From assembly GCA_903843225.1 (NCBI GenBank), contig CAIMOX010000016.1, positions 1 to 39,357 of the forward strand: a stretch of 39,357 nucleotides of DNA, written 5' to 3'. The stretch's first letter is position 1, and each line of letters begins with the position of its first letter. The position numbers and the translations under genes were made by a program. This DNA is from an uncultured Actinomycetes bacterium (GTDB lineage: Bacteria > Actinomycetota > Actinomycetes > Nanopelagicales > Nanopelagicaceae). Shown here piece by piece: positions 1-39,357 of this stretch. A model generated the notes under the pieces. It worked only from the letters and a program-made list of their open reading frames with translations. It was not told where the DNA came from and did not search any database.

Positions 1-136
1 AGTGGAGGGCAGATTCTTCACGTGTTCCTCACCCGTTCGCCACTAATCCATCCCCGAAGGAACTTCATCGTTCGACTTGCATGTGTTAAGCACGCCGCCA
101 GCGTTCGTCCTGAGCCAGGATCAAACTCTCCATAGA
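1..136 (-). rRNA. rrs: 16S ribosomal RNA, 5' end (partial)
   Basis: Read on the minus strand, this is the start of a bacterial 16S rRNA. The universal 27F site (AGAGTTTGATCCTGGCTCAG) lies at 110-129, followed by ACGAACGCTGGCGGCGTGC and ACACATGCAAGTCGAACG. By alignment to E. coli numbering, base 8 falls at 129, so the mature 5' end should be close to 136. The V1 loop is short (around 50-75, with a CTTCGG tip), as in many Actinomycetota. The gene continues beyond position 1. The identification is certain; the exact mature end is inferred. Confidence 0.97.
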
Positions 137-154
137 AAGTATTTGATCTGGCAA

Positions 155-187
155 AAAACAAAACTAGCTATTGCTATTTTTTGTTTT
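155..187 (-). other. AT-rich hairpin in the 16S leader
   Basis: A 9-bp inverted repeat, AAAACAAAA at 155-163 and TTTTGTTTT at 179-187, encloses a smaller hairpin TAGC-TATT-GCTA at 165-176. In the rRNA transcript it lies about 20 bases before the mature 16S end, and its 3' arm is U-rich, so it resembles an intrinsic terminator. It could instead be a processing or folding element of the leader. Structure seen in sequence; role unknown. Confidence 0.5.
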
Positions 188-310
188 ACCAATTGTTTCT
201 GTTTTGTAATGATCTCAAAAAGAGAAAATACAAAGGAATTTTGGCCTGAAGTACGTTGCTCTCATTTGACTGAAGGCAGCGTAAAACAAGCCGATTGGCA
301 TTGATTGTGC

Positions 311-330
311 ACATTGTTGAGTTCTCAAGG
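311..330 (-). promoter_or_regulatory. boxA-like antitermination element of the rRNA leader
   Basis: The minus strand reads CCTTGAGAACTCAACAATGT. The core TTGAGAACTCAACA closely resembles the conserved boxA region in actinobacterial rRNA leaders and spacers, where NusB/NusE bind to keep polymerase from terminating early. It lies about 175 bases upstream of the 16S start and downstream of both predicted promoters, as expected. Assigned by motif similarity only. Confidence 0.6.
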
Positions 331-384
331 TACGTACGCGCACCAGCTGTAATCGTTACCGATCATCACTGGGGCAGACTGCGT

Positions 385-414
385 AACCTAGTCCAGATTC
401 CATCTCCCGGTCAA
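385..414 (-). promoter_or_regulatory. rRNA promoter P2 (predicted)
   Basis: On the minus strand there is a -35 box TTGACC (409-414), an 18-base spacer and a -10 box TAGGTT (385-390). Transcription would begin near 378 and run through the boxA-like element into 16S. The -35 box and the spacer length are identical to those of the upstream promoter P1, which makes chance less likely. Confidence 0.6.
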
Positions 415-498
415 CTCGCGTTCACCAGTGAAAAAATCCCTAAATTATTCAGATTTCGTCACACGGCCTTTAGCAGTCCGTTTCGCGAGCGAGGGAGA

Positions 499-528
499 AA
501 GATAACCCGAGAGTGGTCATAGGGTCAA
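499..528 (-). promoter_or_regulatory. rRNA promoter P1 (predicted)
   Basis: On the minus strand there is a -35 box TTGACC (523-528), an 18-base spacer and a -10 box TATCTT (499-504). It lies downstream of the tyrS terminator and 114 bases upstream of P2. Tandem promoters are usual for bacterial rRNA operons. Nothing else gene-like is seen between 137 and 610. Confidence 0.6.
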
Positions 529-611
529 ATCGGGCTAATCGGGGCAAAACTCGCCCATTTGAGGGAGCCCATTGAATGAGGATTTCTGATGATTTTTACG
601 CTTCTGAGAAG

Positions 612-656
612 AAAAAAGCTCTGAAACCCTTGTTCTATAGGGGTTTCAGAGCTTTT
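612..656 (-). terminator. Intrinsic terminator of the arg-tyrS operon
   Basis: A perfect 16-bp stem (614-629 pairing with 641-656) with an 11-base loop is followed on the minus strand by a run of T. It starts about 40 bases after the tyrS stop codon and separates that operon from the rRNA promoters. Confidence 0.88.
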
Positions 657-695
657 CGAATATTTTCACATGAGAGTTACACAGCTGTTATTTCA

Positions 696-1973
696 TCATT
701 TCTCGATAATTTCGACCGCCGCTAGCTCCCGCTTGCCCTTACGGAGCAGCAGGAAGCGACCATGAATTAGATCACTCTGAGTAGGGGTGAACTCCTCCCC
801 TGAAATCTTCACATTATTCAGGTAGGCGCCACCCTCTTTCACAATTCTGCGCGCAGCTGATTTTGAATCAACAACACCCGTAGCAGTTAAGAGATCTACC
901 CAAGTTGGAATCACATCACCGCGCACAATTGTTGTGCGTGGAAGTTGTGAGAGCGCAGATGCAAGTGTCTGCGGATCTAATTCACTGATTTCGCCTTGGC
1001 CGAAGAGCGCTTTCGCTGCGGCTTCTGCGTTACGACATTCTGTCTCACCATGAACTAGCGTTGTTAACTCTTGCGCAAGTGCACGATGAGCGCTGCGAGC
1101 GCCAGGATTTTCTTTTAACTCGGTAAAGAGGATTTCTAACTCTTCTCGTGATTTGAATGAGAAAGTTTTTAGGAAACGTTCGACATCCGCATCATCCGTT
1201 CCAATCCAATATTGGTAGAACGCATAAGGAGAAGTCATCACTGGATCAAGCCAGACACTTCCTCCAGCGGTCTTACCAAATTTAGTTCCATCGGCCTTTT
1301 GCAGTAACGGGATCGTCAAAGCATGCGCAGATCCAGAAGCAGCGCGTCGAATCAAATCAAGTCCCGCTGTGATATTTCCCCACTGATCACTTCCGCCCAG
1401 TTGCAAGATGCAGTTGTAGCGTCGATACAACTCAAGATAATCGAATGATTGAAGCACTTGATAAGAGAATTCAGTGTAAGAAATTCCACCGCCTTCAAGG
1501 CGTGACGAGACAGAATCCTTAGTCAACATTTGATTCACACTAAAGTGCTTTCCGATATCGCGTAAGAACTCAATCGCAGTAACGTTCTTAGTCCAGTCAA
1601 GATTGTTAACGAGAATTGCTGCGTTCTCTCCTTGAAAGGTAAGAAAACGTTCTAATTGCAGGCGAATACGTGAGACCCACTCGGCAACAATCTCATCGCT
1701 ATTGAGAGAGCGTTCTTCATTGCGACCACTTGGATCCCCGACGAGTCCAGTAGCGCCACCGACCAGCGGTAGCGGCTTATGGCCAGCAAGTTGGAATCTG
1801 CGCATCACCAAAAGCACTACAAGGTTTCCGACATGCAGGCTCGGAGCAGTGGGATCAAAGCCGATATAGAAGGAGATTGGTCCAGCCTCTAGATCCTTCA
1901 GTAGTGCCTCACGATCCGTTGACTGCGCGATTAAGCCTCGCCATTCCAGATCTTCAATGAGTGCCTTTGTCAT
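696..1973 (-). CDS. tyrS: Tyrosyl-tRNA synthetase
   Basis: This 425-residue cytoplasmic class I synthetase attaches tyrosine to tRNA-Tyr using ATP. The HIGH-type motif appears as PSLHVGN near residues 44-50, and the KMSKS-type motif as KFGKT about two-thirds of the way along the catalytic domain, the usual TyrRS form. The C-terminal 80 or so residues look like an S4 RNA-binding domain (LLTATGVVDSKSAARRIVKEG). Length is normal for bacterial TyrRS. The start overlaps the argH stop by four bases (ATGA), so it is translated as the last gene of the arginine operon. It would therefore share the operon's control unless an internal promoter exists; I saw no obvious one. A strong terminator follows. 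Confidence 0.97.
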   Translation of the reverse strand: MTKALIEDLEWRGLIAQSTDREALLKDLEAGPISFYIGFDPTAPSLHVGNLVVLLVMRRFQLAGHKPLPLVGGATGLVGDPSGRNEERSLNSDEIVAEWVSRIRLQLERFLTFQGENAAILVNNLDWTKNVTAIEFLRDIGKHFSVNQMLTKDSVSSRLEGGGISYTEFSYQVLQSFDYLELYRRYNCILQLGGSDQWGNITAGLDLIRRAASGSAHALTIPLLQKADGTKFGKTAGGSVWLDPVMTSPYAFYQYWIGTDDADVERFLKTFSFKSREELEILFTELKENPGARSAHRALAQELTTLVHGETECRNAEAAAKALFGQGEISELDPQTLASALSQLPRTTIVRGDVIPTWVDLLTATGVVDSKSAARRIVKEGGAYLNNVKISGEEFTPTQSDLIHGRFLLLRKGKRELAAVEIIEK

Positions 1974-3397
1974 ACGTGAATCATCTCCAAAAAGTCGGAC
2001 CTTTTTCTATCGAAAAACTCGATATCAGCTTGGTTGCGTTGATTAAGGAGGTGGATCTGCTTAATCAAACTCTCTGTAGAAGTCCCTCCGATTGAGGTGC
2101 GAGAGCTCACCGCACCTGACGCGGAAAGGGTCAATCGGATATCGGGAGTAAGCCCAGGGTCTATTGATTGCAGCTCCTGATCGCTCAATTCATGAACATC
2201 TTTTCCGAGCGATTCAGCTAGACGGACGCACTCCCCCGAGATCTCGTGGGCTCGCGCAAATGGCGTGCCACCTCGTGCCAAGAAATCCGCAATCTCAGTA
2301 GCAAGTGCGTGACCTTTAATCGAGCCGCTCGCCATTACCTCGCGATTAAAGGAGGTCGTACTTACCATGCCTGTGAGTGCTGGTAAAAGCGTCAAAAGAG
2401 TTCGTACTGAATCAAAGGTCGGTTCTTTATCCTCTTGTAGATCACGGTTGTAAGCGAATGGGAGGCCTTTGAGCATCGTTAGGACGCTCGTAAGATTTCC
2501 TACCAAACGTCCGCTCTTGCCGCGAGCCAACTCTGCAATATCTGGGTTCTTCTTCTGCGGCATGATCGAAGAGCCGGTAGAAAAAGCATCATCGAGCCTC
2601 GCCCAACCAAATTCTGTGGTGCTCCACAGTGTGTACTCCTCACCAATTCGAGAGAGATGAATTCCAATACTGGCCAGGATAAAGAGCGCCTCTGTGACAA
2701 AATCACGATCGCTCACTGCATCAATACTGTTTGCGTGAACGGATTCAAAACCAAGTTCTGATGCGGAGTTCTGTGGTTGTGGAACCAACGCTGATCCTGC
2801 CAGAGCGCCTGCGCCAAGTGGTGAGATCGAGTTTCGAGCAATCCAGTCACGAATGCGACTCTGATCTCGCAGGAGCGCCTGAGAGTGCTTCGCGAGCTCG
2901 AGTCCAAAGTTAATCGGCTGTGCATGTTGCAGGTGCGTAAAACCAGGAGCAATTGCATCCTTGTACTCATCAGCCTTCGCATTAAATTCTTCGATTAATA
3001 ACGTGAGCGCTGCACCGATCTCAATGAGGTGATCGAGGAGATAGAGCTTAAAGTCTGTAACAACGAGATCGTTACGGGAACGACCAGCTCGAAAGGCTCC
3101 ACCCAGCGCCCCCAGCCGTTCTGTTAATCCTCGTTCGATCGCAGCATGGACATCTTCATCCGATTCGATGGGAGCAAAGCTTCCAGCGGAAATCTCTTCA
3201 CCGAGAGCGACAAGAGTAACCTGAATCTTCTCGGCATCGCCTTCACTCAAGATGGAGCTCGCGCGAAGTGATCGGACATGAGCGATGTTGACGCGAATAT
3301 CGTATGGCGCGAGAACCCAGTCAAAATGGGTACTTCGAGAGAGTGCGGCAACCGAGTCGGCGGGGCCTTGGGCAAACCTGCCACCCCATAGCGCCAT
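1970..3397 (-). CDS. argH: Argininosuccinate lyase
   Basis: This protein splits argininosuccinate into arginine and fumarate, the last step of arginine synthesis. It has 475 residues, normal for the fumarase/aspartase superfamily. The family signature GSSIMPQKKNPD is at residues 275-286, carrying the flexible loop with the catalytic serine, and THLQHAQP is at 154-161. The start codon directly abuts the argR stop codon, so the two are translated together. In many Actinomycetota argG, which makes the substrate, sits between argR and argH; here there is no room for it. Paralogues in this superfamily exist, but the operon context supports ArgH. Confidence 0.97.
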   Translation of the reverse strand: MALWGGRFAQGPADSVAALSRSTHFDWVLAPYDIRVNIAHVRSLRASSILSEGDAEKIQVTLVALGEEISAGSFAPIESDEDVHAAIERGLTERLGALGGAFRAGRSRNDLVVTDFKLYLLDHLIEIGAALTLLIEEFNAKADEYKDAIAPGFTHLQHAQPINFGLELAKHSQALLRDQSRIRDWIARNSISPLGAGALAGSALVPQPQNSASELGFESVHANSIDAVSDRDFVTEALFILASIGIHLSRIGEEYTLWSTTEFGWARLDDAFSTGSSIMPQKKNPDIAELARGKSGRLVGNLTSVLTMLKGLPFAYNRDLQEDKEPTFDSVRTLLTLLPALTGMVSTTSFNREVMASGSIKGHALATEIADFLARGGTPFARAHEISGECVRLAESLGKDVHELSDQELQSIDPGLTPDIRLTLSASGAVSSRTSIGGTSTESLIKQIHLLNQRNQADIEFFDRKRSDFLEMIHV

Positions 3398-3919
3398 CTA
3401 TCTGCTCCGCTTCTGCTTAGGTGACGAACTCTTCGACTTCACTGCCCGCGATGACGATTCTTTCGATTCACCATCCGCTAGAGCCGTAATCTCCTTCGCA
3501 AGCGTATTCCCCGCAGCCGGCGTTCGTGCGACGATCATGACCGTGTCATCGCCAGCGATCGAACCAATTCCAGAGCTAAGTTCGCCACTCTCAATCGCCG
3601 CATCAATCTGACCTGCAAGTAACTGCGCTCCCCCGGGAGGGGTCTTGGCGACGACTAAATTCCCACTGACAGCAACGCTGAGTAAGAGGTGGCGCGGTCC
3701 AGAGATCTTTTTACTGATTGAGCCTCCCAGAATGTAACGAAAGCGGCCAGACTCATCTTTGCCCCGCATCGCACCGAGGTCCAAGAGGTCGCGGCTAATC
3801 GTTGTTTGAGTGACGCCAATCCCCCGCTTCTTGAGGGCTTTCAAGAGTTCATCCTGCGAAGCAAGACGAGTTGAATTAATAAGGTCTGCAATCATCTGTT
3901 TGCGGGCTAGGGGGTTCAT
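3398..3919 (-). CDS. argR: Arginine repressor ArgR
   Basis: ArgR is the arginine-sensing repressor of arginine synthesis genes; family members act as hexamers. The 173-residue protein has an N-terminal winged helix (about 1-70), including the recognition region VTQTTISRDLLDLG. The C-terminal oligomerisation and arginine-binding domain contains GSIAGDDTVMIVART, with the DD pair typical of arginine contact. The last 25 residues are a Ser/Lys/Arg-rich tail beyond the conserved domain and are probably disordered. The gene lies inside the operon it probably controls, three bases after argD. Its likely operator is the tandem box upstream of argC at 6950-6986. Confidence 0.95.
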   Translation of the reverse strand: MNPLARKQMIADLINSTRLASQDELLKALKKRGIGVTQTTISRDLLDLGAMRGKDESGRFRYILGGSISKKISGPRHLLLSVAVSGNLVVAKTPPGGAQLLAGQIDAAIESGELSSGIGSIAGDDTVMIVARTPAAGNTLAKEITALADGESKESSSRAVKSKSSSPKQKRSR

Positions 3920-3922
3920 CGC

Positions 3923-5113
3923 TTACTTCCTCTTCGTAGGTTGATAAACGTTGCTCAAGATCCGAGAGAACTTCTTGATGAACTCATTGACTTGTACCGC
4001 CGTGACGGTAAGCGCCGGTGCGATGCGGATGACGTTCTTGGCAGGTGCGTTGATGAGCAGACCCGATCGGCGCGCGGCTTCAACAAGCTCGGCTGCAATG
4101 TCGTCTTCAAGCACAATCCCGATCAACAGACCTGAACCTCGTACCTCTCGAACTCCAGGAAGTTTCGCCAGGTGATCTTTGATCCGCGCCTCTGCCTCTG
4201 TTACCCGTTCTAGGAGGCCTTGCTTCTCAATCACTGAGATTGCAGCCAATCCCGCTGCACACGAGATCGGATTACCACCAAAAGTACTTCCGTGATCTCC
4301 AGGTGAGAATCGTGGCGCTACATCACTGACCGCAATCATCGCACCGAGTGGCAAGCCGCCACCTAAGCCCTTTGCCAGAGTAATAATGTCTGGAACGATG
4401 CCGGAATATTCATAACCAAACCAACTACCGGTGCGACCCATACCGGTCTGTACTGAATCAATGCAGAGTAGGGTGCCGTAACGGTCACAAAGCTCACGAA
4501 CGCCTCTGAGATACTCTTTTGGAGGCACTACAACACCATTCTCGCCTTGGATTGGCTCGAGAATTACCATCGCCACTCTCCTCGAGAGCGCTCTCTCCAT
4601 CGCAGCGAGATCGCCATAAGGTACATACTTCACGCCTTTAAGGAGCGGCAGGAATGGTAATCGCTTTCCAGGTTGGCCAGTGAGCGATAAGGCTCCGATA
4701 GTCCTTCCGTGGAAGGAACCAATTGTTGAAATGATCTTTGGGCGACCAGTTAAGCGAGACAATTTTAAAGCTGCCTCATTCGCCTCGGCACCAGAGTTGC
4801 AGAAGAAAACCTGAGCCCCGCTCTGACCCGTAAAGTCCTTTAACTTCTCCGCTAATCGAAGCGCTGGTTCGTGCATGTAGTAATTACTAACGTGTGAGAG
4901 TTCTTTAATCTGCTTACTGACTGCCGAGACAACAGCTGGATTTGCATGACCCACAACAGTTGTCGCGATTCCTCCGAGAAAATCAAGGTAGCGATTGCCT
5001 TCGATATCCCAGACCACCGAACCCTTTCCGTGAGCGAGGGCTATCGCTGGCGTTCCGTAGTTATTCTGGAGGGCAGATTCCCAACGATTTTGTGCAAATG
5101 CATTCTTCTTCAT
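3923..5113 (-). CDS. argD: Acetylornithine aminotransferase
   Basis: This PLP enzyme exchanges N-acetylglutamate semialdehyde and glutamate for N-acetylornithine and 2-oxoglutarate. It has 396 residues, typical for the class III aminotransferase family. The PLP-binding lysine is Lys248 in TLAKGLGGGLPLGA, and NSGAEANEAA near 106-115 is the phosphate-binding region. Its start overlaps the argB stop by four bases. ArgD-type enzymes often also serve the succinyl-DAP step of lysine synthesis, so a double role is possible. argF, which commonly follows argD in relatives, is absent, with only three bases separating argD and argR. Confidence 0.95.
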   Translation of the reverse strand: MKKNAFAQNRWESALQNNYGTPAIALAHGKGSVVWDIEGNRYLDFLGGIATTVVGHANPAVVSAVSKQIKELSHVSNYYMHEPALRLAEKLKDFTGQSGAQVFFCNSGAEANEAALKLSRLTGRPKIISTIGSFHGRTIGALSLTGQPGKRLPFLPLLKGVKYVPYGDLAAMERALSRRVAMVILEPIQGENGVVVPPKEYLRGVRELCDRYGTLLCIDSVQTGMGRTGSWFGYEYSGIVPDIITLAKGLGGGLPLGAMIAVSDVAPRFSPGDHGSTFGGNPISCAAGLAAISVIEKQGLLERVTEAEARIKDHLAKLPGVREVRGSGLLIGIVLEDDIAAELVEAARRSGLLINAPAKNVIRIAPALTVTAVQVNEFIKKFSRILSNVYQPTKRK

Positions 5114-5898
5114 GGGGTAATCACCGTTCCACCGACTCCGTCTAAGGCAGAGATCAAGTTCTTTGCATCGCGGCCATCAATCACTCGGACTCGTTTCGCT
5201 CCATGGTCAAGGGCGTAGAGAGCTGCCTTCGACTTTGGGAGCATGCCAGCGCTGAAAGTTGGTAGCAGTTCGCGCAACTCACTCGACGTACATTTCGAGA
5301 TGAGCGAAGACGTATCAGGGTTGTTACGGTAAATCCCTGCGACGTCAGTCATAAAGATAACTTCATCAGCCTTCAGAGCGCCACCTATAGCGCCAGCTGC
5401 GATATCTCCGTTGAGATTGAGGGCCTGGCCAGAAGAAGTCACGGCCACTGGTGACATGACGGGAAGATATCTCTCTTCAAGAAGATGTGAGAGCAATCGA
5501 GGATCAACCTGGTCAATCTCGCCCACGAGCCCAATATCGATCTCTTCACCATTTACGGTTGGTCTAAATTTCTTCGCGCGGATCGTTGATCCATCGCCAG
5601 CCGAGATTCCCACAGCGTTCACACCGAACCCGATCAATTGATTGACGAGAGTTCTACACACTTGTCCAGCGAGCACTCCGTGGACAATCTCCATAACGGA
5701 TGGCGTTGTCGACCGGTAGCCGGCGACCATTTCCGTAGAAATATTGTGGATCGCGAGTTCAGCATCAACCTGTGGGCCTCCCCCGTGCACAAGCACAATC
5801 TCTCTCCCGCTTTGGTGATAGCTGGCAATCACTTGAAGATTTTCATCACTCACTGATGCCGTAGGAAGTGCATGGCCACCATATTTAACGACAATCAT
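5110..5898 (-). CDS. argB: Acetylglutamate kinase, short form
   Basis: This enzyme phosphorylates N-acetylglutamate with ATP, the second step of the acetylated arginine route. It belongs to the amino acid kinase fold: MIVVKYGG at the N-terminus, HGGGP at 38-42, and NLNGDIAAGAIGGAL later. At 262 residues it starts directly at the first beta strand. It lacks the N-terminal helix present in arginine-inhibited hexameric kinases and resembles the short E. coli type. The ATGA overlap with argC and the absence of an earlier in-frame start make this start reliable. Because argJ is missing next door, a related kinase acting on a carrier-bound substrate (LysZ type) is a remote alternative, but no LysW-like gene is visible here. 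Confidence 0.92.
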   Translation of the reverse strand: MIVVKYGGHALPTASVSDENLQVIASYHQSGREIVLVHGGGPQVDAELAIHNISTEMVAGYRSTTPSVMEIVHGVLAGQVCRTLVNQLIGFGVNAVGISAGDGSTIRAKKFRPTVNGEEIDIGLVGEIDQVDPRLLSHLLEERYLPVMSPVAVTSSGQALNLNGDIAAGAIGGALKADEVIFMTDVAGIYRNNPDTSSLISKCTSSELRELLPTFSAGMLPKSKAALYALDHGAKRVRVIDGRDAKNLISALDGVGGTVITP

Positions 5899-6920
5899 GC
5901 GACACCACCCATGCTGGGCAAGGAGAGCGCTTCATCAAAGCCGCAGATCAGATTTGCATTCTGTATCGCTTGAGAGGCGGCACCCTTGCCTAAATTATCA
6001 AGCGCAGCCGAAATAACGAGTCGATTGGTATGAAGATCCACTGCGATCTGGAGATGAACTGAGTTTGATCCAAGGAGCGCGGAAGTTCGAGGTAACTGGC
6101 CTTCAGGAAGTAGAGTGACGAACTTTTCATCATCGTAGGCTTTGCTGTAGAAATCACGTATCCGCTCGTAGTTGACGCCTGGTTGAAGCTTTGCCGTGAC
6201 TGTGGCCAGTATGCCTCGTGGCATCGGGGCTAGTATTGGAGTGAAGGAGATCTTTACTGGCCCAGTGCTTGCCTTTGATAGCGCTTCTTCGATTTCCGGG
6301 GTATGTTGATGGACGCCGCCGAATTTATAGGAGGTTAAAGAATTCATTACTTCGCTGCCGATCAAATTGATTTTGGCACTTCGCCCAGCACCTGTTGTGC
6401 CAGAGGATGCGACAACAACGAGATCTGACGAGTCGATCAAATTATTGCGTACCGCTGGAGATGCCGCCAAGCTGATTGCAGTGGCATAACATCCAGGGTT
6501 TGCCACGCGAGTCGCTGTCATGATCAGAGCGCGCTGCCCAGGTAGTTCAGGCATCCCGTAGACCCAGGTTCCGGCATGATCTCCGCCGTAATAGTGAGAC
6601 CAACTTGTAGCTGATGTCAGACGGAAATCTGCACCGAGATCAACGATGCGAATACCTTCATTGATTGATGGAAGTAACTTTGCCGACTCCCCATGAGGGA
6701 GTGCGAGGAAGATGAGATCACATTGGTTGATTCGATCAACCTGAGTCGATTCAAAAACCTGTCCAGCGAAATCGGTGAGATGAGGGTGAATTGTCGTAAT
6801 CAGCTCCCCAGCATTTGATCCAGCGGCGATGTATGAAACCTTAAATGTGGGATGTCCCGATAAGAGGCGTAAAAGCTCTCCACCCGAATACCCGCTGGCT
6901 CCGATGATCCCTATCTTCAT
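5895..6920 (-). CDS. argC: N-acetyl-gamma-glutamyl-phosphate reductase
   Basis: This enzyme reduces N-acetylglutamyl phosphate to the semialdehyde with NADPH. The 341-residue protein opens with the nucleotide-binding loop GIIGASGYSGGELLR (4-18). It has the catalytic cysteine Cys144 in NPGCY and the histidine-rich GGVHQHTPEIEE near 201-212, all standard for ArgC. It is the first gene of the arginine operon. The start at 6920 has no strong Shine-Dalgarno sequence but has a -10-like TACATT exactly six bases upstream, suggesting a leaderless mRNA. The ARG-box pair lies 30-66 bases upstream of the start, well placed to block RNA polymerase. Confidence 0.96.
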   Translation of the reverse strand: MKIGIIGASGYSGGELLRLLSGHPTFKVSYIAAGSNAGELITTIHPHLTDFAGQVFESTQVDRINQCDLIFLALPHGESAKLLPSINEGIRIVDLGADFRLTSATSWSHYYGGDHAGTWVYGMPELPGQRALIMTATRVANPGCYATAISLAASPAVRNNLIDSSDLVVVASSGTTGAGRSAKINLIGSEVMNSLTSYKFGGVHQHTPEIEEALSKASTGPVKISFTPILAPMPRGILATVTAKLQPGVNYERIRDFYSKAYDDEKFVTLLPEGQLPRTSALLGSNSVHLQIAVDLHTNRLVISAALDNLGKGAASQAIQNANLICGFDEALSLPSMGGVA

Positions 6921-6926
6921 GAGCTC

Positions 6927-6932
6927 AATGTA
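6927..6932 (-). promoter_or_regulatory. Predicted -10 box of the argC operon
   Basis: TACATT on the minus strand ends six bases before the argC ATG. If used, transcription would start at or next to the A of the start codon. There is no good -35 consensus upstream, but the first ARG box covers that zone. Prediction from spacing and sequence only. Confidence 0.45.
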
Positions 6933-6949
6933 ACACTAAAACTCACAAG

Positions 6950-6986
6950 ATGCATAAATATTCATATATATGGGTATTTATGCAAA
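6950..6986 (-). promoter_or_regulatory. Tandem ARG boxes (ArgR operator)
   Basis: Two A+T-rich 18-bp imperfect palindromes lie side by side, at 6950-6967 (ATGCATAAATATTCATAT on the plus strand) and 6969-6986 (TATGGGTATTTATGCAAA). Their centres are about 20 bp apart, roughly two helical turns. Both fit the general ARG-box pattern (TGCAT, A/T-rich centre, TGCA or TTCA). The outer arms TGCATAAATA (6951-6960) and TATTTATGCA (6975-6984) are perfect inverted repeats. They fill the 68-base gap between pheT and argC, and argR is in the operon downstream. Confidence 0.8.
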
Positions 6987-6988
6987 CA

Positions 6989-9460
6989 CTATTCGCGAAT
7001 CGTGGCTCCGCAGGTACTCACGGCTACGGCTGCGGCACTTGCTCTAAAGCCGCTGACTTCGTCGGCGGTGAGGGTGCGATCCGGTGCGCGGAAGGTCATC
7101 GTAAAGGCGAGAGAGACCTTTCCCTCATCAGTGGCGCCAGATTGCTCATAACGATCAAAGAGTGCAATCGACTCCAGAAGTTCGCCTGCGCCCTCACGCA
7201 GAGCCGCCTCCACCTTTGCCGAAGGCATCTGGCGATCAACAAAGAGTGAAATATCCTGAATTGCGGCAGGCATTGTTCGAATCGGTGTGGCCGTTGCAGC
7301 GGGGACTATTGGCAGCTCAGAGAGGATGACTGCGAAGGCAACCGTGCGAGGAGGAAGGTTGAGCTCTTCGAGGACGCGTGGATGTAACTCGCCAGCATGG
7401 GCGACTGCCTTGCCATCAATCTGAATCTCTGCACAACGGCCAGGATGCCATGGCGCTAGATCTGATTGCACAATCTCTGCGCGGTTGCCAGTCTCGGTGA
7501 CGATACGTTCGGCGAGAGCGATGGCATCGCTCCAATCAAAGGTACGTCCACTTCCCCACCAGCCCTTGCGATCTAACGAACCAGAGACAACTGCACCGAC
7601 AAATAGCGATTGGGCCGGAACGCTTGCATAAATCTGAGCAATCGTCGCATCAGATGGGCGGGTAGCCGTTGAAATATCTTCAACGCGGGGACGAGCTGAT
7701 AAATCTCGAAACACTGTACCAATTTCAAAGAGGGCAACATCTTTCGCGCCACGAGAGAGATTTCGTGAGAGCGTGGAGAGCAGACCAGGAAGCAAATGCG
7801 TGCGTAAGAGAGGTGCCTCTTCTGACATCGGATTTGCAATCCGGAAAGATGCGGCACGAGGACCAACAAATCCAAGGGTCTTCACCATTTCTGGTGAGAC
7901 AAAGGGATAGTTGTAGGTCTCGCTGAAACCAAGATGTGCGAGTAGCGACCCTACGCCACGCTTGCGATATTGCATAGGAGTTAGAGTCGAACCTTGCTTG
8001 CCTATCGGTAAACGTGACGGGATCAGGTCGAGGCCGTTTACGCGCCCAACTTCTTCAGCGAGATCTGACAGAACCTCAAGATCTGCGCGCCACGTGGGTG
8101 CGGTGAAGAGCCAAGAGCCCGGAGATTTAATCTCTACTGCCCCACCGATAGCAGTGAGCGCGGAGTGAATCTGATCGGATGAATAGTCGTAACCCATGAG
8201 TTGTGAAATTGCATTGGGATCAAATGTGATCGTGCGTGGCGTGCCAACGGCGCCTGCTGAGGATTCGCCAACCAACCTGGCGCCAGTCAACTCAAGAAGC
8301 AGGGCGCTCGCTCGGGCTGATGCTACGGATGCAACTGCTGGATCAACGTTTCGCTCAAGTCGACGCGAAGCTTCAGATGAAAGACGTTGGCTACGTGAAT
8401 TCTTTGCGATCGAGATCGGATCGAAGTGGGCGGCCTCGAGAGCGATCCGCGATGTGGAATCCGTAACTTCCGAGTCGAGACCACCCATTGTGCCGGCGAT
8501 AGATAGGTGCTTCTTATCGTCACCAATCATGAGCGTTCCAGCTACGAGCGTGCGCTTCTGATTATCTAGGGTCGTAAATTCCGATGACGACTTTGTTCGC
8601 GTCACTACAACTGTGCCATCGATTTTGTCGGCATCGAATGCATGTAGAGGCTGACCGAGTTCGAGCATGACGTAGTTGGTAATATCAACAGCGAGAGAGA
8701 TCGATCGCATGCCACACTTCTCAAGTCGACGACTCATCCATAGTGGAGTTTCGTTTCGAACATTGACACCTTCAAGAGTGCGAATCTGGATGTAGTCGGC
8801 ACCGCTCGGATCATCGATTCGAACCTGCACGCAATTACTTGAGGAGATTTTCTCCCCAGCCAAGTAATCCACGAGAGCTGGATCACGGAAGGTCACACCG
8901 AGTGAGGTGGCAATCTCTCGCGCAAGGCCACGAGCTGATAACGCGTAACCACGATCTGGATTAACAGCAACATCAATAATCGCATCTTTTATCTCGAGCA
9001 GAGCAATCGCATCCGCACCGATCTGCGAAGTTGTTGGAAGAACGATGATTCCTTCGTGATCGTCACTGATCCCGAGTTCGCGGGCAGAACAGATCATTCC
9101 GTTACTTGTCTTTCCATATGTCTCTCGAGCTGAAATCGCAAAATTACCTGGAAGTACCGCGCCAGGAAGCGCTGCTACGACAAGATCTCCGACGGTGAAG
9201 TTTCGCGCTCCGCAGATCACGTAACGAATTGAACCCTCGCCACAATCTAGCGAGACATAGCGAATCGGCTTCTTATGTTCGGCAAGTTCTTCGATTGCCG
9301 CGACGCGGGCGACAACGAGTGGGCCCGTGAGGTCTGCGCCTGAGATGTAAATATCTTCGACTTCAAACCCGACCTTGACGAAAGCGTTCTCGATCTGATC
9401 GGGAGTGATGTTAGATGGAATATCGGCAAATTCGCGCAACCACGACAATGGAATCTTCAT
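6989..9460 (-). CDS. pheT: Phenylalanyl-tRNA synthetase beta subunit
   Basis: This is the beta subunit of the alpha2-beta2 enzyme that charges tRNA-Phe; it carries tRNA recognition and editing functions. The 823-residue protein is full length. An EMAP-like tRNA-binding domain lies around residues 40-150, the B3/B4 editing domain in the middle (about 210-390), a B5 domain around 400-475, and a ferredoxin-fold anticodon-binding domain in the last 95 residues (RTMPAAIQDISLFVDR onward). The start overlaps the pheS stop by four bases, as expected for a balanced complex. The stop is only two bases from the ARG boxes of argC. Confidence 0.97.
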   Translation of the reverse strand: MKIPLSWLREFADIPSNITPDQIENAFVKVGFEVEDIYISGADLTGPLVVARVAAIEELAEHKKPIRYVSLDCGEGSIRYVICGARNFTVGDLVVAALPGAVLPGNFAISARETYGKTSNGMICSARELGISDDHEGIIVLPTTSQIGADAIALLEIKDAIIDVAVNPDRGYALSARGLAREIATSLGVTFRDPALVDYLAGEKISSSNCVQVRIDDPSGADYIQIRTLEGVNVRNETPLWMSRRLEKCGMRSISLAVDITNYVMLELGQPLHAFDADKIDGTVVVTRTKSSSEFTTLDNQKRTLVAGTLMIGDDKKHLSIAGTMGGLDSEVTDSTSRIALEAAHFDPISIAKNSRSQRLSSEASRRLERNVDPAVASVASARASALLLELTGARLVGESSAGAVGTPRTITFDPNAISQLMGYDYSSDQIHSALTAIGGAVEIKSPGSWLFTAPTWRADLEVLSDLAEEVGRVNGLDLIPSRLPIGKQGSTLTPMQYRKRGVGSLLAHLGFSETYNYPFVSPEMVKTLGFVGPRAASFRIANPMSEEAPLLRTHLLPGLLSTLSRNLSRGAKDVALFEIGTVFRDLSARPRVEDISTATRPSDATIAQIYASVPAQSLFVGAVVSGSLDRKGWWGSGRTFDWSDAIALAERIVTETGNRAEIVQSDLAPWHPGRCAEIQIDGKAVAHAGELHPRVLEELNLPPRTVAFAVILSELPIVPAATATPIRTMPAAIQDISLFVDRQMPSAKVEAALREGAGELLESIALFDRYEQSGATDEGKVSLAFTMTFRAPDRTLTADEVSGFRASAAAVAVSTCGATIRE

Positions 9461-10473
9461 CGCAGACCACTTCCGAAGTTCTGAGAGAAGCGAATATCGC
9501 CCTCGACGATATCGTGCATATCTGTGATTCCATGCTTGACCATCAAGGTGCGCTCCAGCCCCATGCCAAAAGCAAAGCCAGAGAACTCTTGCGGATCAAT
9601 TCCCGCAGCGCGCAGAACTTTGGGATTGACCATGCCACAGCCGCCCCACTCAATCCAACGGCCGTTGAAGAAGAAATCAACTTCGGCGCTTGGCTCAGTA
9701 AATGGGAAGAACGACGGACGCAGGCGAGTCTTTACATCAGGACCAAAGATGGCTCGTGCGAAGTAATCGAGGGTTCCCTTGAGATCGGCCATCGTGATGC
9801 CCCGATCTACAACGAGACCTTCAACCTGACTAAATACTGGAGTATGGGTGGCATCGAGTTCATCAGCGCGATAGGTGCGTCCTGGGCAGATCACATAGAT
9901 CGGTGGCTGCTCTTCGAGCATCGTTCGCATCTGAACCGGTGAGGTGTGCGTGCGAAGTACCAGCCGTGAATCAAGCGGTTCGATGAAGAAGGTATCTTGC
10001 ATTGTTCGTGCCGGATGATCGGCTGGGATGTTGAGTGAATCGAAATTAAGCCACTCTGATTCAAGCTCTGGGCCTTCAGCGACGCGGTACCCGAGTCCAA
10101 TAAATAAATCACAGATCTCATTGGTGAGGAGTGTGAGTGGGTGTAATCCACCTTGCGGAGTACGACGGGCGGCGATCGAGACATCAACACGCTCTTCGAT
10201 CAATACTCGTGCATCTCGCTCTACTTCCAATTCCTTCTGGCGCGCTTCGAAGGCGGTGTTGATTGTCGATCTTCCCTTGCCAATTACTTTTCCGAACTCA
10301 GCGCGTTCAGATACTTCCATTGAGCCGAGCGCTTGATTTGCGCGAGCGATAGGAGACCGATCGCCTACATGTCCTATGCGAACCTCTTTGAGGGCCTCAA
10401 GATCGGTTGCCGAGCCAATCGCGACTAGGGCCGCCGATGTAATCTCATCGATCTGAGCAGATGTAAGAGTCAT
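9457..10473 (-). CDS. pheS: Phenylalanyl-tRNA synthetase alpha subunit
   Basis: This is the catalytic class II subunit of phenylalanyl-tRNA synthetase. The 338-residue protein has an N-terminal coiled-coil arm (about 1-90) and then the catalytic core. Visible motifs are motif 2 (VICPGRTYRADELDATHTPVFSQ region) and motif 3 (GFAFGMGLERTLMVKHGI) near the C-terminus. It ends with SQNFGSGLR, a common PheS terminus. It follows the RNA methyltransferase gene by 13 bases and is translationally coupled to pheT. Confidence 0.97.
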   Translation of the reverse strand: MTLTSAQIDEITSAALVAIGSATDLEALKEVRIGHVGDRSPIARANQALGSMEVSERAEFGKVIGKGRSTINTAFEARQKELEVERDARVLIEERVDVSIAARRTPQGGLHPLTLLTNEICDLFIGLGYRVAEGPELESEWLNFDSLNIPADHPARTMQDTFFIEPLDSRLVLRTHTSPVQMRTMLEEQPPIYVICPGRTYRADELDATHTPVFSQVEGLVVDRGITMADLKGTLDYFARAIFGPDVKTRLRPSFFPFTEPSAEVDFFFNGRWIEWGGCGMVNPKVLRAAGIDPQEFSGFAFGMGLERTLMVKHGITDMHDIVEGDIRFSQNFGSGLR

Positions 10474-10486
10474 AAGGGACGATATT

Positions 10487-11302
10487 CTAGCGATTCTCTG
10501 GATTGCCTAAGTGATATAACGCGATTGCAGCTGCACTCGCGACATTTAAACTCTCAGCGAATCCGCTCATAGGGATACGAATCTTCTCGATCGAATCCGG
10601 CAGCGTGGGTAACCCGCGCGCCTCATTACCAAAGACCGCAATGGTTGGCCGATCTGAAGGGAGCTCTTCAAGAGTTCGATCACCGGTTCCGTCGAAGGCA
10701 ACGACCGAGTACTGGTCACTGACAGATAGCTCGCTAACCTCCGAGAGAGTGAGTTCTTGAGCGACCGGGATATGCCAGAGCGATCCTGCCGTCGAGCGGA
10801 CAACCTTCGGTGAGTAAATATCAACGCTTCCCTCTGAGAATAAAATAGCATCGAAGCCACATGCATCGGCTGTTCGGATTGCAGTGCCAGCGTTGCCGGG
10901 ATCTTGAATCTGCCAGAAGAAGGCGATTCGTTTCGGAGCTGCGGCAAGGATCTGTGTGAGTGAAAGTTCCTTAAAACGACAGAGGGTAAGGATGCCTTGC
11001 GGTGCTTGCGTATCTGCCATCGCTGCCATGACCTCATCTGTCACCGGGATAATCTCATGCGCATCGACGATCTGGTCTGAAAATTCCGAGCGTAATTTAG
11101 CCTCACCACTCTCAGTGAGATAAATCTTCTCAATCAAAGGCGCGGATGCAATCTTTGGCATCAAGGCACTTCGGATCGATTGCACTCCATCTGCGATGAA
11201 GAGTGACTCTTCTCTGCGGATCTTTTTTCCACGAGAACCCAAAAGAGCCTTCACTCGCTCGACATGCGGCGAGTGGAGGCTCTTGATTACTTGGTGGGTC
11301 AT
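10487..11302 (-). CDS. SpoU/TrmH-family RNA 2'-O-methyltransferase
   Basis: The protein (271 residues) is predicted to methylate a ribose 2'-hydroxyl in rRNA or tRNA using S-adenosylmethionine. The C-terminal SPOUT knot domain shows its three motifs: NAGTAIRTADACGFDAI, VFGNEARGLP and IPMSGFAESLNVASAAAIALYHL. The N-terminal part (ADGVQSIRSAL, about 35-50) looks like the substrate-binding domain of the TsnR/RlmB group. It sits between rplT and pheS, a common position for this family in Actinomycetota. The exact target nucleotide cannot be read from the sequence, so no symbol is given. It starts 43 bases after rplT. Confidence 0.88.
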   Translation of the reverse strand: MTHQVIKSLHSPHVERVKALLGSRGKKIRREESLFIADGVQSIRSALMPKIASAPLIEKIYLTESGEAKLRSEFSDQIVDAHEIIPVTDEVMAAMADTQAPQGILTLCRFKELSLTQILAAAPKRIAFFWQIQDPGNAGTAIRTADACGFDAILFSEGSVDIYSPKVVRSTAGSLWHIPVAQELTLSEVSELSVSDQYSVVAFDGTGDRTLEELPSDRPTIAVFGNEARGLPTLPDSIEKIRIPMSGFAESLNVASAAAIALYHLGNPENR

Positions 11303-11345
11303 AGTGTCAACGATTATTGAGAGATGCAGTAGTTGTCAGTTCGCG

Positions 11346-11708
11346 TTACGCGACGACAACATGCTTGCGTGCAACTTCGACGAGCGCTGCAAACGCAGCT
11401 GGGTCGTTTGTTGCGAGCTCTGAAAGAACGCGACGATCTACTTCGATCCCGGCACCGTGAAGTCCCTGGATGAAGCGGTTATAGGTGAGGCCGTTTGCTC
11501 GTGCACCGGCGTTGATGCGCTGGATCCAAAGACGACGAAAGTCGCCCTTCTTATCCTTGCGATCGTTGAAGGCATAGACGAGCGAGTGAGTGACCTGCTC
11601 CTTCGCCTTGCTGAAAAGGCGTGAACGTTGGCCGCGATATCCAGCTGCGCGCTCAAGTGTTGTGCGACGCTTCTTCGCTGCATGTACTCCGCGTTTTACT
11701 CTTGCCAT
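11346..11708 (-). CDS. rplT: 50S ribosomal protein L20
   Basis: The 120-residue L20 binds 23S rRNA and is needed for early assembly of the large subunit. The sequence is very basic at the N-terminus ([19 protein letters not shown]) and carries conserved segments such as [14 protein letters not shown] and [17 protein letters not shown] good ribosome-binding site (AAAGGGGAG, six bases before ATG) fixes the start. It is the third gene of infC-rpmI-rplT; in several bacteria L20 represses this operon by binding its mRNA, but I could not identify that site here. Confidence 0.98.
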
Positions 11709-11721
11709 TCTCTACTCCCCT

Positions 11722-11919
11722 TTACTTCAAACCGAGCATGCGCTTGGCGGTGACTGTGACGGTCTTCTTGCCGGTTGCGTCATTACTCAACCGACGAGTG
11801 ACGCGTGAAGATTTATGCTCCAAAAGGTGGCGCTTGCCAGCACGCTCGTGCATGACTTTTCCGGTCCCGGTAAGGCGGAAGGTCTTCTTCGCCCCACTGT
11901 GGGTCTTCATCTTTGGCAT
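11722..11919 (-). CDS. rpmI: 50S ribosomal protein L35
   Basis: L35 is a small basic protein of the large ribosomal subunit. The 65-residue sequence ([20 protein letters not shown], then [19 protein letters not shown]) matches the family along its whole length. A purine-rich ribosome-binding site (GAGGAAG) precedes the ATG. It lies between infC and rplT, the near-universal order. Confidence 0.98.
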
Positions 11920-11975
11920 TGCTTCCTCGATTCTTGTAGAACGTATACAACTGGCTTACAAAAAATTCTCTGTGC

Positions 11976-12587
11976 TTACTCGACTGCCCCAACTGCTGGT
12001 GCTTCGATTACTGCTTCCGGCTTCTTCTCTGCCTTCGCAGGAGCTGCCTTCTTGATCGCACCCTTCTTCACAAGCGGTCCAAGAACCATCGTCATCGAAC
12101 GTCCCTCTTTCTTAGGGGCGAACTCAACGAGTGCTACTCCGACCAACTCCTCCGAAAGTTTCATCAACATCCGATATCCCATTTCTGGTCTCGTCTGCTC
12201 ACGTCCGCGGAACTGAACCGTTACCTTCACCTTGTCACCTGCACGAAGAAACTTTTCGATGTGGTTTCGCTTTGTCTCATAATCGTGTGGTTCAATCTTT
12301 AAACCAAGTCTCATCTCCTTCACCACAATGTGGGTCTGGTTCTGACGAGCTTCACGTGCCTTCTGTGCGATTTCGTACTTGTACTTTCCGAAATCCATCA
12401 CCTTGCAGACTGGAGGTTGGGCATCAGGAGAGATTTCGACGAGGTCGAGACCGACTTCATCTGCCATCGCAAGCGCCTTGTCGATATCGACAATGCCAAC
12501 TTGATCACCTTCATGTCCAATGAGTCGCACCTGCGGAACGCGAATTCGATCATTGATTCGTAGATCAGCGCTGATAACTAGCTCCAT
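11976..12587 (-). CDS. infC: Translation initiation factor IF-3
   Basis: IF-3 binds the 30S subunit, prevents premature 50S joining and checks the start codon. The 203-residue protein has the N-terminal domain (RINDRIRVPQVRLIGHEGDQVGIV), a linker with DFGKYKYE, and the C-terminal domain ending near GPLVKKG. It has an Ala/Lys/Pro-rich tail of about 30 residues after the conserved region, as many actinobacterial IF-3 proteins do. The ATG at 12587 has a poor ribosome-binding site (GTAAAGA directly before it). It gives a short five-residue lead before the conserved sequence, so the start is probable rather than certain. Confidence 0.96.
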   Translation of the reverse strand: MELVISADLRINDRIRVPQVRLIGHEGDQVGIVDIDKALAMADEVGLDLVEISPDAQPPVCKVMDFGKYKYEIAQKAREARQNQTHIVVKEMRLGLKIEPHDYETKRNHIEKFLRAGDKVKVTVQFRGREQTRPEMGYRMLMKLSEELVGVALVEFAPKKEGRSMTMVLGPLVKKGAIKKAAPAKAEKKPEAVIEAPAVGAVE

Positions 12588-12833
12588 TCTTTACGGCTTA
12601 GTACTGATGACTACCTCGTAGCTACTTGGTAGTTATCACGTGAAAGATGCCGCACAAGGAGAGCGCGCAAACGCTCGAAGACCCCACATTGCGGGATTCC
12701 ATTCTTGACCAACTAACCGAAGTCAGTGAGGTGGGAGCGGCAAGCTCCACTTGATGCTCTAAGGGTACCTGCGTCCGGGCTAAAGGTGAAATCCGAAGGT
12801 TATAAGTGCGAGAAGTGGCCTAATGGGGCTCGA
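12588..12833 (-). promoter_or_regulatory. Leader and promoter region of infC-rpmI-rplT
   Basis: No convincing protein or RNA gene is present between fabI and infC. In the infC sense strand two small hairpins are visible: GAGCG-TTTGCG-CGCTC (12661-12676) and ACTACC/GGTAGT (12610-12615 with 12628-12633) with TAGCTA in its loop. A further bulged stem (12731-12750) lies nearer the end of fabI. A transcribed, structured leader is plausible since this operon is often controlled through its 5' end, but no clear terminator or known leader family could be recognised. Confidence 0.4.
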
Positions 12834-13607
12834 CTAGCCGCCGATAGCGTGAACGCCACCATCCACGTGAACCATCTCCCCAGTCGTCTTAGGGAACCAA
12901 TCAGAGAGGAGAGCGACTGCTCCCTTCGCTGCTGGAACTGGATCTGAGGTATCCCACGCCAAAGGCGCCCGCGCGTTCCATACCGTCTCAAATTCGTCAA
13001 AGCCAGGAATCGATTTCGCTGCCATAGTGCGAATCGGGCCTGCTGCGACCATATTGACTCGAACGTTCTCCTTACCGAGATCGCGTGCCAAATAACGGGC
13101 GGTTGATTCGAGGGCAGATTTTGCAACGCCCATCCAATCGTATTTCGGCCAGGCAACTCGAGCATCGAAGGTGAGTCCAACAACGCTTGCACCAGTGTCC
13201 TTATCAAAAAGTGGCCGCGCCGCCATCGTAAGAGATTTCAATGAATAGGCCGAGACGTGAACTGCAGTTGAGACATCCGCCCATTGAGTATTAAGAAAAT
13301 TACCACCCAGAGCTGCCTCAGGCGCAAAACCAATCGAGTGGACAACCCCATCAATGCGATCAACATGGAGACGAAGCTCGGCTTCGAGCCCAGCGAGGTG
13401 CTCCTCATTGGTCACATCGAGTTCGATTACAGGAGCTGGCGTAGGAAGGCGGTTAGCGATTCGCTGGGTGATACTCATAGCGCGGCCGAAAGAGGTGAGC
13501 AGAACAGTTGCACCCTCTTCCTGTGCAAGCTTGGCGATATGAAAAGCGATCGACGCCTCTGTTAAGACGCCAGTAACGAGAATCTTCTTTCCTTCAAGTA
13601 AAGCCAT
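12834..13607 (-). CDS. fabI: Enoyl-[acyl-carrier-protein] reductase (NADH)
   Basis: This is the last reduction of each fatty acid elongation cycle (type II synthesis, cytoplasm). The 257-residue protein has the FabI/InhA variant of the Rossmann start (GKKILVTGVLTEASIAFHIA), HSIGFAPEAALGG near 90-105, and the catalytic Tyr and Lys in YDWMGVAKSAL. This spacing distinguishes FabI from ordinary SDR reductases. The C-terminus ends in HVDGGVHAIGG. The start overlaps the fabG stop by one base (TAATG), so fabG and fabI are coupled, as in mycobacteria (mabA-inhA). Confidence 0.95.
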   Translation of the reverse strand: MALLEGKKILVTGVLTEASIAFHIAKLAQEEGATVLLTSFGRAMSITQRIANRLPTPAPVIELDVTNEEHLAGLEAELRLHVDRIDGVVHSIGFAPEAALGGNFLNTQWADVSTAVHVSAYSLKSLTMAARPLFDKDTGASVVGLTFDARVAWPKYDWMGVAKSALESTARYLARDLGKENVRVNMVAAGPIRTMAAKSIPGFDEFETVWNARAPLAWDTSDPVPAAKGAVALLSDWFPKTTGEMVHVDGGVHAIGG

Positions 13608-14323
13608 TAGTGACCCATTCCTAATCCACCGTCAACTGGAATGACGGCTCCGGTGATATACCCCGCATCGGGTGATGCGATAAATCGAACAACATCTGCA
13701 ACTTCACTGGCAGAGGCAAACCTAGCCAACGGAATCTGCGCTACATATTTCTCACGCAGCGAATCTTCCAAGACGGCAGTCATATCTGTCTCAACAAAAC
13801 CTGGCGCGACGACGTTGAAGGTAATTCCTCGACTGCCATATTCGCGAGCAAACGAGCGGGCCATACCAACGAGTGCTGATTTCGTCGCCGCATAATTTAC
13901 CTGACCTGCTGAGCCCAAAGCTGCGACCACTGAACCAATAAATACCACTCGACCAGAGCGCCGTTTCACCATGCCGCTTAGTACTTTCTGCGTCACGCGA
14001 AATGAGCCAGTGAGATTGGTATCGATCACTGCCTGAAAATCCTCCTCGCTCATGCGGAGTGCGAGCCCATCTTTTGTAATGCCAGCATTGGCAACAAGAA
14101 CTTCCACTCCGCCAAAACGAGTTTCGATATCAGTAAAAGCGCGGTCAACGCTCGAAGGATCAGTGACATCCATGATTACCGCGTCGAGACCCTCTGGTGC
14201 AATGCCAGAGCGGTGGGTGATAACTACTCGATCGCCCGATTCTTGGAAGGCACGAGCGATTGCCAGACCGATTCCTCGGTTTCCGCCAGTCACAAGGACT
14301 AGGCGTCCAGTCTCGTTGCTCAC
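13607..14323 (-). CDS. fabG: 3-oxoacyl-[acyl-carrier-protein] reductase
   Basis: FabG reduces 3-oxoacyl-ACP to 3-hydroxyacyl-ACP with NADPH. It is a short-chain dehydrogenase: TGGNRGIG cofactor loop near the start, NAG in VLVANAGITKDG, the catalytic YAATK pair, and IPVDGGLGMGH at the end. I chose the GTG at 14323 (238 residues) because a TACGTT -10 box lies six bases upstream and a matching -35 box precedes it. A GTG at 14368 would add 15 residues that do not belong to the family and would overlap that promoter. Context with fabI supports fatty acid synthesis rather than another SDR role. Confidence 0.92.
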   Translation of the reverse strand: MSNETGRLVLVTGGNRGIGLAIARAFQESGDRVVITHRSGIAPEGLDAVIMDVTDPSSVDRAFTDIETRFGGVEVLVANAGITKDGLALRMSEEDFQAVIDTNLTGSFRVTQKVLSGMVKRRSGRVVFIGSVVAALGSAGQVNYAATKSALVGMARSFAREYGSRGITFNVVAPGFVETDMTAVLEDSLREKYVAQIPLARFASASEVADVVRFIASPDAGYITGAVIPVDGGLGMGH

Positions 14324-14329
14324 ATCCCA

Positions 14330-14359
14330 AACGTACCTGTTACTGGTGCGTACTCCCAA
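14330..14359 (-). promoter_or_regulatory. Predicted promoter of fabG-fabI
   Basis: The minus strand has TTGGGA (14354-14359), an 18-base spacer and TACGTT (14330-14335). The -10 box ends six bases before the GTG of fabG, so the transcript would begin at the start codon (leaderless). Confidence 0.5.
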
Positions 14360-14396
14360 GATCGCCACTCGACAGGCAATGAGCGGATATACAGAT

Positions 14397-14402
14397 TATT
14401 CT
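14397..14402 (+). promoter_or_regulatory. Predicted -10 box of the DUF3099 gene
   Basis: TATTCT ends seven bases before the ATG at 14410, again placing the transcription start on the start codon. No -35 consensus is visible. It lies in the short divergent gap between fabG and this gene. Confidence 0.4.
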
Positions 14403-14409
14403 TCACACT

Positions 14410-14715
14410 ATGCGCAAAAAGAGAAGTGACTCAAAAGTTCAGTCCATTACATCCGCTCAAACTGGACTCACTGTCGATCAATCTTCACGGGCTCGCAGGT
14501 ACTTCATCAGCATGATGATTCGCACTGCCTGCTTTATTCTGACTGTTCTGCTCCCCAGCCCATACCGTTGGATCGCACTCTTTGGGGCCGTAGTGCTTCC
14601 CTATATTGCAGTAGTCGTTGCCAATGCCGGTCGAGAGACCATCACCGGACAACCAATTCGATTTAACTCCCGAGCGATTGAAGTTCGTAAAGATCAAAAT
14701 AGAGACCAGGCTTAG
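14410..14715 (+). CDS. DUF3099 family small membrane protein
   Basis: Function unknown. The 101-residue protein matches my recollection of the actinobacterial DUF3099 family: a polar N-terminus with ITSA...SSRARRYFISMMIRTACF, then two hydrophobic helices (about 36-50 and 54-70) separated by a short turn with an Arg-Trp pair, then VVVANAGRE and a charged tail. It is therefore probably an inner-membrane protein with both ends in the cytoplasm. It is a single-gene unit beside fabG in divergent orientation. Its last 53 bases overlap the end of the ABC transporter gene on the other strand. No strong Shine-Dalgarno is present. Confidence 0.78.
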   Translation: MRKKRSDSKVQSITSAQTGLTVDQSSRARRYFISMMIRTACFILTVLLPSPYRWIALFGAVVLPYIAVVVANAGRETITGQPIRFNSRAIEVRKDQNRDQA

Positions 14716-16525
14716 CAATGAGTTCTTCATGCGTGCCACGCTCAACTATTTTTCCGCCATCAAGAACCAGAATCTGATCGGCATGGATGATCGTTGACAG
14801 TCGGTGCGCAATCACAATGCTGGTGCGTCCTGCTAGCGCAATATGTAGGGCTGACTGAACGAGCGCTTCATTCTCAGAGTCAAGGTGCGCTGTTGCTTCA
14901 TCGAGCATAACGATTGAAGGCTCCTTAAGAAGCAACCGGGCAATCGCTAACCGTTGACGCTCGCCGCCAGAGAGGCGGTGTCCTCGCTCGCCCACTACCG
15001 TCTCTAAACCATTGGGAAGTGATTCAATGAACTCCCAAATTTGGGCAGATTCACAAGCGCTCTGCATCTCTAGATCTGTGGCATCTGCTCGTGCGTAGAG
15101 AAGATTTTTACGGATTGAGTCGTGGAACATATGTGAGTCCTGCGTGACCACTCCAATAGCTCCTCGCAGAGATTCAAGTGTGAAGTTTCGAATATCAACC
15201 TGGTCAATTGCGATCGATCCTTCGGTAACATCGTAAAGTCTTGGTAATAAACCAGAGATTGTGCTCTTCCCTGCACCAGATGGGCCAACGAGCGCAGTGA
15301 GAGTCCCGGGCTTGACCGTGAAGGAGATGCCATCGAGAATCGTTCCGGATTCAACGATCTCATTCTTTGCAACGCTTTCAAGGGATGCGAGTGAGATATC
15401 GGTGGCCTTGGGGTAGGAAAAGCTCACCCCTGAGAAGGTAATCTCTGGTTTTGTGGTCGTGAGAATTATTGCATCCGGACCATCTTTCACCATAGGCTCA
15501 AGATCTAGCACTTCAAAGACGCGTTCAAAAGAGACAAGAGCGGTCATGATGTCGACTCGAATATTTGAGAGCCCCGTGAGTGGACCATACAGGCGGGCAA
15601 GGAGGGCTGTTATCGCAAGAAGAGTTCCGACTGAGATCGCACCCCTGATCGCGAGGTGTCCCCCAATCCCATACGCGAAGGCAGTGGCGATAGCGGCGAT
15701 CGAAGTAATGGCGATAAAGAAGATTCGATTGAGAACCGCGATCTGAACTCCCATATCCCGGACCCGAGCGGCTTTCTCAGAGAAATTTGATCCTTCCTCA
15801 TTACTCTTTCCGTAGAGCAGAACCAGAAGCGCGCCAGAGACATTGAAACGCTCTGTCATGGTCGACGACATTTCCGCATTGAGATTAAATGATTTGCGTG
15901 TGTATTCCTGCAACCTACGACCAAGCCATTTCGTTGGAATCAAGAAGAGCGGCAAGAGGCAGAGTGATACCGTCGTAATTTGCCAAGAGAGCGTAAACAT
16001 TGCGCCAGCAACCAAGATCAGGCTGAGGACATTGCTCACAACACCAGAGAGCGTCGAAGTAAAAGCTTGCTGAGCTCCTATGACATCAGAGTTAATACGT
16101 GAGATCAGCGCGCCAGTCTGTGAACGAGTGAAGAATGCGATCGATTGACGCTGCACATGACGGAAGACCTGGGTCCGAAGATCGTAGATTAAGCCTTCAC
16201 CAATTCGAGCGGAGAAATATCGGCTCACCATATTGATAACTGCATCCGCCACGGCTAAGAGACCAACAATGAGCGCGAGTTTTGTCACAAGCACGCCATT
16301 GTGTGGAACTACTCCCTTGTCGATGAGGGTACGGAGTAAGAGTGGGGTTGCGACCACAAGTGATGCATCAATCACAACTGCGATTAAGAAGAAAATGAGC
16401 TCTACTTTGTACGGAGTCGCGAAGGAGAGAATCCTCTTAAATGTGCCTGGTTTCAACTTCTGATTCTTGACAGATTGATCCTGGGTAAGCGATCTCATCG
16501 CCATCCAATTACCGTGCATGGTCAT
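14663..16525 (-). CDS. ABC exporter, fused membrane and ATPase domains
   Basis: The 620-residue protein is a half-transporter with one membrane domain of six predicted helices (about 40-330) followed by an ATPase domain (about 375-610). The ATPase has Walker A GPSGAGKST, the signature LSGGERQRLAIAR, Walker B SIVMLDEATAHLD and the H-loop IVIAHRLSTI. The type resembles MsbA/LmrA exporters and would work as a dimer. The start is supported by GAGGGGA six bases before the ATG. It follows the DUF59 gene by 17 bases and is the last gene of the SUF operon. Substrate unknown; a link to iron-sulfur or heme chemistry is only suggested by position. Confidence 0.88.
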   Translation of the reverse strand: MTMHGNWMAMRSLTQDQSVKNQKLKPGTFKRILSFATPYKVELIFFLIAVVIDASLVVATPLLLRTLIDKGVVPHNGVLVTKLALIVGLLAVADAVINMVSRYFSARIGEGLIYDLRTQVFRHVQRQSIAFFTRSQTGALISRINSDVIGAQQAFTSTLSGVVSNVLSLILVAGAMFTLSWQITTVSLCLLPLFLIPTKWLGRRLQEYTRKSFNLNAEMSSTMTERFNVSGALLVLLYGKSNEEGSNFSEKAARVRDMGVQIAVLNRIFFIAITSIAAIATAFAYGIGGHLAIRGAISVGTLLAITALLARLYGPLTGLSNIRVDIMTALVSFERVFEVLDLEPMVKDGPDAIILTTTKPEITFSGVSFSYPKATDISLASLESVAKNEIVESGTILDGISFTVKPGTLTALVGPSGAGKSTISGLLPRLYDVTEGSIAIDQVDIRNFTLESLRGAIGVVTQDSHMFHDSIRKNLLYARADATDLEMQSACESAQIWEFIESLPNGLETVVGERGHRLSGGERQRLAIARLLLKEPSIVMLDEATAHLDSENEALVQSALHIALAGRTSIVIAHRLSTIIHADQILVLDGGKIVERGTHEELIAKPGLYFDLYELQSLGS

Positions 16526-16542
16526 GGCGTATCCCCTCGAAG

Positions 16543-16860
16543 CTAAACAGTAAATCCAATCGAGCGAAGCTGCTCGCGACCATCATCAGAAATTTTATTT
16601 GGGCCCCAAGGTGGCATCCATACCCAATTTATCTTCACATCAGAGGTTAGGTCCGCAAGAACTGCCCGGGTCTGGTCCTCAATAACATCTTGCAATGGGC
16701 ACGCTGCAGAGGTCAGTGTCATATCTAAGATTGCTACATTGCTTTCATCAATCTGCATATCGTAGACAAGCCCTAAATCAACGACGTTGATACCAAGCTC
16801 AGGATCAATGACATCCTTCATCGCTTCGGTAACATCATCAAGAGATGCTAACTGACTCAT
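16543..16860 (-). CDS. DUF59 (MIP18/SufT-like) Fe-S assembly protein
   Basis: A 105-residue protein of the DUF59/MIP18 family (AMKDVIDPELGINVVDLGLVYD, then MTLTSAACPLQDVI and the C-terminal WMPPWGPNKISDDGREQLRSIGF). Members help mature or deliver Fe-S clusters, and this gene is a regular last member of actinobacterial suf operons. The cysteine in SAACPL is the conserved one. Its start overlaps the sufU stop by four bases. The name SufT is often applied, but its exact biochemical step is not settled, so no symbol is given. Confidence 0.92.
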   Translation of the reverse strand: MSQLASLDDVTEAMKDVIDPELGINVVDLGLVYDMQIDESNVAILDMTLTSAACPLQDVIEDQTRAVLADLTSDVKINWVWMPPWGPNKISDDGREQLRSIGFTV

Positions 16861-17303
16861 TTCTGCTCCTTCTCTCTGGCCTGTAGGGCTGCATCTTTAA
16901 ATGCCATCCATCCTAAGAGTGCACACTTTACTCGCGCTGGGAACTTTGAGACGCCAGCTAAGGCGACCCCATCCTCCAAAATTGCATCGTCGCCCTTAAT
17001 ACTGCCTTTACTGCTCATCAACTCTGAGAAAGCATCTAAGGCGAGAAAGGCTTGCTCGACACTCTTGCCGTGGACTAGATCGCTCATAATCGACGCACTC
17101 GCCTGAGAGATCGAACAGCCCACGCCATCCCAGGTGACATCCTGTACTACGTCACCTTCAAAAATCAGATTCAGCGTGATCTCGTCACCACAACTTGGGT
17201 TCACGTGATGAACTTGGACGCTCTTCTCATCCGAGAGCCCTTTATGCAATGGATGCTTGTAGTGGTCAAGGATGACCTCTTGATACAAGGAGTCGAGTTC
17301 CAT
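16857..17303 (-). CDS. sufU: SufU sulfur-transfer protein
   Basis: SufU takes persulfide sulfur from SufS and passes it to the SufBCD scaffold. The 148-residue protein has the three conserved cysteines Cys38 (NPSCGD), Cys63 (GVGCSISQAS) and Cys127 (VKCALLGW) together with Asp40, the zinc-binding set of the SufU type. The insertion between the second and third cysteine (around residues 80-110) separates SufU from IscU. It starts one base inside the sufS stop (TAATG), matching their partnership. No sufE is present. Confidence 0.95.
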   Translation of the reverse strand: MELDSLYQEVILDHYKHPLHKGLSDEKSVQVHHVNPSCGDEITLNLIFEGDVVQDVTWDGVGCSISQASASIMSDLVHGKSVEQAFLALDAFSELMSSKGSIKGDDAILEDGVALAGVSKFPARVKCALLGWMAFKDAALQAREKEQK

Positions 17304-18553
17304 TAGGAGACCTTAAAGTATTTCTGCGTCGCCGTGATGGCTTCTGCGAGAGCATCAATATCGGATCGGTCGTTATACAGGTAGAGCGAAGCTCGAGTGG
17401 TGCCGGCGACTCCATACTTGCGCATCAAGGGCCAGGCACAGTGATGGCCCGTGCGAACTGCGACTCCGTATTGATCTAAAACCTGGCCGGCATCATGAGG
17501 ATGAATGCCTTCAAGTGCAAAGGAGATCACTCCACCACGATCGATCGTGTCTAGCGGACCAAAGATGTTGAGGCCTTTGATCGTCTGCAGCGTATCGAGT
17601 GCGTATTGAGTGAGTTCGGTTTCGTGCTGATGAATCTTCGACATTCCAATATTTGTTAAGTAATCGATCGCTGCGGCTAGGCCTACTGCCTGCGCCATAT
17701 TTGGAACGCCTGCTTCAAATTTACGTGGAGCGGACGCCCAGGTAGCACCCTCCATCGTTACGGTCTCAATCATCGATCCGCCGAAGAGGAATGGCTCCAT
17801 CTTTGCAAGTAGAGAAGCTCTCCCCCAGAGAACCCCAACACCAGTTGGTCCGAGCATCTTGTGACCCGAAAAAGCTACGAAATCTACATCTAGCTCCACT
17901 ACGTTCATGGGGAAGTGCGGTGCAGATTGACAGGCATCGAGAACCACGATCGCGCCGACCGCGTGTGCCTTCGACGTTATGAGCGCAACCGGTGGGATCG
18001 TTCCAAGAACATTTGATTGATGGGTAATCGCAACAATCTTTGTCCGCTCGTTGATGAGTTGATCAATATTAGAAAGATCGAGACGACCATCTGCAGTCAC
18101 AGAGAACCAACGAATTACGGCGCCTGTGCGCTTGGCCAACTGCTGCCAAGGAATCAGATTCGCGTGATGCTCCATCTCGGAGACGAGAATCTCATCCCCT
18201 GCAGTCAGTACGAATGGCGCGACTTGCGTATTAGAAAATGAGTAGGCGATCAGATTGATGGACTCTGTTGCACTCTTTGTGAAAATTACTTCGTCACTAT
18301 CGGCCCCAATAAAGGCGGCAATAGTTGCACGAGCACCTTCATACGCGGTTGATGCTTCTTCGGCGAGTAGATGTGATCCACGATGAGCGGCAGCGTTGTG
18401 GTGCGTGTAAAAGAAGCGCTCTGCTTCTAGGACCTGCGCAGGTTTCTGGCTGGTCGCCCCAGAATCGAGATAGACCAAACGAGCATCATTGCGCATCCTC
18501 TTCTGGAAGATGGGAAAATCAGCCTTTATCGCTGCGACATCGAGGGAGCTCAT
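17303..18553 (-). CDS. sufS: Cysteine desulfurase SufS
   Basis: This PLP enzyme removes sulfur from cysteine, leaving alanine and an enzyme persulfide for Fe-S cluster assembly. The 416-residue protein belongs to class V aminotransferases (group II). The PLP lysine is Lys232 in FSGHKMLGPTGVGVLWG, the catalytic cysteine is Cys372 in RTGHHCAWPLM, and the histidine stacking over PLP lies in EMEHHANLIPW near 127-136. It is separated from sufC by two bases and coupled to sufU. Confidence 0.97.
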   Translation of the reverse strand: MSSLDVAAIKADFPIFQKRMRNDARLVYLDSGATSQKPAQVLEAERFFYTHHNAAAHRGSHLLAEEASTAYEGARATIAAFIGADSDEVIFTKSATESINLIAYSFSNTQVAPFVLTAGDEILVSEMEHHANLIPWQQLAKRTGAVIRWFSVTADGRLDLSNIDQLINERTKIVAITHQSNVLGTIPPVALITSKAHAVGAIVVLDACQSAPHFPMNVVELDVDFVAFSGHKMLGPTGVGVLWGRASLLAKMEPFLFGGSMIETVTMEGATWASAPRKFEAGVPNMAQAVGLAAAIDYLTNIGMSKIHQHETELTQYALDTLQTIKGLNIFGPLDTIDRGGVISFALEGIHPHDAGQVLDQYGVAVRTGHHCAWPLMRKYGVAGTTRASLYLYNDRSDIDALAEAITATQKYFKVS

Positions 18554-18555
18554 TA

Positions 18556-19308
18556 TTAGGCAGTGACGTACTCTGCGTAACCGTTCTCTTCAAGCTTGTT
18601 AGCGAGTTCTGGCCCACCAGCTTCGACGATACGGCCAGCCGAGAAAACGTGTACGAAATCAGGCTTGATGTAGCGAAGGATGCGGGTGTAGTGAGTAATC
18701 AACATAACGCCGAGGTCACTATTCTCCTTGATTCGGTTAACACCTTCAGAGACAACGCGAAGCGCATCAACGTCAAGACCAGAATCGGTCTCATCGAGGA
18801 TTGCAATCTTTGGCTTCAACAGTTCCATCTGCAAGATCTCATGGCGCTTCTTCTCTCCGCCAGAGAAGCCTTCATTGACATTTCGCTCGGCAAAAGCTGG
18901 ATCCATGCTGAGGGCTGCCATCGCCTCTTTGACTTCGCCAACCCAGCTGCGAACCTTTGGGGCTTCGCCACGAATCGCGGTCACAGATGTACGTAGGAAA
19001 TTTGAGACAGATACTCCCGGAACTTCGACCGGATATTGCATCGCAAGGAAGAGACCAGCACGTGCCCGCTCATCGACGCTCATCGCAAGAACATCCTGAC
19101 CATCGAGGGTTACTGAACCTCCGGTGATGTTGTACTTCGGGTGGCCGGCGATTGAGTATGCAAGCGTTGATTTTCCGGAGCCATTTGGTCCCATGATCGC
19201 ATGTGTCTCGCCTGAGTTGATGGTCAAATCAACCCCACGAAGAATCTGCTTCAATCCTTCTTCAGTATCGACCGCTACTTGAAGATTCTTAATTTCTAAT
19301 GTGCTCAT
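18556..19308 (-). CDS. sufC: SufC ATPase of the SufBCD complex
   Basis: SufC is the soluble ABC-type ATPase that drives shape change in the SufBCD scaffold. With the start at 19308 it has 250 residues. Walker A GPNGSGKST is at 40-48, the signature EGFSGGEKKRHEILQM and Walker B IAILDETDSGLD follow, and the latter two are hallmarks of SufC. The frame is open upstream to 19386, but AAGGAAGAG just before the ATG at 19308, and the family's usual MSTLEIKNL start, fix the choice. It lies 19 bases after the Rieske ferredoxin gene. Confidence 0.97.
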   Translation of the reverse strand: MSTLEIKNLQVAVDTEEGLKQILRGVDLTINSGETHAIMGPNGSGKSTLAYSIAGHPKYNITGGSVTLDGQDVLAMSVDERARAGLFLAMQYPVEVPGVSVSNFLRTSVTAIRGEAPKVRSWVGEVKEAMAALSMDPAFAERNVNEGFSGGEKKRHEILQMELLKPKIAILDETDSGLDVDALRVVSEGVNRIKENSDLGVMLITHYTRILRYIKPDFVHVFSAGRIVEAGGPELANKLEENGYAEYVTA

Positions 19309-19327
19309 TGATTCTCTTCCTTGCTCT

Positions 19328-19630
19328 CTATTTTTTACTCTGAATGGAAATAGATTCGCCATCGCGAACGACTTCATACGATGCAACTGCAGTGACTGCT
19401 GGTGGTGTCATGGCTTCCCCTGTGCGCATATCGAATTCAGCTCCATGAAGCCAGCATTCAATGCGAAAACTTGTGATATCCCCCTCGGAGAGAGATGCAT
19501 CTGCATGGGAGCAGGTGTCGCCGATAGCGAAGACTTCATCGCCAATTCGAGCAACGCAGACTCCAACGCCATCAACGTCGATACGCTTCGGCTTACCTGG
19601 GGTGAGCTCGCTAAAATTCAACGTTGTCAT
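19328..19630 (-). CDS. Rieske-type ferredoxin in the suf operon
   Basis: A 100-residue soluble Rieske protein. The 2Fe-2S ligands are Cys40 and His42 (DTCSHA) and Cys59 and His62 (ECWLHGAEFD). It has no signal peptide or membrane anchor, so it is a cytoplasmic ferredoxin like those of bacterial dioxygenases. It overlaps sufD by four bases, an arrangement found in other actinobacterial suf operons. It may supply electrons for cluster assembly or be an early client of it; the sequence alone cannot decide. Confidence 0.93.
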   Translation of the reverse strand: MTTLNFSELTPGKPKRIDVDGVGVCVARIGDEVFAIGDTCSHADASLSEGDITSFRIECWLHGAEFDMRTGEAMTPPAVTAVASYEVVRDGESISIQSKK

Positions 19631-20712
19631 GCGATCACCACTGAGGCGAGTTCGCCATCAATACGATTCATGATCCGTTCTTCGATCGCTTCGATCCCGA
19701 TCTTTGAGAGGATCTCAAGGAAGAAACCTCGGATTACTAAACGCTTTGCCTCTGTCGCTGGAATTCCACGGGATTCAAGGTAGAAGAGTTGTTCATCATC
19801 AAATCTGCCAGTCGTTGATGCATGTCCAGCGCCAACAATCTCACCTGTTTCAATTTCGAGGTTAGGAACTGAATCAGCACGTGCACCATCAGAGAGCAAT
19901 AGGTTGCGGTTGAGTTCGTAGGTATCAGTGCCTTCTGCGGCGGCGCGGATAAAGACATCGCCGATCCAGACGGTATGTGCGCCATCGCCTGAGAGCGCTC
20001 CCTTGTAGTTCACGCGGGACTTTGATTGTCCAACATTGTGATCGACGTGGATGCGATGCTCGAGATATTGGCCACTGCCTGCAAAGTAGAGGCCGAAAAG
20101 CTCAGCTGATGCACCGGGTCCTGAATATTCCACGGTTGGGAGGAGTCGAACGAGTGAACCTCCGACGGTGATAACAACCGATGTGAAGGAGGCATCTCGG
20201 CCGATAATCGCATGGTGCTTACCGAGGTGTACTGCATCATTCGCCCACTCTTGAAGGGTGATGAACTTTAATTGCGCTCCGGGTTCGAGAATAATCTCGA
20301 TCTCTTCAGCAAGGGTGCCGCTCCCCACGTTCTCAACGACAACGGTCGCCTTTGAATGGTTTCCAGCTCGGATAACGGTTCGTGATGCTTCAGGAGAACC
20401 ACTTGGAGTTCTCATCAGCGTAATTGGAGCATCGATGACCGAATCAGCAGCGATAGTTACAAGAGTGACTACATGCGCAATGGCTCGGACCCTCTGCACT
20501 ACAACATCATCGGTTGCTGAAATTGGGCTCTGCTCGCCAGTAGCTACATGCGTAACTGTGACGCCATGTGGGAGCGCACCTGCAGTAAGTGAGATGCGAT
20601 CAGCGATATCCGTCTGCGTCTCGTGCAAACCCTTGAGTCGCTTGAGAGGCGTAAAGCGCCATGCCTCTTCGCGACCGGTTGGGGTCAAGTAATTTGTTGT
20701 AAGGGTCGACAC
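19627..20712 (-). CDS. sufD: SufD scaffold subunit
   Basis: SufD forms with SufB and SufC the scaffold on which Fe-S clusters are built. The 361-residue protein has a degenerate N-terminal helical part and the right-handed beta-helix core typical of SufB/SufD, with the C-terminal helical region (GRFDDEQLFYLESRGIPATEAKRLVIRGFF) shared with SufB. The start codon is GTG and overlaps the sufB stop by one base (TAGTG). It is shorter than SufD of enterobacteria (about 420), but similar lengths are common among Actinomycetota. Confidence 0.94.
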   Translation of the reverse strand: MSTLTTNYLTPTGREEAWRFTPLKRLKGLHETQTDIADRISLTAGALPHGVTVTHVATGEQSPISATDDVVVQRVRAIAHVVTLVTIAADSVIDAPITLMRTPSGSPEASRTVIRAGNHSKATVVVENVGSGTLAEEIEIILEPGAQLKFITLQEWANDAVHLGKHHAIIGRDASFTSVVITVGGSLVRLLPTVEYSGPGASAELFGLYFAGSGQYLEHRIHVDHNVGQSKSRVNYKGALSGDGAHTVWIGDVFIRAAAEGTDTYELNRNLLLSDGARADSVPNLEIETGEIVGAGHASTTGRFDDEQLFYLESRGIPATEAKRLVIRGFFLEILSKIGIEAIEERIMNRIDGELASVVIA

Positions 20713-22145
20713 TATCCGACGGCCCCTTCCATCTGCATCTCGATGAGACGGTTAAGTTCTAGCGCATACTCCATAGGAAGTTCGCGAGCGATTGGCTCGA
20801 TAAAGCCACGAACGATCATCGCCATCGCTTCATCTTCAGAGAGCCCGCGGGACATGAGGTAGAAGAGTTGATCATCAGAGATTTTCGAGACAGTCGCCTC
20901 GTGACCCATTGATACATCATCTTCACGGATATCTACATACGGATATGTATCAGAGCGAGAGATAGTGTCTACAAGAAGTGCATCGCACTTCACTGTGGAC
21001 TTTGAATGGTGTGCACCTTCGAGAACCTGAACTAAGCCACGGTATGAGGTACGTCCACCGCCGCGAGCGACAGATTTCGAGATGATGGTGGATGATGTGT
21101 ATGGCGCTGCGTGAACCATCTTCGATCCAGCGTCCTGATGCTGACCTTCGCCAGCAAATGCGATCGAAAGGGTCTCACCCTTGGCATGCTCACCCATCAA
21201 AAAGACGGCTGGATACTTCATGGTGACCTTCGAACCGATATTCCCATCAATCCACTCCATGGTTGCGCCTTCAGCACAGGTTGCGCGCTTGGTGACCAAG
21301 TTATAGACGTTGTTCGACCAGTTCTGGATCGTTGTGTAACGAACTCGTGCATTCTTCTTCACGATGATTTCGACGACGGCTGAGTGCAATGAATCTGAAG
21401 AGTAGATCGGAGCTGTACAGCCCTCGACATAATGAACATACGAACCTTCATCAGCAATGATGAGTGTGCGCTCGAATTGACCCATATTCTCGGTGTTGAT
21501 TCGGAAGTAGGCCTGAAGTGGGATATCTACATGAACACCCTTAGGGACATAGATAAATGAACCACCAGACCAGACAGAGGTATTGAGCGCTGCGAACTTG
21601 TTATCACCGACTGGAATAACAGTGCCGAAGTACTCCTTGAAGAGCTCCTCGTGCTCACGCAAGCCTGAATCAGTATCAACGAAGATTACGCCGAGATTCT
21701 CAAGATCTTCGCGAATTGAGTGATAAACAACCTCAGATTCATACTGCGCAGCAACGCCTGCGACGAGTCGGTTCCGCTCTGCATCAGGGATACCTAAGCG
21801 ATCGTATGTGTTCTTAATATCTTCTGGAAGATCTTCCCACGAGGTAGCTTGCTTCTCAGTTGAGCGAACGAAGTACTTAATGGTGTCGAAGAAGATACCG
21901 GTGAGATCTGAACCCCACGTAGGCATCGGCTTCTTCTCAAAGAGTGAGAGTCCCTTTAAGCGAAGGTCGAGCATCCATTGTGGTTCACTCTTCTTCGCTG
22001 AGATATCGCGAACGACATCTTCATTGAGACCACGCTTCGCGTTTTCTGCAGCAAGATTCTTATCAGACCATCCGTACTCGTAGGTGCCGATTCCCTCAAG
22101 TTCTGGGTTCGCTGCCTCGATACGTGCTGTGAGGTCACTGCTCAT
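20712..22145 (-). CDS. sufB: SufB scaffold subunit
   Basis: SufB is the main scaffold protein for Fe-S cluster assembly. At 477 residues it is normal length. Conserved features include [25 protein letters not shown] (mid-protein), [14 protein letters not shown], and the C-terminal [19 protein letters not shown]. No LAGLIDADG or Hint-like insertion is present, so there is no intein, unlike mycobacterial SufB. Its start overlaps the sufR stop by four bases, linking regulator and operon. Confidence 0.97.
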
Positions 22146-22867
22146 GCGTGTGCTCCTATTTCTATTTTCTCTGATGAAAGATTCTCAGAGCTTTTCTGCG
22201 AAGGATTGTGAGAAAGTTTTGGAATAAATGTTGTGCAGACGCCATCGCCATGGGCGATCGTTGCCAAGCGCTGAACGTGGGTGCCGACGAGGCGAGAGAG
22301 CGCTTGCGTCTCAGATTCACAAAGTTCTGGGAACTGTGCAGCGACGTGTGCTACGGGGCAATGGTTTTGACAGAGCTGCAAACCCATTGGGCTATCAGTC
22401 ACGGTTGCAGCGAAACCCTCGTCAGTAAGGAAGTGTGCAAGTGCTGCACCCTTCTCAGTGATTCCGAGAGCGCTCTCGACGAGCGCACGTCCTCGATTTT
22501 CTATATCGAGTGCACGTTGATCAGCGAAGGCCTTCACGGAGTTCTCGGAATTTTGATTGGCGATAAATTTCAGTGCTGAGAGCGCCAAATCATCGTAGGA
22601 ATGCTCAAAGGTCTCTCTCCCTAGATCTGTCATCAAGAAGACTTTTGCGGGCCGCCCGCGTCCGCGACTCTCAAGGCTGGCTGCGCTTTGATACGGCTCA
22701 CGCGAAGTCAGGATCCCCTCCTCGAGGAGAGCATCGAGATGGCGCCTAATTCCGGCCGGGGTGATCGAAAGTCGGAGAGCTAGATCGGCCGCTGTGGCTG
22801 GGCCGCCCTCGAGGATCGCCCTGGCAACCTGGTTGCGGGTCCTCGTATCTGGCTCTACCTTTTTCAC
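22142..22867 (-). CDS. sufR: SufR, Fe-S cluster-sensing repressor of the suf operon
   Basis: SufR is a winged-helix regulator that holds a 4Fe-4S cluster and represses suf genes when clusters are plentiful. Starting at GTG 22867 it has 241 residues. The DNA-binding domain spans about 10-80 ([28 protein letters not shown], then wing [13 protein letters not shown]). Four cysteines near the C-terminus (166, 170, 183 and 211) sit in [19 protein letters not shown] and GDGVCTTF and are probable cluster ligands. An open frame continues upstream to a TTG at 22939, but those residues are not family-like. A SufR-type operator overlaps the chosen start codon, which fits autorepression of a leaderless transcript. 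Confidence 0.92.
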
Positions 22868-22880
22868 AACAGAAGTGTTG
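22864..22880 (-). promoter_or_regulatory. SufR operator (predicted)
   Basis: The minus strand reads CAACACTTCTGTTGTGA. This holds a palindrome CAACA-CTTC-TGTTG. It fits the cyanobacterial SufR site CAAC-N6-GTTG and also the mycobacterial SufR site ACACT-N5-TGTGA, both recalled from the literature. It overlaps the GTG start of sufR and is about 80 bases upstream of ctaA on the other strand. Assigned by motif match and by position in front of sufR. Confidence 0.78.
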
Positions 22881-22945
22881 CGTAATTCCCCTCTTTCCGC
22901 CACTCGGAGCGCTGGGTCATCGGGGCGCGGCCAGAGCAACGAGAC

Positions 22946-22951
22946 TACTCT
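22946..22951 (+). promoter_or_regulatory. Predicted -10 box of ctaA
   Basis: TACTCT ends six bases before the ATG of ctaA, which would make the transcript leaderless. There is no clear -35 box in the GC-rich sequence upstream. Confidence 0.42.
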
Positions 22952-22957
22952 TCACTC

Positions 22958-23878
22958 ATGACAGTTGAAGCGCGCCCATTGAGCGTGAAAGTCTCGCCAT
23001 TGACCCGTTTCATCTATACCGCACTCGTGGCGGTCCAAGCTGGAATCTTGATCACCGGAGGCGCCGTGCGCCTCACGGGGTCGGGGCTCGGCTGCCCAAC
23101 CTGGCCGCGCTGCACTCCCGGCTCATACACCCCAGTCCCCCATCAGGCCCAAGGAACCCTCCACTCGTGGATCGAGTTCGGCAATCGATTACTGACGATC
23201 TTGCTCTTTATCGCCATCATCGCTGCAGTCATAGGTGTTATTCGATTGCGCAATCGTTACTCTGAAAAGAGAGCGTTGAATTGGCTAGCTCTCACTCAAA
23301 TTCTCGGCATCATTGCGCAGATTATTCTTGGTGGAGTTACCGTACTGACTCATCTCAACCCCGCAACGGTCGGGGCTCACTTCCTACTTTCCATTGTGCT
23401 TATTGGGGCATCCCTCTCTCTGCGTCAGCGCATGTTAGAGAAACCACGCTTCGCGCTCACTGCAACTTCAACACTCCTCGTACGTACAGTGCTTGCTCTT
23501 ACCGCTGTTGTCTTAGTTATTGGAACGGTTGTAACAGGTACTGGGCCACACGCGGGTGATATCCAAGCACGTCGGTACCATCTCAACCCACAAGTAATCT
23601 CGTGGATTCACGCAGATGCAGTTATTGCGCTGATAGCGCTGACCTTCGCACTTATCCTCTTGCTGCGAGCAACTGAAGATGTCGCCCATCGTTCACTTGT
23701 TGTCAAGCAAGCAGTCCTCTTCTTGCTCATATGCTTGGGCCAAGGGCTGATTGGTTATATCCAATATTTTACGGGTCTTCCAGAGGCGCTTGTAGCAGCG
23801 CATTTGTTAGGAGCCGACTTGGTCTGGCTTGGGATTTGGAACCTTGCCTTTACCGGACGATCACTCTCTCGATCATAA
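22958..23878 (+). CDS. ctaA: Heme A synthase (COX15/CtaA family)
   Basis: This membrane enzyme oxidises the C8 methyl of heme O to make heme A for aa3-type cytochrome oxidase. The 306-residue protein has about eight hydrophobic helices. The first extracytoplasmic loop has the cysteine pair Cys46 and Cys52 (GLGCPTWPRC), typical of the Bacillus/actinobacterial type. HSWIEFGNRLLT near 69-80 carries a conserved heme-ligand histidine and the adjacent glutamate. A second histidine set appears in TVGAHFLLS and VAAHLLGADL. It is divergent from sufR and lies 52 bases upstream of tkt. The partner gene ctaB (heme O synthase), often beside tkt, is absent. Confidence 0.93.
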   Translation: MTVEARPLSVKVSPLTRFIYTALVAVQAGILITGGAVRLTGSGLGCPTWPRCTPGSYTPVPHQAQGTLHSWIEFGNRLLTILLFIAIIAAVIGVIRLRNRYSEKRALNWLALTQILGIIAQIILGGVTVLTHLNPATVGAHFLLSIVLIGASLSLRQRMLEKPRFALTATSTLLVRTVLALTAVVLVIGTVVTGTGPHAGDIQARRYHLNPQVISWIHADAVIALIALTFALILLLRATEDVAHRSLVVKQAVLFLLICLGQGLIGYIQYFTGLPEALVAAHLLGADLVWLGIWNLAFTGRSLSRS

Positions 23879-23930
23879 TTTCAACGATGAAATCAATCAC
23901 GTAAACAACGAAGAAAGCACGGGATACGCA

Positions 23931-25994
23931 ATGAGCTCAGTACAACGCCAGGCATGGGTAGATCTTGATGATAGAGCGGTCGCCATTGCGCGCGCACTCG
24001 CATCTGATGCAGTCCAGAAGGTTGGTAATGGCCACCCAGGCACTGCAATGGCGCTGGCACCAGTTGCCTACACACTCTTCCAACGATTCCTTAAACATGA
24101 TCCTCTTCATCCCGAATGGCTCGGCCGTGACCGTTTTGTCCTCTCATGTGGTCACTCCTCTCTCACGCTCTACATTCAACTCTTCCTCTCTGGCTATGGA
24201 CTCTCACTTGATGACCTCAAAGCATTTCGCACCGCGGGCTCACTCACGCCAGCGCACCCTGAATATGGCCATACAAGGGGTGTAGAGATCACCACTGGTC
24301 CATTGGGCTCTGGTATCGCATCCGCCGTTGGCATGGCAATGGCAGGTCGCTATGAAAAGGGACTCTTCGATCCGACTGGTTCAACCACACTCTTTGATCA
24401 CAATATCTGGGTCATCGCCTCTGATGGCGATTTACAAGAGGGTGTAAGTGCTGAAGCTTCATCGCTCGCCGGAACCCAATCACTTGGAAATCTCAAAGTT
24501 ATTTATGACGATAACCGAATCTCTATCGAAGGCGATACACACCTCTCTTTCACTGAAGATGTCTCAGCTCGCTACCGCGCGTACGGCTGGCACGTTATCG
24601 AGGTGAACGCTTTGGCTCACGGAGATGTCGATCGAGCTGGACTAGAAGCTGCGATGGCGAAGGCTGAGAGCACAACGGATGCACCGACACTTATTCGCTT
24701 GAAGACTGTCATTGCTTGGCCAGCGCCAACAGCGCGCGGCACATCAAAATCACATGGCTCCGCCCTCGGTGCAGATGAAGTCGCGGCAACAAAGAGAGAG
24801 CTCGGATTAAATCCCGAAGAGAGCTTTATTGTTCCCGACGATGTGCTTGCTCATGCTCGAGCGGTCGCTGTTCGCGGAGCTGCAGCTCGAGCCGAGTGGG
24901 AGGCTGAATTCTCCAGCTGGAGTAATTCCCATCCAAAGGAAGCAGCACTTCTTGCCAGACTTTCTAATAAGCAACTTCCAGCAGGCTGGGAGAATGCGAT
25001 TCCGACATTTAGCGCTGAGAAGGAGATTGCAACGCGCGCTGCCTCCGGAAAGATTATTAACGAGATCGCGAAGGTTCTTCCTGAATTCTGGGGTGGCTCA
25101 GCTGACCTTGGTGAATCGAACAACACTACGATTGAAGGAGGGCGCTCGTTCCTTCCGGCAACATCGTCAATGAAAGATGCCGATCCGTATGGCCGCATCA
25201 TTCACTTCGGAATTCGTGAACATGCAATGGGCGCAATCCTCAATGGAATTGCACTTCATGGTCTTACCAAAGCATTCGGTGGAACTTTCCTCGTCTTCTC
25301 CGACTATATGCGTGGTTCAGTTCGCCTCGCAGCAATCATGGATATTCCCTCAACCTTCGTCTGGACCCATGACTCGATTGGCGTGGGCGAAGATGGCCCT
25401 ACCCATCAGCCGATTGAACATGTGGCCTCATTGCGAGCAATTCCAAATCTTGCAGTCATACGGCCAGCCGATGCGAATGAGAGTGCGATCGCCTGGCGTG
25501 AAATCATTACTCGCCAGAAACCAGCAGGAGTCATACTCTCCCGTCAGAATTTGCCAGTCTTTGATCGCACTCTCTTCGGGTCGGCCGAAGGCGTCGCACA
25601 AGGTGCTTACATCCTCAAGGATTGTTCTGGTACCCCAGATGTCATCCTCATCGGCACCGGCTCTGAAGTTCAATATGCAGTTGCTGCGGAAGCGCTTCTG
25701 AGAGAGCAAGGCGTTAAGGCTCGAGTAGTAAGCGCACCATGCATTGAGTGGTTTAACGAACAGAGTGATTCTTATAAAGAGTCGGTCATGCCTGCTGCAG
25801 TGCGCGCTCGCGTCAGCATTGAGGCTGGCATCGCACAAGGCTGGCGTGAGTTGATTGGAGATGCAGGAGTTGCTATCTCCATCGAGCATTACGGTGAGTC
25901 TGCGGCAGCTGGAGTGCTCTTCAAGAAATTCGGATTCACAGCAGAGAACGTCGTCGCATCTGCCCTCGAATCGATCAAGAAGGCGGCCAAGTAA
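23931..25994 (+). CDS. tkt: Transketolase
   Basis: Transketolase moves two-carbon units between sugar phosphates in the non-oxidative pentose phosphate pathway using thiamine diphosphate. From the ATG at 23931 it has 687 residues, the usual length. The N-terminal domain shows GNGHPGTAMALAP and the thiamine motif region ASDGDLQEGVSAEASSLAG with DDNRISIEG; the pyrimidine domain has FGIREHAMGAILNGIALHG and THDSIGVGEDGPTHQP. An upstream ATG at 23829 would overlap ctaA and add 34 unrelated residues, so I rejected it. The tal gene follows after two bases. Confidence 0.97.
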   Translation: MSSVQRQAWVDLDDRAVAIARALASDAVQKVGNGHPGTAMALAPVAYTLFQRFLKHDPLHPEWLGRDRFVLSCGHSSLTLYIQLFLSGYGLSLDDLKAFRTAGSLTPAHPEYGHTRGVEITTGPLGSGIASAVGMAMAGRYEKGLFDPTGSTTLFDHNIWVIASDGDLQEGVSAEASSLAGTQSLGNLKVIYDDNRISIEGDTHLSFTEDVSARYRAYGWHVIEVNALAHGDVDRAGLEAAMAKAESTTDAPTLIRLKTVIAWPAPTARGTSKSHGSALGADEVAATKRELGLNPEESFIVPDDVLAHARAVAVRGAAARAEWEAEFSSWSNSHPKEAALLARLSNKQLPAGWENAIPTFSAEKEIATRAASGKIINEIAKVLPEFWGGSADLGESNNTTIEGGRSFLPATSSMKDADPYGRIIHFGIREHAMGAILNGIALHGLTKAFGGTFLVFSDYMRGSVRLAAIMDIPSTFVWTHDSIGVGEDGPTHQPIEHVASLRAIPNLAVIRPADANESAIAWREIITRQKPAGVILSRQNLPVFDRTLFGSAEGVAQGAYILKDCSGTPDVILIGTGSEVQYAVAAEALLREQGVKARVVSAPCIEWFNEQSDSYKESVMPAAVRARVSIEAGIAQGWRELIGDAGVAISIEHYGESAAAGVLFKKFGFTAENVVASALESIKKAAK

Positions 25995-25996
25995 CG

Positions 25997-27082
25997 ATGA
26001 ATACTCTTTCGCAGGTCTCACAAGCCGGAGTCTCTATTTGGCTTGATGATCTCTCTCGTGATCGTCTACAAAGCGGTTCGCTCATGAAATTGATTGATGG
26101 CTCATCGGTCGTTGGTGTCACCACAAATCCCAGTATCTTCAGCGCTGCAATCTCTGGCTCGACCCTCTATCGCGAAGATATCCTCGCTCTAAAGGCGAAG
26201 GGCAAGAATTCATCTGAGATTGTCACGGAGCTCACCACCTCAGATGTTCGCGTCGCCTGCGATCTCTTTACGCCAATCTTTCAATCAACGCACGGGATTG
26301 ATGGACGGGTATCGATCGAAGTAGATCCAGATCTAGCCTATGACACTGCTGGCACGGTCAAGCGCGGTGTTGAGCTTTCAACGATAGTGAATCGTCCCAA
26401 CCTGCTCATGAAGGTACCGGCAACAATGGAGGGTCTTCCTGCGATCGAAGAGCTCACTGCACAAGGAATCTCGGTCAATGTGACTCTCATCTTCTCCGTG
26501 GAGCGTTACACCATGGTCATGGAGTCATACCTTCGCGGGCTCGAACGTCGCATTGCAAAAAATGAGTCGATCAGTGAAATCCATTCAGTCGCATCATTTT
26601 TCATTAGCCGAATTGATGCTGACATCGATAAGCAGTTGGATCTCAGCTCACCTGGCTCGACCCTACGTGGTAAGGCCGCGATCGCAAATGCACACCTCGC
26701 CTACGAAGCCTTCCTCACCTTCATCGCTTCCGATCGCTGGCAGAGCGTCGCATCAAATGGCGCAAATCTTCAACGTCCGCTCTGGGCTTCTACCGGTGTA
26801 AAAGATAAGGCTTACGACCCAACTCGCTATGTTATTGAGTTAATCGCAGCGCATTGCGTTAACACGATGCCAGAGGGCACGCTCAATGCAGTTCGCGACC
26901 ACGGCGTGGTTCGCGGAGATACCATCACTCCAAATATTTCAGCGGCCCATCACGACCTTGCAGATCTTGCTCTGGCCGGAATCGACCTATCTGCCATCGT
27001 TAAGCACCTTGAAGAAGATGGCGTCGCGAAGTTCCAAAAAGCCTGGGAAGAGTTACTTCTCAATGTGGAAGCTGTTGCGTAA
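25997..27082 (+). CDS. tal: Transaldolase
   Basis: Transaldolase moves the dihydroxyacetone unit between sugar phosphates, linking the pentose phosphate pathway and glycolysis. The 361-residue protein is of the longer actinobacterial/cyanobacterial class. The signature GVTTNPSIF is at 40-48 and the Schiff-base lysine is Lys139 in LLMKVPAT. It begins two bases after the tkt stop, and its own stop overlaps the pgi start by one base (TAATG). Confidence 0.96.
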   Translation: MNTLSQVSQAGVSIWLDDLSRDRLQSGSLMKLIDGSSVVGVTTNPSIFSAAISGSTLYREDILALKAKGKNSSEIVTELTTSDVRVACDLFTPIFQSTHGIDGRVSIEVDPDLAYDTAGTVKRGVELSTIVNRPNLLMKVPATMEGLPAIEELTAQGISVNVTLIFSVERYTMVMESYLRGLERRIAKNESISEIHSVASFFISRIDADIDKQLDLSSPGSTLRGKAAIANAHLAYEAFLTFIASDRWQSVASNGANLQRPLWASTGVKDKAYDPTRYVIELIAAHCVNTMPEGTLNAVRDHGVVRGDTITPNISAAHHDLADLALAGIDLSAIVKHLEEDGVAKFQKAWEELLLNVEAVA

Positions 27083-28629
27083 TGACTATCTCAATCTCCG
27101 GAAAACGGTTAGCTGATAAAAATTCACCCCTATTGGTCACTCTGCACGGAGCGGCCGTAAGACTTGCCGCAAAGGATTCGACCCTTTGGGGTAGCGATGC
27201 ACAGGCAGAAGCTCAGGTGCGACTCAATTGGATCGATCTTCCCGATAGTTCGCAAAAGCTCTTGCCGATTCTCGACGAACTTGTGAGCTGGGCAAAGGCT
27301 CATCACTTAACGCATATTGTCCTCGCAGGAATGGGCGGCTCTTCCTTGGCACCGGAAGTCATCAGCAAGGCGTATGCGAAAGAACTTACAGTTTTGGATA
27401 CTACAGATCCAGACCAGATCCGTAAGGCTATTCCCGCAAACCTCGCGCACACCGTCGTAGTGGTTGGATCTAAATCGGGTTCAACGATTGAGACTGCTTC
27501 ACATAAGGCGCTCTTTGAAGAGCTCTTCATGCAGGCCGGCCTTCTCCCCCGCGATCACATCGTTATTGTCACAGATCCGGGCTCACCACTCGATCAAAGT
27601 TCGCGATCAGCAGGTCTTCGAACTATTAATGCCGATCCCAATGTTGGGGGTCGCTACAGCGCACTCAGCGCATTCGGTTTAGTTCCGGCGGCTTTAATGG
27701 GGGTCGACGTGGCTGGAATGCTCGCTGATGCGCGCGCAGCTGCTTCAAACTTCACCCTCGCCGATTCACCAGCGATAAATTTGGCAACGGCGATCTTTGA
27801 AGCCGGAGAACAGAACGTAGCCTTCTCCGATAAGGGTTCGACGACACCTGGGCTCTCCGATTGGATAGAGCAATTGATCGCTGAATCAACTGGAAAGAAT
27901 GAACGCGGACGACTTCCTATTGCTATCGAATCGATTGACGCACCAGTTGCTGGTAGCCATTATCTGGTGAACCTCACAACCGCATCAGCTGATTCGGCCG
28001 ATGCGGTTGTGACTGGTTCGCTCGGAGAGCAATTCATTCTCTGGGAGTGGGTAACCGCCCTGCTTGGAGTTGCGCTCGAAGTTGATCCATTTAACCAGCC
28101 AAATGTGACTGAAGCCAAGGAGCGAACCAACGCGATTCTTGCCAAGTGGTCAAGCGGTGAGAACGAAAAGCTCACGCCTTCCTTCGAGGATACGAACTTC
28201 GCAATCTATTCCACATCGAGCGCTCAATCACTTCAAGGTCAACTCGATGATTTCCTCACTCTTGAATCCCACTACATCGCGATCATGGCTTATCTTGCTC
28301 GCGGGATTGATGATGAGATCTCAGAGACGCGTCGACTTATCGCAAGCAAGAGTGGACGTGGCACAACCTTTGGTTGGGGTCCACGATTCCTTCACTCCAC
28401 AGGTCAGTTCCATAAAGGTGGTCAACATAATGGCGCCTTTATCCAAATCACTGGTGAGAATCTCAACGATCTCAAAATCCCAGGCCGCGATTTCTCATTC
28501 CACACACTTTTAATGGCTCAAGCGCTTGGAGATGGCGAAGCGCTTGCAGATCGCCACTTCCCACTTATGCGTATTCATCTCAAAAATCGAAGTGTAGGCA
28601 TCGCCGAACTTCTTGCCGCTCTCGACTAA
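27082..28629 (+). CDS. pgi: Glucose-6-phosphate isomerase
   Basis: The enzyme interconverts glucose 6-phosphate and fructose 6-phosphate. It has 515 residues in two SIS sugar-binding domains. VVGSKSGSTIET is the phosphate-binding loop; DPNVGGRYSALSAFG fits the first Pgi signature, and DPFNQPNVTEAKERT stands in place of the second. The FNQPNV form is what I recall from the Pgi half of bifunctional Tal-Pgi proteins, and here pgi is coupled to tal by TAATG. It may therefore be the split version of that fusion family. It is shorter than the E. coli enzyme (549). A bidirectional terminator follows. Confidence 0.93.
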   Translation: MTISISGKRLADKNSPLLVTLHGAAVRLAAKDSTLWGSDAQAEAQVRLNWIDLPDSSQKLLPILDELVSWAKAHHLTHIVLAGMGGSSLAPEVISKAYAKELTVLDTTDPDQIRKAIPANLAHTVVVVGSKSGSTIETASHKALFEELFMQAGLLPRDHIVIVTDPGSPLDQSSRSAGLRTINADPNVGGRYSALSAFGLVPAALMGVDVAGMLADARAAASNFTLADSPAINLATAIFEAGEQNVAFSDKGSTTPGLSDWIEQLIAESTGKNERGRLPIAIESIDAPVAGSHYLVNLTTASADSADAVVTGSLGEQFILWEWVTALLGVALEVDPFNQPNVTEAKERTNAILAKWSSGENEKLTPSFEDTNFAIYSTSSAQSLQGQLDDFLTLESHYIAIMAYLARGIDDEISETRRLIASKSGRGTTFGWGPRFLHSTGQFHKGGQHNGAFIQITGENLNDLKIPGRDFSFHTLLMAQALGDGEALADRHFPLMRIHLKNRSVGIAELLAALD

Positions 28630-28636
28630 TAAGAAT

Positions 28637-28673
28637 AAAAAAAAACCCGCCTCTATCTGAGGCGGGTTTTTTT
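28637..28673. terminator. Bidirectional terminator between pgi and rbpA
   Basis: A perfect GC-rich stem CCCGCCTC (28646-28653) and GAGGCGGG (28659-28666) with a five-base loop is flanked by nine A on one side and seven T on the other. It therefore works as an intrinsic terminator in both directions, ending the tkt-tal-pgi and secG-rbpA transcripts. Confidence 0.95.
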
Positions 28674-28684
28674 AATGCTGTAAA

Positions 28685-29026
28685 TTATTCATCTTCTCCG
28701 CGGAGTGCAGCGAGTGCATCACCGAGGATCTTCACCGCTTCAGCTTCGGAGCGACGCTCTTTCACGTAAGCAAGGTGAGTCTTATACGGCTCGTTCTTTA
28801 CTGGAAGTGGCGGGCTGTTCTTATCGAGTCCTGCTGGGTAACCACAACGTGGGCAATCCCATTCGGCTGGAATCTGTACTGTGCCATCTTCAGCGAAGGA
28901 GGGACGGGTCTCGTGGCCATTGGCGCACCAATAGGAGACTCGGAAACGACCAATTGCCTCGCCGCGTTCAGCTTCACCCATTGGGCCAGCGCCGACACGA
29001 CTTCCACGAATTGCGCTACCCGCCAT
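28685..29026 (-). CDS. rbpA: RNA polymerase-binding protein RbpA
   Basis: RbpA is an actinobacteria-specific transcription factor that binds RNA polymerase and the main sigma factor and steadies the open promoter complex. The 113-residue protein shows the usual plan: N-terminal tail (MAGSAIRGSRVGAGPMGEAERG), a core with cysteines in YWCANGHE and WDCPRCG (zinc-ribbon-like), a basic linker, and the C-terminal sigma-interacting helix (THLAYVKERRSEAEAVKILGDAL). It starts 12 bases after secG with a clear AAAGGGGA ribosome-binding site. It marks the organism as an actinobacterium. Confidence 0.96.
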   Translation of the reverse strand: MAGSAIRGSRVGAGPMGEAERGEAIGRFRVSYWCANGHETRPSFAEDGTVQIPAEWDCPRCGYPAGLDKNSPPLPVKNEPYKTHLAYVKERRSEAEAVKILGDALAALRGEDE

Positions 29027-29038
29027 GAGTGATCCCCT

Positions 29039-29269
29039 TTACTTCTTCAACAATAATGAGAGCGCAACGACGCCTGCGAACCAGAGTCCACCAACGACGA
29101 TCGTGATCCGATCTAGGTTTCGTTCGACGACCGATGATCCGCCGTAATTAGAAGAGACTCCGCCACCGAAGAGATCTGAGAGGCCCGAGCCCTTACCCTT
29201 GTGAAGGAGGACGAGGAGAATCATGAGTACGCTCGTTATGACGAGCAAGATTGATAGAGCCAGAACCAC
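29039..29269 (-). CDS. secG: Preprotein translocase subunit SecG
   Basis: SecG is the small accessory subunit of the SecYEG protein channel. The 76-residue protein has two hydrophobic helices (about 3-24 and 54-73) separated by the conserved loop LLHKGKGSGLSDLFGGG. The start codon is GTG, preceded by AAAGGAGA at good spacing. It is downstream of tpiA after 79 bases that carry a GGAGCGCTCC palindrome but no clear promoter. Confidence 0.95.
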   Translation of the reverse strand: MVLALSILLVITSVLMILLVLLHKGKGSGLSDLFGGGVSSNYGGSSVVERNLDRITIVVGGLWFAGVVALSLLLKK

Positions 29270-29348
29270 GAGTGATCTCCTTTATTGCCGGTAGTGCTGA
29301 AATGGTTAATCCCGGAGCGCTCCAGGAGTACAAGGGTTAATGATAGCC

Positions 29349-30122
29349 CTAAGCGACCCGGTAAAACTTCGCAATTCGAGCAAACTCTTCTGGGTCTAGG
29401 CTCGCGCCGCCGACTAGAACACCATCCACATCAACCTGACGCATAATCTCCACAATATTGGCCGACTTTACTGATCCGCCGTAGAGGATTCGGGCAGCTT
29501 CTGCGATCTCATCGCTTCCAATCTTTGCCAGCTCAACACGGATCGCCGCACAGACCTCTTGCGCATCTTCAGGGGTCGCAGTCTTCCCGGTGCCGATAGC
29601 CCACACTGGCTCGTATGCGAAGACCATCTTCTTGAGATCGGGCTTATGTATTCCTTTGAGGCCTGCGCGGAGTTGGTTAAGAACATGCTCAACATGGGTA
29701 CCCGCTTCACGAATTGCAAGCTCTTCACCGATACAGAAGATCGGGGCAATCTCAGCGGCGAGCGCTGCTTTGAGTTTGCGGTTGAGGAGCTCATCACCTT
29801 CGTGATGAATAGCTCGACGTTCAGAGTGACCTACTGCGACAAAGCTACATCCTAATTTCTTGAGCATTCCACCAGAGATGTCACCGGTAAAGGCGCCGGA
29901 GCTATCCGGAGAGAGATCTTGGGCACCGTAGGTGAGACGCAGGCGGTCACCATCGACCAGCGTCTGAACAGAGCGGATATCCGTAAATGGTGGGAGCACC
30001 GTGATATCGACCGCTTCGTAATCCTTCTCCTCAAGTGAGTATGAGAGTTTCTGGGTGACAGCTATCGCCTCGAGGTGATTGAGATTCATCTTCCAATTAC
30101 CTGCGATCAGTGGCTTGCGCAT
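29349..30122 (-). CDS. tpiA: Triosephosphate isomerase
   Basis: The enzyme interconverts dihydroxyacetone phosphate and glyceraldehyde 3-phosphate. The 257-residue TIM barrel has AGNWKMN with the catalytic lysine at residue 11, the catalytic histidine in AVGHSERR, the catalytic glutamate in [14 protein letters not shown], and the phosphate loop [11 protein letters not shown] plus [12 protein letters not shown] strong GAAGGAG ribosome-binding site precedes the ATG. It belongs to the gap-pgk-tpiA glycolysis operon. Confidence 0.98.
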
Positions 30123-30174
30123 AACTACTCCTTCTTCTCATATGTTCCACACTGGGGCATTACTTTCAACAATT

Positions 30175-31350
30175 TTAAGCGAGTGCAACTAGACCAGGTA
30201 ACTCTTTACCCTCAAGATATTCAAGCGATGCTCCGCCACCAGTTGAGATATATCCAAATTGTGAATCAGCAAATCCAAGAGCACGTACCGCTGCCGCTGA
30301 GTCTCCTCCACCGACGACTGAGATCCCTGTAACTTTGGTCAGCGCTTGCGCAACCACCTTTGTTCCGGCGGCAAAGTTTGCAAACTCGAATACTCCCATT
30401 GGACCATTCCAGAAGAGGGTCTTGCATCTTTCGATCGCAGAAGCGAATTTCGCAGCACTTACTGGACCAATGTCGAGGCCCATTTGATCAGCTGGGATCG
30501 CATCTGCATTGACAATAGTTGGCGTTGCATCAGCGGCGAAAGCCGGTGCGACGACGATATCGGTGGGTATAAGTAACTCGACGCCTAAGGCTTCAGCTCT
30601 CTCAATCAAATCCTTTACCGTTGGAATGAGATCTCGCTCGACAAGTGAATTTCCGATTTCATATCCTCGGGCCGCGAGAAATGTAAAGAGCATTCCTCCA
30701 CCGATAGCCATGAGATCAACTTTGTCCAAGAGGTTCTCGATCACACCGATTTTGTCAGAGACTTTAGATCCACCGAGAACAACACCGTATGGACGATCGG
30801 GGTTCTGAGTCAATTTCTTCAGTACTTCGATCTCGGCTGCGACGAGATAGCCTGGCGCGTGAGGAAGCAAGGCTGCGACATCAAAGACCGAGGCATGCTT
30901 ACGATGGAGCGCGCCAAAGCCATCGGAAATAAAGATATCTCCATAGCTTGCAAGCTCTTTTGCCAAGGCGATTCGCTCTGCCTCGTCTTTACTTGTTTCG
31001 GCAGCTTCATATCGAATATTTTCTAAGAGCACGATTTCGCCAGGAGCCACTGCACGCGCTGATGGCGAAGCGACAATCTCTGGCGAGAATGTAACTTCTC
31101 TTCCGAGTAACTCACCGAGCCTGGCAGCGACTGGAGCGAGTGTGAAGGCGGGATTGCGCTCCCCTTTTGGTCGACCGAGGTGGGCGGTGATAACTACCGC
31201 CGCACCCTGATCGATCAAATAAGAAATTGTTGGAAGTGATGCACGAATACGACCATCGTCAGTAATAACGCCATCTTTGATTGGGACATTGAGGTCACAA
31301 CGGAGAAGAACTCTCTTTCCAGCATAATCAAAAGACTCGAGTGTATTCAT
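30175..31350 (-). CDS. pgk: Phosphoglycerate kinase
   Basis: The enzyme makes ATP from 1,3-bisphosphoglycerate. The 391-residue protein has the N-terminal signature KRVLLRCDLNVPIKDG, TAHLGRPKGER, the hinge and ADP-binding region with GGSKVSDKIGVIENLL, WNGPMGVFE and the C-terminal GGGDSAAAV / YISTGGGASLEYLEGK. It starts 12 bases after gap without a strong Shine-Dalgarno, so it is probably coupled to translation of gap. A 52-base gap separates it from tpiA. Confidence 0.98.
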   Translation of the reverse strand: MNTLESFDYAGKRVLLRCDLNVPIKDGVITDDGRIRASLPTISYLIDQGAAVVITAHLGRPKGERNPAFTLAPVAARLGELLGREVTFSPEIVASPSARAVAPGEIVLLENIRYEAAETSKDEAERIALAKELASYGDIFISDGFGALHRKHASVFDVAALLPHAPGYLVAAEIEVLKKLTQNPDRPYGVVLGGSKVSDKIGVIENLLDKVDLMAIGGGMLFTFLAARGYEIGNSLVERDLIPTVKDLIERAEALGVELLIPTDIVVAPAFAADATPTIVNADAIPADQMGLDIGPVSAAKFASAIERCKTLFWNGPMGVFEFANFAAGTKVVAQALTKVTGISVVGGGDSAAAVRALGFADSQFGYISTGGGASLEYLEGKELPGLVALA

Positions 31351-31362
31351 GCGGTCTGCTCG

Positions 31363-32379
<1,017 letters not shown>

Positions 32380-32490
32380 TTAAAAGTGAGGTCTCCCAGT
32401 GGAAATCTCCTCGGATTGATGTGAGCTACCCAACAAAAACGCGGGCTCAGATCCACAACACTGTGATGGGTGAACCTTACCAGTTCGGAA

Positions 32491-33474
32491 TCAGTCGTTT
32501 TCGAGCATCTCGGGGCTCAAACCCGCTTCAGTATCCGGAATCCCAAGATCGTGAGCACGCTTATCTGCCATAGCCAAGAGACGTCGGATTCGGCCAGCGA
32601 TCGCATCTTTGGTCATCGGAGGAAGGGCGAGTGAGCCGAGCTCTTCCAAACTCGCTTGGCCATGTGTAATGCGTAGTTCGCCAGCCTCCTTGAGGTGATC
32701 TGGAATCTCCTCACCGAGAATCTCCATCGCTCTTGCTACTCGAGCTGATGCTGCAACTGCGGCTCGCGCTGAACGTCGAAGGTTGGCATCATCAAAGTTG
32801 GCAAGGCGATTTGCGGTTGCGCGGACTTCCCGGCGCATTCGGCGCTCTTCCCAGGCTAGTACTGATTCGTGAGCTCCGAGTCTGGTCAAGAGTGCGCCGA
32901 TAGCATCTCCGTCGCGAATGACGACGCGATCTACATTTCGAACTTCGCGCGCCTTAGCAGTGATACCGAGGCGACGAGCAGAACCGACGAGAGCTAGCGC
33001 CGCCTCTGGACCAGGACAGGTGATCTCAAGGGCAGAGGATCGACCAGGTTCAGTCAATGAACCATGTGCGAGAAATGCTCCACGCCAGGCCGCTTCCGCA
33101 TCACAGATTCCAGCAGAGACAACTTGTGGTGGAAGGCCGCGCACTGGACGGTTGTTAGCATCAATCAGACCAGTTTGACGAGCCAGTGCATCACCATCAG
33201 AGATGACGCGAACGAGATAGCGAGATCCTTTGCGAAGTCCACCGGCAGAGAGAACCGCAAGTTCAGCATCATGACCAAAGATTTCAGAGATATCTTTACG
33301 TAGTCGACGTGCGCTCTGTGCAGTGTCGAGTTCGACCTCAATCACAATATGTCCAGCCGAGATATGTAATCCACCGGCAAATCGTAGAAGCGCAGAGACT
33401 TCGGCTTTACGGCAGCAAGGTTTTGTCACGCTCAATCTGCTGAGCTCATCTTTCACACTTGCCGTCATTGCCAT
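32491..33474 (-). CDS. whiA: WhiA, sporulation/cell-division regulator
   Basis: WhiA is a DNA-binding protein that activates division genes in Streptomyces and affects chromosome segregation in other Gram-positives. The 327-residue protein has an N-terminal degenerate LAGLIDADG homing-endonuclease fold ([16 protein letters not shown] is the second repeat) and a C-terminal helix-turn-helix ([24 protein letters not shown]). The start [14 protein letters not shown] is the form usual in the family. It is followed by gap and lies 19 bases after yvcK. Nothing in the window suggests sporulation, so a cell-division role is more likely. Confidence 0.95.
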
Positions 33475-33493
33475 GTGAGTATCTAAGCAGGGA

Positions 33494-34438
33494 TCAATTG
33501 AAAATGTGGCTCAAAGTCATCGCCAATTTTGCGGGATCATGATGAAAACTTCCGGGGCTCTTGGCAAGATCTGCCCGAATCAGTTGGCCACCACAACCCT
33601 CAACCGCTAGTTGAAGGCTCTCGCTAGTTCCCATTGAGCTCTGATCTGCGATTGCAAAATCTAGGTGAAGATTGGGAAGATGTTTAATGACCAGATCCAA
33701 ATGCTCCTTTGCTGAGTAGCCAGCAAATTCGTCAATGGAATCAGGTTCCGGAAGATTAAAGATCATGATCTTCTTTGCTGATGATCGCGCAATCGCCTCT
33801 GCCTGGGCAGGGAGAAGAAAGTGTGGCATCACACTTGAGAACCACGAGCCTGGACCAACCGTGATCCATTCTGCCTCGGCAATAGCTTTGAGCGCTTCAG
33901 GAGTAGCCCTTGGATCATCTGGTATTAAATGTAAGGATTCAATGCGCCCCTTAGTAGTAGCAACCTCAACCTGACCGCGCACAATTTTTCTTCCATAGGA
34001 TGTCTGAAAACTTGCCTCAATATCGAGTGGGTCGAGCGCCATCGGTAGAACTTCTCCAGTTAATTGCAATAATTCACCAACGCGTGCAATCCCTTGCACT
34101 GGATCGCCATCTCTATTCCAGAGCGCTGCTAAAAGTAGGTTACCGACCGCATGTCCATGCAAGGGGCTCTGAGATAGACCATCGTTTGAGAAACGGTATT
34201 TGAGGATATCGGCCCACTCTCTACCGCGTTCATCATCAGAGCAGAGTGCAGCGAGAGCCATGCGCAGATCCCCTGGAGGCAGAATTCCAAACTCTTCGCG
34301 CAAACGACCACTCGATCCCCCATTATCTGCAACGGTAACTACCGCAGTGAGGTGCTCTGTCAGGGAACGAAGCGCTGTAAGGGTTGCGGCTAAACCATGT
34401 CCACCGCCGAGCGCAACAACTCGCGGACCGCGCATCAA
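33494..34438 (-). CDS. yvcK: YvcK/GlmR family protein
   Basis: YvcK (GlmR) proteins bind UDP-N-acetylglucosamine and help direct carbon toward cell-wall precursors, in B. subtilis by stimulating GlmS. The 314-residue protein resembles the CofD fold: [18 protein letters not shown] at the N-terminus, [32 protein letters not shown] (35-66) and [14 protein letters not shown]. The start overlaps the rapZ stop by four bases. It belongs to the conserved rapZ-yvcK-whiA cluster. Confidence 0.94.
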
Positions 34439-35307
34439 AGCTCTCGACCGAGATCTCGGTGAAGCGATTGTGCATTTAACGAACGGTTACCGATATGAGA
34501 TCGGGCGTTAAGCCGTTTAGTGAGTTCTTCGGCAATTGCAACGCTGCGATGTTTTCCACCAGTACATCCGATCGCCAAGGTTAAATACTTTCTACCCTCA
34601 ACGAAGAAACCAGTCGCCATGGTTTCGAAGAGCGCTTGGTAGCGCTCAAGAAATTCTTGAGTATTTACTCCCCCGAGAACATTGGCGCTAACCGGAGCAT
34701 CTAGCCCATTGAGTGGGCGCAGTTCTGGAATCCAGTGAGGGTTAGGAATAAATCGGCAATCCATGACCAGATCAGCATCGACTGGAATTCCATATTTGTA
34801 CCCGAAGGAGAGGACATTGACCCGCAGATCCGCATCACCATCGGCGTGAAAGATCTCTTCAATCTTCTTCTCTAACTGGTGGATATTGAATGCAGATGAG
34901 TCGATGATCAAATCAACGAGTGATCGAACCTCGCGTAAGCGATCGCGCTCCTTCGCGATTCCATCAACGATGCGGTCAGGACCTTGTAGCGGGTGTGGGC
35001 GACGAGTCGATTCAAAGCGTCGGACCAAAACCTCATCAGATGCATCTACGAAGAGAATCCGACGCTCGACTTTTCGCTCTTCAAGTGAGGCCAGAGCGCT
35101 ATTGAGATGATCGAAGAATTGGCCACCACGGACATCGACCACTACCGCAATCTTTGTGACAGTTGCCCCAAGTAGTTCAACGAGATTCGGTAATAGCGCT
35201 GGCGGTAAATTATCAACGACATACCAACCAAGATCCTCCATCGCATGGGCAACGGTAGACCTACCGGCGCCGCTCATCCCGGTGACAAGTACTACTTCTG
35301 CGCTCAT
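34435..35307 (-). CDS. rapZ: RapZ (YvcJ) nucleotide-binding protein
   Basis: The 290-residue protein has an N-terminal P-loop domain (GMSGAGRSTVAHAMEDLGW, 9-27) and a C-terminal domain with VLSFGYKYGIPVDADLVMDCRFIPNPHW and IGCTGGKHRSVAIAEEL. In E. coli RapZ is an RNA-binding adaptor that controls glmS through small RNAs. In Gram-positives its role is less clear, and the E. coli regulatory RNAs are not expected. The neighbour yvcK also touches aminosugar supply. It starts 14 bases after uvrC. Confidence 0.94.
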   Translation of the reverse strand: MSAEVVLVTGMSGAGRSTVAHAMEDLGWYVVDNLPPALLPNLVELLGATVTKIAVVVDVRGGQFFDHLNSALASLEERKVERRILFVDASDEVLVRRFESTRRPHPLQGPDRIVDGIAKERDRLREVRSLVDLIIDSSAFNIHQLEKKIEEIFHADGDADLRVNVLSFGYKYGIPVDADLVMDCRFIPNPHWIPELRPLNGLDAPVSANVLGGVNTQEFLERYQALFETMATGFFVEGRKYLTLAIGCTGGKHRSVAIAEELTKRLNARSHIGNRSLNAQSLHRDLGREL

Positions 35308-35321
35308 GTCAGTATCTTGCC

Positions 35322-37238
35322 TTACGAGTCAAGGATCTCACCAGTAGCCATATCCACTGATTGTGCTTGCGGTGAGAGCGAAATCAAGGTTGATTCGATG
35401 ATCTGCGCCGTCTTCTCGCCAATTCCCGGTACCTGCGCGATCTGCTCATTGGAAGCTTTGCGCAGTGCGGTAATCGAGCCAAAATGTTCGAGAATCGATT
35501 TGCGTCTGGACTCCCCTAGTGAAGGAATCTCGTCGAGTAGGGATTCGAGCATTACCTTCGAGCGTCTGCTTCGGTGGAATGTGATGGCGAATCGATGCGC
35601 CTCATCACGGATGCGTTGCAGGAGATAGAGCGCTTCACTATGGCGAGGGAAGATCACCGGATCTGGGTTTCCGGGGAGCCAGACTTCTTCGAGCCTCTTT
35701 GCCAGGCCAACGAGAGCGATATCTCTGATGCCCAACTCTTCTAGCGCCCTCGCAGCAGCTGCGACTTGAGGTTGACCGCCATCAACAACAATGAGTTGTG
35801 GCGCATAGGCAAACTTTGGACGAGCTGCACCTGCTGATGCCAACTCATGGAGATCGAGATCCTTCTCAGCGAGATAGCGCTTAAGCCTGCGCGTAATCAC
35901 ATGATGCATCGCACGCGTATCGTCAAAGCCGGCGTCGTCATCGATCGCAAAGCGTCGATACTCACTCTTCTTCGCCTGCCCATCTTCGAAGACGACCATC
36001 GATGCAACCATATGGTTCCCTTGAATATTTGAGATATCGAAGCACTCGATCCGCAGTGGCAAGGTCTGTAGATCTAACGCAGAGGCAATCTCTTCCAGAG
36101 CTTTACCGCTTACCGCCGCATCATTGGATCGCTTGGATAGGTATTGGATAAGCGCTTGATGAGCATTTCGTTTCACAACCGAGATGACTTCTGCCTTCTC
36201 GCCTCGTTGAGGCTCCGCGATCTCAACATTCTGGCCACTCATCTCCCCCAGCCAGGCTTCAAGTTCGTCATGATGTGGAGTTGATCGATCTATCAGGATC
36301 TCACTTGGAATCTCGTTCTCAAGATAAATCTTGCTCAAAGTCGCGCTGACAAGATCTTCACCCTCTAGAACATTTGCCATCTCAATGATCCAGGATCTTG
36401 AGCCTACAATTCGACCATTTCGAACTGAGAAGATTGAGGCAGCGCAGTGCGTCATCTCTTCGTGGATACCAATCACATCGGCCGAGAAGTTGGGACTCAG
36501 CGAGCTTCCCATGATCTCATTCGACTTTGTAATCGCGTGGAGTTGGTCTCGCAGCTTGCCAGCTCGCTCGTACTCTTGCTTCTCCGCCGCCTCATTCATC
36601 TCACTCTCGATCGCAGCCTCGATATCTGATGGGCTGGATTCAAGGTACTTCACTAACTTATGCGCTAACTCTTTATGCTCACTCTCGCTAATCCATCCAA
36701 CACACGGAGCGGCGCATTTGCCGATATCACCCAGCAGGCATTGACGCTTGCTCTTGACCGCGCGGTCAAAATTTCCATCCGTACAGCTACGAATGGGATA
36801 AATCTTCTGGAGCGTATCGACCGTGCTTCGCAGCGCCCAGGCGTGAGCGAATGGTCCAAAGTATTTGGTTCCTTTGAGCTTCTTCTGACGAGAGACATAG
36901 ATCTTGGGGAAATCAGCGCCAATCGAGACCGCTAAGTATGGGTACGACTTATCATCCTTAAAACGGATATTGAACTCTGGGTTATAACTTTTTATCCAGG
37001 TGAACTCCAACTGAAGAGCCTCGACCTCGGTATTGACAATCGTCCAATCGACCCGGTTCGCCTTATGAACCATGCGATAGGTCTTCTCAGTGAGATTGCT
37101 ACCAAAGTATGAGTTGAGTCGATTTTTAAGATTCTTCGCCTTACCAACATAGATGACAGTTCCGGCCGCATCGTAAAATCGATAGACCCCAGGATCTAAT
37201 GGGATATTGCTCGGTCTATAACTCTGTGGATCCGTCAT
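35322..37238 (-). CDS. uvrC: Excinuclease ABC subunit C
   Basis: UvrC makes both DNA cuts around a lesion in nucleotide excision repair. The 638-residue protein has the N-terminal GIY-YIG nuclease (GVYRFYDAAGTVIYVGKAKNLKNRL, 18-42), a UVR helical motif that meets UvrB (about 200-235), the RNase H-like nuclease domain (IECFDISNIQGNHMVASMVVF and QLIVVDGGQPQV), and tandem helix-hairpin-helix motifs at the end. It lies 12 bases after uvrA. Confidence 0.97.
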   Translation of the reverse strand: MTDPQSYRPSNIPLDPGVYRFYDAAGTVIYVGKAKNLKNRLNSYFGSNLTEKTYRMVHKANRVDWTIVNTEVEALQLEFTWIKSYNPEFNIRFKDDKSYPYLAVSIGADFPKIYVSRQKKLKGTKYFGPFAHAWALRSTVDTLQKIYPIRSCTDGNFDRAVKSKRQCLLGDIGKCAAPCVGWISESEHKELAHKLVKYLESSPSDIEAAIESEMNEAAEKQEYERAGKLRDQLHAITKSNEIMGSSLSPNFSADVIGIHEEMTHCAASIFSVRNGRIVGSRSWIIEMANVLEGEDLVSATLSKIYLENEIPSEILIDRSTPHHDELEAWLGEMSGQNVEIAEPQRGEKAEVISVVKRNAHQALIQYLSKRSNDAAVSGKALEEIASALDLQTLPLRIECFDISNIQGNHMVASMVVFEDGQAKKSEYRRFAIDDDAGFDDTRAMHHVITRRLKRYLAEKDLDLHELASAGAARPKFAYAPQLIVVDGGQPQVAAAARALEELGIRDIALVGLAKRLEEVWLPGNPDPVIFPRHSEALYLLQRIRDEAHRFAITFHRSRRSKVMLESLLDEIPSLGESRRKSILEHFGSITALRKASNEQIAQVPGIGEKTAQIIESTLISLSPQAQSVDMATGEILDS

Positions 37239-37250
37239 CTGACACTCTCG

Positions 37251-39357
37251 CTACTTCAGAACTGATGCTAAGAACTGTCCGGTGTAACTCTGCTTGGCCT
37301 TAGCTAAATCTTCGGGGGTTCCTTCCGCAATCACAGTTCCACCACCAGCGCCACCCTCAGGTCCCATATCGATAACCCAATCAGCACACTTGATAACATC
37401 GAGATTATGCTCAATGACGATCACGGTGTTACCAGTCTCGACGAGACGATTGAGGACTATTAAGAGCTTGCGAGTATCTTCGAAGTGCAGACCAGTCGTT
37501 GGTTCATCCAAAACATAGATGGTTCGACCAGTCGATCGACGCTGGAGCTCTGTTGCGAGCTTTACGCGTTGAGCTTCTCCGCCAGAGAGCGTTGGCGCTG
37601 ATTCACCTAAACGGACATAACCAAGGCCGACATCATTGAGTGTTTTAAGGAATCGAGCGATCGCCGGAACTGATTCGAAGAAAGTATGTGCCTCCTCAAT
37701 CGGCATATCTAAGACTTGAGCGATCGTCTTTCCTTTGTAATGAACCTCAAGCGTCTCGCGGTTATATCTGGCGCCATGACAGACCTCGCACGGAACGTAG
37801 ACATCGGGGAGGAAGTTCATCTCGATCGTGATCGTGCCATCGCCGGCACAGTTTTCGCAGCGTCCGCCTTTTACGTTAAAGGAGAAGCGACCCTGGAGGT
37901 AGCCACGAACCTTTGCCTCACTTGTCTCGGCGAAGAGTCCACGAATCTTGTCGAAAACTCCGGTGTAAGTGGCAGGGTTTGATCGCGGAGTACGTCCGAT
38001 TGGTGATTGATCGACGTGAACAACCTTATCGAGTTGATCTAATCCAGTGATTGATCGGTGACGGCCCGGCACAATCCTTGCGCCATTGAGCTTGTTCGCA
38101 AGAACGGAGTACAAAATATCGTTGACGAGCGTGGATTTTCCAGAGCCACTCACTCCCGTAACAGCGACAAAGCTACCCAGTGGGAAGGTCACTGAAATAT
38201 TTTTTAGGTTATTCTCTTTCGCATCTTTGACCGTAATCGATCGCGCCTTATCAAATGGGCGGCGCTGCGTCGGAACCTCGATCTTCGTTCGCCCAGACAT
38301 ATATGCACCCGTGATTGATTTAGGTGCAGCGATCAGCTCTTCATATGTGCCGGAAGAGACGACCTCTCCCCCATGTTCGCCGGCTCCTGGACCGATATCG
38401 ACGATCCAATCGGCGGCGCGAATCGTATCTTCATCATGTTCGACAACAATCAGGGTGTTACCCATGTCGCGAAGGCGAGTAAGAGTCTCGATCAGACGAT
38501 GATTATCGCGTTGATGCAGACCGATACTTGGCTCATCAAGGACATAGAGAACTCCGACTAAACCAGAGCCAATCTGGGTCGCTAACCGAATTCGTTGCGC
38601 CTCGCCACCTGAGAGGGTTCCAGCTGCGCGCTCCAGCGATAGGTAATCAAGACCGACATCGAGCAAGAAACCGAGGCGAGCATGAACCTCTTTTAAGACT
38701 CGCTCTGCAATCTTCTTCTCGCGAGCATTGAGCGAGATCTTCTTCAAAAATACTGCGCAATCTGCAATCGAGAGTTCACAAATCGCCGCAATGCTCTTAC
38801 CGCCAAGCGTTACTGCAAGAACTTCAGGCTTGAGACGAGTTCCTTTACATGCCGGGCATGGAGTTTCGCGCATATATGCCTCGTACTTATCGCGACCATA
38901 TTCGCCTTCACTCTCTGAGTGTCTGCGGATGATGAAGGGTGTTACGCCTTCAAAGCCAGTCGTGTATGCGCGCTCGCGGCCATACCGATTCTTGTACTTC
39001 ACATGAACTTCATAGTCCCAGCCATTCAAAATCGCGGTCCGAGCCTTTACGGAGAGAGATTTCCATGGCTTATCGAGTGAAAACTTCAACTCTTGCGATA
39101 ATCCTTCAAGGAGGCGATCGAAGTATTCAGAGTTTTGCCAAGGCGCGATCGCACCTTCGCTGATCGAGATCGAGTCATCGGGAATCAGGAGCTCTTCATC
39201 TACTTCAAGTTTGATGCCAAGCCCGGTGCACTCTGGGCAGGCTCCGAAAGGTGAGTTAAATGAGAATGATCGAGGTTCGAGTTCGCCAAAGGAGAGATCG
39301 CAATCGTGGCAGGCCATGTGCTCGCTGAAGATCTTCTCTTTTTCAGGATCACTTTCC
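37251..39357 (-). CDS. uvrA: Excinuclease ABC subunit A (N-terminus outside the window)
   Basis: UvrA finds damaged DNA and loads UvrB. The frame stays open to the window edge at 39357. About 700 C-terminal residues of an expected 950 are present, starting within [18 protein letters not shown]. Visible are the first signature region ([21 protein letters not shown]) with Walker [17 protein letters not shown], the second Walker A ([15 protein letters not shown]), the zinc-finger cysteines ([10 protein letters not shown] and [10 protein letters not shown]), the second signature ([17 protein letters not shown]) and Walker [12 protein letters not shown]. The true start lies upstream of the window; the ATG at 39315-39317 is internal. 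Confidence 0.97.

Follow-up and report, generated by a model that had tools for sequence, protein, structure and literature searches.

A predicted 24-bp SufR operator merged with the presumed leaderless start of sufR, and a second predicted site upstream of efeU, in Nanopelagicaceae

In cyanobacteria, SufR recognizes a CAAC-N6-GTTG core (Shen 2007, via PMC8593673 and PMC13421787). In the accessible parts of those two papers, sufR and sufBCDS are divergent and are served by two sites of different affinity, and a fusion of the operator with a start codon is not described; one strong and one weak SufR site are given for Synechocystis (PMC6034842). In Streptomyces avermitilis the same core lies in the sufRBDCSU promoter, with its left half on the -10 element AACAAT and its last G as the transcription start point (Cheng et al. 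2020, quoted in PMC11995493). In Corynebacterium glutamicum a GAAC-N6-GTTG site lies on the -10 of the main promoter, and the Mycobacterium tuberculosis sufR gene (Rv1460) is leaderless and autorepressed (PMC11995493 and PMC6034842, respectively).

The locus studied here, from a genome of the Nanopelagicaceae, lies within a window of 39,357 nt, i.e., the whole stretch of DNA that was analyzed. Its arrangement at sufR is already known from the published S. avermitilis geometry, namely a CAAC-N6-GTTG palindrome with its left half on the -10 and sufR as the first gene of the suf operon; however, the text available for S. avermitilis names the core palindrome alone, whereas here we find a 24-bp frame, a fit to a second motif and a site at efeU (PMC11995493). 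As in C. glutamicum, the palindrome lies on the -10, but for that organism the same source mentions a native ribosome-binding site and, as far as it is accessible, does not describe sufR as leaderless. Like M. tuberculosis SufR, the protein is predicted to be autorepressed and made from a leaderless transcript, its gene has suf genes downstream, and its cluster-ligand cysteines are spaced as are cysteines 203, 216 and 244 of the M. tuberculosis protein. Unlike here, in M. tuberculosis the ChIP site is mapped 20 bp before the start codon, and the accessible text lists no iron importer as a ChIP target, whereas here a site at efeU is predicted (PMC6034842).

The suf cluster is on the minus strand. 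By profile search, sufR (22142..22867) codes for an ArsR/HTH_20-type regulator with a C-X12-C-X27-C signature; its N-terminal winged helix, of the ArsR/DeoR-like type, scored 28.8 bits with HTH_20 (cut-off 27) and 25.2 bits with HTH_5 (cut-off 22). The same cysteine spacing was found in all 84 full-length SufR proteins of the class. With TIGR02702, the cyanobacterial equivalog model, the window SufR reached 60.1 bits against a cut-off of 178.8. Since this cut-off was reached in none of the 296 genomes of the phylum searched, the model looks specific for cyanobacteria, and the window protein is filed as a divergent, actinobacterial type of SufR rather than as the TIGR02702 equivalog. The sufR stop is overlapped by 4 bases by sufB (20712..22145), which links SufR to the suf genes; sufB and sufD (19627..20712) both carry the SUFBD core. 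The genes that follow were named by reading their translations: a small Rieske-type ferredoxin-like ORF (fdx, 19328..19630), the sufC ORF (18556..19386, with the true start inside the frame), sufS (17303..18553), sufU (16857..17303) and the DUF59-like sufT (16543..16860).

With the G of the sufR GTG taken as +1, the site TTACGCAACA-CTTC-TGTTGTGAAA (22862..22885, minus strand) spans positions -18 to +6. CAAC-N6-GTTG is present exactly in the suf promoter at 22867-22880, and ACACT-N5-TGTGA, which we take to be the mycobacterial SufR motif, is present exactly at 22864-22878 on the minus strand, as read directly from the sequence; in the SufR papers accessible to the search, the latter motif was not found. 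Both matches lie in a core of 17 bases (22864..22880, minus strand), and the GTG (22867-22865) lies inside the operator, the last G of GTTG being the first base of the start codon. The preliminary description had reported these 17 bases as a palindrome that fits two motifs at once, and so they read; they stand as the core of the operator, the full site measuring 24 bp. The palindrome is imperfect, and by inspection 8 of 10 pairs match. As bare motifs, matches in the 39-kb window are within what chance would give: at one mismatch, CAAC-N6-GTTG occurs 14 times (13.0 expected) and ACACT-N5-TGTGA 3 times (1.8 expected). When the 24-mer was searched by its own letters with up to 3 mismatches, no second match was found in the window, and none in 100 shuffles. 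The operator is credible because it is kept in relatives, and not because of the bare motif matches.

The site lies within a promoter. A -10-like AACACT (22874..22879, minus strand), the counterpart of the S. avermitilis AACAAT, is inside the operator, and a -35-like GTGGCG (22898..22903, minus strand) has T-35 and G-33, both invariant in the family sample. The operator loci carry the -10-like ACA[AC]T inside the site; A-11 and T-7 are nearly invariant, reaching frequencies of 1.00 and 1.00 in the family sample and of 1.00 and 0.96 in that of the class. Of the distinct promoters, 70 of 71 in the family and 66 of 67 in the class lack a Shine-Dalgarno-like run. The -10 thus occupies -12 to -7 relative to the start codon (22865..22867, minus strand) with no ribosome-binding site, the geometry by which leaderless starts are recognized, and the -10 of the divergent ctaA gene, in the same register, provides an internal yardstick. 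On geometric grounds the leaderless sufR-suf transcript proposed earlier is supported, with 22867 as its predicted start point. It follows from this promoter anatomy that the operator is superposed on the -10, the predicted start point and the start codon.

We then turn to relatives. SufR matches were obtained in 116 of the 121 genomes of the family (Nanopelagicaceae, that of the source genome) and in 283 of the 296 class genomes, two of the latter at E values of about 1e-4; in the class search, a match was absent from 11 of the 13 genomes of family f31 and weak in the other 2. Promoters came from 76 loci of the family and from 69 of the class, the latter at 68 distinct places, L145 (same place as L068) and L047 (too little upstream sequence) being left out of the counts. 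They were scanned with ACAMTNNNGTTGTGAAA, which has 14 fixed positions; a match had to agree at 10 or more of the 14, its GTG position being in frame with the SufR homology and no stop codon intervening. The operator was found at one fixed place in 75 of the 76 family and 67 of the 68 distinct class loci. Of the two exceptions, L098 in the family has 6 bases left before the contig end; the other, in the class, is L071. The family was sampled densely, and these counts are hence not independent events. The start codon is literally GTG in 75/75 family and 66/67 class operator loci (GTT in L078), and the weakest sites, with 10 to 12 of the 14 positions, are those of L069, L070, L072, L078, L085 and L113. 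Hence, a chance match is ruled out by conservation in relatives, and the earlier proposal of a SufR-type operator lying on the sufR start codon, for which a search upstream of sufR in related genomes had been suggested, is supported by this uniform placing.

Position frequencies were taken after removal of identical rows, which left 71 distinct family and 67 distinct class promoters. The family consensus is GAATTACG[CA][AC]ACA[AC]TNN[TC]GTTGTGAAA. The eight bases that precede the 17-base core, GAATTACG at -21 to -14, show roughly the same conservation in the family as the core itself (0.90 to 1.00 at each position). Exact CAAC-N6-GTTG is absent from 27 of the 71 family and 50 of the 67 class promoters. 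The promoter and the start codon account for some of the conservation at the sufR site.

The frame was also sought farther away. Named genomes were scanned with five distant SufR relatives, giving 68 outgroup loci, from which L280 (too short) was left out. Nine of the 68 are cyanobacterial, and sufB lies in the locus for these nine only. All nine sufR-sufB loci have an exact CAAC-N6-GTTG, the core found in the window, inside a similar palindrome of 24 bp, which agrees with the actinobacterial half-site frame at 15 to 17 of 20 positions and in each case beats all 60 shuffles; the half-site TTAA[AG]CAACA stands on at least one side in seven of them, L257 and L265 having close variants. None of the 58 other outgroup loci scanned has the exact core, and one of them, L240, carries a different strong palindrome. 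The proteins of these 58 loci (Paenibacillus, Chloroflexi, Acidimicrobiia and others) are SufR-like, with an EHNCAI-type motif and without sufB in the locus, and we treat them as presumptive paralogues. The label "cyanobacterial" that the preliminary description gave to CAAC-N6-GTTG fits the nine loci but is too narrow, since the core is also published for S. avermitilis at the same position (quoted in PMC11995493). Nineteen loci from other classes of the phylum were scanned with the 24-bp pattern. In 12 of them (e.g., TATCGCAACACGAATGTTGCGTAA) the best match beat every one of 100 shuffles, two of the 12, L151 and L165, being convincing in one half only; the other 7 loci gave no match better than all shuffles. 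Some of these sites have a -10-like TACTAT at the left edge. In a second, overlapping set, the best match beat the shuffles in 11 of 23 scanned loci. L152 (no tblastn hit) was left out of the former set, and six loci without the HTH signature out of the latter. The shuffles for the other-class, cyanobacterial and efeU scans keep base composition only, and those for the second set aim to keep dinucleotides. From these sites we deduce a frame of the form TTA-N2-CAACA-N4-TGTTG-N2-TAA.

In the source genome (1.35 Mb, 54 contigs), a search with up to 3 mismatches returned two sites only, those of sufR and efeU. The second copy, TTACGCAACATTCAGGTTGCGTAA (G000:C38:23919-23942, equal to L286:1501-1524), ends 27 bases before the ORF of the iron permease EfeU, which scored 272.7 bits with NCBIfam NF041756 (cut-off 255) and matches Pfam FTR1. 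It is a nearly perfect palindrome, TTACGCAAC-N6-GTTGCGTAA, more perfect than the sufR site. The efeU -10 is TAGGCT at -12 to -7, and the operator, at -51 to -28, hence covers the -35 region. EfeU matches were found in 96 of the 121 family genomes, the fragments in G047, G120 and G650 being left out of promoter counts. Each of the 70 efeU promoters retrieved from the family carries the palindrome: 30/30 in a first set, 27 to 29 bases from the start, and 40/40 in a further set that included distant EfeU variants, at a larger distance in L378-L381. When 296 class genomes were searched for TTACGCAAC-N6-GTTGCGTAA with one mismatch, matches were obtained in 31 of the 31 family genomes and in 11 of the 265 others; a reversed control pattern gave 0 matches. 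In 29 of the 31 the palindrome neighbours efeU, as established for 19 by comparing proteins within the locus and for 10 by matching coordinates. It also stands before a solute-binding-protein gene in G388 (L341), in G352 (L342) and at a second place in G109 (L344). The L342 product matches solved ferric-iron-binding proteins (best E value 8.2e-67), its NCBIfam matches to phosphonate and thiamine binders being all below the cut-offs, and by reading the L341 and L344 products resemble it. The L342 gene adjoins a thiolase gene, and the same thiolase neighbours efeU in the source genome. At one mismatch, no efeU link was seen outside the family, the sites of G254, G231 and G164 lying outside this comparison; in the outgroup family f49, an EfeU relative was found in 1 of 35 genomes.

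From these results we predict that SufR controls iron import in this family, which suggests one regulator serving both uptake and Fe-S building. IscR, RirA and IdeR are Fe-S or iron sensors that control iron import, and SufR would resemble them, as a sensor that shuts iron import, if it represses efeU; the protein family and the operator differ. Searches of the literature, with subscription papers mostly outside their scope, found none linking SufR with EfeU or an iron-import regulon. IdeR control of efeU in the source genome was rejected on the absence of a match to the DtxR/IdeR C-terminal domain (PF02742), a domain matched in 11 of 14 control genomes. In three loci of one genus (L379, L380 and L381) a separate box that resembles the IdeR box lies between the palindrome and the efeU start.

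Could the two motifs at sufR be two different operators that overlap here by accident? Their symmetry centres differ by 2.5 bp, and promoters that fit both are confined, in this sample, to the family (33 of 71 distinct promoters, against 0 of 67 outside); CAAC-N6-GTTG fits 44/71 family and 17/67 class promoters, and ACACT-N5-TGTGA 42/71 and 25/67. Yet the variants occupy the same place to the base. They differ mainly at positions -13 and -12, which are CA in 44 of 75 family loci (one further family locus has too little sequence) and 18 of 67 class loci, and otherwise AC, GC, TC, CC, TA or rarer pairs, while the right half is unchanged. In the protein, RRHL of the recognition helix is invariant in both groups of sites (one K for R), and a residue close by is Q at 11 of the 19 class loci of the CAAC type and usually P in the remaining loci. 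Six changes of site type are enough on a quick SufR tree (97 rows, long branches). Because of the identical place, the two-base switch, the constant RRHL and the few changes on the tree, ACACT-N5-TGTGA is most plausibly one and the same operator, relaxed in its left half and read in another register; two separate operators were rejected, and an accidental overlap seems scarcely credible. The earlier suggestion that both motifs are views of one site thus agrees with our data, the cyanobacterial loci having the same core and a large part of the 24-bp frame. Most of the -10 is ACACT, and TGTGA holds the start codon, so that the one-site reading would explain why the mycobacterial version of the motif contains it. 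A further alternative, that the conserved block is a leaderless promoter with its start codon and the palindrome a by-product to which no SufR binds, can point to A-11, T-7, T-35 and GTG, all of which such a promoter and start need. It leaves aside TTACG at -18 to -14, C-10, A-9, G-3, T-2 and T-1, which are near-invariant in the family with no promoter or codon need, as well as the same core at cyanobacterial sufR-sufB and the same 24-bp frame at efeU in another place relative to the promoter. We regard it as very improbable.

More weight is due to the possibility that SufR binds at sufR and that the efeU palindrome belongs to another iron regulator (Fur-type or unknown) with a similar half-site. 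The efeU site is the more perfect of the two, the efeU link is seen in one family only, and our search for classical iron regulators in the source genome was confined to DtxR/IdeR. Nevertheless, the left half of the efeU site, TTACGCAACA, is the commonest left half at sufR in the family (43 of 75), the genome-wide scan gives just the sufR and efeU sites, and the source genome has one SufR-like protein and no DtxR/IdeR C-terminal domain; furthermore, L379-L381 carry the efeU site in addition to their separate, presumed IdeR-like box. A different regulator at efeU is possible but rather unlikely. The site at sufR could also act on both divergent genes and so link Fe-S assembly to heme A through ctaA, as raised in the preliminary description. 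The ctaA gene (COX15-CtaA; 22958..23878, plus strand) was sought in relatives by tblastn with the window CtaA in the 1.5 kb upstream of sufR; in all 73 family loci whose upstream sequence was long enough, it stands next to sufR in divergent orientation. It has, however, its own -10, TACTCT (22946..22951, plus strand), 12 to 7 bases before the ATG and about 60 bp away from the operator, and the interval from the sufR GTG to the ctaA ATG, counted between the first bases of the two codons, measures 90 bases, not the about 80 given before. Across 52 aligned family loci (for 21 others the rule used yielded no ATG), a TAGGCT-like -10 occupies -12 to -7, so that ctaA appears leaderless too, and the spacing between the two starts varies from 60 to 129 bp. 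No second operator was found between the sufR operator and ctaA in any of the 73 loci (best 13/20, no exact core), and 67 distinct class loci retain the operator, with a detectable ctaA adjoining in 1 of the 68 class rows. A ctaA operator was thus rejected on the separate -10, the variable spacing and the missing second site, and an effect on heme A synthesis is most improbable.

The 24-bp site is, in all likelihood, the autoregulatory operator of SufR, which would occlude the leaderless suf promoter, and iron import is very probably repressed as well. A SufR dimer carrying an Fe-S cluster would bind TTACGCAACA-N4-TGTTGTGAAA on the minus strand, cover the -10, the start point and the GTG of sufR, and keep RNA polymerase off. 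Repression by promoter occlusion is most likely, and simpler than the roadblock put forward earlier, since the site covers -18 to +6. The leaderless transcript would comprise sufR-sufB-sufD-fdx-sufC-sufS-sufU-sufT as a single operon. By analogy with other SufR proteins, the operon would be repressed with the cluster intact and expressed with the cluster lost: upon loss or alteration of the cluster, through iron shortage or oxidative or NO stress, SufR would leave and the suf operon would be made. With its core CAACA, shared with cyanobacteria, the left half would represent the older kind of half-site, and the right half would have fused with the start codon and the codon after it (GTGAAA). At efeU, SufR would cover the -35 region and again act by occlusion; from their symmetry, the efeU site is expected to be the stronger and the sufR site the weaker one, comparable to the strong and weak sites of Synechocystis.

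On balance, we favor a broader proposal, drawn from sequence comparison: i) SufR would be the iron regulator of this family of small-genome Actinomycetia, shutting both Fe-S assembly and iron import in a genome that lacks IdeR/DtxR, from an import operator over the efeU -35 region or, in some genomes, before the ferric-iron-binding-protein gene, and ii) the known SufR operators would derive from one 24-bp frame. If this is true, Fe-S cluster status, rather than a classical iron sensor, sets iron acquisition in the family. Two SufR motifs described separately would become one testable operator, with a base-level prediction for SufR sites across Actinomycetia, and iron import would belong to the SufR regulon, as the efeU sites predict.

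Two other groups of sites were noted. In L150, L151, L153, L155 and L160, from other classes of the phylum, a TTnCnCAAC half-site is followed by a -10-like stretch, and a GTTG-like half lies upstream in outward orientation, possibly another operator layout. In 8 genomes of family f18 (L318-L325), palindromes of the form TTACGCA-N10-TGCGTAA, with a different interior, were found; these are probably sites of another regulator, and by reading, the next gene in L320 is geranylgeranyl-reductase-like.
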